64,000 nucleotides of DNA from Flavobacterium ajazii (GTDB taxonomy: Bacteria > Bacteroidota > Bacteroidia > Flavobacteriales > Flavobacteriaceae). The DNA lies in the NCBI RefSeq assembly GCF_010614725.1, contig NZ_JAAEHL010000003.1, forward strand, positions 62,001-126,000. The letters are read 5' to 3'. Positions 1 to 64,000 of the stretch are shown here, in pieces. Below the pieces are notes generated by a model that did not search any database, was not told the DNA's origin, and saw only the letters and a program-made list of their open reading frames with translations. A program made the position numbers and the translations under genes. Numbering within the stretch: position 1 is the first letter of the stretch; every line of letters begins with the position of its first letter.

Positions 1-128
1 TGTAAAATAGCTTCGGCGCTTGTTGGGTAATCGGTAATGATCTGTCCTAAATTGTGCCATGCTGTTTGTTTAGTGCTGAAAAAACTGTGTTTTCCTGACT
101 GCTCGTTGTAATTTATATTATGTGCCAT
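1..128 (-). CDS. DUF932 (phage/plasmid-like) protein, N-terminal fragment
   Basis: This is a partial reading frame on the minus strand that starts with ATG at 126-128 and runs off the left edge. The visible 42 residues begin MAHNINYNEQSGKHSFFS and continue through KQTAWHNLGQ, the usual start of DUF932 proteins carried by Bacteroidota ICEs and plasmids. Their function is unknown, but they sit among replication and recombination genes. It lies 31 bp downstream of ssb in the same direction, so the two are probably one operon. Confidence 0.75.
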   Translation of the reverse strand, partial: MAHNINYNEQSGKHSFFSTKQTAWHNLGQIITDYPTSAEAIL

Positions 129-159
129 GATGTTAAATTTTAAGTTATTGTTATGTTTG

Positions 160-546
160 TTAAAAAGGTACGTCCTGTGCTTTTTTTGCTTTCTTTTCCT
201 TTACTGTTGAACTGGCTTTAGCTGTTTCTTCTTTTTTAGGAAAAACCAAAATTTTAATGTTATTGGTGTGAAAGGTCAAAGTGCCCACTGCTACACCTTC
301 GCTGTTATTGTACACATTCAAACCAATGCGTCCAAAGAGCTGTACTAGAGTTCCTTTTTTAAGCCACTGTGCTGTTGTGGCATTCAGCCAATAGGAACAA
401 TTGATATAGGTTGTTACTTCTTTTACTTCTGTACTGCCTTTAGGCTTGTAGGTGTCATTGATGGCAATACTGAAATTGACTACTTGTTTGTCCCCGTTCA
501 CTTTTTGAACTGATGCATCTGCTGTTACTCGTCCTGTGATTTCCAT
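160..546 (-). CDS. ssb: Single-stranded DNA-binding protein (ICE-borne)
   Basis: A 128-residue SSB with one OB-fold domain at about residues 1-105. It begins MEITGRVTADASV and contains a typical YINCSYW strand and LFGRIGLNVY. A basic, charged tail (about 105-128) ends in DVPF, close to the acidic D-x-P-F tip by which SSBs recruit partner proteins. It is expected to coat single-stranded DNA during conjugative transfer and replication of the element. It is shorter than chromosomal SSBs, as is normal for ICE copies. It reads into the DUF932 gene; upstream lies a GC-rich foldable stretch. Confidence 0.9.
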   Translation of the reverse strand: MEITGRVTADASVQKVNGDKQVVNFSIAINDTYKPKGSTEVKEVTTYINCSYWLNATTAQWLKKGTLVQLFGRIGLNVYNNSEGVAVGTLTFHTNNIKILVFPKKEETAKASSTVKEKKAKKAQDVPF

Positions 547-639
547 AATTTTAATTTTTAAAGATTACTACTGTTTACTTTTCTCTAATCCTGCCCTAAC
601 AAAAAATGTTTTCAAAAGAAAAAACGGGAAAAAAGAAAG

Positions 640-745
640 CAAGATGCCAGTGGATTAAGGATGCGCAAGTGCTATAAGTCCCGAAGGGTGGCAAGGGGAA
701 CGCCGCCATTATGCGCACGCAGCATGCTTGAGCCACTATCTTAGC
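640..745. other. GC-rich, foldable intergenic element upstream of ssb
   Basis: This patch stands out in the otherwise AT-rich 547-1195 gap. It carries TGCGCA at both ends of an interval (about 662-667 and 711-716), a CCCGAAGGG mini-hairpin near 680, and GGCAAGGGGAACGCC near 690-705. No reading frame covers it. From memory, similar GC-rich stretches occur ahead of ssb in Flavobacteriia ICEs, so a leader RNA, small RNA or transfer-related site are all possible. The remainder of the gap (about 750-1195) is AT-rich and shows nothing I can name. Confidence 0.4.
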
Positions 746-1195
746 TGCCCTTTTAGTCCGTTTCGAGTGAAAGCTTTAAGTGAAATTTTTGAAGTGTCTT
801 TATAATGGAGTTTTAAATCATCAGAAAAAAATGAAAATATAGAATCTCAAACAAGATTCAATTATCTCGTCTATCCAAATAGATTTAGAAGAAAATCAAT
901 GATAGGAATAGCTGGAAGGACGATGGAATGTCAATAAGTATTACTGCTTTACAGCAATTTATTTTGAAACAGCTCATTGGTATAGCTGAAAGATTCGCAT
1001 ATATAAAAATTAGAAATATTTTTTGTACTTGTAAGATTTATAGTTTAAAAACATCTAAATTGTTCCAGAAAGATCCCCTTGAATAGTAAAGTTTCACTGA
1101 GCAATGAAAAGTTCTGTAAGGGTTTGTTTGTGAGAAGTTTAACAGATAGTGAAAATTATATTTAATAAATAAGCATATACAGTAAAATTATAGCA

Positions 1196-2848
1196 ATGGA
1201 GCAAAACAGCATACAATTAAAGACTATTGGGAATTTGCTTCCTGATAGTTTTTTTATACCATCTTATCAAAGAGGATACAGATGGACCAGCAGAGAAGTA
1301 ATAGATTTATTAAATGACATTTCTAATTTCACTCCTAAAGAATTGGAAACGGGTGATAAAACATGGTATTGTTTACAGCCTGTTGTAGTAAAAAAACAGG
1401 AAAGTGTTTTTGAAGTTATAGATGGACAGCAGCGATTAACTACGATCTATTTAATACTGCATTATCTTAATCAGGGGTATGTCGAAGAGAGAAGAAGGAA
1501 ACTATTTGATTTAGACTACGAAACACGAGAAGGCTCGGCTGATTTCCTGAAAACAAAACTTTCGAACAAATGTATCGATGATTCTAATATTGACTACTTT
1601 TTTATTTCTGAAGCCTACCAAACAATTTCAAAATGGTTTTATGAACAGGGACAAGTACCAAATTTTGACATATCCTCCTTTGAATCAAAAATACTACACC
1701 ATACAAAAGTAATTTGGTATGAATCTGTTGGCGATGATTCTATAGCAATTTTTACAAGAATTAATAGTGGAAAAATCCCTTTGACAAATGGAGAGCTAAT
1801 CAAGGCATTATTTTTAAATAGTTCAAATTTTAGCAAAATAGACCCTGAAAAAATTAAATTGCGACAATTAGAAATAGCTTCAGAATGGGATAAAATAGAG
1901 TACAGTCTACAAAATGAAAGTTTCTGGTGGTTCATAAACGAAAAAGAAAACAAGTTATCGACAAGGATTGAATTTATTTTTGATTTAATGTCAAATAAGA
2001 CAGATAAAGATGATGAACATTTTACTTTCAGATACTTTAATGACAAATTCGTAAAAAAAACAACTAAAGAAATAAATGCTAACTGGCTGGATGTTAAAAA
2101 ATATTTTCAAATTTTAGAAGAATGGTTTTCTGAGAGAGAACTATATCATAAAGTAGGTTTTCTTATTGTCAACGGAATCAAGATAAAGGAACTTTTAAAA
2201 TTGAATGAAAATAAATCTAAGAATGAATTTTTAAAAGAATTAAATGCTCAAATTACAGCCAAAGTACCAATTGACATTGATGAGTTAGAATATGGTAATG
2301 ATACATGGAAAATTAAAAACATATTATTGCTCCATAATATACAATCAATGCTAAATAATGAAAACGAAACTAATCGTTTTCCTTTTGACAGATACAAAAA
2401 AGAAAAATGGGATGTAGAGCATATAACAGCAGTTGCAGATAAATTATCTACAGAGAAACATCAGGAAGACTGGTTAAAAGATACTTTAAAGTTTGTTCCA
2501 AAAGAAAAAATAAAACCCGAATGGATTAATTACGATAAAGATTCTTTTTTGAAAACAGCAAAAGAAATTTCAGATGTTTTTACCGATGGAATTGATATTA
2601 ATGATATATCGAATCTTACGTTATTAGATTCCGCAACAAACAGGAGTTACAAAAACGCTGTTTTTCCTCTAAAACGAAGTACCATTATAGAGCGTGAAAA
2701 AACGGGTACATTTATTCCTTTGTGTACCAAAAATGTGTTTATGAAGTTTTACAACAAAGATGTTAGTCAGATGAGTATTTGGGGAAAAGAGGACAGAGAG
2801 GCATACCTAAATGACATTTTAACAACTTTAGAAATTTTTAAAAAATAG
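1196..2848 (+). CDS. GmrSD-like DUF262/DUF1524 protein (putative type IV restriction nuclease)
   Basis: A 550-residue protein. The N-terminal DUF262 (GmrS-like, nucleotide-dependent ParB-fold) domain shows PSYQRGYRWT at about 22-31 and IDGQQRLTT at about 74-82. The C-terminal DUF1524 (GmrD-like HNH nuclease) has WDVEHI at 405-410 and a later N-L-T-L-L-D...N-R-S-Y-K-N stretch (about 472-486) that supplies the remaining His-Me-finger positions. In known GmrSD enzymes this architecture cuts DNA carrying modified, for example glucosylated, cytosine. It is followed after 8 bp by a second DUF262 gene, so they are probably co-transcribed. Target specificity cannot be read from sequence. Confidence 0.85.
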   Translation: MEQNSIQLKTIGNLLPDSFFIPSYQRGYRWTSREVIDLLNDISNFTPKELETGDKTWYCLQPVVVKKQESVFEVIDGQQRLTTIYLILHYLNQGYVEERRRKLFDLDYETREGSADFLKTKLSNKCIDDSNIDYFFISEAYQTISKWFYEQGQVPNFDISSFESKILHHTKVIWYESVGDDSIAIFTRINSGKIPLTNGELIKALFLNSSNFSKIDPEKIKLRQLEIASEWDKIEYSLQNESFWWFINEKENKLSTRIEFIFDLMSNKTDKDDEHFTFRYFNDKFVKKTTKEINANWLDVKKYFQILEEWFSERELYHKVGFLIVNGIKIKELLKLNENKSKNEFLKELNAQITAKVPIDIDELEYGNDTWKIKNILLLHNIQSMLNNENETNRFPFDRYKKEKWDVEHITAVADKLSTEKHQEDWLKDTLKFVPKEKIKPEWINYDKDSFLKTAKEISDVFTDGIDINDISNLTLLDSATNRSYKNAVFPLKRSTIIEREKTGTFIPLCTKNVFMKFYNKDVSQMSIWGKEDREAYLNDILTTLEIFKK

Positions 2849-2856
2849 CGCAAAAG

Positions 2857-4854
2857 ATGAATTCAGATATAGAAACTTCAAAAACAATGTCTTTTTGGCA
2901 ATTACTACAATTACATAAAGTAGAAATACCTATTATTCAAAGAGATTATGCTCAGGGAAGAGAAGACAAATCAGAAATAAGACAAAGATTTTTAAACACG
3001 ATATTTAATGCTCTATCCTTAAATAAACCATTGGAATTAGATTTTATTTATGGAAGTGTTATTGATAATTGTATGCAGCCGTTGGATGGACAGCAACGTT
3101 TAACTACCCTTTTTCTTTTGCATTGGTATATTGCCTGCAAAGAAAACAAGATGGCCGACAAAGTTTTACTTGAAAATTTTACATACGAAACTAGAACAAG
3201 TTCACGTGAATTCTGTATTGAGCTGGTACAAAAAGGGATTAATTTCGTGAACCTGTTAGAAACCGATTATGACAAAAATGGTATTCCTAAAAATAACCAG
3301 TTTTCTAAAACTATAATTGATTCTTCCTGGTTTTTTCTGTCCTGGAAAAAAGACCCAACAATAAAAGCAATGCTCTTTATGTTAGATGCTATTCATCAAA
3401 AAGCAACTGATAAAAAGTTTGAAAACATAAAAGACTTTTGGCGTAAATTTACTGAAGATCATAGCATAACATTTAATTACATCGAACTGAAAGACTTTGG
3501 ACTTTCAGATGATTTATATATCAAGATGAATGCAAGAGGAAAACCTCTTACCGATTTTGAAAACTTTAAGGCTTCCTTTGAGAATAAAATCAAAATAGAA
3601 TTTTGGGAAGAAAAAATCACAAATCCAACTGAAAAATTTACTCATAAAATAGACACCATTTGGGCCGATTTATTTTGGACTGTTAAGGATGGGGAGAATT
3701 TAACAGACAGTCCCTCTATAAAAATTATTAGTTCTATTTTACTTAGTTGTCTAGCCTTATCTGAAAAAGAAAAAGATGCGAAAGAAAGACGAATTAGACA
3801 AATATTAAACCAGCCAAACGTTATTCAACCCGAAGATTTTGACTTCAATTCTTTTTGTTATTTGAAAGAAGCACTTGACGGATATTCAAGTGTAAAAGAT
3901 AAAATACAATTTAATTTCAATCTCTGGAGTTACTCAGATAATGAAATTAACTTTTTTGATACAATAGCAAAAGGGGATAAAATAGAATATCAGAAAATAG
4001 TATTATTTTATGCCCAAACCCAATATCTGCTAAATAATGGAGAAATAGACTCTACAAATTTCTCAGATTGGATTAGAGTAGCGAGAAATATAGTTGTGAA
4101 TTCAACTATTGACAGTGCAGAAACTTTTACAGGAGCAATTCGATTAATAAACGAATTATCAATTGGAAGCAAAGGTATAGGTATCTATAAGTATATTTCA
4201 GAAAATAGTATTAAATCTGAATTCGCTAAAGACCAAGTAAAGGAAGAAGTTACAAAGTCAAAAATAATCTGTTTTAATGATAGTTATAAAGAAATCATTT
4301 TCAAAACAGAAGACACAAATTTCTGTAAAGGGAGAATTACCATTGCATTAGATTCTATAGCATTTGATAAAAATAACATTGAATCTTTTTCTTCAGAAAA
4401 ATTATCTAAAATTGAAAAGGTATTAGATCATTATTTAAGTGATGATAATGATGTTTCAAATGACTTTAGAAGAGGTTTATTCACTATTGATGATAATCAT
4501 TTTTATAATTATTGGGATACATCTTGGCTATATGCTGTTGACGCGCCTAAAAGATGTATGATTGGAAGTATCTATGATTTAAAAAGTTTTGCTTACAAAG
4601 CCAATTTCAGGAAATATTTAATTGGGCTATTACAACAATTAACAGAGAAAGGATTAGATGAAATTATAGAAGGTTACGAAATTCCCATCGATATGCCCAA
4701 TTGGAAAATAAGGTTAATCAAAGAAAAAGGACTACTTGATTACAGCAACAAACATTATATCGCTATTAAAGAAGATGAATGCTGTTGGTTAATTCCTGAG
4801 AGTAAAGTAGCGAATAATAAAGAAGGAGCAAAAAAGTGTAAATTAATAAAGTAA
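2857..4854 (+). CDS. Second DUF262 domain protein, partner of the upstream GmrSD-like gene
   Basis: A 665-residue protein with its own DUF262 domain: IPIIQRDYAQGR at about 24-35 and LDGQQRLTT at about 76-84. No clear HNH (DUF1524) motif is visible in its C-terminal half, which ends in a domain I do not recognise (about 480-665). It lies 8 bp after the first DUF262 gene and is followed by a strong intrinsic terminator, so the pair forms a closed two-gene unit. It may act as a nuclease-less regulatory or sensing partner; that is inference. Paired DUF262 genes are common in Bacteroidota defence islands. Confidence 0.75.
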   Translation: MNSDIETSKTMSFWQLLQLHKVEIPIIQRDYAQGREDKSEIRQRFLNTIFNALSLNKPLELDFIYGSVIDNCMQPLDGQQRLTTLFLLHWYIACKENKMADKVLLENFTYETRTSSREFCIELVQKGINFVNLLETDYDKNGIPKNNQFSKTIIDSSWFFLSWKKDPTIKAMLFMLDAIHQKATDKKFENIKDFWRKFTEDHSITFNYIELKDFGLSDDLYIKMNARGKPLTDFENFKASFENKIKIEFWEEKITNPTEKFTHKIDTIWADLFWTVKDGENLTDSPSIKIISSILLSCLALSEKEKDAKERRIRQILNQPNVIQPEDFDFNSFCYLKEALDGYSSVKDKIQFNFNLWSYSDNEINFFDTIAKGDKIEYQKIVLFYAQTQYLLNNGEIDSTNFSDWIRVARNIVVNSTIDSAETFTGAIRLINELSIGSKGIGIYKYISENSIKSEFAKDQVKEEVTKSKIICFNDSYKEIIFKTEDTNFCKGRITIALDSIAFDKNNIESFSSEKLSKIEKVLDHYLSDDNDVSNDFRRGLFTIDDNHFYNYWDTSWLYAVDAPKRCMIGSIYDLKSFAYKANFRKYLIGLLQQLTEKGLDEIIEGYEIPIDMPNWKIRLIKEKGLLDYSNKHYIAIKEDECCWLIPESKVANNKEGAKKCKLIK

Positions 4855-4875
4855 TTATAGTTCTGAACGTTCTGA

Positions 4876-4904
4876 ACGACACTCAATATGAGTGTCGTTT
4901 TTAT
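4876..4904 (+). terminator. Intrinsic terminator after the DUF262 pair
   Basis: A perfect 10-bp stem (ACGACACTCA at 4876-4885 and TGAGTGTCGT at 4889-4898) with a 3-nt ATA loop, followed by a T-rich run. It lies 22 bp past the stop of the second DUF262 gene. Confidence 0.9.
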
Positions 4905-4979
4905 TTAAGAGAATTGGTATGTTGTTGAAACTTATATGAAAGCATCCTATCCATTACCTGTGTAATTAGAGCCGCTTTA

Positions 4980-6482
4980 CTATTTCTCTTTGATTTTTTC
5001 TTTTAAAACAGTAGTCAAATGATATCCGCCTGTTTGAGGAGCATCTCCTTTAAATTCTACCAAATCTGCATCCCGGAGCTGACTGATATAACGTTCAATA
5101 CTTTTTTTATTTATCTTAGTAATCTGTTCATAATCAGGAATTCTTTTTCCTTCGTTATCTGCAATTGCTTTTAAAAGAAGTATAAGTTTTATTTTCAAAG
5201 ATTTAGTTGCTCCCTCAATTGCTCCCTCAATTGCTCCCTCAATTGCTCCCTCAGTAGCTCCCTCAGTAGCTCCCTCAAGTTCTTTATTAGGATTACCAAT
5301 ACTAGCATTATCTTGATAAGAATCAATATTATTAAAAAATGTAAGTCTAACATCCGTTTCATTAGTTATCCATACTGGTTCTGCAAGACCAGCTACTTTA
5401 CAAGCATCTAATATCTTCAAAGTACCTCTTCCAATCTTTTCCATGAAACCTCTCAGAAATATAATATGAGCAATATCCGGATTTACAGGCATGGATAGAT
5501 GATTTTTTTTAAGCTCTGTAGCTTTTAACGGAGATTTTCCGGAATTGGATATCTCTAAACGATCCTTATAAATTAATATCGAAACTGATCCGGAAATAGA
5601 AAAATAGTCCCGATGTACTAATGCATTTATGATACCTTCCCGTAGTGCAGACATCGGAAATATATAATTGTCTTTACGCTTCCAATCGTTATCATTAAAT
5701 TTACTTGAAGTGGTTAAATGCTTTTCCAAAAATTTCAGTATTGATTCAATATTTTCAAAAAGGTTACCTTCCAAAAGTTGATCATCAAGAAATTTGTCCC
5801 CAGTTTTACCGTCCTGCAAAAATGCAATTCTAACCCTTGATTGCGGAATAAACCTGGCTGGATTTTTTGCAAAAAGAATGACAGCTGCATTGGTAAAACT
5901 TCCGTTTTGATATAGCCCAAAATGAGTTAAAAAAGCAATTGGCTCTTTTTTATATTCTTTTAGTTTGGTTTTATTTATTGTTTCATTAATTGTTTTCTGT
6001 ATTTCATCTAAGTCCAGATCTTCGAGATCAACACCCATTGCTAATTGTCTTTCCCAATGCAGTTCTGTGGACTGCCGATTGTGGATTAATTCTGAAATTT
6101 CGGTTGATGTCGCTTTGATTGTCTGGCTGCCTTTTCGATAATAAATTCCACCATTAAAAATATAAGGTTGCTTAGAACCGGTCCATACCTTGATCGAAAT
6201 AATTTTTTTATTCTGTAAAGGTTCAACTGATATCATAATGGGTGATTCCGGAATTATTTCTGCGTTCAAATATTCCGTTAATTCTGATTGTAATCTTTCT
6301 GGGTTTTCAACTCCAAGAACTTCTTTTTTTTCTCCAATACCAATTAGTACTTGACCTCCCTCGTTATTTAAAAAGCTACCTATCGTTTTACCAATAGTTT
6401 CCTTATTCACAACTTTTAGAAATTCGAGTTGATCGCTTTTGCCTTGTCTAAGTAAGCTCTCTATAAGTTCTTCGTTGTTCAT
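4980..6482 (-). CDS. AlbA_2 (Schlafen-like) and GHKL-type ATP-binding protein
   Basis: A 500-residue protein of the type often labelled 'RecG-like transcriptional regulator'. The N-terminal AlbA_2 domain (about 10-125) has FLNNEGGQVLIGIGE. A central region contains REGIINALVHRDY (about 287-300), the signature of the GHKL-like ATP-binding domain of this family. A low-complexity EGAT/EGAI spacer (about 402-425) leads to a C-terminal winged-helix-like segment (about 430-490). It overlaps the upstream DUF4062 gene by 4 bp (ATGA-type junction), which implies translational coupling. Members are found in defence islands; the biochemical role is not known. The EGA spacer is encoded by a perfect-period repeat that could vary in copy number. 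Confidence 0.8.
   Translation of the reverse strand: MNNEELIESLLRQGKSDQLEFLKVVNKETIGKTIGSFLNNEGGQVLIGIGEKKEVLGVENPERLQSELTEYLNAEIIPESPIMISVEPLQNKKIISIKVWTGSKQPYIFNGGIYYRKGSQTIKATSTEISELIHNRQSTELHWERQLAMGVDLEDLDLDEIQKTINETINKTKLKEYKKEPIAFLTHFGLYQNGSFTNAAVILFAKNPARFIPQSRVRIAFLQDGKTGDKFLDDQLLEGNLFENIESILKFLEKHLTTSSKFNDNDWKRKDNYIFPMSALREGIINALVHRDYFSISGSVSILIYKDRLEISNSGKSPLKATELKKNHLSMPVNPDIAHIIFLRGFMEKIGRGTLKILDACKVAGLAEPVWITNETDVRLTFFNNIDSYQDNASIGNPNKELEGATEGATEGAIEGAIEGAIEGATKSLKIKLILLLKAIADNEGKRIPDYEQITKINKKSIERYISQLRDADLVEFKGDAPQTGGYHLTTVLKEKIKEK
5209..5280 (-). repeat. Six 12-bp in-frame tandem repeats inside the AlbA_2 gene
   Basis: Six units, GCTCCCTCAATT three times, GCTCCCTCAGTA twice and GCTCCCTCAAGT once on the plus strand, encode a run of EGA(T/I) tetrapeptides. 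Unit length is a multiple of three, so slippage would lengthen or shorten the linker without breaking the frame. Confidence 0.95.
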
Positions 6483-7012
6483 TTTGTTCTATTTTGTAAT
6501 TCTTTCTTTCTAAGTGATATATCGTGAAATTGTGTACTAATGAAAAGGTGTATTTCACTTGTGTTAAAAAAGGGCTGGCACCAATCTTTTCTGGCAATAT
6601 TATACATATCTACAACCTTAACACTATCTAAAACAGAAGTTGATTTTATATCAAATCCATTTCTTTTTCCATCTTCTCCATGCATGAATTGATGCATTAA
6701 CTTTCGTGTATATTCAATATATTTATGAGTTACAAACCATCGGGGTTTATCAAGTTCTACAGCCTTCTCAAATTCCTTGTGGGTAATTCCGGAACCATAC
6801 CTTGGAAAAATAATTCCTAAAAACAAATCACAATTTTCTACAGCTTTAAGACAAGCTGCTTCCGGATTACTGCCAATCGGAACATAGATATTACCTTCTT
6901 TGGACATGATTACCTCATAACCAAAATTTTCTAATATATATTTGATCTGGTCAAGGTCGGATTCAGATCCGTAAACTGTTGACGATACCATTATTTTAAG
7001 CTTATTAACCAT
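6479..7012 (-). CDS. DUF4062 domain protein
   Basis: A 177-residue protein. The N-terminal half matches DUF4062: KIMVSSTVYGSESDL at about 6-20, a Rossmann-like strand CDLFLGIIFPRYGSGIT at about 60-77, and E-x-E...K-P. DUF4062 resembles TIR/nucleoside-deoxyribosyltransferase-like folds and often forms the sensor or effector part of conflict systems. The rest (about 95-177) is unassigned. It is the first gene of a two-gene operon with the AlbA_2/ATPase gene, whose ATG overlaps its stop. Confidence 0.75.
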   Translation of the reverse strand: MVNKLKIMVSSTVYGSESDLDQIKYILENFGYEVIMSKEGNIYVPIGSNPEAACLKAVENCDLFLGIIFPRYGSGITHKEFEKAVELDKPRWFVTHKYIEYTRKLMHQFMHGEDGKRNGFDIKSTSVLDSVKVVDMYNIARKDWCQPFFNTSEIHLFISTQFHDISLRKKELQNRTK

Positions 7013-7196
7013 TCGGGGTAGTTTTATTGTTTATTTCTTATTTCGATCAAGAGAAAGAAAAGATTACTATCAACGAAATTTAAATCAAAACAAATAATTC
7101 ATCTGCATTGTAAATATAACAATTTAAGCTAATATTACTTACACAAACAATTCTGTTCTAAAGTCATAGTATGTTTATTATTTCTAATCGGGAGTA

Positions 7197-9185
7197 TCAC
7201 TTCTTAATGACTAAATGGCTCAATTCAAGATCATTTAATAGTCTTTCTTTTTCAGCAAAAATAATGTCCTTGATATCTTTTTTTATCTGTAGGTAATTTC
7301 GTTGTACCATTGCATTATCGACTTTGCGAATGATAGGAATATCAATGTAATTATCCTGTTCTTTTTTCAGTGCTTCATGGTCATTTATTATTTCAGAATG
7401 AAAAGTTTTAAGTTCTATTTTGCAATCAGGATCATCGGCTACCATACCTACGAATTCACCGGAACTAAGTCCGGAAATTTTGGATGGAGGTACTGCTGAT
7501 TCCAACTGTTTGGAACGGCTGATTGAAGTATCTCCACTATTAATCGAAAGGCTTTCCCTGTCCTGCATGATCTTGCCGAAACGCTCTGATAATTGCTTAG
7601 CAGTATCTCCGGTAACCTGTCCGCTGACTATGTTCCCAACAATATTCATAATCACATCGGCCTGTTCCCGTCCATAATCTTTACGCAGCTGGCTAAAATC
7701 CTGAATTCCCAAACAGGTTGCTACTTTATTACTTCTTGCAGTTGCAATTAGACTATCCATATTGTTGAGATAAATAGTTGGAAATTCATCGAATATCAAA
7801 CTGCTTTTCTGTTTGTTCTTTTGGTTTACCTGCTTTACCAATCGGTTTACATAAAGTGATAATACAGCTCCATATATCTGGATTTTCTGCGGATTATTTC
7901 CCATACATACAATCTTGGGATCGTCTGGATTATTGATGTCCAATGTGAAATCGCTGCCAGACAAAACATAATACAATTGTGGTGAGGAAAGCCTTGCCAT
8001 AGCGATTTTTGCCGAGGCAATTTGTCCCTCTAATTGGTCCATAACATTATTCAGGTAGGCATTCACAAAGGGATTAATAAGTACCTCAATTTCTTTTTCG
8101 GTTCTAAGTAGAGTAAACAGACTATCGTAATCTTCCTGCATGAGTTCAATTACATGGGGAAGTGTACAGAATTCGCCGTCTTTGTATTTCCGCAGATACC
8201 ATATTATGGCGGAAAGAAAATTAATCGGAGATTCTACAAAAAAGTCACCCTGTCTTTTGATCCATTCCCTGTTGAGTCCCAGTAAAATAGTCCGGGCTGA
8301 TTCGGAGGCATCGGTAATATCACTCATACCAGACGGCTCTAACGGATTACACCGGTTGGTTCTGGTCAGGTCATCAAAATTAATAACATAAAACTGAGGT
8401 AATTTCGGGTATAGATGTTTGTATTTAAGCCAGGTATTGTAGACAATTCTAGTCAGGTCATCAAACTTGAAATCATAGACAAACATGGTGAATTTTTTCC
8501 GTATGTGCTGGGTAATAACATGGCGTATAACGAAATAAGATTTCCCGGATCCGGGAGTACCTGAAACCAGCAATCCCCGAAAGGGATTAATAATATTTAT
8601 CCAGCTGTCCCGTAACTTATCCTTTAAATGATATTTGGCAGGCAGATTAATAGAATATTCATTTTCCAGAAGTCTTTCTTCCTGAGGAAAAGTTTCATTT
8701 TCTTTATTAAAAATATCTTTGCTGTTGAGCCTGTTTTTTATAATACGCGAGAGTAATGTACCGCCGGAAAGGATCAGAAGAAATCCGCTCGACGTTAGAG
8801 TCATGTAGGTAATTGCTGCCAGCATCAGTTCTATTTTAAGGTATAGTGAAAGGCCGCTTATAAAATAAATTAGAATACCAGTAATGATGTAGGCGAAAGC
8901 TATTTTGTAATTCAGTTTTTCATCTTTTCGCCCTTTAACACCAATTAAGGAAATAATCAAAAATCCCAGCGCAAAAAGTTTAGATTTATGAAAATCACTG
9001 AATAATCCTGTCTGGTAGATATTACCCATAATTTTATCACTAAACCCACTAACCAGATTCCAATGCTGAAAGGCAGCGTAGCAGTAATAATAAAAATGAA
9101 TTACTAAAATAATGATGCCAATTAGTCTTGTCATATCTAAGACCTTTCTTAGCGCCTGTTCGTTTTCTCCTGTCTGCATAGCCAT
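7197..9185 (-). CDS. mobC: Type IV coupling protein (TraG/VirD4-like), Bacteroidota MobC
   Basis: A 662-residue conjugative coupling ATPase that links the relaxosome to the type IV secretion channel at the inner membrane. Several hydrophobic segments lie in the first ~150 residues. Walker A is GTPGSGKS (about 205-212), a Walker B-like SSLIFDEFPTIYL follows (about 465-477), and ARSNKVATCLGIQDFSQL (about 483-500) is typical of TraG/TraD ATPases. It lies 11 bp after mobB, the last gene of a mobA-mobB-mobC operon. In this lineage 'MobC' names the coupling protein, not the small relaxosome accessory protein. Confidence 0.9.
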   Translation of the reverse strand: MAMQTGENEQALRKVLDMTRLIGIIILVIHFYYYCYAAFQHWNLVSGFSDKIMGNIYQTGLFSDFHKSKLFALGFLIISLIGVKGRKDEKLNYKIAFAYIITGILIYFISGLSLYLKIELMLAAITYMTLTSSGFLLILSGGTLLSRIIKNRLNSKDIFNKENETFPQEERLLENEYSINLPAKYHLKDKLRDSWINIINPFRGLLVSGTPGSGKSYFVIRHVITQHIRKKFTMFVYDFKFDDLTRIVYNTWLKYKHLYPKLPQFYVINFDDLTRTNRCNPLEPSGMSDITDASESARTILLGLNREWIKRQGDFFVESPINFLSAIIWYLRKYKDGEFCTLPHVIELMQEDYDSLFTLLRTEKEIEVLINPFVNAYLNNVMDQLEGQIASAKIAMARLSSPQLYYVLSGSDFTLDINNPDDPKIVCMGNNPQKIQIYGAVLSLYVNRLVKQVNQKNKQKSSLIFDEFPTIYLNNMDSLIATARSNKVATCLGIQDFSQLRKDYGREQADVIMNIVGNIVSGQVTGDTAKQLSERFGKIMQDRESLSINSGDTSISRSKQLESAVPPSKISGLSSGEFVGMVADDPDCKIELKTFHSEIINDHEALKKEQDNYIDIPIIRKVDNAMVQRNYLQIKKDIKDIIFAEKERLLNDLELSHLVIKK

Positions 9186-9196
9186 AATTTTAAATT

Positions 9197-10501
9197 TTAT
9201 CGATTATTAGACTGTCCTTTTCTTTTTTTCTTTTTGTTTCTAAGCTCGTAAGGAAGGTAATTAGCTGTCTGTTCAGCTTGCGTGATCATCTCTGCTAATT
9301 GGCTCATGATAGTACTGGATCCTACATATTTGTTATCCCTAAAATCATCTCCAAACAGTACTGCAACTATTTCTGACTTCGGTGTTTCAAATGTGATTTC
9401 GTGTAATTTTTTACTAATCAAATTTGGATTTTTTTGCTCGGTTGGATTAATGGATGCACAACGTTCCTGTATTGCTTTAGCACTGTATTGTTTACCAAGT
9501 GTACTTCCGTTAAAAACACATTTTGTGGTATGATCCACATAGGTAATCCCATAAAGCAATCCTTCTGCATTTTTTCTAAAAACGGTATTGATTCCCTCTT
9601 TTTCGAGTATTTTCACAAGGTCTGTAATCGATATTTCCGTTCTCAAAAAAGCCATATCGATAGCATTTTTTACCCTTCTGATATCTGAAATTTGATTGGC
9701 ACTATTGGATTTAAATTTTTCTTCTAAAAACTTTAGAGTTGGTTTATAATAAAAGTCACTAGCTTTTATAGGTACTCCGATAGGTTTACCATTTTCATCA
9801 AGTATGCGATAAACTAGTCCTTTAGCTTTAAATATTCTTGAATTTTCATTGCCCCGGTCAGCCAAAATATTATATTGTTTGAGTACGGCATTGAGCTCCG
9901 CAAGGCTGGCAAATTTATAAGACGAAAGAACCTGAGACAATACATTTGAAATTGCTTTTTTGGACTGGATTCTTCCGTATCTGACTTTGCCTTTTGAAAT
10001 AGGCTGAAGTTCGATATTCTGATTCTTTGTACGTCCCTCAGCTACGACGAGTCCAAAGGATTTTTCGATTTCTTTTCGTGCCGTTTCAGATTGATTGCAG
10101 CCTATATTATGCATATCGATCCTGCTTCCGTCAGCTCTAACTTTGATGGAGGTGATGTGAATGTGCGGATGTCCGGAATCGTGATGCTGGTATACCAGAT
10201 AGGGTTGTTCTCCAAAACCAATTTTTTCCATATATAAATTAGCGACTTCCATCAGTTTATCTTTTGAATAATTTTCAGACGAATCAAAGTTTAGTGATAT
10301 ATGTACGCTGTTACGCTTTACATTGTCATTTAAAGCGGCTTGTTTTAGAAACCTGTTTAGTTTCATAGTATCACTCATTTTATCCACATCCAAAGGATAA
10401 TTTCCTTCGCCGATACATTCTGCTACTCCTTGTTTTACTTTGTTTTCGTTGTAGTTAAAAATACTGTGTATCGAATGTCCGGTTTTTATGATCGCAACCA
10501 T
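9197..10501 (-). CDS. mobB: Relaxase/mobilization nuclease MobB
   Basis: A 434-residue relaxase that would nick oriT and stay covalently attached to the transferred strand. The N-terminal relaxase domain has the metal-binding histidine cluster HHDSGHPHIHIT (106-117), preceded by SVHISLNFD (about 65-73). The catalytic tyrosine cannot be fixed by eye. The C-terminal half (about 200-434) is less conserved. Its start overlaps the end of mobA by 16 bp, so translation is probably coupled. Confidence 0.9.
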   Translation of the reverse strand: MVAIIKTGHSIHSIFNYNENKVKQGVAECIGEGNYPLDVDKMSDTMKLNRFLKQAALNDNVKRNSVHISLNFDSSENYSKDKLMEVANLYMEKIGFGEQPYLVYQHHDSGHPHIHITSIKVRADGSRIDMHNIGCNQSETARKEIEKSFGLVVAEGRTKNQNIELQPISKGKVRYGRIQSKKAISNVLSQVLSSYKFASLAELNAVLKQYNILADRGNENSRIFKAKGLVYRILDENGKPIGVPIKASDFYYKPTLKFLEEKFKSNSANQISDIRRVKNAIDMAFLRTEISITDLVKILEKEGINTVFRKNAEGLLYGITYVDHTTKCVFNGSTLGKQYSAKAIQERCASINPTEQKNPNLISKKLHEITFETPKSEIVAVLFGDDFRDNKYVGSSTIMSQLAEMITQAEQTANYLPYELRNKKKKRKGQSNNR

Positions 10502-10881
10502 CTTAGTGAAATTTGCTGTATGTATTGCTTGATTTCTTCAACCTTCTCCAAGAGTTTTTTTTTATCCAGTTCAGCGCTAATAATCCATACTTTAAATTCC
10601 GGAATCTGATTCAGTGTATGCAGTTTTTTTACTGCCTGGTTAAAGTTATTTCCAATGGCACTTAGTTCCCCTCGAAGACGAATAATTTCCAGCATAAATT
10701 CGTCAAGGGATTCGTTGCGAAATTTAGTCGTAACAGGTTTGTCAAATAAGTGTCTGCGAATGTAGTCACTTAGCTTACGGCAAGTACTGGCTTTCCATTT
10801 GCGCTCAATTTTCATATACTCTTCGGGTGTAAATCGTAACCCGACTATACGTGTTCTGTTTAAATTTTCTTTTTCCATCAT
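10486..10881 (-). CDS. mobA: Relaxosome accessory DNA-binding protein MobA
   Basis: A 131-residue protein of the plasmid mobilization relaxosome type. It begins with a ribbon-helix-helix-like segment: RIVGLRFTPEEYMKIE (about 11-26) and KLSDYIRRHLF (about 36-46). It continues with GNNFNQAVKKL (about 76-86), a motif shared by MobC/MbeC-type accessory proteins. It is thought to bind oriT and help the relaxase load. It is the first gene of the mob operon and reads away from the hairpin-rich region at 10983-11064. Confidence 0.85.
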   Translation of the reverse strand: MMEKENLNRTRIVGLRFTPEEYMKIERKWKASTCRKLSDYIRRHLFDKPVTTKFRNESLDEFMLEIIRLRGELSAIGNNFNQAVKKLHTLNQIPEFKVWIISAELDKKKLLEKVEEIKQYIQQISLRWLRS

Positions 10882-10982
10882 CTCTCTTTTTACTCATTAA
10901 TTCAAATTGTTTTTATGGTATTCGTGAATTTGCTGCGCTTCATTTCATTGTTATCAAACTCTTTTTTATCCTTGTAGTTTCA

Positions 10983-11064
10983 CTGCTCACGAGTTCCGAG
11001 TGTAGAGCAGCCAGATCGGTTGTTTAACAACCGGACATCTGGCCGTTGCAGGAACGTTGCAATC
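10983..11064. other. Candidate origin of transfer (oriT): two hairpins and direct repeats upstream of mobA
   Basis: Two adjacent hairpins lie about 100 bp upstream of mobA. The first pairs CTGCTC (10983-10988) with GAGCAG (11005-11010). The second pairs CCAGAT/ATCTGG (11011-11016 and 11037-11042) and, inside it, CGGTTGTT/AACAACCG (11017-11024 and 11026-11033). A direct repeat CGTTGCA...CGTTGCA follows. Structure plus position next to the mob operon fits an oriT; the nick site cannot be assigned. The remaining sequence up to 11480 is AT-rich and shows nothing else I can name. Confidence 0.6.
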
Positions 11065-11480
11065 TTACTGATACTTTTAAATGTTCTTTAGACATTCTAG
11101 TATTCTTAAGATTTTAAAAATTAAAATATCCAATTATTACTTCTTTTGGACAATTTGAAATGTTAACTGTTTTGTTCTTGGAACTAGATAAACCTTTAGA
11201 CAGTCATTAAAACTTTAGATTTTTCATAAAAAATCTATTTCATTTTTAGAACTCAAAGAAAGTGCACACTGCATATAATTTGAAACTACTGTAACGGGCT
11301 AGCTGTAATGTCAATTTATCCTCTCGATTTTAGATTTAAAAACGTGCTCTTTCAAAGCAATAAACCAAATTTTAAAGCAACAAAATCCTGACTGTTTTAA
11401 GGAAGGTTTTTGATTGTTCCTTTAACCTTTCCTGTTATTTCTTATACAAAATTAAGTAAGCGAAATGGATTTTACCTATG

Positions 11481-11528
11481 ATGGACATATTATGTCCATG
11501 ACACTTTAAGACTGGCTTTATACCTTTG
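11481..11528 (+). promoter_or_regulatory. Operator-like palindrome and -7 element before the small ICE gene
   Basis: ATGGACATA (11481-11489) and TATGTCCAT (11491-11499) form a perfect 9-bp palindrome around one base. The right half extends to TGTCCATGACA (11493-11503), which recurs exactly at 12023-12033 before the DoxX/MauE gene. A Bacteroidota -7 element TACCTTTG (TAnnTTTG) is at 11521-11528, about 35 bp before the start codon. This suggests shared regulation of the two genes. Confidence 0.5.
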
Positions 11529-11562
11529 TATAAATAAATTATTAATTAAAAACGTGAAGATT

Positions 11563-11853
11563 ATGACAACAAATGATGTAGCCAGGGTTTTTGATACTGT
11601 GCTTAGTATACCTGGCATGAATGATGTAGTGAAGATTGATTTGAAAATTTCACGAAAAAATGTATTGCTATTAAACCATGTTATTGAACGTGGATTATCT
11701 GCTAAGGACAATGATAAACCATCGATTCTTATGACAAGTATTCAAGAAGAAAATCTTCAGGAGTTAAAACTATTTGGAGAGGAATGTTTACAAAAAGCCG
11801 GGCTAATTGAACTTAGTGAAAAACTAAGTTTACTTGGCGATACAATAAAGTAG
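11563..11853 (+). CDS. Small conserved ICE protein of unknown function
   Basis: A 96-residue acidic, soluble, mostly helical protein starting MTTNDVARVFDTVL and containing VVKIDLKISRKNVLLL. I have seen proteins of this pattern near mobilization genes in Flavobacteriia ICEs but know no function. An in-frame GTG at 11554 would add MKI; the ATG at 11563 was chosen because it is the stronger start. A perfect terminator follows at 11881. It has an operator-like palindrome upstream. Confidence 0.6.
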   Translation: MTTNDVARVFDTVLSIPGMNDVVKIDLKISRKNVLLLNHVIERGLSAKDNDKPSILMTSIQEENLQELKLFGEECLQKAGLIELSEKLSLLGDTIK

Positions 11854-11880
11854 CAACAGTTAAAAATTACAAATTACTTT

Positions 11881-11918
11881 GATGTCATTAGAAATTATTT
11901 TTCTAATGACATCTTTTT
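11881..11918 (+). terminator. Intrinsic terminator
   Basis: A perfect 14-bp stem GATGTCATTAGAAA / TTTCTAATGACATC (11881-11894 and 11900-11913), loop TTATT, then TTTTT. It closes the small gene at 11563-11853. The remaining gap to 12191 holds the TGTCCATGACA motif at 12023-12033. Confidence 0.9.
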
Positions 11919-12190
11919 CATTATAAACTGCACCTTATCCTGTTTTTTAACTACGATTGAATGTTATTGAAAAATCTTGGCAGGTTTTTGATAATAATTT
12001 ATATCAGCAAGTGATTTAATTTTGTCCATGACATTATAAATCAATTCTTTAATTACAAGTTGTTAATTTCTGCCAGGCTTAAAACTTATTAAATACTACA
12101 ACTAAATTGGTTCTTGAATAAAACCTCATCTAAAGAATTGCTATTATTTCAAATATGATTAATTGCTTCGTTTAATTAATTTCAATTACA

Positions 12191-13702
12191 ATGAAATCAA
12201 ATGCAAAACTTAAGACTATAATTTTGGACTCAATTTGCTTATTGCTGGTACTATTGTTTGTCTATGCGGCAATAAGTAAAATGCTTGACTTTGAGAATTT
12301 TCAAATACAATTAGCACAATCTCCATTACTTAGTGCATTTGCCGGAATAATTTCTTGGGGAGTTATCATTTTAGAGCTTTTGATTTCAGTTTTACTTGTA
12401 TTTAAAAGTACCAGAATATTGGCATTATATTCTGCTTTTGGGCTGATGGTAATGTTTACGGTTTATATATACATTATTTTAAATTACAGTTCTTTTATAC
12501 CTTGTTCCTGTGGAGGCATACTGGAAAAATTAAATTGGAAAGAGCATCTGGTTTTTAATATTTTCTTTGTTATTATATCTGCAGTTGCGATACTGATCAT
12601 CCCATTTGAGAAAGCTTCAGAGAGAGGCTTTCGAAAAGGAAGAAAGAAAAAATATTTATACCTAGCTGGCTGTACTTTGTTGGCTGTTATGCTAATGGCC
12701 GGATTATTTATCAAGTCAGAAAATATGATGCATTATGATAATTCATTTATCAGGCGCTATCCTCAGGGTACAGAAAAAAAATATGATACACAGATACAAT
12801 ACAATTCTTTTTATTTTTCAGGTTTCTCAAAGGGTAAAATCTATCTGGGTAATACAAGTAGTCCATTGCTGGTATCGGAATTGGATACTTTACTTAGAGG
12901 CAATACGAGACATAAAATCACAGTGAATAGTGACCTTTTGTCTACCGCTGTACAGTTAAAAGTTATTGATTCTTCTTTTTATTTGATTGATGGAAATGTT
13001 GCTTCAATATTTAGAGGCACTATTTCAAATTGGAAAGCAAAGTATAAATGGAATGGTTCTATTCGATTCACACAGCCTAAGGTCATTGATTCGGTTCATG
13101 TATCATTTAGAACTGTTGACAAACAAAGCAGTCAAAGTGAATTAGGAATTTTATACTTTGGAAATCCCTCTAAAGTAACTGTGAAGCATGATTTATTACA
13201 AAAGCAAGTTGATGGAATCTTTGATGTTGACGGAAGATTTTATTATGATTTTTATTCCCGGAAACACGTCTACATCTATTATTACCGCAATGAATTTATA
13301 GCTGCTGACCAAAATTTAAATCTTGCTTTTAGAAGCAATACGATCGATACGCTAAGTCCCGAAAAAGTAAAAGTTGCTTATGTAAGCAGCAGAGGCGAAA
13401 AAAAGTTTGCCGCTCCACCCGTAATTGTCAATAAATCTGCTGCCATTTACAAAAATCTGCTGTTTATAAATTCAGGAATAATAGGACGATATGAAGATAA
13501 AAAAATGTGGAATCAGGCTTCTATAATTGATGTGTACAATTTGAATGACAAATCCTATATATCCAGTTTTTATATCTACCATATTGATAAAGAAAAGCTA
13601 AAAGATTTTATTGTGACTGATAAACAATTGTATGCCCTAATCGGAACTCATTTGGTCAGTTACGGACTTAGCAGTGCCATTACAAAACATTATAAAAAGT
13701 AA
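12191..13702 (+). CDS. DoxX/MauE-type membrane protein with a large extracytoplasmic domain
   Basis: A 503-residue protein. Residues 1-145 hold about four membrane helices of the DoxX/MauE redox-associated family (VYAAISKMLDFENFQ; SWGVIILELLISVLLVF), with a CSCGG motif near residue 101 that could be redox active. Another membrane helix lies at about 155-175. A ~330-residue extracytoplasmic region follows, rich in beta-strand patterns, which I do not recognise. It probably works at the inner membrane facing the periplasm. Next in the same direction comes a small secreted Cys-containing DUF6520 protein, which could be its substrate or partner (inference). An operator-like motif at 12023-12033 precedes it. 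Confidence 0.7.
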   Translation: MKSNAKLKTIILDSICLLLVLLFVYAAISKMLDFENFQIQLAQSPLLSAFAGIISWGVIILELLISVLLVFKSTRILALYSAFGLMVMFTVYIYIILNYSSFIPCSCGGILEKLNWKEHLVFNIFFVIISAVAILIIPFEKASERGFRKGRKKKYLYLAGCTLLAVMLMAGLFIKSENMMHYDNSFIRRYPQGTEKKYDTQIQYNSFYFSGFSKGKIYLGNTSSPLLVSELDTLLRGNTRHKITVNSDLLSTAVQLKVIDSSFYLIDGNVASIFRGTISNWKAKYKWNGSIRFTQPKVIDSVHVSFRTVDKQSSQSELGILYFGNPSKVTVKHDLLQKQVDGIFDVDGRFYYDFYSRKHVYIYYYRNEFIAADQNLNLAFRSNTIDTLSPEKVKVAYVSSRGEKKFAAPPVIVNKSAAIYKNLLFINSGIIGRYEDKKMWNQASIIDVYNLNDKSYISSFYIYHIDKEKLKDFIVTDKQLYALIGTHLVSYGLSSAITKHYKK

Positions 13703-13781
13703 TTACAATATACAGCGCAGTATCAGGAGAAGATCGAAAACCTGTGATAGAGTAGATCATTAACCACAAATTATTTTAATC

Positions 13782-14069
13782 ATGAAAACAATTTTTTCAA
13801 AACAGGTACTTCCTGTTGCGGTATTTGCCCTTGCAATAGCAGGTGCTTTTACAACCAATGCCATGGAAAGAAACAGTAGATCTGTAGATGCTATCGATGG
13901 TTTTAAAAGGCTAAATCCAGCAGGATTATGTGATGATGAACAGTCCTATTCTTGTGAATCGGTAAACACAGGAGCAATCTGCCGAGTGTCTGCTAGTCCT
14001 TCTTCACAACAGGTCTATGCTAAAAATGCCAATGGTGCCTGTACGGTCGAAGTTTACAGACCGCAATAA
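13782..14069 (+). CDS. DUF6520-type small secreted protein
   Basis: A 95-residue precursor with a signal peptide (KQVLPVAVFALAIAGAFTTNAMA-like; probable cleavage after about residue 28). The mature part of about 67 residues has four cysteines (LCDDE, SCES, ICRV, ACTV), enough for two disulfides. The pattern matches DUF6520, a family of small secreted Bacteroidota proteins of unknown role. It lies 79 bp after the DoxX/MauE gene and is closed by a terminator. A redox partner upstream and an exported peptidase plus SusCD pair opposite suggest joint work, which is inference. Confidence 0.7.
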   Translation: MKTIFSKQVLPVAVFALAIAGAFTTNAMERNSRSVDAIDGFKRLNPAGLCDDEQSYSCESVNTGAICRVSASPSSQQVYAKNANGACTVEVYRPQ

Positions 14070-14076
14070 AAACGGT

Positions 14077-14112
14077 AAATGCAGTTCCAAAAGAACTGCA
14101 TTTATTTTTTTC
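14077..14112 (+). terminator. Intrinsic terminator between the DUF6520 gene and the S9 peptidase gene
   Basis: An 11-bp stem AAATGCAGTTC / GAACTGCATTT (14077-14087 and 14093-14103) with a CAAAA loop, followed by ATTTTTTTC. It lies between convergent genes and may work in both directions. Confidence 0.9.
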
Positions 14113-14120
14113 ATTTTTAT

Positions 14121-16751
14121 TTAATTTGCTTTAACAAATTCAGAGTTGCTCTTTGCTGATAAGTAATGGTCAAACCACCGCATGACATATTCTGTTAAAT
14201 GTTTTTGCTGTTCTTTATCACTTAAAACATGCTGCTGATCCGGATATAAAAGCATTACATGTTTTTTTCCCAGACGGCGTAAGGCAAGATAGAATTCTAA
14301 AGTCTGATAATAATGTACATGCCTATCTGCCTCTCCTGCCCACGACAAGAGCGGCGTTGTTACCCTATCAGCATAATATACAGGGGAGTTAGCGAGATAA
14401 CCGAGAAAATTTTTAAAAATTGAGCCGTTCATTCGAAGCTGCCCATACTCGTACTGAAAAAAATTGGGACGGTTGAAATTCCAGGACACATAAAGGTACC
14501 CGCTTATAAGATCAGTAATTGCGGCACCCGCTACGGCTGCAGAAAAAATATCAGTTTGCGTGATTATATAATCGGCTTCATATCCTCCAAATGAATGCCC
14601 AATCAGGCCTATCCTTTTAGGATCGACGGGAGCAATTTCCAACGCTTTTTTTGTTGCTGCCACTACACAATCAACTGCAGAATTTCCCGGATTTCCAAAC
14701 TCATATACAATGTCCGGGAGCAAAACAAAATACCCATTATTGGTATAGTGGCTGACATTAAAACCATTGCCGCTGTATAGTGATGGATTAATATAATCGT
14801 GTACCGTTTCTGACTGTTTTTCATACACGTGAACGATCATAGGATAAAGTTTTTCGGAGCTGTAATTTGCAGGATAAAATAATGCTCCCTTTATACTATT
14901 TCCATTGCTATTACGGTAGTGAATTACTGAAGAGGTTCCTGAATTGAAATTTTTAAAATGAGAATTACTCTGATAAAGTGTGCGTACTTTTTTTTCTTTT
15001 TTGTCTCGTAAAAAAAGCTCTGGCGGTGTTTCAAAACTTTCTTCTTTGTAAACTACACTTTCACTTCCTGATGCTAATACAGGATCTGATATTTTATTTT
15101 CGCTGAGTACAATTGAACGTAATAAATTATTCTTTTTATACCACCATAAACCAGTTGTATTTCCATTTTTTGACTCCATAATAATTGATTTACCAAGATT
15201 AATTATTCCTGAGCTTACACCATCAAAATTGTTTTTTTGCTTTTGTTCAATTGAGGTAGTCTTAAAACGGTAAGTTACCTTTTCCTGTCTTCCGTGTGTT
15301 AATTTTTCAGCTTTCAAATTTTCGGCTGTTATTTCCCATACATCATACTGATCATAGAGCAGAATGGATTGATCGCCCGGTGTCCACGCGGGATTTCCAT
15401 AAGGAAACGAACCCTCTCCACGATCCAAATCTTCAACAGAGAAAGATTCATCTAAATCTGCAGTGAGATTAGTATGTATATTTTTCTGAATGTCATAAAT
15501 CCACCAATGATTATTTTTAAAGTATGTAATGTATTTTCCTGCTGGAGATAAAGAGATGTTATTAACACGATAATTAAAATCTTTTAAAAAAAGCTGCTGC
15601 ACCCCATTATCCAGATTGATTGTTTTGTAATCTCTGGCGGAATGAAGATAAGGCTGAGGCTCATTGGCGACCGGGTTCCATAACACTGCAAAATTTTCAC
15701 TTCCCGCCAGCATAATTTTAGAAAAAACGGTATCGGTGAGTATTCTAAAATCATTTTTTTCAGGCTGCCATACAGCTATCTTGGGCATCTTAATACTCCC
15801 GTCTTTTTCCCTTTCAGCAGGTTCTAAATATTTATCATCTGCATTCCATACCTGCACAATTTTTTTCTCTGCCTGTTTTAATTTCTGATTTAGGGTCTCA
15901 ATTTTAAAAAACACCCGTTTACCATCTTCTGATATGATCAGATCTGTCACAGTTTCCTGTTTTATCCTGTATTTTTCATCAAAATTAAAAGTACTGTCAG
16001 GCTCGAAAACAAATATTTTTTGTGTATTGGTTTTATAGCAAACCAATTCTTTAATGTCTGAATCTGCAACTCTTTTTGACCTTATAAATACTGCGGATGC
16101 AGCATTTGGCTGCCAGACAAAATTTGTATAATTATAATTGCCGCTTTCTATGATTTTTGATTCTGAAAATTTTTCGTTTAGTGTTAAAATACAAACCCTG
16201 CAGCCGCTTGATGCAGATTTGCTGTAGATCAGCTGGTTTGATTTTGGATTGTAAGCATACCCCTTTACATTTTCTATTTCATAAGCTGCAGAACCGTCTA
16301 ATGTTTTAATGATTATTTTTGTTTTGTTGTCTGTACGGAGAAAAATAATCAGATATTTTTGATCCGAAGTAAATAAGTAGTTATCTGCATTTTTTATCTT
16401 TTCAATTTTTCCTGAAACCAGATTAAGCAGTGAAAGTTCATTTTGATCGTTTCGGCTGCAAAACCATTTTTCTTTCAGAAAAGTTCCCTTGAGAGTTCCT
16501 GAAAATGCATAGTTTTTATTTGCCTTACTGCTTTTTACAAACAGCGTATCAGCACCTTGCTCATAAGATAAACTGTAGGTGTACCATTGCCCATTTTCTG
16601 AAATGTCTTTTAATTCCATGGTGCTCCACAATTTATAATCAGCATTACTGATATTTTTTTTGATTAGTCCCTGTCCCGATGCGGAACAGGTTACTAATTC
16701 AAATATGAGTACAGAAAGTATTCCGTAAACAAATCTTAAATCCTTTTTCAT
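14121..16751 (-). CDS. S9 family (prolyl oligopeptidase-like) exported peptidase
   Basis: An 876-residue exported serine peptidase: signal sequence at about 1-28, a long beta-propeller-like region (about 30-610), and a C-terminal alpha/beta hydrolase domain. The catalytic triad reads as Ser720 in GHSFGGY, Asp809 in GEADRHVH and His841 in QQHVL. This domain order is that of acylaminoacyl/dipeptidyl peptidases, which cut peptides in the periplasm. It is 12 bp downstream of the SusD gene and so probably belongs to the SusC-SusD-peptidase operon, suggesting that the transporter takes up peptides. It converges on the DUF6520 gene. Confidence 0.9.
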   Translation of the reverse strand: MKKDLRFVYGILSVLIFELVTCSASGQGLIKKNISNADYKLWSTMELKDISENGQWYTYSLSYEQGADTLFVKSSKANKNYAFSGTLKGTFLKEKWFCSRNDQNELSLLNLVSGKIEKIKNADNYLFTSDQKYLIIFLRTDNKTKIIIKTLDGSAAYEIENVKGYAYNPKSNQLIYSKSASSGCRVCILTLNEKFSESKIIESGNYNYTNFVWQPNAASAVFIRSKRVADSDIKELVCYKTNTQKIFVFEPDSTFNFDEKYRIKQETVTDLIISEDGKRVFFKIETLNQKLKQAEKKIVQVWNADDKYLEPAEREKDGSIKMPKIAVWQPEKNDFRILTDTVFSKIMLAGSENFAVLWNPVANEPQPYLHSARDYKTINLDNGVQQLFLKDFNYRVNNISLSPAGKYITYFKNNHWWIYDIQKNIHTNLTADLDESFSVEDLDRGEGSFPYGNPAWTPGDQSILLYDQYDVWEITAENLKAEKLTHGRQEKVTYRFKTTSIEQKQKNNFDGVSSGIINLGKSIIMESKNGNTTGLWWYKKNNLLRSIVLSENKISDPVLASGSESVVYKEESFETPPELFLRDKKEKKVRTLYQSNSHFKNFNSGTSSVIHYRNSNGNSIKGALFYPANYSSEKLYPMIVHVYEKQSETVHDYINPSLYSGNGFNVSHYTNNGYFVLLPDIVYEFGNPGNSAVDCVVAATKKALEIAPVDPKRIGLIGHSFGGYEADYIITQTDIFSAAVAGAAITDLISGYLYVSWNFNRPNFFQYEYGQLRMNGSIFKNFLGYLANSPVYYADRVTTPLLSWAGEADRHVHYYQTLEFYLALRRLGKKHVMLLYPDQQHVLSDKEQQKHLTEYVMRWFDHYLSAKSNSEFVKAN

Positions 16752-16763
16752 CTTTATACTGTA

Positions 16764-18170
16764 TTAATATCCTGGATTCTGAGGAAGTAAATTAGGATTG
16801 AGCGTCAGTTCAGATTCAGGAACAGGGAGAAGATTGTCGGTGGAGTTCCATCCATTTTTTACTCCTGTCAACTGGGAGTCCAGCTGTCCGTTTCTTTTCA
16901 AGTCAAAGAACCGGTGGGCAGATTCCGTAAACAGTTCAAATCGGCGTTCCCTCATAACAGCTTCCAATATTTCCTGCTGTGAAACTGCTGTGGTATTGCC
17001 TAATCCTGCATTCTGCCTTATTTTGTTGAGGTCTTCTTTAGCCCCTATCAGGTCTCCCTGCTGTGCTCTTGCCTCAGCACGTATGAGATACTGTTCAGCA
17101 AGCCTGAATAAAATGTTATATTCAGTTGAAGCGGCAGTCTTTAATTTGACTTTGTACTTGCTGGAGAAATACCAGATCAAAGTCCCTTTCGTAACCGAGC
17201 CAATCCATTTTTGTCTTCTCTGGTCTCCAATTTCAAAGGCATTGACAAAATTTGGATTAAGTGCCACATCAGCAGGTGGTCCGGTCAGTAAAATCATTGA
17301 TCCTCCCTCTGCGCTGTTCTGACCTTCGATTGCCGGTTTGTACTGCCAGATGGTTACAGAACTTCCTTTTAGAAATATCTTACTCAGATCATTTTCCCAC
17401 TTGTATGTTTCGGTGTTGTTTAGGAGATAAGAAGCCGCATTGGCAGCTTCAGCCCACGCTTTGGAATAAAGGTAAACCCTTGCAAGAAGCGCCATCGCGA
17501 CAGCTTTGTTCGCACGGCTGCGATCAGCGGACAAATAACTCTCAGGAAGAAAAGCATATGAAGTCTGCAGATCTTCTATTATTTTCGAATACAACAGGTT
17601 TGTACTGGTGCGGCCTATTGCAGTGTTCTGTTTGTAATCTGTTGCTGTAACATAAGGGACATCACCATACAGATTCAATAAATAGAAATGCAAAAGCGAT
17701 CTTATAAACAGGGCTTCACCAATGAACTGGTTTTTATCTGCACTGGTAAGAGCAGCGGAAGCCGTTACTCCCTGTATTACTGAATTGGCCGCATAGATTT
17801 GAGAGTAGGCAGTTTTCCACCAGCTTACCACTTGCGGGTTAGTCGGCAGCAGTGTATTGCTGTAAAAATTCAATGTCGTACCTGAACTAATACCGTAGAA
17901 ATTCAGTTCATCTGTATAAGCACCCATTTTTGTGGTTATCGATACACTGTTTCCAGTAAGCATCCCCGAATCGCGCAGGCTGGCATAAATATTTGAAACT
18001 GCGGCATTGGCAGTACTCTTATCTTCAAATACTGCTTCTGTAGAAAGCTGCCCAGAAGGGCTGTTAACCTCGACAAACGATTCACAACTGTAACCCGAAA
18101 TCACTAATAAAGAGATAATTATTCTTTTAAAAAGGGTTATTTGCTTCCGTAGATATAATTTAGTTTCCAT
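16764..18170 (-). CDS. SusD/RagB family outer-membrane lipoprotein
   Basis: A 468-residue surface lipoprotein with a signal ending in SGYSC (lipobox, Cys about 29). The SusD/RagB fold is indicated by AEQYLIRAEARAQQGD (about 363-378), REERRFELF-like MRERRFELFTESAHRFFDLKR (about 405-425, read in two parts) and a C-terminal PVPESELTLNP (about 448-458). It caps the SusC channel and binds substrate. It is slightly shorter than glycan-binding SusDs and sits next to a peptidase, so a peptide ligand is plausible. It follows susC by 15 bp. Confidence 0.93.
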   Translation of the reverse strand: METKLYLRKQITLFKRIIISLLVISGYSCESFVEVNSPSGQLSTEAVFEDKSTANAAVSNIYASLRDSGMLTGNSVSITTKMGAYTDELNFYGISSGTTLNFYSNTLLPTNPQVVSWWKTAYSQIYAANSVIQGVTASAALTSADKNQFIGEALFIRSLLHFYLLNLYGDVPYVTATDYKQNTAIGRTSTNLLYSKIIEDLQTSYAFLPESYLSADRSRANKAVAMALLARVYLYSKAWAEAANAASYLLNNTETYKWENDLSKIFLKGSSVTIWQYKPAIEGQNSAEGGSMILLTGPPADVALNPNFVNAFEIGDQRRQKWIGSVTKGTLIWYFSSKYKVKLKTAASTEYNILFRLAEQYLIRAEARAQQGDLIGAKEDLNKIRQNAGLGNTTAVSQQEILEAVMRERRFELFTESAHRFFDLKRNGQLDSQLTGVKNGWNSTDNLLPVPESELTLNPNLLPQNPGY

Positions 18171-18185
18171 AATGTTAGTATTAGT

Positions 18186-21100
18186 TTAAAAAGTTAGATT
18201 AAGTCCAGTTGTAAATACTTTCAATGGCGGCAGGTATCCAGTAAACTTAAATTCAGGGTCATTGCCTTTATAGGGAGTAAAAGTCAGCAGGTTCTGTCCT
18301 TCAAAAGAAAGACGGCATCGGACTCCTTTTATCCAGTCCTCAGGTAATGTGTAGGATATTGCGATGTTCTTCAGGCGTATATAAGAGGCATCAGTAATGA
18401 TTCCGTCACTGTTGAAATATTTATCCGAGGCATCCAGAACCTTCCCGTCAGCACTGGTGCTAAATCTTTGAAATTCGGCATTGTCTCCGCTGTTCTGCCA
18501 TCTATTAAGAATTCTGGTTGTTTGATTACTCTTTGCTCCTGGTAAGCCGAGACTATATTCCTCACTATAATTTTTTTGCTTTGAGAACTGGAGCAGAAAA
18601 TCAACCTGCCATCTTCTCCAATTAATTTGATTCTGCAATCCGCCAAAAAAATCAGGACTGAAATCCACAACAGTTTGCTTGTCTTCGGGCGATGTTATAC
18701 GGCCGTCATTATTAATATCTTCAAATTGATAAATTCCGCTCTGCGCATCTATTCCGATATAATGGTAGGCTTTTATTATAGTAAGGGGGGCACCGATTAC
18801 AAATTGGTTCTGATAAGTCGACCCCTTTAAATTGGGAAAGGACAATAATTTATTTTTGGCAAAAGAGATATTGAAGTTCGTGATCCATTTAAAACTCTCT
18901 TTTTCAAAATTGACAGTTCTTAAAGTGAGTTCAACTCCGCTATTTTGTACTGATGCATCCAAATTAGATTGAATAGAGGGAAAACCTGTTGTTCCAGGTA
19001 ATGGAATACCAACGAGCTGATTGGAGGAACGGTTTTGATACCATGCACCCGTAAAGAAAATCCTGTCCCTGAAAAAACCAAGCTCTATGGCAGCTTCCGC
19101 TTTTTTATTAATTTCCCAGGCAAAGTCTGCATTAAATAAACGAGTTGGCGCTATTCCGGTTACGCCTCCATAATTTGTACTGGCAGTAGAATACGTGTCC
19201 ATGAACTGATAATCCCCAATCTGATCACTGCCCGTAGTTCCGTAACTGGCTCTTAACTTACCAAAACTAATAACAGGATTAATGGTTTTAGTCTGGTTTT
19301 TATTAGAGAAAATCCATGCGCCTCCAACAGCGCCAAAATTAGCAAACTGATTTCCGGGACCAAAACGGCTTGAACCATCACGTCTTCCAGTCAGGTTTAA
19401 AATATACCTCTCGTTAAAAACAAAATTCAAACGGGCAAATACTGCCTGATATTTATAAATGGATTCTGTATCTGCTATTGCTTTGAGAAGCGTTGCTGAA
19501 GATAAGCTGTAAATAAGGGCATTGCTTGTAAATCCGGTTGCTTCCTGTACAAGCTGACTGCCGGATAATTTTTGAAATGTACTACCCAATAATGCCTGTG
19601 TTTTTAATTTCCCATAGGATTTCTGCCATTCGATTTGGGGTTCTATAATCCATGACTGCCTTTGGGTGTCGGTTGCAGTTATAATAGAATATTCGCTTCC
19701 GAGCTGATAGGCAGGATCAAACATAGTAGAAGGCTGGGTGCGGGTTTCGTTATGATTTGTATTGGTAAAACCCAGACTTGCTTTTGCAGTTAAACTAGGC
19801 AATATTGCATATGATAGCATTGTATTTGCAATAAGGTCATTGGTTGCAGTTTTATATTTGCCCTCCAGATAAGACAGAGGGTTTTCCCAAGTGCTGTTCT
19901 CCCAATTAAGGTTTCCAGACTCATCGTATAAAGAAGGTGCATTTGGAGCCAGAAGAACCACAAATTGTGAGAGGTCAATTCCCGGCTGGTTATTTTTCTG
20001 TGCCGTAAATCCTGTTGTCGTGTTGATTTGAAATCTGCCATCTTCAGATTGATGATTAAGATTAAAACGCACGTTTGCTTTGTTATAGTGGTAGTCTCCC
20101 GGAAAAACGGTTGTTTCGTTGTGCAGTGAAGAGCTAATCAAAAACTGGGTTTTGGATGATCCGCCGGATATTGATGCCTGAACGTCTGTGTAGCTCGCCA
20201 TTCCTCCCAGAAGTTCTTTCTGCCAGTTGGTATATCTGCTTTGATCCCATGTGCCATTTACATCATAATCACTAGGGCCATAATCAATACCGTCATTAGC
20301 AAAAGCTTCCCGACGCATCTCCAGATATTGATCTGTCTTTAACAGATCCATAAAATTTGTAACCTTGCCTATACCTTGCCGTACATCTACTGTGTAACGA
20401 GTCAATCCTTCTTTTCCTTTTTTAGTTGTAATCAAAACAACACCATTCGCTCCACGTGAACCGTAAATAGCAGTTGCGTCAGCATCTTTCAGCACTTCAA
20501 TGCTTTCGATATCAGCAGGATTAATAGAATTTAAAGGATCATAAGCAGAAGGAAGCACAACAGTACTGCGACTGCTGCCGACAGTTTGTGAAGAATAAGG
20601 AACTCCGTCAATAATATACAAAGGTGCGTTTCCATCACTTCGAATACTGTTTCGTCCTCGAATTTGAATATCAAACCCTCCACCGGCAACACCGGTTGTC
20701 TGGGTAATATTTACTCCGGCCATCCGCCCCTGCATGGCAGCAAGCACGTTTGTTACGGGCTGTTTCTCTATGTCTTTTGAAGTAATTTGGGCGATGCTTC
20801 CGGTACGTTCACTTTCTTTTACGGAATAATATCCAGCATTCACCCGAACCTCTTGCAAAGTTGTAGTGTCATAAATCAATTGGACATCTACGGTGTTACG
20901 CCCTTTTATAGGTACAAGGGTAGTTTTAAATCCTATAAACGAAACAATTAAGGTATCGGCAGCAGAGGCGAAAAGGTTATACTGCCCGCTATAATCTGAA
21001 ATAGATGAAACATTAGATTTACCTTTAACCGCAATGGTTACACCCGGCAAAGGATTAATGCCATCGGTTACAGTACCCTGAACTTGATGCTGTTGATAAA

Positions 21101-21218
21101 TAAAAGAGTTGTGCCGATAAGAAGATTTGGCAAAAAGAGACGAGAAAGACAGGCAAAGCCAGATAAAAAAAAGGCAATAAAGAGCTTTCCCATCCTTGAA
21201 AAATGAAAAAATATTCAT
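18186..21218 (-). CDS. SusC/RagA family TonB-dependent outer-membrane transporter
   Basis: A 1010-residue transporter. An exported N-terminus (1-45) is followed by a carboxypeptidase-D-like domain (QGTVTDGINPLPGVTIAVKG at about 47-66), then a plug with RMAGVNI and APLYIIDGVPY (about 200-210) and NPADIESIEVLKDADATAIYG (about 232-252). The rest is a 22-strand barrel ending in a C-terminal aromatic residue (NLTF). With the SusD protein and S9 peptidase it forms an uptake operon; TonB energy drives import. A hairpin lies in its 5' region at 21259-21298. Confidence 0.95.
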   Translation of the reverse strand: MNIFSFFKDGKALYCLFFIWLCLSFSSLFAKSSYRHNSFIYQQHQVQGTVTDGINPLPGVTIAVKGKSNVSSISDYSGQYNLFASAADTLIVSFIGFKTTLVPIKGRNTVDVQLIYDTTTLQEVRVNAGYYSVKESERTGSIAQITSKDIEKQPVTNVLAAMQGRMAGVNITQTTGVAGGGFDIQIRGRNSIRSDGNAPLYIIDGVPYSSQTVGSSRSTVVLPSAYDPLNSINPADIESIEVLKDADATAIYGSRGANGVVLITTKKGKEGLTRYTVDVRQGIGKVTNFMDLLKTDQYLEMRREAFANDGIDYGPSDYDVNGTWDQSRYTNWQKELLGGMASYTDVQASISGGSSKTQFLISSSLHNETTVFPGDYHYNKANVRFNLNHQSEDGRFQINTTTGFTAQKNNQPGIDLSQFVVLLAPNAPSLYDESGNLNWENSTWENPLSYLEGKYKTATNDLIANTMLSYAILPSLTAKASLGFTNTNHNETRTQPSTMFDPAYQLGSEYSIITATDTQRQSWIIEPQIEWQKSYGKLKTQALLGSTFQKLSGSQLVQEATGFTSNALIYSLSSATLLKAIADTESIYKYQAVFARLNFVFNERYILNLTGRRDGSSRFGPGNQFANFGAVGGAWIFSNKNQTKTINPVISFGKLRASYGTTGSDQIGDYQFMDTYSTASTNYGGVTGIAPTRLFNADFAWEINKKAEAAIELGFFRDRIFFTGAWYQNRSSNQLVGIPLPGTTGFPSIQSNLDASVQNSGVELTLRTVNFEKESFKWITNFNISFAKNKLLSFPNLKGSTYQNQFVIGAPLTIIKAYHYIGIDAQSGIYQFEDINNDGRITSPEDKQTVVDFSPDFFGGLQNQINWRRWQVDFLLQFSKQKNYSEEYSLGLPGAKSNQTTRILNRWQNSGDNAEFQRFSTSADGKVLDASDKYFNSDGIITDASYIRLKNIAISYTLPEDWIKGVRCRLSFEGQNLLTFTPYKGNDPEFKFTGYLPPLKVFTTGLNLTF

Positions 21219-21258
21219 AATATTGGATTGGTTAGTTAAACGAAGATTTGATTAGCTA

Positions 21259-21306
21259 TGGTCCTCTGCAATAGTTTGGTCGCTGCAGTAGAGGGCCATT
21301 TTTTAT
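21259..21306 (+). terminator. Hairpin with T-run upstream of susC (terminator-like on the plus strand)
   Basis: TGGTCCTCTGCA (21259-21270) pairs imperfectly with TGCAGTAGAGGGCCA (21284-21298), followed on the plus strand by TTTTTT. No plus-strand gene reads into it. On the minus strand it lies in the susC leader, where it could act as a regulatory structure. Function is open. Confidence 0.45.
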
Positions 21307-21471
21307 GTATTAAGTAAACGGCTTAATAGACATAATAGGAAGTTTTTTTTAATACACAGGCATAATGAATTAAAAGTTTGGCATGAGGCGAAACATTTAA
21401 AATAATGAAGAAGTGTGCTAAGAATTTATCGAATAGTTGATCAAAAAAAAGTGACGTGGAACTCGACTTTA

Positions 21472-21589
21472 TTGCTTAGAGGATTTACTGGACTACCTGC
21501 GCACAAATAAGTGAGCCCACGCACTTTTAAGCGTAGGCATTTGCACTTATCATCTTGCGCGCTAAAAAGTGTCCAGTTTTTCTAAGCAA
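21472..21589. repeat. 118-bp imperfect inverted repeat that folds end to end
   Basis: Nested complementary blocks run from the ends to the centre: TTGCTTAGA (21472-21480) with TCTAAGCAA (21581-21589); ACTGGAC (21487-21493) with GTCCAGT (21571-21577); GCGCA (21499-21503) with TGCGC (21556-21560); ATAAGTG (21507-21513) with CACTTAT (21544-21550); GCCCACGC (21515-21522) with GCGTAGGC (21531-21538, one mismatch). It is richer in GC than its surroundings and not coding. It could be a structured RNA, a small non-autonomous mobile element or a recombination site. It lies 130 bp before the XRE gene at the left edge of the defence-like block. Confidence 0.7.
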
Positions 21590-21726
21590 GATTCAAAGCG
21601 AATGCTTCAAATATCTTTTATGAAGTATCGCAAAAATATGTATTTCATTGCAAATATAACAAAATAATTTAAAATGCGTATTTTCGTGCGCATTATTTTT
21701 TTTGCATTCGCTTTTCTTTGTTATGT

Positions 21727-21966
21727 ATGAATGAGGCAAATAAAATAGTATGCAATTATATCTATAAGAATTGGATTGAATCTTACAAGTCTCAGCGCTC
21801 TTTCGGTTTGGATCATGGAATTGAAGAAAGTATTGTTAGAAAAATAAAAACTACTGCACTTCAAATTAAGGATTCTAATTATAATATTCCTGTAAATACA
21901 TTGGAAAAAATTTGTGAAGCTAGAAATATGAGGCTTTCAGAATTTTTTAAACTTATAGATAAATAA
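21727..21966 (+). CDS. Small XRE-type helix-turn-helix regulator
   Basis: A 79-residue DNA-binding protein, essentially a single helix-turn-helix domain: SQRSFGLDHGIEESIVRKIK (about 22-41) and ends TLEKICEARNMRLSEFF. The ATG at 21727 was chosen; TTG at 21718 is in frame upstream. A -7-like TATTTTCG lies within the palindromic stretch AATGCG...CGCATT at about 21673-21692, which may be an operator. It is the first gene of the defence-like block and may control it, or the ICE module to its left. Confidence 0.75.
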   Translation: MNEANKIVCNYIYKNWIESYKSQRSFGLDHGIEESIVRKIKTTALQIKDSNYNIPVNTLEKICEARNMRLSEFFKLIDK

Positions 21967-21990
21967 AAAGATGCTTAGGCATCTTTTTTT
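21966..21990 (+). terminator. Intrinsic terminator after the XRE gene
   Basis: A 9-bp stem AAAAGATGC / GCATCTTTT (21966-21974, 21979-21987), loop TTAG, with the T-run continuing to 21990. The rest of the gap to 22267 is AT-rich; a TATTTTCG -7-like element at 22210-22217 is the only signal seen. Confidence 0.88.
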
Positions 21991-22266
21991 ATGCTCAATA
22001 AAATTTAAAACAGGTATTTATACGGTATCCTTTTCATCATTAAAAGAATTATTTTGTGGCTCTTTAATGATACAGATTATGGAAATCCATAAAATACAAT
22101 AAAAGTAGTTTTTTATGTTTGGTCTTTAAATTAGGAAAATAGCCTAAAGCCAACCAAAATAGAACTCTTTAAGGCGATTTTTATTGCTAATATAAAAATA
22201 AATTGTGTGTATTTTCGAGCTACATAAATCTAAAATAAAAGCTAATAATAAATAAAAAATCTGAAT

Positions 22267-23445
22267 ATGAACTTATTAGAATTAGAAAACAGAGTTAATT
22301 TGGTAATATCAGATATAAAAGATAATGGCATTTATCCAAAGGAAAACAATATTATTGATTATAAACTTAAGTTAAACATAACGTCATCAAAGACTCCTAT
22401 CGAAAATTTTTTGATGAATTTTGCGAAAGATATACTTTCTTTTTCCAATGCAGATGGCGGAATAATTTTAATTGGAATAAATGAAACAACAGCTGGAGTT
22501 TATAATGATACTGGACTTGATATAGCAAATATAAATTTATTGACTAACATTGATTTAAATGAAGTTACTCAACAATTTGTTAAAATTACAAATGTTGGTG
22601 TTTCATTGGATTTACAAATGTTTCAACTTGTATCAAGAAAGTTTTATTATTTAATAATTGAAAAAAGTAATAACATATTAGTACCAAAAGATAATTATCC
22701 TGATTTTAAAATTTTAAATGGTGCAATTTACTATCGTGGTGCAAGTAAAAATGAACACGCTAATCAATCAACTGCAAGCTTTAATAGATTTCTGCAAATG
22801 AAAGCAGGTGAAAAAAGCAAAGAATTTATGGAAATCTGGTCAAAACTACTTCCTGAAATGGTGGATATAAATCCTAGAGAAGTTTTGATTTTGAATCCAA
22901 TGCAGAACAAAGTTTACGGATTTAATAGTAAAGACAATGTATTATCTGGAAGCGATATCGAAATTGACAAAACTAACAACGGAGTTTTTAATATTATTTT
23001 AAATGCAATAGCTGCTGGAGAAATTGGAAAGATAACAACAAATGAAGGAAAACCATTGTATAAAATTGTTGGCGAATTTCAAGATAATAGAGACCATATA
23101 ATTTTAAGTAATTTGGTTAAAGCAGTTCAACAAAAAGCAAATTATAAAATAACAACAGCACAAATAAAAATCTTAATTTGTTACTTAAAATGGGCAACTA
23201 TTGCAGAATTTAAAGTAGATAATCCCGATGAAAAAACTATAAATCCTGATTGTAAACAATTAATTTGGATTGAAACAATTGATAGTTTATCTAAAAAATC
23301 CAAAGTTTATTTTTCATCTGAATCAATTTTAGAGTTACTCAAAGTAATAAATAATCAAGAAAAACACCAAGAAATATTTAATAAAATACTAACGGAAAAA
23401 GAGAATAGCAAAAAGCAAAAACAAGACAATTTGAAGATCGCCTAA
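22267..23445 (+). CDS. AlbA_2 (Schlafen-like) putative nucleic-acid-binding protein
   Basis: A 392-residue protein. The N-terminal half (about 25-185) is an AlbA_2 domain: DILSFSNADGGIILIGINE (about 55-73) and GAIYYRGAS (about 152-160) are the two conserved signatures. The C-terminal half (about 230-392) is not recognised and ends in a very Lys-rich tail. Unlike the protein at 4980-6482 it lacks a visible GHKL-like ATP-binding domain. It stands alone, followed by the first of two ~100-bp repeats that bracket the nuclease-HerA pair. Role in defence is inferred from context only. Confidence 0.7.
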   Translation: MNLLELENRVNLVISDIKDNGIYPKENNIIDYKLKLNITSSKTPIENFLMNFAKDILSFSNADGGIILIGINETTAGVYNDTGLDIANINLLTNIDLNEVTQQFVKITNVGVSLDLQMFQLVSRKFYYLIIEKSNNILVPKDNYPDFKILNGAIYYRGASKNEHANQSTASFNRFLQMKAGEKSKEFMEIWSKLLPEMVDINPREVLILNPMQNKVYGFNSKDNVLSGSDIEIDKTNNGVFNIILNAIAAGEIGKITTNEGKPLYKIVGEFQDNRDHIILSNLVKAVQQKANYKITTAQIKILICYLKWATIAEFKVDNPDEKTINPDCKQLIWIETIDSLSKKSKVYFSSESILELLKVINNQEKHQEIFNKILTEKENSKKQKQDNLKIA

Positions 23446-23485
23446 ATAAAAAAAAAGCCCCCAACAGCTGCTTCTATTTATTTTT

Positions 23486-23591
23486 GGCACTTAGTTTAAT
23501 AGAAAGTTGGTTTCATATTTGGAGTGATTTAGCAAATCCGAAGAATAGGATTTATTTAGTCTAAACCCGCTTTAATTCCAAACCGTCAGGT
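23486..23591 (+). repeat. Cassette-boundary-like degenerate repeat, copy 1
   Basis: About 105 bp that align at roughly 75% (by eye) with 26654-26765. Shared blocks include GAAA-x-TTGGTTT, GATTT-x-G, AGTCT(C)AAACCCGCT and AACCGT/AACGT near the end. It ends about 27 bp before the start codon of the nuclease gene, the same spacing as copy 2 to its downstream gene. No frame is open across it in a convincing way. Confidence 0.7.
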
Positions 23592-23617
23592 AAAAAAAGA
23601 TAGAAACAATAAAATAT

Positions 23618-24850
23618 ATGGCAGACAGAACAGCAATAGACGCAATCCGAGGTTATTTTTATCAATTTGATTATTCAATAGCATCTATCTTAAAATTATC
23701 AAATGATACAGATTCAATCTTAATTGAAGGAATAGAGGATGTTGATATCAAAACAGCAAATGATACTGTAGCAACTCAATGTAAATACTACGAGAATACA
23801 GAGTATAATCATTCAGTTATTAAAAAGCCAATAATGTTTATGCTGGATCATTTTAAGCAAGTAAAATTAGGAAATCAACCTCAAATAAAATATAAGTTAA
23901 GAGGATATTATGAGTCAGGTCATTCAAAACTGTCATTACCTTTAAGTCTTCAAAATCTTAAAGATGATTTTTTGACATATACTCAAACTGAAAAAATTAA
24001 TAATGTAAACACTAAAGTTAAACATTTTCATCACGATGATCTTAAACTGAATGATGTAGAATTGAATGATTTTTTGCAACTACTTGAAATAGATATTAAT
24101 GCAATTGAATTCGAAAAACAGTATAACGATATTATCAGTTTATTGAAGTCAACTTTTAGTTGCAGTGCATTTTTAGCTGAATTCTACTTTTATAATAGTT
24201 CATTAAAAGTTATTAGAGATATTTCAAAAGATAAAAACCAATTAAATAGAAATATTAGTAAAATTGAATTTCTTAAAAGAATAAATAATTCAAGTGTATT
24301 ATTTAACGAATGGTTTATTTTGAAAAAAGGAGAGAATGCTCACTATTCAAATTTAAGAAAAGAATATTTTGGAAGTGTAAATATATTGTTCAAAGAACGT
24401 TTTTTTCTATTTGAAATTAATCCAAACTCATATTCAAGAAGTGATTTAAAAACTCTTTTAAATTTGGTAATTAAAAATTATACAAAAATAATAAATCAAC
24501 CTACTCCATTTAGCCCCTACATATATATTCATGGTGTAGATAATTTAGAATTAATAGAATTAAAAAAAGATTTAATTGAAGATGAAATAATCATTATCGA
24601 TGGTTTTGATTTTGAAGGAGCCGAATTCAATCCAAAATCTGTTATAAAAAAACCAGCAATTTCAAATCAAATCAAACTAAAATTTATTAATAACATAAAT
24701 TTTTTAAAAGATACTATTGCATTAACTGGAAGACGGTCCGAGATTTATCAGTTTTATCTAAACGACATTTTTTTTGATTATAATTCAAGTTCTATTAAAG
24801 AAATAAAAATCCAAGTTGACAATTTAAATAAAATTAAAAATATAATATAA
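23618..24850 (+). CDS. Cap4/DUF4297-like nuclease component of a nuclease-HerA pair
   Basis: A 410-residue protein. The first 60 residues fit the restriction-endonuclease-like domain of the Cap4/DUF4297 group: AIRGYFYQFDYS (9-20), LIEGIEDVDI (35-44) and TQCKYY (53-58). These give D43, Q54 and K56 as likely active-site positions of a PD-(D/E)xK-type site. The rest is helical and unassigned. The HerA gene starts 2 bp after its stop, so they are one operon. Known DUF4297-HerA pairs form ring complexes that degrade DNA and stop phage. Divergence from the textbook family makes the name provisional. Confidence 0.65.
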   Translation: MADRTAIDAIRGYFYQFDYSIASILKLSNDTDSILIEGIEDVDIKTANDTVATQCKYYENTEYNHSVIKKPIMFMLDHFKQVKLGNQPQIKYKLRGYYESGHSKLSLPLSLQNLKDDFLTYTQTEKINNVNTKVKHFHHDDLKLNDVELNDFLQLLEIDINAIEFEKQYNDIISLLKSTFSCSAFLAEFYFYNSSLKVIRDISKDKNQLNRNISKIEFLKRINNSSVLFNEWFILKKGENAHYSNLRKEYFGSVNILFKERFFLFEINPNSYSRSDLKTLLNLVIKNYTKIINQPTPFSPYIYIHGVDNLELIELKKDLIEDEIIIIDGFDFEGAEFNPKSVIKKPAISNQIKLKFINNINFLKDTIALTGRRSEIYQFYLNDIFFDYNSSSIKEIKIQVDNLNKIKNII

Positions 24851-24852
24851 CA

Positions 24853-26607
24853 ATGAGCACAGAAAATTCCATAGAGCAAAATGCTCAAGTTGTTGCCGTT
24901 TTTCCTGATAAAGTTAAGATAGTTGTTAAAGATCTTGAAATATTTAAAAATGTTGATGAGACATTGAAAGTAGGCTCATACTTAAAAATAGAGGATAGTG
25001 AAAATGCAAGTCTTATTGCAATAATTGAAAATTTTCAAATTTCAATTCGAGATACCAAAGACGAAAAAGGAGAAATAATACATGTAAGAGAACATATTAT
25101 CGAAGCTTTCCCTCTTGGTGTTTTAAGAAGCGGGAAATTTGAAAGAGGTGGTGATTCCTTAGCTATTCCACCAAAAGATGTATTTCCAGCAACAATTGAA
25201 GAAATAAAGAAGATATACGAAGAATCTATTGCTCCACATGAAAGTTTTTGTTTTTCATCTCTTGCTTCAAATCCTTCTGTTAAAGTCCCTATTAATGGCA
25301 ATAAGTTTTTCAATAAACATATAGCGGTTGTGGGTTCCACTGGTTCAGGTAAATCACATACCTTATCATCAATTATTCAAAAAGCAGTATCATCTAAGGA
25401 TGGAAGTTTCTCTTTAAATAATTCTCACATAATTATTTTTGATATTCATTCTGAATATAAAGCTTCTTTTCCAGATGCAAATATTATAGATATTGGCAGC
25501 TTAATATTACCTTATTGGCTTTTAAAAGGTGAAGAGTTAGAGGAATTTTTTTTGGATACAGAAGCTAATGATCATAATCAAAGAGCAATTTTGAAAGAGG
25601 CAATTGTAAATAACCGAAAATTAAAATTTTCGGGAGGCGATGAAGAAAAAAATAGAATCCATTTTGACTCTCCTCTCCCATTTGACTTAAAAGAAATATT
25701 ACAATATGTTTCAAACAGAAATAATGAAAGGAAAATCACTAACAATGATATAACCTGGGAAGATTCAACTGGTCATAAATTTATATTTAATGAAGAAAAT
25801 TGTTTTCGCCTTTTCACAGAAAAATTAATTCCAACTGGAACAGCTGCTGCTGGGCACAATGGCAAATTAATTAATTTTATAAATAGACTTGAAAATAAAC
25901 TTAGTGATAAAAGATTAGATTTTTTACTAGGTGAAAAATCAACAAAAATATCATTTGAAGATACAATCAAAAATTTGATTGGTTACTCATCAACAAATTC
26001 AAACGTTACAATACTTGATTTAAGTGGTGTTCCTTTTGATGTATTAAGTATTACTGTTTCTTTAATATCAAGACTTGTTTTTGAGTATGGATATATATAC
26101 AAAAGACTACGATGTTTAAAAGATCCCAACGAAAAAATAAATAATGACATCCCCATTTTATTAGTGTTTGAAGAAGCACATAAATATGTACCTGATAGTG
26201 ATTTAGCAAAATATAGATCTGCTAAACAATCAATAGAACGAATTGCTAAAGAAGGCAGAAAATATGGGATAACTTTACTTTTAGCTAGCCAAAGACCTTC
26301 TGAAATTTCAGAGACAATTTTTTCGCAATGCAATAATTTCATAGCAATGAGATTAACAAATCCTGTAGACCAAAGTTATGTCAAAAAATTATTACCCGAT
26401 TCTTTGGGTTCATTGGTTGACAAAATGACTTCATTAAAACAAGGAGACGCATTACTAGTTGGTGAATCTATAATTTTACCTTCAATTGTAACAATAGACA
26501 GATGTGACCCCCAACCGTCATCAAATGATATTCCATATTGGGAATTATGGAAAACAGAATGGAAAGACATGGATTTTGAGGAATTAAAAAAAGAATGGTA
26601 TAAATAA
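24853..26607 (+). CDS. HerA-like hexameric DNA-translocating ATPase
   Basis: A 584-residue FtsK/HerA-superfamily ATPase. An N-terminal HerA-associated beta-barrel (about 1-125) is followed by Walker A GSTGSGKSHT (161-170), Walker B ILLVFEEAHKY (about 434-444), and a sensor and arginine-finger region with RIAKEGRKYGITLLLASQRP (about 463-482). HerA proteins form hexamers that pump DNA to a partner nuclease. Here the partner is the upstream Cap4-like protein, so this is best read as a two-gene antiphage module. A repeat copy begins 46 bp after its stop. Confidence 0.88.
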   Translation: MSTENSIEQNAQVVAVFPDKVKIVVKDLEIFKNVDETLKVGSYLKIEDSENASLIAIIENFQISIRDTKDEKGEIIHVREHIIEAFPLGVLRSGKFERGGDSLAIPPKDVFPATIEEIKKIYEESIAPHESFCFSSLASNPSVKVPINGNKFFNKHIAVVGSTGSGKSHTLSSIIQKAVSSKDGSFSLNNSHIIIFDIHSEYKASFPDANIIDIGSLILPYWLLKGEELEEFFLDTEANDHNQRAILKEAIVNNRKLKFSGGDEEKNRIHFDSPLPFDLKEILQYVSNRNNERKITNNDITWEDSTGHKFIFNEENCFRLFTEKLIPTGTAAAGHNGKLINFINRLENKLSDKRLDFLLGEKSTKISFEDTIKNLIGYSSTNSNVTILDLSGVPFDVLSITVSLISRLVFEYGYIYKRLRCLKDPNEKINNDIPILLVFEEAHKYVPDSDLAKYRSAKQSIERIAKEGRKYGITLLLASQRPSEISETIFSQCNNFIAMRLTNPVDQSYVKKLLPDSLGSLVDKMTSLKQGDALLVGESIILPSIVTIDRCDPQPSSNDIPYWELWKTEWKDMDFEELKKEWYK

Positions 26608-26653
26608 AAAATCTAAAAAGGACACAGGAAAAACAACGATTACAACAGATTTG

Positions 26654-26765
26654 GGCAATAGGCTTAAAGGAAATTTGGTTTTCGATTTGGGATGATTTGG
26701 AAAAACCGAATAAGAGTATATTTCAGTCTCAAACCCGCTGTAAACCCAGAACGTTATGCGCAAGT
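26654..26765 (+). repeat. Cassette-boundary-like degenerate repeat, copy 2
   Basis: The partner of 23486-23591. It contains AGTCTCAAACCCGCTGTAA and CCCAGAACGTTATGCG near its end and stops about 26 bp before the ATG at 26791. An open frame from 26692 runs through it into the next gene, but the frame inside the repeat is probably accidental. Confidence 0.7.
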
Positions 26766-26790
26766 TTATAACAACAGAAAACCGAAAAAA

Positions 26791-27408
26791 ATGAGTTTAA
26801 TAAAAAACAAACCAATTGCAGAAATAAACAAGACGAGAAGAAATCCTAATGGTAGCGGTATTAGGTTTGAAGAATTTGGTAAATCAAAGAATATTTATGA
26901 TTATTCAGAAGAAGAAATTTCTGAAATGCTTTTTGGTATTTACACTCATAAAAGAATGCTTTTAGTTGACGGCGATTATTTTATAGAAATGGACAATGTA
27001 TTTCAAGTAATTTGTGAATTGGCTAATGTAACTTATGAGAAAAAACCAAGCTTGGAAGATTTAAAAACTAATAATCACAATATAATAAGCAACATAAGAA
27101 CATTTTATGTAAAAAATTATTATCTAATTACTAAAGATAAATTTGGAGGAGAAACCAAACATAAAATCTCAAGATTTTTAGTCAAAGTGGGGGTTATTAG
27201 AAATGGAAGAAATCAATTTAGTGGTCTTTATAGCAACAGAAATTTATATAAAACTATTCAAAGCTACAGTGGCAAAAAATATCCAAAGGATTTATATCAT
27301 CCAATAAAATTTTACATCAATGGTTTATTTTTTGGTGATCAATACAAAATCGATAATTTTATAGTGGAAAGTGAAATTAAGATTGAAAATACAAATTTAA
27401 TGAGATAA
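26791..27408 (+). CDS. Hypothetical protein downstream of HerA
   Basis: A 205-residue protein that I do not recognise. It starts MSLIKNKPIAEINKTRRNP and contains YDYSEEEISEMLFGIYTHKRMLLVD (read in parts, about 37-61), giving an acidic helix followed by a basic one. The rest is basic with many Lys, Asn and Tyr. No signal peptide or membrane helix is seen. The in-frame start at 26692 is rejected because it lies inside the repeat. It may be the single gene of its own cassette. Confidence 0.55.
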   Translation: MSLIKNKPIAEINKTRRNPNGSGIRFEEFGKSKNIYDYSEEEISEMLFGIYTHKRMLLVDGDYFIEMDNVFQVICELANVTYEKKPSLEDLKTNNHNIISNIRTFYVKNYYLITKDKFGGETKHKISRFLVKVGVIRNGRNQFSGLYSNRNLYKTIQSYSGKKYPKDLYHPIKFYINGLFFGDQYKIDNFIVESEIKIENTNLMR

Positions 27409-27603
27409 AAAAACTGAATAAACAACAGTAATTTAGTTATATAGATGCTTTCCCAAGGCTGGTGTAAGTGTCACACTCCTTGACACAATAAAATCATTAA
27501 AATTTTTATAACGTTAAAAGAATAAGCGTTTAAATAGCCTCCTCTATCATTTGTAATCTTTTTTGGTTACATGTTCCTAAAGTATTAACTACAAAATAAA
27601 TTA

Positions 27604-29118
27604 ATGAATTCTTTATTTATAAAAACACTTTCCTTTATTCCATTTCTAGTTGTCATTTTGTTAGTATTAAATTTGACAATTATTGAAGATTTGACAATTT
27701 ATAATATTGGATTTGTTTCGATATCTATGACTATCGCGACATTTTCAATTAGCTTTTCCCTTTTACAATATCAATTTTCTCCTTATAAAGCCTTACATCG
27801 ATCAATGTCAAGAAGGCAATTAATTTTTTCTTATTTAACAATATTCATATCTCTAATTCCACTATTCTGTCTTTTTTATAATTTAAAATATGTTCCATTA
27901 GCAGGATTAATCTGTATTCCAATTCTTAGTTACTTAATAATTTTATTAGTTGTCGTAGCAAATGAAGAAACCAATCCTATAATTTTAGTGAAGCGGAAAA
28001 TCTCTACTAAAAAAATAAATCAATTTATTGAAAATTTCAATTTAGAAGATAAAAAACAAATAAAGGAAATATCTGAATTGGAATTTTCTAAACCAGATGA
28101 AACCCCAATGCACGATTATGGAGAAACTAATTTTAAGCTAATAAATATAAAGGACAATCCGTTTTCGCTAATTTACAATTCAATCTCTATAACAATCCAA
28201 AACAATGATATTGAAAAATTTGCTGCATGTTTAAAGATGTACTTTGAAGCAGTTGATAATATTAAAAAAAATAAGATTTTAGAAACATATAATTTAAGAA
28301 ATCGCATTGAAAAATTATTGTGCATCTCATTTGAAAAGATTTCTTTTCAAGTATGTGCTAACGCTGAACGAAAGGATTTCCAAAATATTCTTATTGGTAC
28401 TTTATCTATTTATATAAAACGCAAAGCATTGACAAATGAGCATACTGACAGTACTTCACGAAAATTTTTGACTCTAATTTGTAAAAGTATAGAAACTCTA
28501 TTAGAACACGACAACTACGATGATGCTATAATTATTATTTCGACTTTAAGACAACTATGTCAAAAAGGATTATATAATTTACCAAAAGATGATTTGTTTT
28601 TCAATAACCGATTAACCCTATACCCTATTCTTATTAAACAAATTGGACAAAAAGCAATTACTTTAAAAAATTCTGATTTTTTATTTAGATGTCTCGAAGA
28701 AATTGGATATTTAGGATGTACAGCAGTTAAATTAGATAATCATATTATTGGTGTTAGTTGTTTAGACTCACTGGTTCAACTCGGTAGAGAGTCTCGTGCT
28801 AATGAATTGAAATGCTTCTGGAGCAGTTGTGCTTTGGAACCTGTCGATCATGCAGATGAGCGAATCTGGTGGATGCTAACCTGGATGCTGAAAGTAAAAG
28901 AATCTAATCGTGAAGATTGGTTAAGATCTTTTCAGACAGCGTATTCAAGACTTAATGGAAAGGAAAGAAAAATAGAGATGAAAGATGAGAATGGTAAGGC
29001 AATTTTCGAATTTAAAGATGGTAAGGAACCATATATTGAAGGCTTTTTGGATCGCAATTATGAAAAAAAAATTGACTATTCAGATTTTAAAGAATTAAAA
29101 GAATCGAGACTTTATTAA
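27604..29118 (+). CDS. Membrane protein with N-terminal helices and a large cytoplasmic domain
   Basis: A 504-residue protein. Four hydrophobic segments lie in residues ~8-27, 35-57, 78-97 and 100-122. The order and the segment FSISFSLLQYQFSPYKALHRS recall DUF2254-like membrane proteins, but this is weak. Residues ~140-504 look soluble and helical, with repeat-like helix pairs, and I cannot assign them. It is monocistronic within the defence-like block. A membrane-anchored effector or sensor is possible but not shown. The 195-bp gap upstream holds a hairpin (GTGTCA...TGACAC near 27466-27485) of unknown origin. Confidence 0.6.
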   Translation: MNSLFIKTLSFIPFLVVILLVLNLTIIEDLTIYNIGFVSISMTIATFSISFSLLQYQFSPYKALHRSMSRRQLIFSYLTIFISLIPLFCLFYNLKYVPLAGLICIPILSYLIILLVVVANEETNPIILVKRKISTKKINQFIENFNLEDKKQIKEISELEFSKPDETPMHDYGETNFKLINIKDNPFSLIYNSISITIQNNDIEKFAACLKMYFEAVDNIKKNKILETYNLRNRIEKLLCISFEKISFQVCANAERKDFQNILIGTLSIYIKRKALTNEHTDSTSRKFLTLICKSIETLLEHDNYDDAIIIISTLRQLCQKGLYNLPKDDLFFNNRLTLYPILIKQIGQKAITLKNSDFLFRCLEEIGYLGCTAVKLDNHIIGVSCLDSLVQLGRESRANELKCFWSSCALEPVDHADERIWWMLTWMLKVKESNREDWLRSFQTAYSRLNGKERKIEMKDENGKAIFEFKDGKEPYIEGFLDRNYEKKIDYSDFKELKESRLY

Positions 29119-29217
29119 TATTTACTTTAACCAAAGTCTTTTTAAAGAAGTACTTTTTTAGTAAATGTAATAAGTTTACATTTCACTTCCCTATTAACTC
29201 TAATCAAACTTACCTTT

Positions 29218-29775
29218 ATGAAAAACGAAAATGAATTAAAATTTGATAAAGTAACTGAACGTTATTTTGAATTCAATAATGCATTATTTGAGTTTCATAA
29301 ATTATTCAACGAAAAGAATAAGGATGAACGAGCTATTGCAATTATAGGTGGAACATTTAGCGAAATGGCTTTGGAACATGTCTTAAGGTCATTTTTCCCG
29401 GAAGACGAAAAAGAAGTTGATAAACTTTTCGAATTCAATCAGCCTCTAGGAAACTTTAGCAGCAAAATCACCATTGCATATTCTTTAGGCTTAATTGATA
29501 AACTAATTAAACAAGATTTAGATCTTGTTAGAAAAATACGCAATAAGTTTGCCCATGATTTATATACTTCTTTTCAGGATCAACAAATAAAATCGTGGTG
29601 CAACGAATTAAAATTTCATGAAATTTCAATGATGATGAAAGCACCACCAGAAGTTAATGAATTAGAAATTTTTCAAGTAGGAGTTAATCAAATCATTTCA
29701 CACCTAAGTGGATTAATATCATCAAGCAAAAAAGAAAAACGTAAAATTATTGATGATCTTAAGCAGTTTTTATAA
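29218..29775 (+). CDS. MltR-like helical protein
   Basis: A 185-residue, all-helical protein with the MltR-family pattern: AIAIIGGTFSEMALEHVL (about 41-58), FNQPLGNFSSKITIAYSLGLI (about 73-93, read in two parts) and DLDLVRKIRNKFAHD (about 99-113). E. coli MltR represses mannitol use, but family members also occur in defence islands and toxin-antitoxin-like loci, where the R-x-x-R-N-x-F-A-H core resembles HEPN-type helices (RxxxxH). An RNase role would therefore be worth considering; it is inference only. Confidence 0.6.
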   Translation: MKNENELKFDKVTERYFEFNNALFEFHKLFNEKNKDERAIAIIGGTFSEMALEHVLRSFFPEDEKEVDKLFEFNQPLGNFSSKITIAYSLGLIDKLIKQDLDLVRKIRNKFAHDLYTSFQDQQIKSWCNELKFHEISMMMKAPPEVNELEIFQVGVNQIISHLSGLISSSKKEKRKIIDDLKQFL

Positions 29776-29795
29776 GAGCATTATATGCTAACTAT

Positions 29796-29828
29796 TTGTT
29801 GAATATTTGTTGAATATTTGTTGAATAT
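29796..29828 (+). repeat. Three exact 11-bp tandem repeats (TTGTTGAATAT)
   Basis: Three copies in a row lie between the MltR-like gene and the HNH gene. Because 11 bp is not a multiple of three and the array touches the 5' end of the next reading frame, copy number could alter spacing of translation or transcription signals, as in phase-variable promoters. Confidence 0.9.
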
Positions 29829-29864
29829 TTGAGAATTTATAATTGTAATAATTTAACCGGGCTT

Positions 29865-30923
29865 ATGAACTTACCCTATTTTGAAAATCTTCCAATAAAT
29901 AAATTATCTTCAGTATTTGCTAATACTTCTGCAACTTATAAGTTTTACTGGTTTTTGGCTATTCTTGAACTGGTTGAAGAAGGTAACACGAACATTGAAA
30001 AAAGAAGATTATTCTCAAGAATGATAAGTAATGCCTGGTATACAGTTAATTATTTTCATGTTTCTTTTGGTAAACAAGATCTTATTCAAGATTCAGTTAG
30101 AGCTATTATAAAAATAGAGAACCTTACTATAAATGAAAATAAAAACACCATAAATACTGTTTTAAAAAATACTAATAAGATCGAAACTATCAAAATCTTG
30201 AATCATTTTGATAAAAATGTACCGCATTGGTTTATTTCATCTTGGTTTTCAGGAAATCGTAACGAAATTTATTCTCTTTCTCAAAATTTTGATCATGGAT
30301 GCCTTTACCGTTTAGAAAAAGATTTTATAGAGATAAATCCGGTCTGGATTTCGTATTTAAAATTGAATTCAAAAATACTCAAAGATTTTTGTTTGTGGAA
30401 TTTGTCTTTATTCCTTCAGAAAAAAAATTTAAATGTTCCAGACATTCCAAATAAAATAAGCAAATCAATCACGAGAAATTCTTTAGTTAAACAAACCAAC
30501 GAATATTGGAAATTAGTATTTAATGAATTGGGATCGATTGATTGTATTTTTACGAACAACCGATTAGTTTTTGACGAAAAAAAATATGCCTTGGACCATT
30601 TTGTTCCTCATGCATTTGTTTCTCATGATTTAATTTGGAATTTAATTCCCATCGATAAAATTTTTAATTCTTCAAAAGGAGATAAACTTCCATCGGTAAA
30701 CAGGTATTTTGATAAGTTTTATGATCTTCAAAAAACAGCTTATGAAATAGTTAAAAATCATAATTCTAAAAATAAATACTTAGAGGAATATCTTACTATT
30801 TTTCCTGATTTAGAAGATAATGAATTTGATTATTTGAGATACAAAGAAACAATCCAGCCTTTGATTACTATTGCTAGTAATAACGGGTTTTTATACATGA
30901 AAGATTCAGCATTTTTTGAATAA
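29865..30923 (+). CDS. HNH endonuclease domain protein
   Basis: A 352-residue protein. The C-terminal part carries an HNH site: LDHFVPHAFVSHDLIWNLIP (about 241-260 from this ATG) followed by NSSKGDKLP, giving the D-H...H...N...N...K pattern of HNH/McrA-like nucleases. The N-terminal ~200 residues are helical and unassigned, as in several defence HNH proteins that are guided by another domain. A TTG at 29829 would add 12 residues; ATG 29865 is the better start. Tandem repeats lie just upstream. The gap to 31238 shows nothing I can name except a promoter element. Confidence 0.75.
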   Translation: MNLPYFENLPINKLSSVFANTSATYKFYWFLAILELVEEGNTNIEKRRLFSRMISNAWYTVNYFHVSFGKQDLIQDSVRAIIKIENLTINENKNTINTVLKNTNKIETIKILNHFDKNVPHWFISSWFSGNRNEIYSLSQNFDHGCLYRLEKDFIEINPVWISYLKLNSKILKDFCLWNLSLFLQKKNLNVPDIPNKISKSITRNSLVKQTNEYWKLVFNELGSIDCIFTNNRLVFDEKKYALDHFVPHAFVSHDLIWNLIPIDKIFNSSKGDKLPSVNRYFDKFYDLQKTAYEIVKNHNSKNKYLEEYLTIFPDLEDNEFDYLRYKETIQPLITIASNNGFLYMKDSAFFE

Positions 30924-31237
30924 ATACTCAGATTGTATATGAAGAGGTTTAACTTGTCTTTTATATCATCTCAGATAAAAAACAATCTAGCTGATATATT
31001 CTAAGAAGCTATAGTTATCATATTTAATACAATACCACTAAGCAATAATTGTAACAGTCAAAGATTTCTATTTTTAACATCTTTTTTTATTAAAATCTAA
31101 AACAAGTATTTCTACCTGACTAGTTTACTCCTTAATGAACTAATTTGTCCTTTAAATTCTACAATTACGGAAAACCGTAATAAATAGATTTTTCCACTTA
31201 TTACTTTTGTGAAAATTTTAATTAAAAATGATTAATT

Positions 31238-31570
31238 ATGAAGAGATTTACTGTTAGAGTGCAACTACATACCAAAGAGGGTAAACAATATGATTTAGAC
31301 TCTGAAACTTATAAAGTCTTGCATGCTGAAATGCAAAGTTTAGGTTTTACTAAAACAATAGAATCAGTCCGAGGAACAATCCATGATTTACCTTCAGCAG
31401 AGTATAATTATATATCAAGCAATAATGGTGTCACAAAACATGACATATTGGGAGCAGCTAAAGAAGCTGGTAAGGCTACTGGACAAAATTTTTCAATTTT
31501 AGTAAATCCTATTGCGGATGTTGGTAGATGCTGGTACAATCTCGATGAGACTGAAGAAAGTGAAGATTAG
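31238..31570 (+). CDS. Small DUF2622-like protein
   Basis: A 110-residue protein starting MKRFTVRVQLHTKEG, with YKVLHAEMQSLGFTKTI (about 25-41), LPSAEYNYIS and a late helix AKEAGKATGQNFSILV (about 73-88). This beta-alpha-beta order, with a ferredoxin-like look, matches small proteins labelled DUF2622; the function of these single-domain proteins is not established. A -7 element TACTTTTG is at 31202-31209, 28 bp before the ATG, and a terminator follows at 31655, so it is transcribed alone. Confidence 0.6.
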   Translation: MKRFTVRVQLHTKEGKQYDLDSETYKVLHAEMQSLGFTKTIESVRGTIHDLPSAEYNYISSNNGVTKHDILGAAKEAGKATGQNFSILVNPIADVGRCWYNLDETEESED

Positions 31571-31654
31571 TTTCAATATAATTTAGTGCAGAATTAGCCT
31601 AAATAATAAGAAAAACGATAAAGGGAGTTTCCCTTCCACATCGCAAATATACAG

Positions 31655-31688
31655 AAAGGGCTGTCTTTAAAACAGCCCTTTATAATAA
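31655..31688 (+). terminator. Hairpin terminator
   Basis: A 10-bp perfect stem AAAGGGCTGT / ACAGCCCTTT (31655-31664 and 31672-31681) with a 7-nt loop; the following tract is AT-rich but not a pure T-run. It lies between the DUF2622-like gene and the histone-gene fragment. Confidence 0.75.
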
Positions 31689-31695
31689 TAATACT

Positions 31696-31750
31696 GAATT
31701 TTATTTTTTAGATTTATCAATAGAAACTTTTCAAAACTCTTTTAAAAGTT
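31696..31750 (-). pseudogene. 3'-end fragment of a histone H1-like gene
   Basis: About 55 bp match the last codons of the intact gene at 34562-34738 (51 of 55 aligned positions, one gap; counted by eye). In the minus-strand frame it reads ELLKEF, then a TGA in place of the Arg codon, then KVSIDKSKK and the stop. Sequence 5' of the fragment is unrelated. It could be the left half of an att-like duplication made when the S24/PRTase/NADAR segment entered the 3' end of the histone gene, or a decayed paralogue. The surrounding gap 31571-32019 holds otherwise only the terminator. Confidence 0.75.
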
Positions 31751-32019
31751 CTACGCAACTGGCGCTCATTTTGAATTAGTGACTAGTTAAATTGTATTAG
31801 AAAAAGAGCGTTTGCAGTTTAAATAAATTCTTAGCCTTCCGAAGTTTACTTATGAATGTTTGTCATTTGTTCAAAGAACAAAAGCTATAAAAGTAGATTT
31901 AATCAAATCGACGAAAAACAAAGATCTACTATCAGAACTTTCAAAGGAAACAGTTGTAGAAGCAAAGGTCCATGAAACACGGAAGATAGATAATTGTTTA
32001 ATTAGATTATTAAGATATC

Positions 32020-32442
32020 ATGGAATTTCTAAAATCAACTTCAAGAGTTCCGATAATTGTAGATGAAAATCTAAAGCAGAAAATATTGGAATGGGAGCAG
32101 AAAAGTATATTTTATGGTGCATTTCCTGTTGTTGGAGATAGTATGACTTGTGACGACCAAAACAAGACAATACCGAACGGGGCTAAAGTTTTAGCTTATC
32201 AATTACAAATAGAATTTGAATCCGGTTTTTATCCATGGTTTGAAATACCTACGGGCGAACCTCTTTTAATTATGGGCACAACATCGAAAGGAAATGATTT
32301 TTGTTTGTGTAAAACTATATTTTTTTTAGATTCAGTTAATAATATGGTCTCATTAAGATCTTATAATCCAAATTATAGTGACCAAATTATCCCAATATCC
32401 TATATCAAAACTCTATTTAAAATTGAGTTGGTTATAAAATAA
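32020..32442 (+). CDS. S24/LexA-like peptidase domain protein without an N-terminal DNA-binding domain
   Basis: A 140-residue protein with the LexA/UmuD-like catalytic core: FPVVGDSMTCDD (about 35-46) carries the GDSM serine nucleophile, and AKVLAYQLQ (about 55-63) with LCKTIFF provides the region where the general-base Lys normally lies. About 30 residues precede the core, too few for the usual helix-turn-helix. It may be a stand-alone sensor or autoprotease that links the adjacent PRTase and NADAR genes to DNA damage. A short overlapping frame at 31860-32066 does not look like a missing N-terminus. Confidence 0.65.
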   Translation: MEFLKSTSRVPIIVDENLKQKILEWEQKSIFYGAFPVVGDSMTCDDQNKTIPNGAKVLAYQLQIEFESGFYPWFEIPTGEPLLIMGTTSKGNDFCLCKTIFFLDSVNNMVSLRSYNPNYSDQIIPISYIKTLFKIELVIK

Positions 32443-32613
32443 GCCTCTCAAGTTTTTCAGACTTGGAAATTTACAAGAATCCTGTTAAGGTAGTAACCAA
32501 TATATTAATAATCTTTCACAGTGATCTAAAGAGCATGTAAATGTTTAAAGATTGTTCCTTGTATCTTATTAAGCATTATCATACTTTTATCCTTTATTGA
32601 AAATTTAAAATAA

Positions 32614-33672
32614 ATGAAGGAAATAGCGGGAAAGATATTTGAGATTCTACAAGATTATCACTGCGATAGTCCTGAAACTGATCATAGAATGTCAATTGAG
32701 CATATAATTGAATGGGCAAATCAATTTGACGATGATGCAGAATTTGTTCTTACTGAATTGTTATATTTTTTACCGCAAATCTATATTTCAAAAAACAGAG
32801 CAATAGAATTACTAGAGAAACGCCTTGTCGATTTTCAAGCGTTTTATAAATATAGTTCAATGCAGGAATTCATCAATAATACAAACTTTATTGATACTCA
32901 AAAACCAGAAAAAAGTCAAAAAGAAGTCCTTTCAATTCTGAGAAACATTTTAGATGAAAAGTATGGAATTAATTACGATCTTTTGATTGATCAGCCCAAA
33001 AAGCATTATATATATTTTGATGATGTATTAGCTACTGGGGGAACTGTTTATAAAGATCTTTCAAATTGGTTATCTGAATCTACTCATCTTAAAGATGTTT
33101 TAAGTAAAGAAAAAACAATAGCACTAAGTTTGTTTTGTTATCACAAACTAGGTTTTGATAATATTGAATGGCGGTTAATGAAAGCGTTTGACGATCGAAT
33201 TAAAAATTTTCTGCTAGTTGGATTTGATTATAAAATAGAAAATCAACTCAAACCCAAATGGATTGCAGAAAAGCAAGCGCTGAATTGTATTTATCCTTTG
33301 GAAAAACAACCTAAAGAAGTCTTAGAATATTTAGCATCACTTGAAGGAGAGAATACTGGTGTTGCAGCTTTTAGACCAGAAAATCTTCCTCTTAAGGAAA
33401 TCTTTTTTTCAAGTCCTGAGAGTAGAATACGTTTTGAAAATATAGTATTAGAAAAAGGATTGGAACTAATTCAAAAAATAAAAAAAGCTGATCCCGATCC
33501 TCGAAAAAGACCTCTTGGAGATACTGTGAGATCTCATCGCACCCTAGGAACTGGCACTTTATTTTTTACATGGAGAAACATATCGAATACCTGTCCCGTT
33601 GTATTTTGGTGGGATGTTCCCGGTCATGACTGGATTCCATTATTTTGTTTAAGAAATAGAGGAACTAATTAA
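32614..33672 (+). CDS. Phosphoribosyltransferase-like (PRTase-CE-type) conflict-system protein
   Basis: A 352-residue protein. The middle region has YIYFDDVLATGGTVYKDL (about 131-148), the PRPP-binding loop D-D-x-x-A-T-G-G-T of phosphoribosyltransferases. N-terminal helices (about 1-120) and a C-terminal segment with VVFWWDVPGHDWIPLF (about 329-344) match the layout of PRTase-CE proteins described in biological-conflict gene clusters. Such proteins may transfer or remove phosphoribosyl groups; the substrate is unknown. It is 20 bp upstream of the NADAR gene and clearly co-transcribed with it. Confidence 0.7.
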   Translation: MKEIAGKIFEILQDYHCDSPETDHRMSIEHIIEWANQFDDDAEFVLTELLYFLPQIYISKNRAIELLEKRLVDFQAFYKYSSMQEFINNTNFIDTQKPEKSQKEVLSILRNILDEKYGINYDLLIDQPKKHYIYFDDVLATGGTVYKDLSNWLSESTHLKDVLSKEKTIALSLFCYHKLGFDNIEWRLMKAFDDRIKNFLLVGFDYKIENQLKPKWIAEKQALNCIYPLEKQPKEVLEYLASLEGENTGVAAFRPENLPLKEIFFSSPESRIRFENIVLEKGLELIQKIKKADPDPRKRPLGDTVRSHRTLGTGTLFFTWRNISNTCPVVFWWDVPGHDWIPLFCLRNRGTN

Positions 33673-33692
33673 TTTTTTCATTAATTTGCAAT

Positions 33693-34313
33693 ATGAAAAT
33701 ATCTGAAAGAACATATAACACGGCTGATGTTATTGCTTTTAAAAGTACAAAAGAAGAATTTGGAGGATTGTCTAATATGGCTCCTGGATATTCTTTACGT
33801 GTCAATGATATAATTATACCTTCAGCTGAAGCTTTATATCAAGTTTGCCGTTTTCCTTTGTTTCCTCATATTCAGGAAGAAATTATATCTCAAAACAGTC
33901 CTATGACTGCTAAAATGATTAGTCGTAAGTATCATGGACATACAAGACAAGATTGGGAAGAAGTAAAATACGATATAATGTACTGGGTATTGAAGGTAAA
34001 GCTTTCTCAAAACTTAGAGAAGTTTTATAACCTTTTACAAAAAACAGGAAATTCCCCTATAGTTGAACTATCTAATAAAGATAAAGACTGGGCTGTCGTC
34101 CCTGAAGGGCATAATTCTTTAAGAGGTAAAAATGCATTAGGAAGATTGTTGATGCAACTAAGATCTGAATATATTAATAACAATAATTCTATTGATTGTG
34201 TTGCCCCTTTAAATATAAACGGCTTCCTTCTTTATGGTTCGGAAATTGAAACTGTCTGCAATCCAGAAATTGAATATGAAAACCACTTCCTTTTTGATTT
34301 AGATTATGCTTAA
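33693..34313 (+). CDS. NADAR (YbiA/DUF1768) family N-glycosidase-like protein
   Basis: A 206-residue protein with the NADAR pattern: EEFGGLSNMAPGYSL (about 21-35), PSAEALYQVCRFP (about 43-55), SPMTAKMISRKYHGHTR-DWEEVKYDIM (about 69-97), and LLQKTGNSPIVEL...GKNALGRLLMQLR (about 117-164). NADAR proteins cleave N-glycosidic bonds; E. coli YbiA acts on riboflavin intermediates, and other members remove ADP-ribose from guanine. Its pairing with a PRTase-like protein suggests a nucleotide- or ADP-ribose-based toxin/antitoxin or defence pair; that is inference. Confidence 0.85.
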   Translation: MKISERTYNTADVIAFKSTKEEFGGLSNMAPGYSLRVNDIIIPSAEALYQVCRFPLFPHIQEEIISQNSPMTAKMISRKYHGHTRQDWEEVKYDIMYWVLKVKLSQNLEKFYNLLQKTGNSPIVELSNKDKDWAVVPEGHNSLRGKNALGRLLMQLRSEYINNNNSIDCVAPLNINGFLLYGSEIETVCNPEIEYENHFLFDLDYA

Positions 34314-34388
34314 CTAAGAGTTATTTGCTATTTTTCTTAAAAAAACAGCAAATAAACCTACTGTTAACTTAATGATAAAACAATTTAG

Positions 34389-34419
34389 CTTTGGCAAAAA
34401 AATATAAATTTTGCCAAAG
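34389..34419. terminator. Hairpin between convergent NADAR and histone-like genes
   Basis: A perfect 11-bp stem CTTTGGCAAAA / TTTTGCCAAAG (34389-34399, 34409-34419). It lies 76 bp past the NADAR stop and could terminate transcription from either side, although the T-run is weak. Confidence 0.6.
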
Positions 34420-34561
34420 TTAGATTTCAATACCTCTACCTTAACACTCCTGAAAAATGGAATGATTTAAACCATTTCTAAGGTTTATCGATTTGCATAT
34501 TTCGAAAATAAAAAACCTTCCAAAAATCTGTAAGGCTAATTAAGTAAAAGTAAGAATGAAT

Positions 34562-34738
34562 TTATTTTTTAGATTCCTCAATAGAAACTTTTCTAAACTC
34601 TTTTAAAAGTTTTTCAATTTCCAAAGTTGATTTACGAGCTCTCGCTCCTGCTGCTTTAAAACCTTTATCAATTAATGATTCAGATTCTGTTTTAAATGTT
34701 TCGATTTCAGCGTTTATTTTTGCTACTAAATCTTTCAT
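34562..34738 (-). CDS. Histone H1-like protein
   Basis: A 58-residue basic protein, MKDLVAKINAEIETFK at the start, GFKAAGARARKSTLEIEKLL in the middle and EFRKVSIEESKK at the end. This is the short H1-like (Hc1-type) protein widespread in Bacteroidota, thought to bind DNA as a nucleoid protein. A clear promoter lies upstream (34764-34804). Its last ~50 bp are duplicated at 31696-31750, so the 3' end may have served as an insertion site. The unusually regular length and sequence leave little doubt about the frame. Confidence 0.9.
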   Translation of the reverse strand: MKDLVAKINAEIETFKTESESLIDKGFKAAGARARKSTLEIEKLLKEFRKVSIEESKK

Positions 34739-34763
34739 GATATTTTTTTTAAATTTAAGATGG

Positions 34764-34804
34764 CAAAAGTAAAGTTTTGCTTTTTTTATAAAGCAAAACT
34801 TTAC
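34764..34804 (-). promoter_or_regulatory. Promoter and palindrome of the histone H1-like gene
   Basis: On the minus strand a -7 element TACTTTTG (34764-34771) is preceded after 22 bp by TTTTG, fitting the Bacteroidota -33/-7 promoter. A 12-bp perfect inverted repeat GTAAAGTTTTGC / GCAAAACTTTAC (34769-34780, 34793-34804) overlaps both elements, so it may be an autoregulatory operator. Confidence 0.7.
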
Positions 34805-34842
34805 GACAAAAATTAGAAAAACTTTAATCTGTATTTCCTATA

Positions 34843-36531
34843 TTATCGAACCTCATTTTCTTGAGACATCTTATTTAGTTCATCAATAAAATAAGAAGTT
34901 GGACATCCGACTTCTGCAAAAAAGGCTTGGCTGAATTTTTTAGTACTGCTAAAGCCAACTTCTTCAGCCAATGCACTATTTGAATATTTTCTTATTTTAC
35001 TGTCCTCTTTTAACAACTTTATTAGATAATGTATTTTAAGATCAGCAATGTATTTTACAAATCTCTTCCCTCTGTATTTATAAATTACATTTGATAAATA
35101 TTTTGGGTTGGAATTGAATACAGCAGCAAGCTTTACGGAAGTTAAGTCTTTTAAAAGAAATTTTTTATCCCTTTCAAATTTTTCTAATTGCCTGAGTATA
35201 TCTGCAACAGTATCTTTATTCATATTTCCAATTCCTCTATCTACATTTTTGACTTCCACTTTGGAATCAGCTTCATTCTTTGCCATCAATTCCTCAAATT
35301 TCTGCCTGTAAATATTCTTATTTCTGATATGTCTGTAAGCAATGAATAATACAACTAAAAAAAACAGAACTACTATACCAATGTAAATAAAGTCATTATA
35401 CTTCCTTTTCTTAAACAAGATTTCAATATGCAGCTTGTCTTTTAATAATACTTTCGTATCATAATCTTTACGCACCCGACCTGAAAGATAGATGAACTTG
35501 TTATCTAATATGCTGTCCGCCTTTAGGAGCTTGTCTGTATAATAGAGCTGCTTATGAAGATCTTTTTTTGATTTGTAATACTTTAATAGCAATTCATAGT
35601 TCTGACGAAGATCTGGACGTATGTATCCTTTGGTATCAAAAATACGATCTACCTTAATAAAATACGGAAGTGCCATTTCAGGTTTATGAAGATTCCAGTA
35701 GCTTTTACCAATATAAAAATATCCGACAGACACATTGCCAAAATCTTTGTTTTTATTTATAGACGGAATTGAATATTTAATTTTTTTTATAGCTTCTGCA
35801 TAGTTGTTTTTAAAATACTGATTGATTCCTTCTGAATGAATAAAGTAATCTTTCATTTCATAATTGTCGAGTCTTATACCTTCCTGAATACCCTTTTCAT
35901 TTATTTTAGAACATAATCCGTAATTGCCAATTCTATTTTGACATAAACCAAGTAAATGCAATGAATTTAAATATGCCCTTGCGTTTCCCTTTCTAAAATA
36001 ATCCGTACACTCTATCAATAAAGAAATTGCTTCATCATAGAAGCCCAGAAAATATTTTATACTGGCAATATGATATTTAACCTTATGTATTAAGTACTGA
36101 TCATTGGTTTTAGATATAAAATTATCAGCAATGAGATAATTATCCAGCGCATTTTTATGCTCTTTTCGTGAATAGTAAACAATTCCTTTAGAAAGATAAG
36201 AGGATCCTATAAGCTCATTGTCATGTGATTTTCGTGCTGTTAAAATCATGCTGTCAGCATAAGCTAGTTGAAACTTATCGGAGGTATAGTGTACATAATT
36301 TTTATATCCGTTTACTATTTCTTTAGAATTTCTCTCTCTTTTAGCTTTTTGTAGAAAGTATTCAAGATAAAATGCCTGCCGATTTTTAATATCTGCGGTT
36401 GATTCTATTCTCTCAAATAGATAGTCATACGTTTTTCTTATAAGTGAATCGGAGGCTCTAACTTTATTTTCCTGAGCATGAAATTGATCTCCAAATAAAA
36501 AGACCAGTATCATTATATATTGTTTAAACAT
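34843..36531 (-). CDS. TPR-containing AraC-family regulator
   Basis: A 562-residue membrane-anchored regulator. It has a signal or anchor at 1-20, TPR-like helices at about 40-370, a transmembrane helix at about 382-402 (IYIGIVVLFFLVVLFIAYRH), and an AraC DNA-binding domain at about 455-555 (ALAEEVGFSSTKKFSQAFFAEVGCP). The sensing part faces the periplasm and the DNA-binding part the cytoplasm. An unusual palindrome/direct-repeat operator lies 150 bp upstream, between it and a divergent lipoprotein gene, and is a likely target. Confidence 0.85.
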   Translation of the reverse strand: MFKQYIMILVFLFGDQFHAQENKVRASDSLIRKTYDYLFERIESTADIKNRQAFYLEYFLQKAKRERNSKEIVNGYKNYVHYTSDKFQLAYADSMILTARKSHDNELIGSSYLSKGIVYYSRKEHKNALDNYLIADNFISKTNDQYLIHKVKYHIASIKYFLGFYDEAISLLIECTDYFRKGNARAYLNSLHLLGLCQNRIGNYGLCSKINEKGIQEGIRLDNYEMKDYFIHSEGINQYFKNNYAEAIKKIKYSIPSINKNKDFGNVSVGYFYIGKSYWNLHKPEMALPYFIKVDRIFDTKGYIRPDLRQNYELLLKYYKSKKDLHKQLYYTDKLLKADSILDNKFIYLSGRVRKDYDTKVLLKDKLHIEILFKKRKYNDFIYIGIVVLFFLVVLFIAYRHIRNKNIYRQKFEELMAKNEADSKVEVKNVDRGIGNMNKDTVADILRQLEKFERDKKFLLKDLTSVKLAAVFNSNPKYLSNVIYKYRGKRFVKYIADLKIHYLIKLLKEDSKIRKYSNSALAEEVGFSSTKKFSQAFFAEVGCPTSYFIDELNKMSQENEVR

Positions 36532-36680
36532 AAATTAAGTTTTAAATTGAAGCAATTGTCCTTAAATGCATTTTTTTAAGCAAAAAGCACTATTTGGTAA
36601 ATATAATTTAATGGGAAGCTTAAAAGAGTATTGATGTTAACATAATTAATTGATTTTTAGTATGATTTACCATGAAAAAA

Positions 36681-36767
36681 GGGTGTCGATTTTCGGAAAA
36701 TCGATACCCTAAATTCGGAAAATCGATATACAATGTTTTGCAAACTAGAAAATCTACATTTAGATTT
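36681..36767. promoter_or_regulatory. Operator-like palindrome, phased direct repeat and hairpin
   Basis: GGGTGTCGATTTTC (36681-36694) and GAAAATCGATACCC (36696-36709) form a 14-bp palindrome with one mismatch. The 15-mer TTCGGAAAATCGATA occurs exactly at 36692-36706 and 36714-36728, a 22-bp period, about two helical turns. AAATCTA / TAGATTT (36750-36756, 36761-36767) forms a further hairpin. All lie in the divergent 36532-36885 gap, which suggests cooperative binding of a regulator. Confidence 0.65.
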
Positions 36768-36885
36768 GTTTCGAATTCAATAGCAAAAAAAACATTTGGC
36801 ATCGTGTCGGATAAAAGTTCTGCTAGCCCGGGTGAAATGAACTGACTGAAAAAAAAGCAGTCGTTACATTTAACACTTTTTAATC

Positions 36886-37602
36886 ATGAAAAATTTTTTA
36901 TTATTGTTGGTGGTGATTCTTACATCACTATTGTTTTCTTGTACAAGCGAGAATATGGAAAGCTCAATTGGTAATTTGGTTGAAGAGAAATCTAAAAACA
37001 CAGCAAAACTATTTCAAAATCTGAGTCCTGAAAATCCTGCTAATACATATGATATAGCAGGTAAAATACACAATGATCTTCTTGATGTTTACCTGTCGTG
37101 TAATTACACATTTAATACAATTCCTCAAATAAGCCAAATAGTAGATTCCATTTCGGCTTTAAATAATGACCTTTTAATTTTGGGAACAAATCTTCCAGTA
37201 AATTTTCAAGAAATACAAGAAACTGTAGATAATCCTCAGACAAAATTAGAACAGGCGATTGCAAACTCCTCAATGACAAATGCTGCTAAAATTTGTCTGT
37301 CCAACTACATGGCATCCTTAATTTTATGGGAAATAAATGAATATTCTGTAATTCATCAGTCCATAATTTCATTTGAAGCATCTGTTATAGCGAATACGCA
37401 GTTTAGCAGTGAGGATAAGAGAATCATTCTGACCACTTCATCTATAGTAAGATATTCTACCTATTACGCAAAAGAGCGCAAAGACAAAGACTGGGAAACT
37501 TCTGTTGGCAATCGTGTTGGTGCGGTACAAGGCGCGGTAGCTAATTCTTCAACTGCAGTTAACAAGTCAATCTTGACTGGACTCCTGATTCACAATCTCT
37601 AA
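36886..37602 (+). CDS. Hypothetical lipoprotein
   Basis: A 238-residue lipoprotein with signal peptide and lipobox LLFSC (Cys about 19), then a Ser/Asn-rich, probably helical domain that I do not recognise. The C-terminus has small-residue-rich GAVQGAVANSSTAV. It is divergent from the TPR-AraC gene across the palindrome region and may be its target. A long hairpin follows at 37689-37737. Confidence 0.65.
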   Translation: MKNFLLLLVVILTSLLFSCTSENMESSIGNLVEEKSKNTAKLFQNLSPENPANTYDIAGKIHNDLLDVYLSCNYTFNTIPQISQIVDSISALNNDLLILGTNLPVNFQEIQETVDNPQTKLEQAIANSSMTNAAKICLSNYMASLILWEINEYSVIHQSIISFEASVIANTQFSSEDKRIILTTSSIVRYSTYYAKERKDKDWETSVGNRVGAVQGAVANSSTAVNKSILTGLLIHNL

Positions 37603-37688
37603 GCTTAATAGTGATGTACTTAACTGAGTTGAAGGAAAAACAGCTGCAATATCTCTATTGCATGTTTTTGATTCTTTTCACCCTTGTA

Positions 37689-37737
37689 AGCCTTTATTTC
37701 ATCATGGATTTATTATCCTATGATGAAATAATAGGCT
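37689..37737. other. Long stem-loop in the 37603-37939 gap
   Basis: AGCCT, ATTTCATCAT and GGAT on the left pair with ATCC, ATGATGAAAT and AGGCT on the right around a TTATT loop (37689-37709 and 37715-37737, small bulges). No T-run follows, so it is either a weak terminator for the lipoprotein gene or a regulatory structure for the AraC gene 200 bp downstream. The rest of the gap shows nothing else I can name. Confidence 0.55.
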
Positions 37738-37939
37738 ATTTAAGTGATGGCGGGATAAAAACTGATTGTCCCTGAAGACTGGCCTATTTATTTTTTATAA
37801 ACGGAGTCTCTAATTTATTTTTTGTCTGCGTTTCATTGATGGCCAGATTATTTGACAAGTAGTACTTTGTGTTTGATTTCATCAATACAAAGCAAACACT
37901 TAGAGCACAAATAAAATTAAACTTTATAAAGCATTTATT

Positions 37940-38803
37940 TTGGCATCTATTAAATCAATTTATAATCGCTTAGGCATACAAATTTACATTTTTGAAGCCA
38001 TCACATCCAGGATTGTTTTGAGAGAAATACTTACAGTAGATAGATTTACCGTCTTGATGATAAATTCCGGGGCTGTATGTATGCACGTTAACAGCAGAAA
38101 GATCCATTTGTTTGTAAACGAGGTTATCGTTATTCCAAAAAGGTCATTATGTGAAATTTTAATCATAACTAATCCCTTTAAAATTAGCCTGCTGTCTTTT
38201 ACCTCTGAGTTTGCTTTTCATAATAGTACCAGATGGCCCCATGTAGGATATTTTGAATTTTTTGTTGCAAAAGATGCTACTAAAATTTTTTTAAAGGACA
38301 AAGAAATCGGATTGCTGGTTGATTTGCTTAAAATAATCAATAGTAAAGTAAGTCGTTCAAATAAGCACATTTTTAAAAAGGAATTATTGCTTTTGAGTTT
38401 TAATCTTTTTCTCTACGAATTGGCAAGGTCTTACTATAGATCGGCATGGTATGAAAATGTAAAGCATACTGGAAATGAAAAAATCGCTATCCATTTTCTC
38501 AGATTACTAGAACTTAACTGCAGAAAAGAACACAGTGTAAAGTTCTATGCAGATGCTTTAAATGTAACAACAGGCCATCTTACTAAAACTATCAAACAAG
38601 TTATAGAAATAACAGCAAAACAATGTATCGAAAATGCAATAATTCTGGAAGCCAAAATTCTTCTTCAAAATAATGATTTAACCATTTTACATATTTCAGA
38701 AGAATTGAAATTTGCAAATACTTCTTTTTTTAGTACTTTTTTTAAAAAGCATACTTCCCTGTCTCCTTCCGAATACCGATTACAATTAAACTCACATAAA
38801 TAA
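37940..38803 (+). CDS. AraC-family transcriptional regulator
   Basis: A 287-residue regulator. The N-terminal ~150 residues form a cupin-like sensing domain (SGAVCMHVNSRKIHLFVNEVIVI). The C-terminal ~100 residues are the double helix-turn-helix AraC domain: KFYADALNVTTGHLTKTIKQ (about 206-225) and HISEELKFANTSFFSTFFKK (about 255-274). The start is a TTG at 37940; the next ATG lies well inside the domain and no upstream ATG is in frame. It is followed by a hypothetical gene and a lipoprotein gene. Confidence 0.8.
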   Translation: MASIKSIYNRLGIQIYIFEAITSRIVLREILTVDRFTVLMINSGAVCMHVNSRKIHLFVNEVIVIPKRSLCEILIITNPFKISLLSFTSEFAFHNSTRWPHVGYFEFFVAKDATKIFLKDKEIGLLVDLLKIINSKVSRSNKHIFKKELLLLSFNLFLYELARSYYRSAWYENVKHTGNEKIAIHFLRLLELNCRKEHSVKFYADALNVTTGHLTKTIKQVIEITAKQCIENAIILEAKILLQNNDLTILHISEELKFANTSFFSTFFKKHTSLSPSEYRLQLNSHK

Positions 38804-38911
38804 TTAAATAATAAAGTTTTTTGACTGGGAAAAGGATGTTCTATAAGCATTGATTCAGAGTACTGTCGGCAATAATCCGGGAGAAATATTTACTAAGTAA
38901 AAGTAAAAGAA

Positions 38912-39592
38912 ATGACTCAAACCTATCTTTTAGAATGGATGGACTTAACGGTAACCTCAACCCTTAATCCTAACAAAACAGATCTTACTATGATTACTCC
39001 AGCTCAATCAAGGGCGATTATAGAAAAAGCTGCTGAACAAACATTTTTTATTCAATCACAGTTTACTGTACAGGTTTTTTCTCTTACCAAAGAGAAACAG
39101 ATCAAAATTTTAGTTGGAAATTATTATTCTTCATTACTCTTTCTTTTAAATAGAATCAGAGAGATAAGCAATGATACAGATCTTAACAAAGATAATCTAA
39201 CGGAGGTCACAACGGCTCTAATATCTTGTCTGGATGAGTTAATAACCTTTCTAGAATCAAGATTTTCAATTTATTTAAATGCCAGCGTTCAAACTACTGA
39301 AAAGAAAACAGATGACCGTTTAACAATCAATAACCCTTCGAGTAAAATTTTATGCAAGCTTTCAACAGATCAGACTGCCTTAATATTGAGAGCATCCGAT
39401 GAATTAAAAATTCTTATTTCAAAATCAATGAATCATTTATTTAAAACAATTGTTCCTTTTCTATCCACTCCAAACAAAACAGATATTTCTTATAATTCTA
39501 TGAGAAGCAAAGCATACACTGCTGAAGAGAGAGATAAGGAAATAGCAATCGAAACATTGGAACGGATGATTGAGCAGATTAAAGAATATTAA
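38912..39592 (+). CDS. Hypothetical helical protein
   Basis: A 226-residue soluble, mostly helical protein with no signal peptide. Its centre (ISCLDELITFLESRFSIYLN) and C-terminus (AEERDKEIAIETLERMIEQI) suggest coiled coils. I do not recognise a family. It lies between an AraC regulator and a lipoprotein gene in the same direction, 108 and 31 bp apart, and probably shares their operon. Confidence 0.6.
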   Translation: MTQTYLLEWMDLTVTSTLNPNKTDLTMITPAQSRAIIEKAAEQTFFIQSQFTVQVFSLTKEKQIKILVGNYYSSLLFLLNRIREISNDTDLNKDNLTEVTTALISCLDELITFLESRFSIYLNASVQTTEKKTDDRLTINNPSSKILCKLSTDQTALILRASDELKILISKSMNHLFKTIVPFLSTPNKTDISYNSMRSKAYTAEERDKEIAIETLERMIEQIKEY

Positions 39593-39623
39593 CTAAAACA
39601 TTAATAATTTAAAATTAAAAAAC

Positions 39624-40172
39624 ATGAAAAAGCTATCTTACATTTTAACCTTTGTCTTTATTATAGTGACTGGCTGTACCTCAAAAACATTAGATGAAAA
39701 ATTGGCTACTGAGCTTATCTTAGAAAAAAATAAGTATCCTCGTGTTGTAGATCATGATATTTTCTGCGGTGATCCTTCACACGCTTATACCATTTTTAAA
39801 TCCGGGCTTGTAGAAAAAGGATTTGTAAAAGTGCTTCAGTCGAAGAAATTTGGTGATACAACTTCCTTTATAAGTTTTACTATTGCAGCAAAACCCTATT
39901 TACAACCGACGCCGAAAGACGACAAAATATCTAAAATTCAACGTGTAAAAGTAGCAGATGAAGAATTTGGAGCAATCAAAGAAATAAGAATGATGAGTTC
40001 CGGCAATAAGGCAATTGTAGAGTATACTACGATTCGAAGAAAGAATATTTTTGCTGCAGCAATGAAAAATGGGCTGAAAGACACACTCAATCATGAAGTG
40101 TATTTTATACAAAGCGATGGTGGCTGGCAACTGTTGGATAAAAAGTCGGAGATTGATTTTTTGTCATTTTAG
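39624..40172 (+). CDS. Hypothetical lipoprotein
   Basis: A 182-residue lipoprotein with signal peptide and lipobox IVTGC (Cys about 18). The mature part has no Cys pairs beyond FCGD, a few basic patches, and ends in a predicted strand-rich domain. No family assigned. It is the last gene of its group; a good terminator follows. Confidence 0.65.
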   Translation: MKKLSYILTFVFIIVTGCTSKTLDEKLATELILEKNKYPRVVDHDIFCGDPSHAYTIFKSGLVEKGFVKVLQSKKFGDTTSFISFTIAAKPYLQPTPKDDKISKIQRVKVADEEFGAIKEIRMMSSGNKAIVEYTTIRRKNIFAAAMKNGLKDTLNHEVYFIQSDGGWQLLDKKSEIDFLSF

Positions 40173-40212
40173 AATAGGGATAAACGATCCTAAAATAATT
40201 GATTTGATCATA

Positions 40213-40254
40213 AAAAAAGCCTGAAAATCTAAAAAAATATTCTCAGGCTTTTTT
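40213..40254 (+). terminator. Intrinsic terminator
   Basis: A 12-bp stem AAAAAAGCCTGA / TCAGGCTTTTTT (40213-40224 and 40243-40254) with an AT-rich 18-nt loop. It ends the lipoprotein transcript and may also serve the opposite strand. Confidence 0.9.
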
Positions 40255-40392
40255 ATAGTGGTCCTTACGAACTGTTTAAGAACCATTTTTACAACATTTA
40301 AAGAAAATTTCAATGGTGAATTTTATTTATAGTAAAAAGGTTAGTGTATTGCAGTAAAAACATTCATTTCCTTCAAGTTTCAAAATTGAAAA

Positions 40393-40620
40393 ATGATGTC
40401 TCCACCACTCAAGTTTTTCTTTTCGGGTAAAAGACTGAAAAAGAATATTGCGATATATGCAGCAGTCTCTTTGAGAAAAAAAGCTATTATTGAAACAATT
40501 TTTGGTCAATTAAAAATTTTTTTTCAAGTTGAGCATTCAAGAAATCAATCACAAACCAATTACTCTAGCAACATATTTTCAGCTTTAATCGTTATAACTG
40601 TGTTGATAAATCCTCTTTAA
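40393..40620 (+). pseudogene. IS982-family transposase, C-terminal remnant
   Basis: A 75-residue stretch, with SLRKKAIIETIFGQLKIFFQVEHSRNQS in its middle, corresponds to the last quarter of IS982 transposases, including the conserved E of the DDE site (the E in IIET). The first three quarters are absent and no terminal inverted repeats were seen. It marks an old insertion sequence at the left edge of the PixA cluster. The 40621-40930 stretch also holds an imperfect hairpin (40863-40894) that may terminate the minus-strand gene beyond it. Confidence 0.75.
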
Positions 40621-40930
40621 AAGGCTTTTTTTTGAGACTAAACAACTATTTTTTTTAATGATTAATATCAAACTCACGTTAAATATGCAAAAATTTAGTT
40701 GACAGTTAAAAATCTCCAAAATATTTTATCGAAGATTGTTCCTTTAATCTCGTAAACGTATGATTATTTATAGCACATAAGGTGTATGGAAAAACTTTAA
40801 GTATTAGCCAAAATTAATACCAGATATTTAGGTTTCGTTTTTCATGTCGGACAAATTTATACAAAGAAGCCACGAAAACTTTCATGGCCTCTTTAAAAAA
40901 AATAATGGTAATCTTTTTTCAAATAAATTA

Positions 40931-41386
40931 TTATCCTTGTAATTGTGGGTTTAAAACCCCAGCTGTAACGGTATAAATTAATCCATTAGGGCCTTCTTGC
41001 GCAAACCCAAAAATACCATATTGTCCTTCCTGATAAATTTGGTTGTCTCTTTCATTATAAGGTATAGCTGCCCATTTTTGAACATCAGAAGCTTTAACTG
41101 TTATTTTGGTTGTAGGATAGCCTGAATCTGATGGACAAGAGATCTCCAGGTTGAAAGAAGTGTCCAGAATATTATCATCTGGAACCAAAAACCAAGTAGG
41201 TGTAGGTCCGGAACCATTTTGTCCGGGAGGTATTGGCAAGGCTACCATTTCGTTAATTGAAAAAGAGCCGGTTCTTAAATTTCCATTAGTAATTTTTGTT
41301 ACTTCACAGAATAGTTGACTTCCGTCTGCTGCTCCTGCATCGTTTTGACTTAGAGCAGATAATTGAAATACTGTATTTGTCGCCAT
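40931..41386 (-). CDS. Hypothetical protein of the PixA-like cluster
   Basis: A 151-residue protein without a signal peptide. It is rich in Gly, Pro, Thr and Asn (GQNGSGPTPTWFLVPDD), with beta-sandwich-like strand spacing, and no Lys/Arg clusters. I do not recognise a family. It is the last of a run of minus-strand genes with the AidA/PixA and GH64-like proteins, 95 bp downstream of the former, and all share the style of non-exported beta proteins, so they may assemble together. Confidence 0.6.
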   Translation of the reverse strand: MATNTVFQLSALSQNDAGAADGSQLFCEVTKITNGNLRTGSFSINEMVALPIPPGQNGSGPTPTWFLVPDDNILDTSFNLEISCPSDSGYPTTKITVKASDVQKWAAIPYNERDNQIYQEGQYGIFGFAQEGPNGLIYTVTAGVLNPQLQG

Positions 41387-41480
41387 ATTTTTATGTTTTA
41401 AAAGTTCTTTGTTTTTTAATTACTGTTTCCTATTTATTCTGGTAAGTGTCACGTATTTTTTAGATAATTTCCAATGTCCA

Positions 41481-41999
41481 CTAGTTTACCTTTACGAAGG
41501 GATCCCAAAAATAATAACCAAGGCTATTCCCTGAATTATCCATTATTTGAAAAGTAATTGAATACTGTGTAGTTCCTGAAGCCAGTACATTAGAGTTATA
41601 GTCCGTCTGCTTAACCACTTGATAACCAGAAGACCCCGCTGTATCATAAATATTTCGGTAAGTAACAACAGAAACTGGAACAGAAATTGACGGGGGATTA
41701 GGTTGAAAGCCTGGAGTTATACCTGCAATTATTGCATTATGCTGTAAACCAGATCCTGGACATGTTAATTCCCATTGAATAGTATCTCCTACATTAGCAT
41801 CAATTTCCAATTCGGAGCTAGCCCTGCCGTTATGCTCTTTACTATCTATGTAGCCCCTGCTTGTTATCATATACACATATATATCTGAATCATCGTTTGA
41901 TCCCAGAGATGTTGGACTTGTTGCTGTTCCTCCTTTAAGATTCTTTGCAAGAATCGTTTCAACATCTATTACACTAAGAATGTTTATTGTTTTTGCCAT
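41481..41999 (-). CDS. AidA/PixA family inclusion-body protein
   Basis: A 172-residue protein that starts KTINILSVIDVETILAKN, the usual opening of AidA/PixA proteins, and contains SSELEIDANVGDTIQWEL (about 62-79) and a C-terminal YYFWDPFVKVN. PixA of Xenorhabdus forms cytoplasmic crystalline inclusions; AidA of Burkholderia is quorum-regulated. Its role in Bacteroidota is unknown. No signal peptide. It lies among unknown beta-rich proteins and a GH64-like protein. Confidence 0.75.
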   Translation of the reverse strand: MAKTINILSVIDVETILAKNLKGGTATSPTSLGSNDDSDIYVYMITSRGYIDSKEHNGRASSELEIDANVGDTIQWELTCPGSGLQHNAIIAGITPGFQPNPPSISVPVSVVTYRNIYDTAGSSGYQVVKQTDYNSNVLASGTTQYSITFQIMDNSGNSLGYYFWDPFVKVN

Positions 42000-42281
42000 G
42001 ATTTCTAAAATTTATTTAGTTGTTCCTACTCATAAGGCTTTTCGGATTTCACCCCGTTTTTATAGTGGTTTCTGAACTCCACTTTTAAATAAATGAGTAA
42101 AAATAAAACTAGCTAGCTTTTTAATTTCTTTAGTAAAAGTATTGTTTTACAATAGTTTAAATTTAAAAAATCCCATAAGTATGAAGTTTTTATCCATAAG
42201 AAGGCGAAACTACGGAACAAGAATTTTTTATCAGCATTTTTACAAAACAAAATAGGTTTGCCTGTTAATTATAATATACAA

Positions 42282-42309
42282 AATGAGCTCAACAATTGTT
42301 GAGCTCATT
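42282..42309. terminator. Perfect palindromic hairpin at the end of the GH64-like gene
   Basis: AATGAGCTCAACAA followed directly by its reverse complement TTGTTGAGCTCATT gives a 28-bp perfect palindrome (42282-42309), 22 bp past the stop at 42331 on the minus strand. It is a likely terminator. The remainder of 42000-42281 is AT-rich and shows nothing else. Confidence 0.75.
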
Positions 42310-42330
42310 GGATTAAAAAAATGTATTTAA

Positions 42331-43659
42331 TTAATTGTCTTCTGCAACATTAAGCAACGAAATTTGCAATGTATCTGCAATAGCAGGATTCACTGAAACC
42401 AATACAGCTGAAAAACGATCGGAATAAGCAAAATTATAAGCATCAGAAAGTTTTTGTAAAACAGCAGCATATTGGTTGTAGTACAATGGGTTATTTTGCA
42501 AAGCACTAAATAGAGAAGTACTGGGTATGGAAAACCAATCAGTACTTGAAATCGCTCCCACTTTTGTTTTGCCAATTATTGTTTCAGAACCAATCGCTCC
42601 AATATTAAATCCTGCCAATAAATCGCCGGTTATCCACCCATAAACGTCGTTTGCAGGATTTTGAGAAGTTTCTCCATTAATTGAAAAAGAGGCATTGGCA
42701 CCATAAATACCACTTGGATTGATTAAATCATTTTTTTTATAAACGATAATTGTTGTCCCAACTACACTGCCTATAGTCCCGGTTAAAGTAATATCACCTG
42801 TATTGTCAATTGTAGCTGTTAAATTATAAGCTTGGGCACTTTGAGGCCCGGTGGTTGGTACATTTGGCCCAACGCCATTAAACTGACCTGCAATTGTGGC
42901 TATAATTCCATTTCCTAATCCGGGTATCACTTTTCCAACCATCGTATTGGGTCCAAAATTTTGAATCAGTGAGTTAAGATAGTCCTCAAAAAGATCATAA
43001 GGCGTAACTGGAACACCACCAATTGGCGGATAAGAAGAAGGCCCAATAACACGTGCAAAACCAGTTCCAGGTTGCGTTGGCAACTGTTCAAAACTGCCAG
43101 GGACAAGAGCAGGCAAAGCATTGCTTAAACCAGACTGTGGTGTAGCTGTAATAGCACTTAATTGTGTATAAATCATTTGAGAAGTTTTACCTGTTTTAAT
43201 GCCATTATCTGTTTGTACAATTGCCTTATGCAAAAAAGTCTCTAGCTGCATGGGAATACTCCAATAGTCAATACTGGTTAAATCGGCTACATCAGTCGGA
43301 TTTCCATTAAACGTTAATTCCATTTTATCATAGCGAAGAAAAAAATTGGGGTCGGTAATATTTTGGGCAGGCTCATAACCCGCATTCAGAACAGACCATG
43401 TCTGACCATACGATATATAAATCCTGCCACTAAAATTTTGAATGGACACTCCTGCACCCAAATCAGTTAAAGAATACCAGTTCCCTTTTCCTGCTTCTTT
43501 ATTTAACGGTTGTATTTCGAGTTCTAAAGGTTGTAACTGATTTGGATCCGGATAGTGTATGCTAAATAGAGCTGTATCACTTCCGGAAACAAAACCTATT
43601 GATACAAGTTTATCAGATAAGCCACTGTTGTTCTTGAAAATTACTTTTAATGTTGCCAT
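42331..43659 (-). CDS. GH64 (beta-1,3-glucanase)-like protein
   Basis: A 442-residue protein without an obvious signal peptide. Residues ~1-150 follow the GH64/thaumatin-like N-terminal pattern: IYISYGQTW, NFFLRYDKMELTFNG and TSIDYWSIPMQLE (about 103-142). The later part has repeated beta-strands with Gly/Asn turns. GH64 enzymes release laminaripentaose from beta-1,3-glucan; catalytic Asp/Glu cannot be placed with confidence, so a binding-only role is possible. It is followed by the AidA/PixA gene and fits with a shared, non-classical export or inclusion role (inference). Confidence 0.6.
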   Translation of the reverse strand: MATLKVIFKNNSGLSDKLVSIGFVSGSDTALFSIHYPDPNQLQPLELEIQPLNKEAGKGNWYSLTDLGAGVSIQNFSGRIYISYGQTWSVLNAGYEPAQNITDPNFFLRYDKMELTFNGNPTDVADLTSIDYWSIPMQLETFLHKAIVQTDNGIKTGKTSQMIYTQLSAITATPQSGLSNALPALVPGSFEQLPTQPGTGFARVIGPSSYPPIGGVPVTPYDLFEDYLNSLIQNFGPNTMVGKVIPGLGNGIIATIAGQFNGVGPNVPTTGPQSAQAYNLTATIDNTGDITLTGTIGSVVGTTIIVYKKNDLINPSGIYGANASFSINGETSQNPANDVYGWITGDLLAGFNIGAIGSETIIGKTKVGAISSTDWFSIPSTSLFSALQNNPLYYNQYAAVLQKLSDAYNFAYSDRFSAVLVSVNPAIADTLQISLLNVAEDN

Positions 43660-43876
43660 ACTATTGTTTTTTTTAGTTTATGAACTATTTATAATTTTAG
43701 TCCAATAAAGGTAGTATGGCAAATCATTCCGATTTAAAAAAAAGGAACGAAACCGTGATTTTTTTGAATAAGAATAGAAAATCAGTCCTAAAAATTATTT
43801 TCAGATGTTTTATCGTGATGCAAAAAAATAAACCAAGCGAATGGATGTCTTTTTGGAACAAAGCAGGACATAGAGA

Positions 43877-44623
43877 TTATTTTAAAATGTATGTCTTGCT
43901 AATGATATCTTTGTATTTATCACTTAGTATCACTCTATGATTTCCTTGTAGTATAATCAAATTATCTGCAGGAATAATCTCTGTCATTTTTTTAGTGTTC
44001 ACAATAAAATTTCTATGTGTCCTGCAAAAAACAGTACTGTCAAACAATTCTAAGATTTTTGTTAATGATATAAGGATGATAAATTTTTCTTTTTCTGTTA
44101 TAATATTACAATATTTTTCTTCGACTTCAATATAGATAATATCACTGATATCTACCTTTTTAAGTGATTTCCCTTTTTTAATAAATAAATATTCTTTGCT
44201 AATTACTGTGTTTTCTTCTTCGCTCAGAAAAACATCATCTTGGGCATAGAATTTTTCGACAGCCAACTCAAGAGCATATAAAAGTTCAAGCTCATTAAAT
44301 GGTTTCATCAGATAACTAAATGGCTTTGTCAATTTTGCACGTTCAAATATTTTTCTGTCTGTAGAACTCGTTAGAAAAACAAAAGGCTTTGAAGCATTTG
44401 GAACGGCATTGATGCTTTCCGCAAAAGCAAGACCATCAGGCGAACCATTCAAAAAAATATCAATTATCACTATGTCAACCTTATTGTTATAAAACAGGGA
44501 TAAAGCATCTTTATGATTTCTAGCCAAGCCTGCAATTGTATAGTTATTGGCTTGTAATCCTTTTATTAGAGCATCACTTTCTGATGGTATGTCCTCAATA
44601 ATTAATACATTAATATTGTCCAT
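43877..44623 (-). CDS. LytTR-family response regulator
   Basis: A 248-residue response regulator. The receiver domain (about 1-120) has the acidic pair IEDIPSESD, the phosphorylatable Asp in VDIVIIDIFLNG (about 52-63) and the K-P-F loop (YLMKPFN). The LytTR DNA-binding domain follows (about 145-245) with FCRTHRNFIVNTKKM and YIEVEEKYC. It overlaps the upstream sensor kinase gene by 14 bp, so the pair is co-expressed. Likely to regulate the flanking PixA-like cluster, which is inference from position. Confidence 0.9.
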   Translation of the reverse strand: MDNINVLIIEDIPSESDALIKGLQANNYTIAGLARNHKDALSLFYNNKVDIVIIDIFLNGSPDGLAFAESINAVPNASKPFVFLTSSTDRKIFERAKLTKPFSYLMKPFNELELLYALELAVEKFYAQDDVFLSEEENTVISKEYLFIKKGKSLKKVDISDIIYIEVEEKYCNIITEKEKFIILISLTKILELFDSTVFCRTHRNFIVNTKKMTEIIPADNLIILQGNHRVILSDKYKDIISKTYILK

Positions 44624-46352
44624 TGTGGTACTTTTTAGCCAAAGATACGATGATTTTTGTTCCTTTCCCTAATTCGCTTTCTATATCCAATTTCCCATTA
44701 TTTTTTTGGATCATTGATTTACACAATTGCATTCCTAAACCAGTACCGATTATTTCTGCATTCTCTTTTTTAGACATTAAGGTGGTTTCTTTCAGAAAAG
44801 ATGTTCTTGTGTTTTCGCTCATGCCTATCCCGTTATCTTCAATAATCAACTCGCAATACTCTTCATTAGTATTTTGAGTATAAATTTTCAAGATTCCATT
44901 CTGTTTTGAAAATTTAATTGCATTGTCTAAAAAATTACGAAGTATTATTTTTAAAGATTCCTGATCGGCAAAAACTATATCTTTCTTAGAAACTGAATTT
45001 TCAAAAACAAGATTTTTTTCAGATATTAAAGGGAGATAATTATATGCCATCAGCTCTACAATAAAATACAAACGCATGGAAGTTACCTCAAAGAAAGATT
45101 GTTTTGTCTGGAGTAGAGCCCAGTGCAATAAATTATCCAATAAGTTATAAGTACCATTTGCAATAGCACTGTTTTGATGTAAAAGAGAATCCAGTTCGTC
45201 CAGATTTTTGGTAGCTAAATTTTCCCTTAATTTAGTATTGCTGGTTTTCATTGCATTGACAGAGGAACGCAAATCATGACTTACTATAGAAAACAAGGTA
45301 TCTTTAGTATCATTCAATTCATCAAGTGTCTCTTTCTGGGTTAAGATGATTTTGTTGGTTTTTATTTTTTCTCTGTAAAAATAAACAGCCGTTCCTAATA
45401 ACAATAAAAGCACAATCGATGAGTAGAACAGCCCATTTCTTTCGGCTATTTTAATTTTATTTTCGGCTTGAAGCAAACCTACTTCTTTTTGTTTTTGTTT
45501 TATTGCAAATTGTTTTTCTAGCTCCGCAACTTCCCATATTTTATTTTGATTGTTCAAAGAATCTTTCCATTGATCATATTCTTCTCTGTATGTTAATGCC
45601 TTTGCGAAATGGTTACGGTTTTTTTCTACTACAGCCATATTGAGTGCTGCATTTTGTTTTAATTGGTAATTTTTTACTTTTTTGGAAAGATTATACGCTT
45701 TCTCAAAATAAGGAATGGCCAGATTATCTTTGTACTGGTCATAGTATAATGTGGCAATATCTCCATAAGAGCCTACCAATATTGAAGAATTATTTTGTTT
45801 TTCCTCTAATTTTATACTCTCCAGTAAATAATACTCAGCTTTTTTAAATTCTTTTAAATGCAAATAACACAGCCCCAGATTGTGTTTCACACTACTTTTT
45901 TTTATACCCAAAAGCTTATCTTCATGGAGTTTTTCAATTTCCTGAAAGTAATTAATTGCCTCTTTGAATTTTTTTTCTTCCAAAACTATTTGACCAAGGA
46001 GCATTTTACTGTGATTAAAGAATTCAAAATCTTTAGAAATTGAAGTAAATTCCTTTTTACTTTCCTTTAAAATTTTTTTCTCTTTAAAACTAAATCCTCT
46101 AAAAAAATGGCAAAAGTTTTCAATCTCCTTACTTTGATTCCCAATACTCAACTGTTTCATCGAGTAAACTAAAGTTGAATCCCATTCTTTTTGCAAAAAA
46201 GAATATCGTGCTTTATTAAAATTAGATTCACCCATATTTTTTTTGCTTTTCGCTATAATTTCTTTTTCAAAAGCACTATGATTTTGTTGGGGAAAAAATA
46301 ATTGAGGAAAAAGTAAAAAAATAAAGATTACTATTTTAGAAACAACTTTCAT
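44610..46352 (-). CDS. TPR-containing sensor histidine kinase
   Basis: A 580-residue kinase. A signal peptide (1-22) leads into periplasmic TPR repeats (about 30-290), one transmembrane helix (GLFYSSIVLLLLLGTAVYFY at about 307-326), HisKA with the phospho-accepting His in VSHDLRSSV (about 355-363) and HATPase_c with NFLDNAIKFS, DNGIGMS and GTGLGMQLC (about 470-560). It phosphorylates the LytTR response regulator encoded next, with which it overlaps. The TPR input is typical of Bacteroidota sensors. Confidence 0.92.
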   Translation of the reverse strand: MKVVSKIVIFIFLLFPQLFFPQQNHSAFEKEIIAKSKKNMGESNFNKARYSFLQKEWDSTLVYSMKQLSIGNQSKEIENFCHFFRGFSFKEKKILKESKKEFTSISKDFEFFNHSKMLLGQIVLEEKKFKEAINYFQEIEKLHEDKLLGIKKSSVKHNLGLCYLHLKEFKKAEYYLLESIKLEEKQNNSSILVGSYGDIATLYYDQYKDNLAIPYFEKAYNLSKKVKNYQLKQNAALNMAVVEKNRNHFAKALTYREEYDQWKDSLNNQNKIWEVAELEKQFAIKQKQKEVGLLQAENKIKIAERNGLFYSSIVLLLLLGTAVYFYREKIKTNKIILTQKETLDELNDTKDTLFSIVSHDLRSSVNAMKTSNTKLRENLATKNLDELDSLLHQNSAIANGTYNLLDNLLHWALLQTKQSFFEVTSMRLYFIVELMAYNYLPLISEKNLVFENSVSKKDIVFADQESLKIILRNFLDNAIKFSKQNGILKIYTQNTNEEYCELIIEDNGIGMSENTRTSFLKETTLMSKKENAEIIGTGLGMQLCKSMIQKNNGKLDIESELGKGTKIIVSLAKKYHNGQY

Positions 46353-46433
46353 TTGCTAATTTTTGTTAGCAATTTAGTCAAAATAAAAAAAACAGAGACT
46401 AACTAAGCCACTGTTTTTTTACTTCCCTGATTA

Positions 46434-46940
46434 TCATAAACCAGTTTGCACAGTCGTTACTGTTCCTCTGGAACCCGTTGGATCTTCATCCCACAAAAAA
46501 GTAACAATTTCCTTTAATTTTAAAAGGTCTGGTATTGGCAAGTCTTTAGGCAATATCCTATTGGGAGTATAATCTTTAGGATTTGCTTTAAAACTCAATT
46601 GAAAAATATTGAATGTTGAGCATGGTTCAGGAGCTACATCATAGCATACATAAAAATTAGCATAAGGCATTTTATTATTAGTATAACTGAAATCCTGTAT
46701 AACCGTCAATTGATCAGCTGTAACTTTTGTTTTTTCACTAATAAATACGACAATACTAATCTGCATCTCGTATTTTTTATTTATTGTTACTTGCGCAATC
46801 GGAGGTAGCGGTTTTTTATGTCTAGGGTTAGGGAATTTTATTTGATATCCCAAGCTCTTTACTTTAACTCCTTTTATTTTAATACCAGCCGGTTTTTCTA
46901 TTCGACAGCAAGAAGTATCTTGTTGATCTATTGTACTCAT
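46434..46940 (-). CDS. Hypothetical protein upstream of the sensor kinase
   Basis: A 168-residue protein with an N-terminal DTSCCRIEKPAG stretch, then a basic, Pro-rich part and late aromatic motifs (NFYVCYDVAPEPC). No signal peptide or membrane segment. Unrecognised. Same direction as the PixA-like genes and the two-component system, 81 bp upstream of the kinase start, so it may belong to that cluster. Six cysteines in a cytoplasmic-type protein is unusual. Confidence 0.55.
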   Translation of the reverse strand: MSTIDQQDTSCCRIEKPAGIKIKGVKVKSLGYQIKFPNPRHKKPLPPIAQVTINKKYEMQISIVVFISEKTKVTADQLTVIQDFSYTNNKMPYANFYVCYDVAPEPCSTFNIFQLSFKANPKDYTPNRILPKDLPIPDLLKLKEIVTFLWDEDPTGSRGTVTTVQTGL

Positions 46941-47599
46941 AATTATTTGTTTTTAGATTAAAATCTATTAAATTAAAAAAATAAGATTCCGTTTTAACGA
47001 GAGCTTGTTTTTATGATCCTAATACGATATACAATTGTTTACTTATTGTTTATTCCGCTTCTTGTTCAACAGTATCGTTGAATCTGTATTTGTAGTACAG
47101 ACCACTTCTCAATAGTATAAGAAAATGGATCCGTTGATCTCGTTCGCCGCCTGATAGCGTTTAGCATTCATAAATACAAACGCCAAAACTAAATACGAAT
47201 CCTGGGTAGTACTTTGTTATTTTGTTTGTTATAATTTGATTAATTTACTTTAACAATCAAAATTTTAAGAACGTAGGCTATTTTAAAATACCAAGGTTCC
47301 TAACGAAATTTTTTCTTTTGCAGGAACAAATCGAATTGATCTCGGTTAAAAGCATTAATTTAATACTGTACAAAGAAAATTAAAAGGATAACTTTTATTG
47401 AGTAAATTGGTACGAAGTGGTCTTTTTTTGGAACGAAGTAAAATTTAAATGAGACGAACAAAGATATGAGCATGAACATCATACCTTTTTTGCCACAAAA
47501 AGTTAAGGTTGTCTCCTTTTACTTTAATTAAAAAGTCAAATCCCATTATTTTTAAACTTACACACTTTTTAGGACAGTGTCCACAGCTTTTGTCTTTCC

Positions 47600-48034
47600 T
47601 GTCTCATAACCTCAACCTTATTTTCCTCCAAGGACAAATTCATATACATGTACAGTTTCAGACAAAGGATATTGTTGACTAATCTTCATGGCAACTCTTA
47701 CTTTTTGCATAAAAAACAAGCTGTGGTCTGACCTATACCATAAAATTTTAAAAATCAAACAATTATACAAAACACCAGTAAATATACTCATTTAAAACAC
47801 AATTAAAAATACCTTTTGCAAACCAAATTTAACTTTATGAAAAAGGGTATTGGCAGTTGAACTCTCAACTTGATTACAGCCATAGCAGTGATAATTATGA
47901 TATGATTTCTCACATCCTTTCTCTGATCCGCATTTACTACATTTAAAGCCATCATACCACTTGATTTTGCTTAAATCAATCATCTGGAATTTTGTTGTTA
48001 AATTGAGTATTTTTTGACCTTTAAATTCCTCCAT
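47600..48034 (-). pseudogene. IS1595-family transposase, degraded N-terminal part
   Basis: The 80 residues encoded from 48034 carry the N-terminal zinc ribbon of IS1595/ISXO2 transposases (FKCSKCGSEKG...CYGCN) and TANTLFHKVKFGL. The frame stops at 47792. Further on, GIGQTTACFL and, in another frame, VHVYEFVLGGK still match the transposase, with Tyr where the first catalytic Asp should be. So it is a frameshifted, inactive relic. The 46941-47600 stretch is AT-rich, with a GC-richer patch at 47050-47190 that may be part of another decayed gene. Confidence 0.75.
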
Positions 48035-48191
48035 TGTCTTAAAATTAAAGAAATAATATATAGAAACTAAATTAGTAACTCGTAAAATTTTATCTTCAAA
48101 AAGCAGGAGTCTTAAATGATTATCAATGAGCAGTATATAACCTTATAATTACGTTAATAAGAACTTTCTCGAAAATAAATCCAAAAAATGG

Positions 48192-48199
48192 TACTTTTG
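48192..48199 (+). promoter_or_regulatory. -7 promoter element before the iron-uptake genes
   Basis: TACTTTTG fits the Bacteroidota -7 consensus TAnnTTTG and lies 25 bp before the TTG start at 48224. No clear -33 TTG is seen. Confidence 0.5.
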
Positions 48200-48223
48200 C
48201 ACTGATTAAACAAAACAACAACT

Positions 48224-48601
48224 TTGAAAAAGTATCTAATCATATTGCTTAGCTGCATTATTTTAGTACCATCATTTGGTAGTGTGTTTGTTTATTTATC
48301 TTTTAAACTAGAGCAACAAGAGATTGTAAAAACCATCTGCGTACAGCGAAAAATGGTTTTTAATACCTGTAACGGACACTGTGAACTTCAAAAAAGTCTA
48401 AAGAAATACGACGACAACGAAAAGAAAATGCAGAACAACCTGAAAGAAAAAACAGAGTTGGTTTACATTTTACATACTTCAAATAATACTTTCAAATTAA
48501 TAGAACCTATTGAAATCAAAGCAGACTTTCCAGCTAGATTCGACAATAAACCTATTTCTGTTTCAACCGAGACTTTCCGTCCCCCTTCTTTTTTTATATA
48601 A
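48224..48601 (+). CDS. Small membrane-anchored protein of the siderophore-receptor locus
   Basis: A 125-residue protein with an N-terminal hydrophobic anchor (1-25) and an exported domain with cysteines in KTICVQRKMVF-NTCNGHCELQ (about 36-56), which could bind metal. Start is a TTG at 48224; no ATG is in frame nearby. Proteins of this pattern occur just upstream of TonB receptors in Bacteroidota; role unknown. 107 bp before the receptor gene. Confidence 0.65.
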   Translation: MKKYLIILLSCIILVPSFGSVFVYLSFKLEQQEIVKTICVQRKMVFNTCNGHCELQKSLKKYDDNEKKMQNNLKEKTELVYILHTSNNTFKLIEPIEIKADFPARFDNKPISVSTETFRPPSFFI

Positions 48602-48707
48602 ATTCTAATTTCAATTTCAATTCGTATTGGAATTACTTTTCATTGTTATACAACAATGAAATAGTGCTTGCACTCTAATAAAATTACAATTATATAAAAA
48701 TTATAAA

Positions 48708-50840
48708 ATGAAAAAAGGGATATTTTTTGCGGCAGCTTTGGCGGCTTCACTACAAATATATGCGCAAAAAAAAGATAGCATAACCAACAAATATACCTTA
48801 ATGGACGAGGTAATTATTGAAGGAGTCAGAAAGTCCAAAGATGTTTCCAGTGAACTGGCTTCTAAATTGCCACTCAAGAACCTGGAAAATCCTCAGGTGA
48901 CCGCTTCGGTTTCACCACAACTTATTAAAAACAGAAATTTTTTCACCCAAGGCGAAATGCTGAAAAATGCCACTGGTGTTGCCCCTAGTTGGGCGGGAAT
49001 TTCACCTTATTATTCCATCAGGGGATTTCGTACCCGTTCCAGCTTCAGAAATGGTGTAAACGGTTATGTAGCCTCTGATATGGATCCAGTTAACATCGCT
49101 CAGTTAGAAGTGATAAAAGGGCCGAGCGCCGTAATTTTTGGAGGTGGTGGCACAACCATGATTACTTTTGGAGGACTCATTAATCGTGTTACTGTAAAAC
49201 CCCAGCAGACCACTTTTGCTGACATTAGTGTAATGGGCGGATCTTACAATCTGCAACGGACAACTCTTGATATCAACAGACCTCTTGACAAAGACGGAAA
49301 GGTTCTTGCTCGATTAACCGGTGCTTATAGCTACAATGATACTTTTCAGGACCAAGGTTTTTCAAAAACATTTTTTTTAGCGCCCAGCATTTCTTATAAA
49401 ATCAGCGATGATTTAAATATTCAGCTTGATGCCGAAATTTTAAACAAAACAGCTACGAACAATACGCTGTACCAAGTGGCTTTGGGGACTGCTAAATCAG
49501 CTGATGAACTTAATTTAGATTATTACCGATCTTTCAATGACAACTCGGTTACGATGAATAACAAGGCGGTAAATATTTATGGAAAAATCATTTACAGGCT
49601 TTCAGAGAATTGGAAATCAGAGACCAATTTAATCTCAGTCAATAATAAGACTCCGGGGTATTACATTAGGCTAAGATTAGATGACGACAGCAAAAATGTG
49701 ACACGAAGAGTGTACAGAATGTATCCGGAAAATATTACCAGCCAACAAATCCAACAGGACTTTGTCGGGAATTTCAAAATTGGCAACATCAAAAACCGAC
49801 TAATTGCAGGTGTTGAATATTATCATTATCTCTATGGGATTGCCAGTAAATCTATGAATTTTACTAAAGTTTCGGCTACTGCTCCAGATCCTCAAAATGC
49901 TTATTTCAATAATGAATATATTTCCGGTCAATTGGATTCAAAACCTTATGGAGAGAATTATAAGGCGATTCAAGATCATTATTCCCTATATGTTTCAGAT
50001 GTTATCAACCCATTGGAGAATTTAAGTGTAATGCTTAGCGCCCGAATAAATTACATCAATAACAAAGGGACTGAGGATTTATTAACAGCAACAACTACCG
50101 GGGATTATACACAAACGGCTGTTTCTCCGAAATTGGGAATCAATTACCAGATTATCCCTGAAAGAATAGCATTGTTTGCCAATTATATGAATGGTTTTCA
50201 GCCGCAGGCACCACAATCAGTAAACGGACAAATGACAAATTTCCAGCCCGTTTATGGAAATCAATGGGAATCTGGAGTTAAAGTTTCTTTGAAAAAGAAC
50301 CTTTTAGATGCCGTTTTGAGTTATTATAATATTGATGTAACCAATGCGGTAAGACAAAACCCAAATGATACGGCTTCCTACATGCAGGACGGCGAGCAGT
50401 GCAGTAAAGGTTTTGAGGCAGATTTAGAATCAAATCCGATAAGAGGACTCTTTCTGCATGCCGGTTTTGCTTATAATGACAGTAAACTTATTGTTTCAGA
50501 TGCGCTTACTCAAGGTTTAAGACCTGTAGATGCCGGCCCTAAATTTTCCGGAACGTGGTATGTTAATTATGCTCCGCAGTCAAAAGCTTTAAATGGCTTT
50601 TCGTTTGGTATAGGGGGGAGTCATTATGGTAAAGATTTGATGATTAATAATACCAATGGTTCTTTTTACACGAATCCTTATACCTTGATCAATTCGGTTC
50701 TAAGTTTTGAGAAAACCCGTTATGTATTTTCACTTTCTGCCAATAACCTGCTCAATGAGCACTATTGGTACGGCGGTCGTGGTATGATTACTCCAGGAAC
50801 TCTTCGCCAAGTGATTTTATCTCTAAAATTAAAATTATAA
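48708..50840 (+). CDS. TonB-dependent siderophore receptor
   Basis: A 710-residue outer-membrane receptor. Signal peptide at 1-19 (AASLQIYAQ). The plug domain (about 45-165) contains SIRGFRTRSSFRNGVNGY and IAQLEVIKGPSAVIFGGGG, both typical of FhuA/ferric-siderophore receptors. The remainder is a 22-strand barrel ending in KLKL. It lacks the carboxypeptidase-D-like domain of SusC, and is not followed by SusD. It imports ferric siderophores with TonB energy. The PepSY gene lies 21 bp downstream in the same operon. Confidence 0.93.
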   Translation: MKKGIFFAAALAASLQIYAQKKDSITNKYTLMDEVIIEGVRKSKDVSSELASKLPLKNLENPQVTASVSPQLIKNRNFFTQGEMLKNATGVAPSWAGISPYYSIRGFRTRSSFRNGVNGYVASDMDPVNIAQLEVIKGPSAVIFGGGGTTMITFGGLINRVTVKPQQTTFADISVMGGSYNLQRTTLDINRPLDKDGKVLARLTGAYSYNDTFQDQGFSKTFFLAPSISYKISDDLNIQLDAEILNKTATNNTLYQVALGTAKSADELNLDYYRSFNDNSVTMNNKAVNIYGKIIYRLSENWKSETNLISVNNKTPGYYIRLRLDDDSKNVTRRVYRMYPENITSQQIQQDFVGNFKIGNIKNRLIAGVEYYHYLYGIASKSMNFTKVSATAPDPQNAYFNNEYISGQLDSKPYGENYKAIQDHYSLYVSDVINPLENLSVMLSARINYINNKGTEDLLTATTTGDYTQTAVSPKLGINYQIIPERIALFANYMNGFQPQAPQSVNGQMTNFQPVYGNQWESGVKVSLKKNLLDAVLSYYNIDVTNAVRQNPNDTASYMQDGEQCSKGFEADLESNPIRGLFLHAGFAYNDSKLIVSDALTQGLRPVDAGPKFSGTWYVNYAPQSKALNGFSFGIGGSHYGKDLMINNTNGSFYTNPYTLINSVLSFEKTRYVFSLSANNLLNEHYWYGGRGMITPGTLRQVILSLKLKL

Positions 50841-50861
50841 TACTGTAATTCAGAACTTCTA

Positions 50862-51950
50862 GTGAAAAAAATTACAAAAACCTCATTTAAACTGCATAGT
50901 TACCTCGGATTGTTTTTCGGGGTACTGTATTTATTTTTTGGAATTTCGGGCGCTTTATTGGTTTTTAAAAAAGAGATCGAGTATTTCAATAATCCGCCGA
51001 TGCATTATTGCGTTAAAGGCAGTAAAACCATTTCATTAAACCAGATGTATCATAAAGTCTCTGAGAGGTATCCCCAGGCGCGGCAGATCATGCTTCAGAC
51101 TTTTCCCAGAAATACCTGCGACACCTATGAATTTATGATTTTTAATTATCAGGACAAGGCAAACGATAATTATCTCTATTGCTGTATGATAGACCCTTAT
51201 TCTGGAAAAATTATGAGAGAGGGCAGTTTTGGTTCTTTGCAATCCCCTTTTTTCCGCTGGCTGTATGCTGCGCATTACTCGCTTTTAATTGATAAACCAG
51301 GCCGGCTTATAACGGCAATTGCGGCCATTACTTTATTATTAAACTTAATTACAGGTGTGATCATTTATCGTAAAAAGATATTTGCCGTACTTATTTTTAA
51401 AGAGAAGTTAAATCGTAAATCTTCCAGAACGCTTTCTTCTTCATTGCACAGGATTATTAGTGTCTGGACTTTGATGCTTAATTTCATTCTTTTTTTTACC
51501 GGTTTCTGGATGAATAAAAGTCTTTTTTTACCTGCTGAATGGGAATTAATTCCTAAGAAAGAACAGAATTATCAGGTAAAGGCAAATATTGACCAAGTAA
51601 TAAAACAGGCTCGGGAGATTCCGAATTTTAATCCAATTGCCGTAAAAATAGCTGCTGATAAAAAAACAGACATTATAGTAAGCGGCGAGTTTTCGGATAC
51701 TGAAAATCCATTGTATTTTGGGAAAGGCAGCGACGTTTATTATGACAGTGATAATGGCAATTGGATCAAAACCATACGCATTGAAGAAAAATCATTTTCT
51801 GACCGGTTTTATTGGATCATGAAACAGCTTCACAGAGGGGATTATGATAATTTTTGGATTAAAATTTTGTATGTAATTGCCGGATTTAGCCCTGGAATAC
51901 TTTCTATTACGGGATTTATTCTTTGGAAAACAAAAGGCAAAAAGCAATAA
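50862..51950 (+). CDS. PepSY-associated TM helix protein (iron uptake)
   Basis: A 362-residue inner-membrane protein with four transmembrane helices (about 15-35, 145-165, 192-212 and 335-355). The HSYLGLFFGVLYLFFGISGALL opening (read in two parts) and the LHRIISVWTLM and HRGDYDNFW motifs are typical of PepSY_TM proteins, which often reduce ferric siderophores at the inner membrane. Start is GTG at 50862. It follows the siderophore receptor by 21 bp. Confidence 0.88.
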   Translation: MKKITKTSFKLHSYLGLFFGVLYLFFGISGALLVFKKEIEYFNNPPMHYCVKGSKTISLNQMYHKVSERYPQARQIMLQTFPRNTCDTYEFMIFNYQDKANDNYLYCCMIDPYSGKIMREGSFGSLQSPFFRWLYAAHYSLLIDKPGRLITAIAAITLLLNLITGVIIYRKKIFAVLIFKEKLNRKSSRTLSSSLHRIISVWTLMLNFILFFTGFWMNKSLFLPAEWELIPKKEQNYQVKANIDQVIKQAREIPNFNPIAVKIAADKKTDIIVSGEFSDTENPLYFGKGSDVYYDSDNGNWIKTIRIEEKSFSDRFYWIMKQLHRGDYDNFWIKILYVIAGFSPGILSITGFILWKTKGKKQ

Positions 51951-52154
51951 CTGCTTAAAAACAGTTTGAAACTTCATTATAAAAAATAATAGAATTGGGT
52001 GACAAATACTTATAATTTAGAATACATTTCTTGTAAATATTCATAAATAAATCTCCAATGAAGCAGGTCAGAATCATCGTAAACCTTAGCAAAAGAGCCC
52101 AAAGAACCTTATTTTACAAGATTGTAACGATCTTTTTTTCCATCTTTACACTTA

Positions 52155-52964
52155 TTAAAAATGAGAATTTTTATAAAGAAACTGTAAAAACCCGCCACGA
52201 TGAAGATCTGATGGTTTACAACCAAAGAAATGTTTAAAATCTTTTATAAAATGGGACTGGTCAAAGTATCTGAAATCGTGGGTTGCCTGCTCCCAGTCAA
52301 CATTTTTTATCTGTTGTATTTCTTTGTAAGCTACATTTTCCCTTACAATACGGCTGTAGGTTTTTGGAGAAACGCCGATCTGCTGTTTAAAATGGTTTTG
52401 AAAAGAGGCTCTGGTCATTCCTACTTTATTGCGCAGCTGAACAATATCCATCTGGCCTAAACTTGTAATGATATGCTCCATAGCCACTAGAATTTCTGTC
52501 TTTGTTTTATTCTTAGACCTTACAGCAATTTGGAGGAGCCAATTATCTACTACTAGGAATCATACTGTCAATATCCAGACCGCAGTCATCCAGTTGATTA
52601 TAAAATGTGACAGTATCCGGTAAAAAATTATCTGCTTCCATCCATTTATTGGTAAAATAGTTTTTGGGAATTCCAAACAATTCAAAAGCAGCACCCGCCT
52701 TAAGTTCTACCAGGATTTCTGAATTGACAATGGCTTCACTTGTAAAATATTTTACCTCATCAGTCTGCCCGCTAAAACGGATGCGTGCCGAGTGCTGTTC
52801 TTTCCTGCCAATATCAATTACACTGGCAGGCGAAACAAGAATAGCCAGTGTATTACTGACTGTTGGGGAGACTACCCAGGGCTGTCTGAACACCGGATCA
52901 TTACCAAAGTAGATGATACGATAGCAAGATACTGAAGCAGAGGATGTAGGGTGTAAATTTTCAA
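52155..52964 (-). pseudogene. AraC-family regulator broken by frameshifts
   Basis: The N-terminal sensing part (52893-52543, starting in FRQPWVVSPTVSNTLAI) and the C-terminal AraC helix-turn-helix (52487-52155, with FQNHFKQQIGVSPKTYSRIV) lie in different frames. Near 52550, DIDSMI continues in the next frame as LVVDNWLLQIAVRSKNK, so one extra base (in the ATTCC stretch) causes the break. A second shift is probable near 52900, because an opening LKIYTLHPLLQ at 52964 is out of frame with YRIIYFGNDP. A -7 element caaaagta (minus TACTTTTG) at 52992-52999 precedes it. It probably once controlled the iron locus. Confidence 0.8.
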
Positions 52965-53187
52965 TAGAAAAAAAAATTAGATTACAGCATGCAAAAGTAA
53001 ATAAAGCCGTAAATAAAAAATGCTTTTGGGCTTAGCCTTTTTTACAATGGAATAAAAAAATAAAGATTTTATTTGGAATTATGCGCTGTTTTATTTTAAA
53101 ATGTGTAAGATCTCTGAATATTATTATTGCTAAAAAACACCTTTTTGAGAAGTAAAGAATCCTTAACCAGATGATTACAAAAAAGAT

Positions 53188-53195
53188 TAACTTTG
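53188..53195 (+). promoter_or_regulatory. -7 promoter element of the LytTR membrane regulator
   Basis: TAACTTTG matches TAnnTTTG and is only 16 bp before the ATG at 53212, giving a very short leader. Confidence 0.55.
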
Positions 53196-53211
53196 CACAA
53201 ATCAACCTATC

Positions 53212-54039
53212 ATGAAGAGTGAAGTTTCGAAGGTAACCTACAAAGACCGTATTTTATGGATAGCTTTCTATCCGCTGTCAGCAATATCGTTTCTTTTTTT
53301 TGCCAATGACAATCCAATAGCAAAACTGATTCGCTTGCCTTCCTTTTTCACCGATCTTGTTTTTGCATTGCTCATTACCTTTTCCACCGGACTTTATGTA
53401 AGGCAGATAATATTGTACTTTGATAAAAAACATCCTTGGCAAGAACATCTCAAAACCAGACTGTGGCTCCAGGCCTTGTATGGCATTCTGGTGCCACTCC
53501 TTGTTGCGATGATATTGGAAGTACTGTATTTAATCGCTATCAATATCAATTTTGCCAATTCCTCTATCCTTCATTTAGAACTTCCTCTGGCTTTTTTACT
53601 GCTGTTGCTTGTAAATAGCTTTTATGTTGGCGTATACCTATTTCAGAACAAAAAAACTGAAATCATTACTGTTGAAAAAATAATAACGCTCGAAAACAAA
53701 GCGACGATACCTTATTTTGTGGTGCACAAAGGCTTCAATGAACTAAAAATAGAAACGACCGATTGCGCCTTCATTAAAAGCCATGAAAAATTGCTCTGGC
53801 TTTACACTTTCGACAACGAAGTCTTTCGTTTAGATGGTACACTGGAGGAGTGGGAAAAGAAATTAGAAAGCAGCTTTTTTCGGATCAACCGTCAATATTT
53901 AACATCGGCCGAGGCTATTCAGGCTGTTATAGCTACCGAAACCCGAAAACTAAAAGTAGATTTCGTAATTCCTGTAAACGATGCCGTTTACATTTCAAAA
54001 ACCAATACTTCCGATTTCAGAAAATGGTGGAAAAAATAG
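53212..54039 (+). CDS. LytTR-domain membrane protein
   Basis: A 275-residue regulator with four transmembrane helices in residues ~15-145 and a cytoplasmic LytTR DNA-binding domain at about 165-270 (CAFIKSHEKLLWLYTFDNE, FFRINRQYLTSAEAI). It has no receiver domain, so it may sense membrane events or respond to a partner. Expressed alone or with the barrel gene 107 bp downstream, which has its own -7 element. Confidence 0.85.
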   Translation: MKSEVSKVTYKDRILWIAFYPLSAISFLFFANDNPIAKLIRLPSFFTDLVFALLITFSTGLYVRQIILYFDKKHPWQEHLKTRLWLQALYGILVPLLVAMILEVLYLIAININFANSSILHLELPLAFLLLLLVNSFYVGVYLFQNKKTEIITVEKIITLENKATIPYFVVHKGFNELKIETTDCAFIKSHEKLLWLYTFDNEVFRLDGTLEEWEKKLESSFFRINRQYLTSAEAIQAVIATETRKLKVDFVIPVNDAVYISKTNTSDFRKWWKK

Positions 54040-54116
54040 CTGTCCGTTTCAGTCTGTAATATGTCCGTTTTAGTTTTTTAGATCGTAAGTTACTAGCAAA
54101 CAACCGTATGTAGAAA

Positions 54117-54124
54117 TAATTTTG
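54117..54124 (+). promoter_or_regulatory. -7 promoter element of the outer-membrane barrel gene
   Basis: TAATTTTG matches TAnnTTTG, 22 bp before the ATG at 54147. Confidence 0.55.
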
Positions 54125-54146
54125 TAGCAAAATACAGAATTATTTC

Positions 54147-54755
54147 ATGCATACAAAAACGATTTATTCATCACTATTAATTGGTTTACTATTTTCCTCC
54201 CTGGTTTATGCACAGGAAAAGGGTATTCCTATCACCGTATCTGCTTTTAATCAGGCTACATCAATGCCCTTTTCAGAACTGCTAACCTCCCCAATCCATC
54301 CCGGAATAGCAGTAGCAACCGAATTGAACTACAGCAAACAGCCAAAGCACAGCAGACTGTTTCAAACCATTGGAGCCAGTTATTACTATCACAGGTATTT
54401 AAATCAGGCTGTAACTGTTTTTTCTGAAATGGGTTACGAATATCGTTTTAAGCCAGGCATCGAATTATCAGCACTGCTCGGTGTGGGCTATATGCGAAGC
54501 TTTCGTAACGCAACAGAATATGCCTTTGAAAACGGAAGTTATTCTGCCACAAAGAATACAGGTACAGGACGTTTTGCACCCTCCTTTTCTTTAGAGACAG
54601 GCTATTATCTACATCCAAAAAGCATAACCAGCCTTAAACTATTCGTTCGCTATCAGGTATGGGTCGAATATCCTTTTTCGCTCGGATTTATCGATTTGAT
54701 GCCACATAACAACTTACACTTAGGTGTAAAGTTTTTTATAGGTGCAAATAAATAA
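54147..54755 (+). CDS. Small outer-membrane beta-barrel protein
   Basis: A 202-residue exported protein with a signal peptide (cleavage after SLVYA, about 22). The rest alternates hydrophobic and polar residues in short strands with aromatic girdles (GASYYYHRYL, VTVFSEMGYEYRF) and ends in LGVKFFIGANK, typical of 8-stranded barrels. Possible OmpW/OmpX-like role in the outer membrane. Between a LytTR regulator and a serine hydrolase, perhaps a regulated set. Confidence 0.7.
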   Translation: MHTKTIYSSLLIGLLFSSLVYAQEKGIPITVSAFNQATSMPFSELLTSPIHPGIAVATELNYSKQPKHSRLFQTIGASYYYHRYLNQAVTVFSEMGYEYRFKPGIELSALLGVGYMRSFRNATEYAFENGSYSATKNTGTGRFAPSFSLETGYYLHPKSITSLKLFVRYQVWVEYPFSLGFIDLMPHNNLHLGVKFFIGANK

Positions 54756-54936
54756 TTAGCCAACTAATTGAATATTAAGCCTAAAACACATCAGCAAAAC
54801 AGCCTGAAAATAGACCAGAATATGAGAAGCATAAATATAAAGCAGGTAGTTACAGAAAAAGACCTATTTAATTAAACGAATATCTAACAGTATATAAATT
54901 GATTAGCCAATCCTCTACCAGATAAAATAATTGACA

Positions 54937-56115
54937 ATGAAAAAAATTTTTGTAGTATCATTTTTTGCATTGCTGTTTACAGCTTGCGAAAAAGACGAAG
55001 TTATCGACCCTAAAGCTTATTCCTGCAATTTTGATTTTGTCGACAATAGCGCAAGCCATCCCAAAGCACAGCAATACCAGGCAAAATTGGATGAAATAGT
55101 AAAAAAAGGAACTGTCGGTATTATGATGAGCGTGTACCATCCCAATTCGATACAATGGCTGGGAGCTTCCGGCAAAGCTGATATTTCTAACAATGTGCCC
55201 ATGCAACCCTGTATGATCTCACGGATGGGATCGACGATAAAAATGTTTACTGCCACAGTAACAATGATGCTTTATGATGAAAATAAAATCAATCTGGACG
55301 AAAAAATAGCACATTACCTCAAAGGCAGTTACATCGGCAAAATCCAAAATGCAGAAACTGCTACCATCCGCCAGTTATTACAGCACAGTAGTGGTATTTA
55401 CAACTACATTCAGAACCCGAAGTTTCAGACCGCTTCGATGAACAACCTCAAAAAAGAATGGCATGCTGAAGACTTAATGTCCTATGCCTACAATCAGGAC
55501 GCCTATTTTGCATCGGGTACAGATGTGCGATATTCCAATACCAATTACATACTGCTCGGAATTTTAATAGAACAGATTGAAGGCAAACCTTTGCATGAAG
55601 TTTTCGAACAACGCATTTTTAAGGCTTTTGGAATGACAAAATCGTTATTCGCCTCAAAAAATCCTGTGCCACACAATATTGTTCGGGGCTATATAGACTT
55701 ATACAGTAATTTTAAAATAACCGAAAGCACTTATTTCAGCGGTTGGGATTATTATACTGCCGATGGCGGGCTGATTTCCAATCCTTATGATATGTCACTA
55801 TTCTTTCAAAAGTTAATGAATGGAGAAGTTGTAAATCCGAAACTATTGGCCGAAATGCTGACATGGAAAACGCCCCATGAACAGGATCCCGATTTCTTCC
55901 CAATTGAGTACGGATTGGGTATTTTTAAAATGAAAACCCCCAAAGGCGATGTCTATTATCACAGTGGAGATGCCATTGGCTATTATGCCAATATGATTTA
56001 CATAACCTCATCAAAATCCGTAATCGTATATGCTGTAAACAGTAATTATGGCAAACTGGACGAATGGGTCTCTACCAAAAAAGCTATCGAAAATATATTG
56101 GAAACAGTCTGGTAA
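54937..56115 (+). CDS. Serine hydrolase lipoprotein (beta-lactamase/class C-like)
   Basis: A 392-residue lipoprotein with lipobox LFTAC (Cys about 17). The catalytic domain of the serine beta-lactamase-like/D-aminopeptidase (class C-like) family shows S-x-x-K in GSTIK (about 95-99), Y-x-N in YSNTN (about 188-192) and HSGDAIGYYANMIY (about 340-353) in the position of the KTG-like motif. It probably acts on D-amino-acid-containing peptides or esters in the periplasm; beta-lactam hydrolysis is not shown. A TTG six bases upstream is possible; the ATG was preferred. Confidence 0.85.
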   Translation: MKKIFVVSFFALLFTACEKDEVIDPKAYSCNFDFVDNSASHPKAQQYQAKLDEIVKKGTVGIMMSVYHPNSIQWLGASGKADISNNVPMQPCMISRMGSTIKMFTATVTMMLYDENKINLDEKIAHYLKGSYIGKIQNAETATIRQLLQHSSGIYNYIQNPKFQTASMNNLKKEWHAEDLMSYAYNQDAYFASGTDVRYSNTNYILLGILIEQIEGKPLHEVFEQRIFKAFGMTKSLFASKNPVPHNIVRGYIDLYSNFKITESTYFSGWDYYTADGGLISNPYDMSLFFQKLMNGEVVNPKLLAEMLTWKTPHEQDPDFFPIEYGLGIFKMKTPKGDVYYHSGDAIGYYANMIYITSSKSVIVYAVNSNYGKLDEWVSTKKAIENILETVW

Positions 56116-56240
56116 ACATTTTAATACCAGATAATAAGAAGCAAAAAACGAATGATAAATTACTTTTCAAGCTAGCGTTTTTTACAATCATGAATGAATA
56201 TGAAAAACTTTATTTGCAAAATCCTTAAAACAATACAATT

Positions 56241-56438
56241 ATGAAATTCAGACAAGCAGTATTTGCACTTACATTATTAAGCATAACAATGTCTTGCAGT
56301 AAAGACACAGAAGACGATAACAGTACCTCAAAAGCAACCAATGTTTACGTAATTGGCTGGGAAAAGAACGATGGTAAAAATTTGGCCAAAATCTGGAAAA
56401 ACGACACAGCAACCAATCTTACCAATTGTACACAATAA
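56241..56438 (+). CDS. Short lipoprotein, probably truncated
   Basis: A 65-residue lipoprotein with lipobox ITMSC (Cys about 19) and a segment VYVIGWEKNDGKNLAKIWKND that resembles one repeat of a Bacteroidota lipoprotein with 'YVAGxE...AxxWKNGxxTxLT' repeats. Only one repeat is present, then a stop, so it seems to be the leftover 5' part of a longer gene. A hairpin with T-run follows at 56554. Confidence 0.6.
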   Translation: MKFRQAVFALTLLSITMSCSKDTEDDNSTSKATNVYVIGWEKNDGKNLAKIWKNDTATNLTNCTQ

Positions 56439-56553
56439 GCATTAGCATTAGATATAGCAATAGCAAAACAGTAATAAACAGTTGAGTAAAACGGAAGTAA
56501 TTGTTGAAAAATCACAGTTTAGACAATCAACAAATTTGGTAATAATTAAGGAG

Positions 56554-56587
56554 CTTGGGTCAGTTAATGCACTGCCCTAAGTTTTTT
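56554..56587 (+). terminator. Terminator-like hairpin
   Basis: CTTGGGTCAG and CTGCCCTAAG (56554-56563 and 56572-56581, two mismatches) followed by TTTTTT. It is in the 318-bp gap after the short lipoprotein gene; nothing else was seen in the gap. Confidence 0.65.
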
Positions 56588-56756
56588 GACCGTAATTCGT
56601 CATCTAGTAAGATTTTCTTTTTCAGTACATCTAATTTTAAATATAATCCATTTGGTTTACCAATAACTTTTAATCAATTAATAAATAAAAAATAAAGCTG
56701 TAAGATCTTTTAACGCAGCGTATCTAAAGAGTATAAATTTTCTAAAACTGCAATTT

Positions 56757-57869
56757 ATGAAGTACTTATTTTTATCCTTATTGTTTGTATCGTTACTGTC
56801 CTGTTCAAAGTCAGGAGATGAAGACATCGTACCAGATAATCAGGCTCCAAAAGCCTTTACGCTTACTTCTCCTGCAAGTAATGCAACTGGTTTTGCCACA
56901 ACACCGGCACTAAGCTGGCAAGCCGCAACTGACCCTGATGGTGATACGGTAACGTACAGTGTTTATCTTGACCAGAACGTCAATCCCATAACACTGATAA
57001 AAAGTGGGTTAACCGCTGTTAGTTATATGCCAACTACTGCGCTGGCAAACAATATTGTCTATTACTGGAAAGTAGTAGCTACCGATGCCAAAGGTGCAAC
57101 CACGGCAAGCAGTGTGTTTAAATTTACAACTGTTGCAACTGTACCTGCCACCAAGAGCTTGCCCGTGAAAGTAACTCACACAAATATAAGTGGAGCGGTT
57201 ACCCAAACCAGTACCATAACCTACGATAATCAAAAGCGTATCAATAAAGTCACAATTGTTAATCAAACCCCTAACCAAAACTTAACAAATACCTTTAGCT
57301 ATGAAGCCGATAAAATCACTGAAATAATAGAATATAATGACCCAGCAATACAGACTAAAAAACAAATCTATTATTACAATGCTAATGGAGTGTATAAAGA
57401 AGAACAGTTTTTTAATGGCACACTTCGTTATATCATAGATTGGTACTACCGCCCTGATGGTGGAAAAGAGAGAAGAATAAAAAACACTTCAGGAAATCTC
57501 TTGACAACCTGGTATTACCGTTTTGGTGCAACTGGAAATATCGAACGTGTGGTAATAGATGATGTAAATGTTACAGTGGAAGATTGGGAATATATTTTTA
57601 GTAATTACGATACTAAATTACGTTCTATTTCAAATCCGGTAAATGATATGATAGCCTTTATTATGATGGGTTTTCCGGGAACAAATTTTCCTGCGCCCAA
57701 TAATCCGCAGGCTTATATAAGGAAGTCGCTTACATCAGGTAATGTAATTAACACATCTACTTTGGAATACACCTACAACAATAAAAATCAGGTTACCGTA
57801 ATGAAAATTAAGGATGCTAACAACGGTTCTTTAAAAGAAAGCCGTACCATCGACTATCAGGAATTTTAA
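56757..57869 (+). CDS. Fibronectin-III/Ig-like lipoprotein with repeat-rich C-terminus
   Basis: A 370-residue lipoprotein with lipobox LLSC (Cys about 16). Residues ~30-125 form an Fn3-like domain (PASNATGFATTPALSWQA and VYYWKVVATDAKGATT). The C-terminal part has RHS/YD-like strands, TYDNQKRINKVTIVN and NTFSYEADKITEIIEYND. Probably surface exposed; target unknown. A hairpin at 57891-57923 follows. Confidence 0.75.
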   Translation: MKYLFLSLLFVSLLSCSKSGDEDIVPDNQAPKAFTLTSPASNATGFATTPALSWQAATDPDGDTVTYSVYLDQNVNPITLIKSGLTAVSYMPTTALANNIVYYWKVVATDAKGATTASSVFKFTTVATVPATKSLPVKVTHTNISGAVTQTSTITYDNQKRINKVTIVNQTPNQNLTNTFSYEADKITEIIEYNDPAIQTKKQIYYYNANGVYKEEQFFNGTLRYIIDWYYRPDGGKERRIKNTSGNLLTTWYYRFGATGNIERVVIDDVNVTVEDWEYIFSNYDTKLRSISNPVNDMIAFIMMGFPGTNFPAPNNPQAYIRKSLTSGNVINTSTLEYTYNNKNQVTVMKIKDANNGSLKESRTIDYQEF

Positions 57870-57890
57870 ATAGAAAATGATTAGATAACA

Positions 57891-57923
57891 AAACCTTATA
57901 GGTTTTAAAAATCTATAAGGTTT
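57891..57923. terminator. Hairpin after the Fn3 lipoprotein gene
   Basis: A perfect 11-bp stem AAACCTTATAG / CTATAAGGTTT (57891-57901 and 57913-57923) with no strong T-run. A weak terminator is likely. Confidence 0.65.
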
Positions 57924-57932
57924 AATAAAAAA

Positions 57933-58530
57933 ATGCAAATACCAACACTCAATAAAAATATCTCTCTTACAGACTTTAATGATTTTTATTGGTTAAAGGA
58001 AGAACTGGTTTCTTTTTGCAGGAACGAAAGCATCGGTACAGTTGGCGGAAATCAGGAACTGGCAAAAAGAATAAGAGCTTATATTTCCACTAGCGAAATT
58101 GTGAAGGTGAAAACAGCAATCAAAAAATCAAAATACACCTTTGACCGGAAGACCGAAACGCTAACAAAATCGACCATCATTACCGACAATTATAAAAACT
58201 CGGAAAATGTAAGGGCATTTTTTCTTACCGAAATAGGTTCGTACTTTTCATTCAGCGTAAAGTTGATGAACTGGATGAAACAAGCTAAAGGAAAGACCTT
58301 GCAGGATGCCATTGAAAAATGGAAGAAAATTAGCGCCCTGAAAAAAGATAAAGATTACCAGACCGAAATTGCCCCACAGTTTGAATACAACCGTTAGATG
58401 CGTGCTTTTTTTGGCAGACGATCCCCCCTTTACAGCAAAGGACACAATGAAATACTGGAAATTGAAAAAAGAACAACGTGGTACAAATGAATATGAACCA
58501 GAGGATTTAAAATTGATTGAACAGAAATAA
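57933..58530 (+). pseudogene. SAP/DUF6434 protein interrupted by a stop and a frameshift
   Basis: The 154 residues up to a TAG at 58395-58397 hold an N-terminal SAP-like domain (FYWLKEELVSFC...GGNQELAKRI) and a DUF6434-type domain. The remaining C-terminal part of the family continues after the stop: in the +1 frame ADDPPFTAKDTMKYWKLKK and YEPEDLKLIEQK to a TAA at 58530. The original frame is lost at a run of seven T at about 58406-58412. So the gene carries a nonsense codon and a homopolymer shift; the N-terminal 154 residues may still be made. The SAP domain suggests DNA binding. Confidence 0.75.
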
Positions 58531-58537
58531 TATAAAA

Positions 58538-58912
58538 ATGGATACAAACCAAACTTCCTTAAGTATAGCCTTAAAATACTTTAATGCCTGGTGCCAAAAT
58601 GATTTTGAAAAGACTTCGTCCTTTCTCTCAGACAAAATCGCATTCGAAATGCTTATTAACAGTTATGTCAGCAAAGCTGAGTTTTTGCAAGCTGTACAGT
58701 TCACTGCAAGTACTTTACAGGAAGTTATTCTGCTCACACATTTGGGTAATAAAGAAGAAGCTGTTCTTATTTATACCCTTAAGCTAACAGGACTTGCCCC
58801 ATTACAAATCTGCGAACATTTTAAAGTACGTGAGAGTAAAATTACATTCATTAGCCATGTACACGATACCCACGAGCTTCGAAATGCAGGTTTTGATAAA
58901 AATAAAACATAG
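58538..58912 (+). CDS. NTF2/SnoaL-like protein
   Basis: A 124-residue protein of the NTF2-like fold: ALKYFNAWCQNDFEKTSSFLSDKIAFE (read in two parts, about 11-37), FLQAVQFTAS and a C-terminal strand FKVRESKITFISHVHD (about 95-110) are typical of the ring of nuclear transport factor 2-like enzymes and binding proteins. Substrate unknown. The ATG at 58538 was chosen over an in-frame ATG at 58517, since the latter overlaps the decayed upstream gene. Intact among decaying neighbours. Confidence 0.7.
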   Translation: MDTNQTSLSIALKYFNAWCQNDFEKTSSFLSDKIAFEMLINSYVSKAEFLQAVQFTASTLQEVILLTHLGNKEEAVLIYTLKLTGLAPLQICEHFKVRESKITFISHVHDTHELRNAGFDKNKT

Positions 58913-58916
58913 TACG

Positions 58917-59258
58917 ATGGCATATGATGAAGAATTAGCCAAAAGAGTAAGGGAATATCTGGCAGAATTTCCAGAATTGGAGATCGTTGAAAAGAAAATG
59001 TTTCATGGGCTTACTTTTATGGTCAACAAAAAAATGTGTGTAGGCGTAAGTGGCGATGAACTGATGGTACGCTTTGATCCTAATCTTCACAACGAATTTT
59101 GTGAACAGAATGGTTTTCGAGCGATGCTTACAAAAGGCAGAGAATATAAAGGTTACGGATACATTAACCCTGATTATATTAAAACGAATAACCAACTGAA
59201 CAAATGGCTGGACATTGCATTGCAATTTAACAAAGAAATTAAAGCAAAGAAGAAATAA
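58917..59258 (+). CDS. TfoX N-terminal domain protein
   Basis: A 113-residue protein, the stand-alone N-terminal domain of TfoX: VEKKMFHGLTFMVNKKMCVGVSGDELMVRF (about 25-54, read in parts) and REYKGYGYINPDYI. In enterobacteria TfoX regulates competence; single-domain versions have no known role. It follows the NTF2-like gene by 4 bp (stop 58912, start 58917), so the two share an operon. Confidence 0.8.
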   Translation: MAYDEELAKRVREYLAEFPELEIVEKKMFHGLTFMVNKKMCVGVSGDELMVRFDPNLHNEFCEQNGFRAMLTKGREYKGYGYINPDYIKTNNQLNKWLDIALQFNKEIKAKKK

Positions 59259-59313
59259 GTTTGTAAGATTTAATATAATCTGACATCTAAACCTATAAAA
59301 TAATTCAAAAATC

Positions 59314-60161
59314 ATGAAAAAACTGTCACTTTTTATTGTCATTATTTTATTTACCACATTTGCTTTTGCCCAAAACGCCGTTCATTTCACATAGCTTAGC
59401 AAAAAGGGAAATCCCATTATTTTCTTGCCACATATAGGCTGTTCTTCCGAAATGTGGAAAGGAGTTTCTAATAATTATGAAAAAACAAATACCGTTTACC
59501 TTGCCGACTTTCCGGGATTTAATGGAGAAAAAACCATTGATGCACTTTTCAAAGATGCTTATGTGAATGAAATTCAGCAGTTCATAAAAAAAGAATAAGT
59601 TAAAAGATGTGGTTTTGATCGGACAAAATTATGTAACTTTTATAACAGTTAAAACGGCGCAGTATGAGGATTTGAAAATAAAAGCCATCGTTGCTTCCGA
59701 TTTTTATCCCAAATTAAATATGGTGTTGAATGCCAATATCACTACAGAAGAATTGGAACAAATGAAAAGCAGTATTCGTAAAGGAACTATGGAAATGGAG
59801 GCTGAAACATTTAAAGCCACTCAAAGACAAACAGCCGAAATGATGAACTTTACCAAGTCAGAAGATGTAGCGAGATTTGTAGAATGACAGGTAAAATCTG
59901 ACAGAAACACTTTGCGAACAGTTCAGTAGTGATTTGCGCCTAACACTTGAAAATAATAAAATTCCAATACTGGTATTTACCACTTGGTATTTTACCACAA
60001 CATATAAGAATATGCCGATTTCCGAAGCCAATAAAAAGCTGAAAGAAATGTACGGCAATACACCTAATGTAACGCACAAGGTAACAGAAGATGCCAAAGA
60101 CTTTATGGCTACAGACGAGCCACAATGGTTCATTACTGAAATGAATAAATTTTTAAAATAA
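59314..60161 (+). pseudogene. Exported alpha/beta hydrolase, multiply disrupted
   Basis: A signal peptide (KKLSLFIVIILFTTFAFAQ) and QNAVHFT are followed by a TAG at 59392-59394. In the same frame it continues as IIFLPHIGCSSEMWKGV and ADFPGFNGEKTID. At about 59596 the frame moves: after KKE the match resumes as LKDVVLIGQNY in another frame, runs to ARFVE and then a TGA at about 59885 where Trp is expected (VE-W-QVKSDRN), and finally LRLTLENNKIPILVFTTWY in a third frame up to 60161. So at least four lesions disable a typical alpha/beta hydrolase. The intact pieces look recent, not ancient. Confidence 0.85.
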
Positions 60162-60183
60162 TAATTGGAGAATAAGCAAAAGA

Positions 60184-60321
60184 TATTCGAAAGCCTTTTT
60201 AACGATTATTAAGGATTGGGTTTTCCATTTTTGTTACAGCTATCTGTAGCGAAACACAGACAGAAGACCTGATACAGGAATGTTTTCGAAAGTATGGCTC
60301 AATCTGGATAGTTTCCAGTAA
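60184..60321 (+). pseudogene. ECF sigma-70-like factor, N-terminal remnant
   Basis: Four short pieces in successive frames add up to region 2 of an ECF sigma factor: IFESLFNDY, then WVFHFCYSYL, then SETQTEDLIQECFRK and finally VWLNLDSFQ with a stop at 60319-60321. The order and spacing match FEK-L-FxxYWxxVFxFCYSYL...EDLxQExFxKxW of Bacteroidota sigma factors. No region 4 is left. The protein is not made. Confidence 0.75.
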
Positions 60322-60415
60322 TAAGTCTGATATTATAATAATCTAATCCTATATAACTTAGAAAAGCTACATAACGAGTAAATAATCAAATTATTCAAAT
60401 TCCTGAACAGTACTT

Positions 60416-61251
60416 ATGGCTCGTATGGAAAAATTCTATGTTGAAACACTTCGTAAATTAGAAACGGAAATCCACGAATTAGAGATTGAAGCAGATTGCT
60501 CCATTCAAAGAATAGAAATTATTGTAAACCTTATTGTTAATTCTTTATATAAATTAAAGATGTTTGTATTAGAAAAAGGATTTAAGAATACGGATGAAGA
60601 AATACATTTTTTCAAATATAAGAAACCGGTTATTGTTTCAAAATTAATTTACTATAATACCATTTATAAAATCGAAACAAAAAAAACTTATGACGTAAAG
60701 CTTATCATTAAATACCTTAATATCTGCATTTCCGTTATCAAATCTCCCTAATTAATATAGGGAATAAGTCAATTCTGTTTTACTTCCAGTCCAATTTAAT
60801 TTTGACAGATCTATTGATTTGTTCTTATATCTATAATAATGTATTGTGAAGCTGGTCTTCAATATAAACTTTTATCAGCTCGTTAGCTATAATTTTTGGT
60901 GCCTTAAAATAGTGTGAGGTTGAAAAGTATGGTCTACTTCAAAATAGAAGGGGTCTAAACTGAGCTTAATATAGTGTTTCCCACGAACAAACAACTTATC
61001 ATCAATAAAAGAATTATTGTTTCGGTATTATTTATAAAATTAAAGATTGTTATCACAATACCTTTTGAGTTTTTTTAGTTCGTTATTAAGGTAATTGCAA
61101 AGACATTTGAAAGCACTTTTAATATTGATTTAGTTGATTCCTATCATACGTTTATGGAACTGAAGCCCCGAAAATTAACCAACCGAAATTCCTTGACAGT
61201 CTACTTGATGTACTAATCAGCAAAATGGATGAAAAATACGAAGAAGAATAA
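60416..61251 (+). pseudogene. rteC: rteC, ICE-excision regulator, broken
   Basis: RteC relays the signal that triggers excision of CTnDOT-type ICEs. The first part (60416-60751) reads ELEIEADCSIQRIE and FKNTDEEIHFFKYKKPVIVSKLI (about 50-75, in parts), as in the N-terminal half of RteC, then stops. About 330 bp on, FVIKVIAKTFESTFNIDL and, in another frame, KFLDSLLDVLISKMDEKYEEE with a TAA at 61249-61251 give the C-terminal end. The middle is unreadable or has been replaced. So the regulator is lost unless the ICE has another. No ATG-led product other than the 111-residue fragment is expected. Confidence 0.8.
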
Positions 61252-61475
61252 TTTTTTTTACAATATACCACCAAGTAAATGAATACCTTTTGTATATACA
61301 ATATTCTCCGAACTGTTTTGCTTTTCTTTTTCTACCTGTCCCACAGTCTGCTATTTAGTTTCTGTTGCAATGGATAACTGTATCTTTTGCTCAATGGAAG
61401 TCAATTCTGTTTTTCTACATTTTTTTATTTTTTTTCTCCTTTATTTTACTGGGGGTTCAATGGGGTACAACTGGG

Positions 61476-61494
61476 GTACAACAAAAAGTTGTAC
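61476..61494. repeat. Hairpin and direct repeat upstream of the ICE transfer genes
   Basis: GTACAAC / GTTGTAC (61476-61482, 61488-61494, loop AAAAA), and the direct repeat GGGGTACAAC occurs at 61462-61471 and 61473-61482. It lies between the rteC remnant and the transfer genes. The wider gap 61252-61605 holds otherwise only a short hydrophobic frame (61365-61553), which I do not count as a gene. Confidence 0.5.
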
Positions 61495-61605
61495 TTGTGG
61501 CTGTTTGTAGTCTATTGTTTCTTTGCCCTGTAATGATGAAGATCCAGAATTGAATTGTCAACTGGATTATGAGAAACTAATGTAGAATGATAAAATGAAG
61601 AGCGT

Positions 61606-62085
61606 ATGTTTACAAACATTTCATGGGGTAATTACATAGTTGTAGTTATTCTGCTATTGGCAAGCTGGTATTTATTTATTGGATTTCGATTTTATTTTGA
61701 TGACCTCAAAGAACTCATATCAGGAAAACGGAAACTTCAATTTCGTGGATTTGAAAACCCAAATTATCAAGATCCTCAAACTGAACAAAACTATCAGGAA
61801 TTACCAGAAACAATTTCAGACCAAACTTCTTTAGAAGAATTTGACACCACTTTTCAGGATGTTGATGCTCTGGTGGCAAGATTAAAGAGTTTTATCACAG
61901 ATGCCACAAAGAAAAAATTGGTAAAAAAAGAATTTACCTATTATCTGCAACTTCTTTTAAGAGAATTTCCCTCAGTAAAAGACTCGCCTTTCAATTCTTC
62001 AATAAGCGAGCTGATAGTTTCAGAATGTGATAAACTCGAATCCATCACTTTAACCCAGAAGGAAGCAGAAGCACTTTGGGAATAA
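61606..62085 (+). CDS. ICE-conserved protein with one membrane helix
   Basis: A 159-residue protein beginning MFTNISWGNYIVVVILLL, with one transmembrane helix (about 8-28), FYFDDLKELISGKRKLQF (about 29-46) and a helical acidic C-terminus (KSFITDATKKKLVKKEF, FNSSISELIVSECDKLE). In Bacteroidota ICEs such a protein precedes the DUF4134/TraE gene and is therefore probably part of the transfer apparatus. It is followed by a GC-rich structured gap and then TraE. Confidence 0.75.
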   Translation: MFTNISWGNYIVVVILLLASWYLFIGFRFYFDDLKELISGKRKLQFRGFENPNYQDPQTEQNYQELPETISDQTSLEEFDTTFQDVDALVARLKSFITDATKKKLVKKEFTYYLQLLLREFPSVKDSPFNSSISELIVSECDKLESITLTQKEAEALWE

Positions 62086-62101
62086 ACTCTAAAACAATAT
62101 A

Positions 62102-62190
62102 ACGGAGGAACTGCCCCTGTCCATCCCGGCGCAGCAGGACAGATGTAACAGGAAAGAGGACTGCGACAGCGGCTACACCTCCGTTTTTTA
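62102..62190 (+). other. GC-rich foldable leader between ICE genes
   Basis: ACGGAGG (62102-62108) pairs with CCTCCGT (62178-62184) and is followed by TTTTTT, which is terminator-like with a large folded loop. Inside it CTGTCC (62117-62122) pairs with GGACAG (62137-62142). The stretch is markedly GC-rich for this genome and not coding. It ends 33 bp before the TraE gene, so it may be an attenuator or leader RNA that controls transfer genes. Confidence 0.6.
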
Positions 62191-62222
62191 TCCGAATTTT
62201 TGAACTTTAAAAATAATGTGTG

Positions 62223-62567
62223 ATGAAAAAATGGAACTGGAATTTTAAGAAGTTTATTGAGAAAAAAACATATACTATTGGTATTCTTCTGACACAAATT
62301 CTTTTTGTGATCAGTTATGAAACCTACGCCCAAGATGGTCTGGCAGGAATCAATGAAGCCAACCAGCAGGTACGAAGTTATTTTGATGCAGGCACAGAAC
62401 TAATGTATGCCGTAGGCGCATTACTCGGATTAATAGGCGCTGTGAAAGTATATCAAAAATGGAACGCAGGTGATCCCGATACCGGAAAAGTAGCTGCAGC
62501 CTGGTTTGGAAGCTGTGTCTTTCTGGTAGTAGTAGCGACAGTAATCAAATCCTTCTTTGGGATTTAA
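62223..62567 (+). CDS. traE: DUF4134 conjugal transfer protein (TraE-like)
   Basis: A 114-residue inner-membrane protein with two hydrophobic stretches at about 17-36 (a signal or anchor) and 57-77, plus a C-terminal helix at about 92-112. GINEANQQVRSYFDAGTELMYAVGA-like (read in two parts) and KVYQKWNAGD are the DUF4134 signatures of the Bacteroidota TraE. VirB2-like pilin role is proposed in the family. GTG at 62220 is just upstream; ATG 62223 used. The next gene lies 11 bp on. Confidence 0.88.
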   Translation: MKKWNWNFKKFIEKKTYTIGILLTQILFVISYETYAQDGLAGINEANQQVRSYFDAGTELMYAVGALLGLIGAVKVYQKWNAGDPDTGKVAAAWFGSCVFLVVVATVIKSFFGI

Positions 62568-62578
62568 AATGAATTGCT

Positions 62579-63007
62579 ATGGAAGAGCTACTCAAAGAAA
62601 AGTTATGGTTCTATATTATCCATAACAATCCCGATTTGATGTTTACCCTTCAGGAAGATTACAGCGTACTAGATTATCTCAATGAAAAAATAAATGGAAT
62701 TAAATTCCTATTGGACGATATGCTTTCTGATGGGACACCTAAATATATCATCGAAGAAATCTGTCTCAATATACTTACCGAAGATCTAAAACCTTCCCGG
62801 TTTTTATATATCCGCTCCCTGCTTTCTGATGAGTTTGAGAAAACCTATGTAGATTTTCAGGAATCAGGTATCCTGACCTTTGAGGTAATCAACCTTATGG
62901 AAAGCTGCAAACCCATTTTTGAGACCATTGGTTTTACTAAAGAAAATGAAGAAGATCTTGCTTTGAGAAATGCCCTTATTGGTCAGATTGCTGACTATCT
63001 GAATTGA
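62579..63007 (+). CDS. DUF1896-like ICE protein
   Basis: A 142-residue, acidic, helical protein. LWFYIIHNNPDLMF (about 9-22) and ICLNILTEDL-PSRFLYIRSLLSDEFE (about 61-87) fit the DUF1896 pattern (helix with H/N-P-D-L, then L-x-x-L-L-x-D-E-F). Such small proteins accompany the large methylase of Bacteroidota ICEs; function unknown. It is 39 bp before that methylase gene. Confidence 0.5.
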   Translation: MEELLKEKLWFYIIHNNPDLMFTLQEDYSVLDYLNEKINGIKFLLDDMLSDGTPKYIIEEICLNILTEDLKPSRFLYIRSLLSDEFEKTYVDFQESGILTFEVINLMESCKPIFETIGFTKENEEDLALRNALIGQIADYLN

Positions 63008-63045
63008 GCTATTTATAGCAGTGTGTAGTATGAAAATGAGTAATT

Positions 63046-64000
63046 ATGGCTTACAATCTATCCCAAAAACTAAGTATCAATATCGAGGCAATTACCATTG
63101 CCATGCAATGGCAGCAAGGTAATGCTTTATCGGAAGAAGCAGTTGCTACACTAAAGGCATATGCCGGATTTGGAGGTATCAAGGCTGTATTATATCCTCA
63201 TAGTACTACCGAAGACTGGATAAAATCCGGAGCGACAAAAGAAGACCTGAAGCTTCATCCAGAGATGACAAGACTGCATGCAATATTGCAGGAACATTAT
63301 TCTGAAAAGGATTATAATGCAGTTGTTTCATCACTTCGTAATAGTGTCCTTACGGCATTTTATACCCCGGAGATTGTTCCCAAAACTTTGTACACTGTTT
63401 TAAAAGAGCAAGACATAAACCCTAAAAACTTATATGAGCCATCAGCAGGATCAGGTATTTTTATAACTGAAGCAGAAAAAGTATTTCCAAATCTGGAACA
63501 AATTACTGCTGTGGAAAAAGACCGATTAAGCGGACTGGTGCTTTCTGCATTAAACAGTACACTTTTAACCAAAAACACCACTCATATTATAGGACTTGAA
63601 GAAGCTCCAACAAGTGATAATAACAGTTATGATTTTGTGGTCAGTAATATTCCTTTTGGTAATTTTTCTGTTTACGACGAAGCCTATCCTGATAAAGCGA
63701 TTTCAGGAAAAATTCATAATTACTTCTTTGCCAAAGGACTGGACAAACTCGCGGATGGCGGTCTTATGGCCTACATAACTACAGACGGTTTTTTAAACAG
63801 CCCTTCCAATAAGAGTGCCCGCGCATATCTTTTTCAAAATGCAGATTTTGTGAGTGCCACCGTTATGCCTGATAACCTGATGAAGGAAACCGGAAATACG
63901 GATGCTCCTAATCATCTGCTTATTGTACAGAAAAACGAGCATAAAGAAATGCTGTCTGACCATGAAAATGAACTGCTGCAAACCGTTGAACTGGAAAATG
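63046..64000 (+). CDS. Large N6-adenine DNA methylase/helicase of the ICE, N-terminal part
   Basis: The gene starts with ATG at 63046 and runs off the right edge after 318 residues. YEPSAGSGIF (130-139) is the SAM-binding motif and SNIPFG (200-205) the catalytic NPPY-like motif of N6-adenine methylases; ADGGLMAYITTDGFL (about 233-247) follows. In Bacteroidota ICEs this N-terminal domain belongs to a very large protein (well over 1,000 residues) with a C-terminal SNF2-like helicase, which may protect the element during transfer. The rest cannot be seen here. Confidence 0.88.
   Translation, partial: MAYNLSQKLSINIEAITIAMQWQQGNALSEEAVATLKAYAGFGGIKAVLYPHSTTEDWIKSGATKEDLKLHPEMTRLHAILQEHYSEKDYNAVVSSLRNSVLTAFYTPEIVPKTLYTVLKEQDINPKNLYEPSAGSGIFITEAEKVFPNLEQITAVEKDRLSGLVLSALNSTLLTKNTTHIIGLEEAPTSDNNSYDFVVSNIPFGNFSVYDEAYPDKAISGKIHNYFFAKGLDKLADGGLMAYITTDGFLNSPSNKSARAYLFQNADFVSATVMPDNLMKETGNTDAPNHLLIVQKNEHKEMLSDHENELLQTVELEN

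Follow-up and report, generated by a model that had tools for sequence, protein, structure and literature searches.

A PRTase-NADAR gene pair of Flavobacterium ajazii as a predicted DS-32-type anti-phage unit next to a bystander S24-like gene

NADAR proteins remove ADP-ribose from guanine and serve as antitoxins to ADP-ribosyltransferase (ART) toxins, and the riboflavin-pathway substrate of YbiA is a phosphoribosylamino compound. As families, PRTases form, and NADARs cleave, an N-glycosidic bond to a ribose. For the E. coli C7 NADAR, the available part of PMC11543638 gives E88, K95 and D171 as the catalytic residues, and describes a K95R variant that retained hydrolysis in vitro and no longer rescued cells from DarT1; the same source states that a phosphoribosyl group is what remains on an ADP-ribosylated target after cleavage by NUDIX. 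In NADARs of the YbiA type the last strand carries a Glu; one such protein is an antitoxin to an ART (PMC11125620, available part). Another relevant body of work is the DefensePredictor study, from which the DS names originate, and in which 94 predicted units were cloned and 42 were protective in E. coli (PMC13092281, available part). The string DS-32 is absent from the searched main text of that study, and thus the equation of PRTase-NADAR pairs with DS-32 rests on the names of the NCBIfam models; the single mention of NADAR in the main text and that of PRTase in the legend of Fig. 4, in the part of the source available, lend this equation weak backing.

The window considered here is the whole stretch of 64,000 nucleotides of F. 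ajazii DNA that was analysed, taken from an assembly of 33 contigs totalling 5.75 Mb. According to the original prediction, three successive genes in it, for an S24 core, a PRTase and a NADAR, may make up a compact conflict module that is not known to be a described system. All three open reading frames are present where they had been placed, and they are listed here along with the other features of the locus.

29829-30923, + strand: HNH-endonuclease-like gene, a hotspot neighbour and not a component (PF13395, E 7.6e-08)
32020-32442, + strand: S24/LexA-type core without HTH, 140 aa, a bystander (profile score; absent beside relatives)
32567-32613, + strand: leader and putative promoter region of the unit, 47 bp ahead of the PRTase start codon (DNA homology with locus L038)
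32614-33672, + strand: PRTase-like gene, DS-32 component 1 (DS32_1_antiphage), 352 aa (NF053875, PF24390, fold model)
33013-33051, + strand: PRPP-binding-loop motif YFDDVLATGGTVY, PRTase residues 134-146 (alignment, sequence)
33693-34313, + strand: NADAR gene, DS-32 component 2 (DS32_2_antiphage), 206 aa (NF053876, TIGR02464, PF08719)

As to the identity of the pair, the PRTase scores 319.3 bits against NCBIfam model NF053875 (DS32_1_antiphage; curated cut-off 250), and the NADAR scores 267.1 bits against NF053876 (DS32_2_antiphage; curated cut-off 240). Since both proteins exceed these equivalog cut-offs, we are highly confident, on sequence grounds, that the two genes constitute a DS-32-type two-gene anti-phage unit, its activity being predicted. 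The claim of novelty was thus wrong for the pair, as NCBIfam already carries both of its components as anti-phage families. The two families, their order and their adjacency are those of DS-32, with the PRTase gene first, on the same strand, and with the predicted 20 bp between the genes. One E. coli pair and one Klebsiella pair likewise match both models over the cut-offs and possess the same gene layout. All of the 55 aligned PRTases match DS32_1 at E<=0.001, and the NADAR of one locus, L037, is slightly below the DS32_2 cut-off (237.5 bits versus 240). Compared to other DS-32 members, the PRTase of the window shares about 23-29% identity with the distant ones, most of which come from outside the Bacteroidota, and in the tree it belongs to a Bacteroidota-rich clade, whereas the E. 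coli and Klebsiella pairs belong to the other clade.

The pairing itself is strict. The NADAR gene directly adjoins the PRTase gene in 85 of 85 loci, of which 79 are the distinct loci from the best 80 of 110 PRTase relatives and six come from earlier searches; five pairs of loci within this set have identical PRTases, some being one locus present in two collections. Recurrence of the adjacency, proposed as a check, therefore holds for these two genes and fails for the S24 gene (0/85), and the conflict module of the original prediction survives as a PRTase-NADAR defence unit, less its S24 member. In two Chryseobacterium loci, L060 and L063, two PRTase genes stand in tandem, followed by one NADAR gene. 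With neighbours called in the 85 loci except L034, L103 and L113, the gene upstream of the pair was surveyed in 55 loci, one gene from each; L034, L066, L073, L082 and all of L091-L116 (30 loci) are outside this survey, and in eight loci the second open reading frame was taken, the nearest being short or a PRTase fragment. No common upstream partner emerged from these 55 genes, and the counts are small, for example four for ResIII and four for integrase, among the 25 of 70 families listed.

The limits of the unit are apparent from comparisons of DNA. The nearest named relative of the PRTase, among the best 80 of 110, is from Flavobacterium sp. 1355 (L038; 87% identity), and the DNA common to the two loci spans 32567-34315 of the window (86.7% identity), ending on both sides and beginning 125 bases past the stop codon of the S24 gene. 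In three further loci (L120, L121, and L130) the match to the window begins at 32552-32558. These boundaries imply a unit made of a leader of about 47-62 bp plus two genes, and we infer that the promoter is within the 32567-32613 leader. A homologue of the HNH gene (84% DNA identity) is found in L038 just downstream of the NADAR gene, on the opposite side of the pair from its position in the window, and at E 1e-5 nothing else is shared by the two at the DNA level. Past this homologue, L038 encodes a protein matching (51.8%) the product of the next gene of the window, 34843-36531, and for this reason the two pairs may occupy the same chromosomal site. Overall, a two-gene DS-32-type unit that carries a short leader of its own and occupies a variable chromosomal site is very probably the best explanation of the locus.

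The family is sparsely distributed. The PRTase is encoded in 14 of 398 genomes of the genus, that of F. ajazii included, and two of the 14 possess fragments only, as expected of an accessory gene, while members of the PRTase family span several phyla. One example outside the genus is the E. coli pair (L136), located between a replication gene and nin-region genes of a lambdoid prophage. A blastn search with the Klebsiella pair gave a partial match in 62 of 5,426 E. coli genomes, and the matches listed fall in NADAR genes. The search for a phage origin of the pair gave no match in annotated phages or in viral contigs; the PRTase does match the PHROG family phrog_8525, of no assigned function (E 2.6e-25).

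The assignment of the first protein as a PRTase had been proposed from a D-D-x-x-A-T-G-G-T loop, and this loop is found as Y-F-D-D-V-L-A-T-G-G-T, residues 134-144, in a protein matching Pfam PF24390 (PRTase-CE) at E 3.9e-44. Residues D136, D137, and G142 are conserved in 84 of the 86 aligned rows, the remaining two being gaps. The last Thr of the loop is more variable: in the 84 readable rows it is T in 54, R in 25 and another residue in five. This replacement is concentrated in L037 and L091-L116, with Arg in 25 of 26 readable rows (a tally that leaves out the E. coli and Klebsiella rows), suggesting that the PRTases of these loci may depart from the usual mode of PRPP use. A structure model, built on an alignment of 55 of the 86 PRTases, has a pLDDT of 92.9 and a pTM of 0.90, in agreement with the predicted fold. 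A Foldseek search of the PDB with this model returned no match under E 0.001, the top matches being uracil and orotate PRTases at E 2.3e-03 or worse (best 2.3e-03, to a uracil PRTase). In a second structural comparison the best match was a uracil PRTase (5e38_B; Z 10.0, rmsd 2.6 over 122 residues), and 45 of the 50 matches listed were named PRTase or PyrR, the rest being 1v9s, 1ufr, 2e55, 7rh8 (Fur1p), and 5vog. A sequence search of the PDB with the PRTase profile found no PRTase match. Judging from the model, we are confident that the protein possesses a type I PRTase fold with an acidic PRPP loop. Its similarity to the PRTase of type III-A retrons is weak (PADLOC PRTase_III-A, E 3e-07), and, in a further difference from those systems, no reverse transcriptase family was recognized among the ten window proteins scanned (26692-37602).

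The third gene had been called NADAR-like, and its product indeed matches Pfam PF08719 (E 6.2e-25) and passes the cut-off of TIGR02464, the model for the N-glycosidase of riboflavin intermediates (79.8 bits versus 73.7). Alignment with YbiA (2b3w) places the catalytic positions at E46, R53, and E125. Of these, E46 and E125 are invariant across the 86 rows, and position 53 varies between R (73 rows) and K (13 rows). In our own reading, based on spacing and on the Glu/Asp rule in the available part of PMC11125620, these residues would correspond to E88, K95, and D171 of C7, and the protein of the window thus has Arg at the place of Lys95. Like DarT1-NADAR and YarT-YbiA, both toxin-antitoxin pairs, the locus has a NADAR with conserved catalytic residues in a two-gene conflict pair, but the partner here is a PRPP-loop PRTase of the PRTase-CE family and not an ADP-ribosyltransferase. 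No ART family matched among the window proteins scanned, which places the locus outside DarTG1.

The most instructive relatives are distant ones. In a tree of 83 rows (five of the 86 shorter than 300 aa were dropped and two rows were added), one side consists of 26 rows with 100/100 support, and some NADARs in it make up the N-terminal portion of a longer polypeptide. Ten NADAR open reading frames exceed 400 aa; by Pfam, five of these also contain Methylase_S, three contain DUF1156, and two (L114 and L115) contain NADAR alone. The first five are fusions to type I HsdS-like sequence (L097, L098, L107, L109, and L116), and the extension in L115 is HsdS-like by homology, being 40.8% identical to the tail of L109. 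All six of these loci have HsdM-like sequence upstream, separated in certain cases by other genes, and five of the six have HsdR-like sequence downstream; PADLOC labels type I restriction genes in L109. The second type of fusion, to a DUF1156 DNA methylase, occurs in L091, L093, and L096, with a HmaA-like helicase upstream, and the fusion methylase of L096 is labelled HmaB by PADLOC. A partial Hma-like arrangement is present in L092 and L095, and no Pfam family is recognized in the extension of L114. The NADAR part passes the DS32_2 cut-off in the three fusions tested (L109, L096, and L116). Strong restriction or Hma partners are thus present in 11 of 85 loci (six type I, five Hma-like), all outside the clade of the window. 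Within this clade, weak HsdM/HsdR-like matches are found near L040, L052, L072, and L079, none of them fused, HsdR accounts for one of the 55 upstream genes surveyed, and no NADAR fusion was seen. As long branches meet in the tree, the deep split is no proof of separate origins of the fusions. In comparison with type I restriction-modification and Hma systems, the distant members are embedded in these systems, their NADAR fused to an HsdS-type subunit or a methylase, whereas the pair of the window stands alone. Fusion to DNA-targeting subunits favours a DNA substrate, and these sequence arrangements suggest that the pair, or at least the NADAR, works where DNA gets recognised. Among the titles and abstract openings listed in literature searches, none pointed to a NADAR-HsdS fusion or to a mechanism for the PRTase-NADAR pair, and the hsdS mentions in the available part of PMC11543638 are strain genotypes.

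Taken together, the strict pairing, the conserved NADAR active site, the clade-specific PRPP loop, and the NADAR fusions in two modification systems are the leads offered by these data, and they point to a DNA or nucleotide substrate with an N-glycosidic bond as the site of action. Toxin/antidote logic is plausible for such a pair, and we tentatively favour, at somewhat less than even confidence, one enzyme that writes a mark and another, the NADAR, that erases it as the antidote, with the direction, the substrate and the identity of the toxic gene all being part of the conjecture. In this scheme PRPP would be the donor from which the PRTase transfers a 5-phosphoribosyl group onto a base or an amino group, forming an N-glycosidic bond, in a target that would most likely be a nucleic acid; the mark would block phage replication or halt the cell; and the NADAR, as an N-glycosidase, would strip it and so protect uninfected cells until an infection tips the balance. 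The opposite bond chemistries of the two families, the product of NUDIX cleavage and the nature of the YbiA substrate all favour this proposal, as the PRTase could place directly, from PRPP, the very phosphoribosyl group that NUDIX leaves on an ADP-ribosylated target. The tandem PRTases ahead of one NADAR in the two Chryseobacterium loci are a poor fit to a simple one-to-one pair. Two residues also weigh against the proposal, namely the Arg in place of the last PRPP-loop Thr in L037 and L091-L116 and the Arg of the window NADAR at the place of C7 Lys95, given the loss of cell rescue in K95R.

The same evidence can be turned around. The NADAR may be the effector and the PRTase a sensor or regulator binding PRPP or a nucleotide, in the manner of PyrR, such that infection would set the NADAR free to cleave an N-glycosidic linkage within phage DNA or an essential nucleotide. 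We consider this unlikely, yet a serious competitor: the active site of the NADAR is under stricter conservation (E46 and E125 without exception) than the PRPP loop, whose last Thr is replaced in 30 of 84 rows, PyrR entries are among the structural matches of the PRTase, and it is the NADAR that is fused to DNA-targeting subunits, where it could equally be an effector as an eraser. However, the paired NADARs in the available parts of PMC11543638 and PMC11125620 are antidotes and not toxins, and D136, D137, and G142 of the PRTase are kept in every one of the 84 readable rows.

A further alternative derives from the fusions themselves, with their HsdM/HsdR-like or HmaA-like neighbours: both enzymes may mark and unmark DNA at sites chosen by a partner, the pair of the window being a stripped-down version of such a DNA-modification accessory. 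We give this a low probability, as strong partners are confined to the 11 loci, two of them (L092 and L095) partial, with none in the clade of the window, and as the ten proteins scanned near the pair in the window include no modification gene product. The writer/eraser proposal can be extended to the fusions as well: the pair may be a portable cassette that marks nucleic acids by transferring 5-phosphoribosyl groups from PRPP to bases, a modification equivalent to ADP-ribosylation minus AMP; in Flavobacterium and E. coli the cassette would act unaided, and type I restriction and Hma systems would have acquired it through fusion of the eraser to the DNA-targeting subunit. This extension is speculative and, in our judgement, improbable. 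We are aware of no published account of such a PRPP-derived mark on bases, and, if the PRTase does write phosphoribosyl groups there, the reaction would represent a novel class of nucleic-acid modification. The locus itself is of low novelty: it adds a further host to a defence pair that already has a name, and the S24 gene beside it is a bystander; the fusions of NADAR to restriction subunits are the part that deserves attention.

A housekeeping role, in which a YbiA-like clean-up of riboflavin intermediates is coupled to a salvage PRTase with no part in defence, would agree with the TIGR02464 match, but it is very improbable, given the patchy occurrence in the genus (14/398), the prophage and restriction-system settings of the relatives, the DS32 scores over the cut-offs, and a second NADAR elsewhere in the same genome that scores higher (192.7 versus 89.3 bits).

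There remains the S24 gene, predicted to encode an S24 core that lacks a DNA-binding domain. The match to Pfam PF00717 is no more than suggestive (E 0.022; 14.9 bits, below the cut-off of 23.3). Scored against a profile built from related genomes and comprising 21 S24 domains of the repressor type, the protein reaches 27.6 bits versus 7.0 for the best of 500 shuffles; several of the 21 are near copies of one another, and all were selected on the basis of their G-x-S-M motif, a criterion biased towards any protein bearing it. The alignment to this profile covers residues 25-139 and places the GDSM serine at Ser41 and a lysine at Lys99, which we take to be the catalytic Ser-Lys dyad. A profile of nine proteins, mostly of the UmuD type, did not separate the protein from shuffles. 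Judged by these scores, the product is a genuine S24-like sequence, as had been predicted. It shares the Ser/Lys core with the LexA and UmuD peptidases and differs from them in its 40 residues ahead of Ser41, which contain neither an N-terminal HTH nor an Ala-Gly or Cys-Gly dipeptide. A single-sequence AlphaFold model has a pLDDT of 33.1, too low to be informative, and a sequence search of the PDB returned HIV envelope chains only, at E 0.0067 and worse, taken as chance. No relatives were found in 198 other genomes (E<=1e-5), in an overlapping sample of 394 other genomes (E<=0.001), or in phages or viral contigs.

The S24 gene was rejected as a third component of the system. Two S24 profiles were run in six frames (E<=0.01) over 100 loci, namely the 85 plus 13 of the genus, the Klebsiella locus and the E. 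coli locus, with flanks of about 1.5 kb or less per side in the six added and the 13 genus loci and up to 6 kb in the others, and two matches besides the window were returned, an open reading frame in L116, which we take to resemble LexA, and a repressor in L136 of E. coli, each about 3 kb upstream of the pair. A three-gene system with the S24 protein as a damage sensor controlling the pair is suggested by the genuine S24 domain and by the location of its gene on the same strand, 171 bp from the PRTase start, but deserves hardly any credence, as the gene adjoins none of the 85 pairs, is excluded from the DNA shared by the unit, and encodes neither an HTH nor the dipeptide expected ahead of the serine. 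S24 domains are common in general, being present in 69 of 80 genomes, and this gene probably represents the catalytic portion of a repressor of the prophage type.

In the clade of PRTase-NADAR pairs distant from that of the window, NADAR is joined at three loci to a DUF1156/HmaB-type DNA methylase, with the PRTase gene immediately 5' of the fusion and an HmaA-like SNF2 helicase farther upstream of the PRTase (coordinates here and below are those within each locus):

L091, 6704-10510: NADAR-DUF1156/HmaB-type methylase fusion
L093, 6963-10673: same fusion
L096, 7041-10700: same fusion

At six further loci NADAR is joined to a type I HsdS-like specificity sequence, assigned in L115 by homology only, and the gene order is an HsdM-like sequence, a DS32-type PRTase (the type found in the window) and the fusion, followed in five of the six by an HsdR-like sequence:

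L097, 6499-8565: NADAR-HsdS-like fusion
L098, 6989-9208: same fusion
L107, 5689-7845: same fusion
L109, 3934-6036: same fusion
L115, 7029-9125: same fusion, HsdS-like part from homology only
L116, 6839-9517: same fusion

Two Chryseobacterium genomes carry two tandem PRTase genes followed by a single NADAR, and a pair on an E. coli chromosome has a replication P gene on one side and lambdoid prophage genes of the nin region on the other:

L060, 4796-7041: PRTase-PRTase-NADAR, Chryseobacterium
L063, 4725-7041: PRTase-PRTase-NADAR, Chryseobacterium
L136, 3941-5574: PRTase-NADAR pair, E. coli

Upstream of the pair, the window contains:

29218-29775: MltR-like protein (PF05068, E 3e-07)
29829-30923: HNH-endonuclease-like gene
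31238-31570: 110-aa gene with phage-family similarity
~31827-32063, + strand: open stretch of 79 codons without a stop

The HNH-endonuclease-like gene has a homologue downstream of NADAR in Flavobacterium sp. 1355 (L038), which suggests that the two loci share a variable site, or else that this is a defence gene in association. The MltR-like protein, which we take to be possibly HEPN-like, gives a weak PADLOC match to Cas13b over residues 57-140. The 110-aa gene matches phrog_8894, of unknown function (E 1.5e-10); its match to YmfI, at 24.1 bits, is far below the cut-off of 140. The stop-free stretch, directly 5' of the S24 ORF and overlapping it in a different frame, is possibly a decayed gene.
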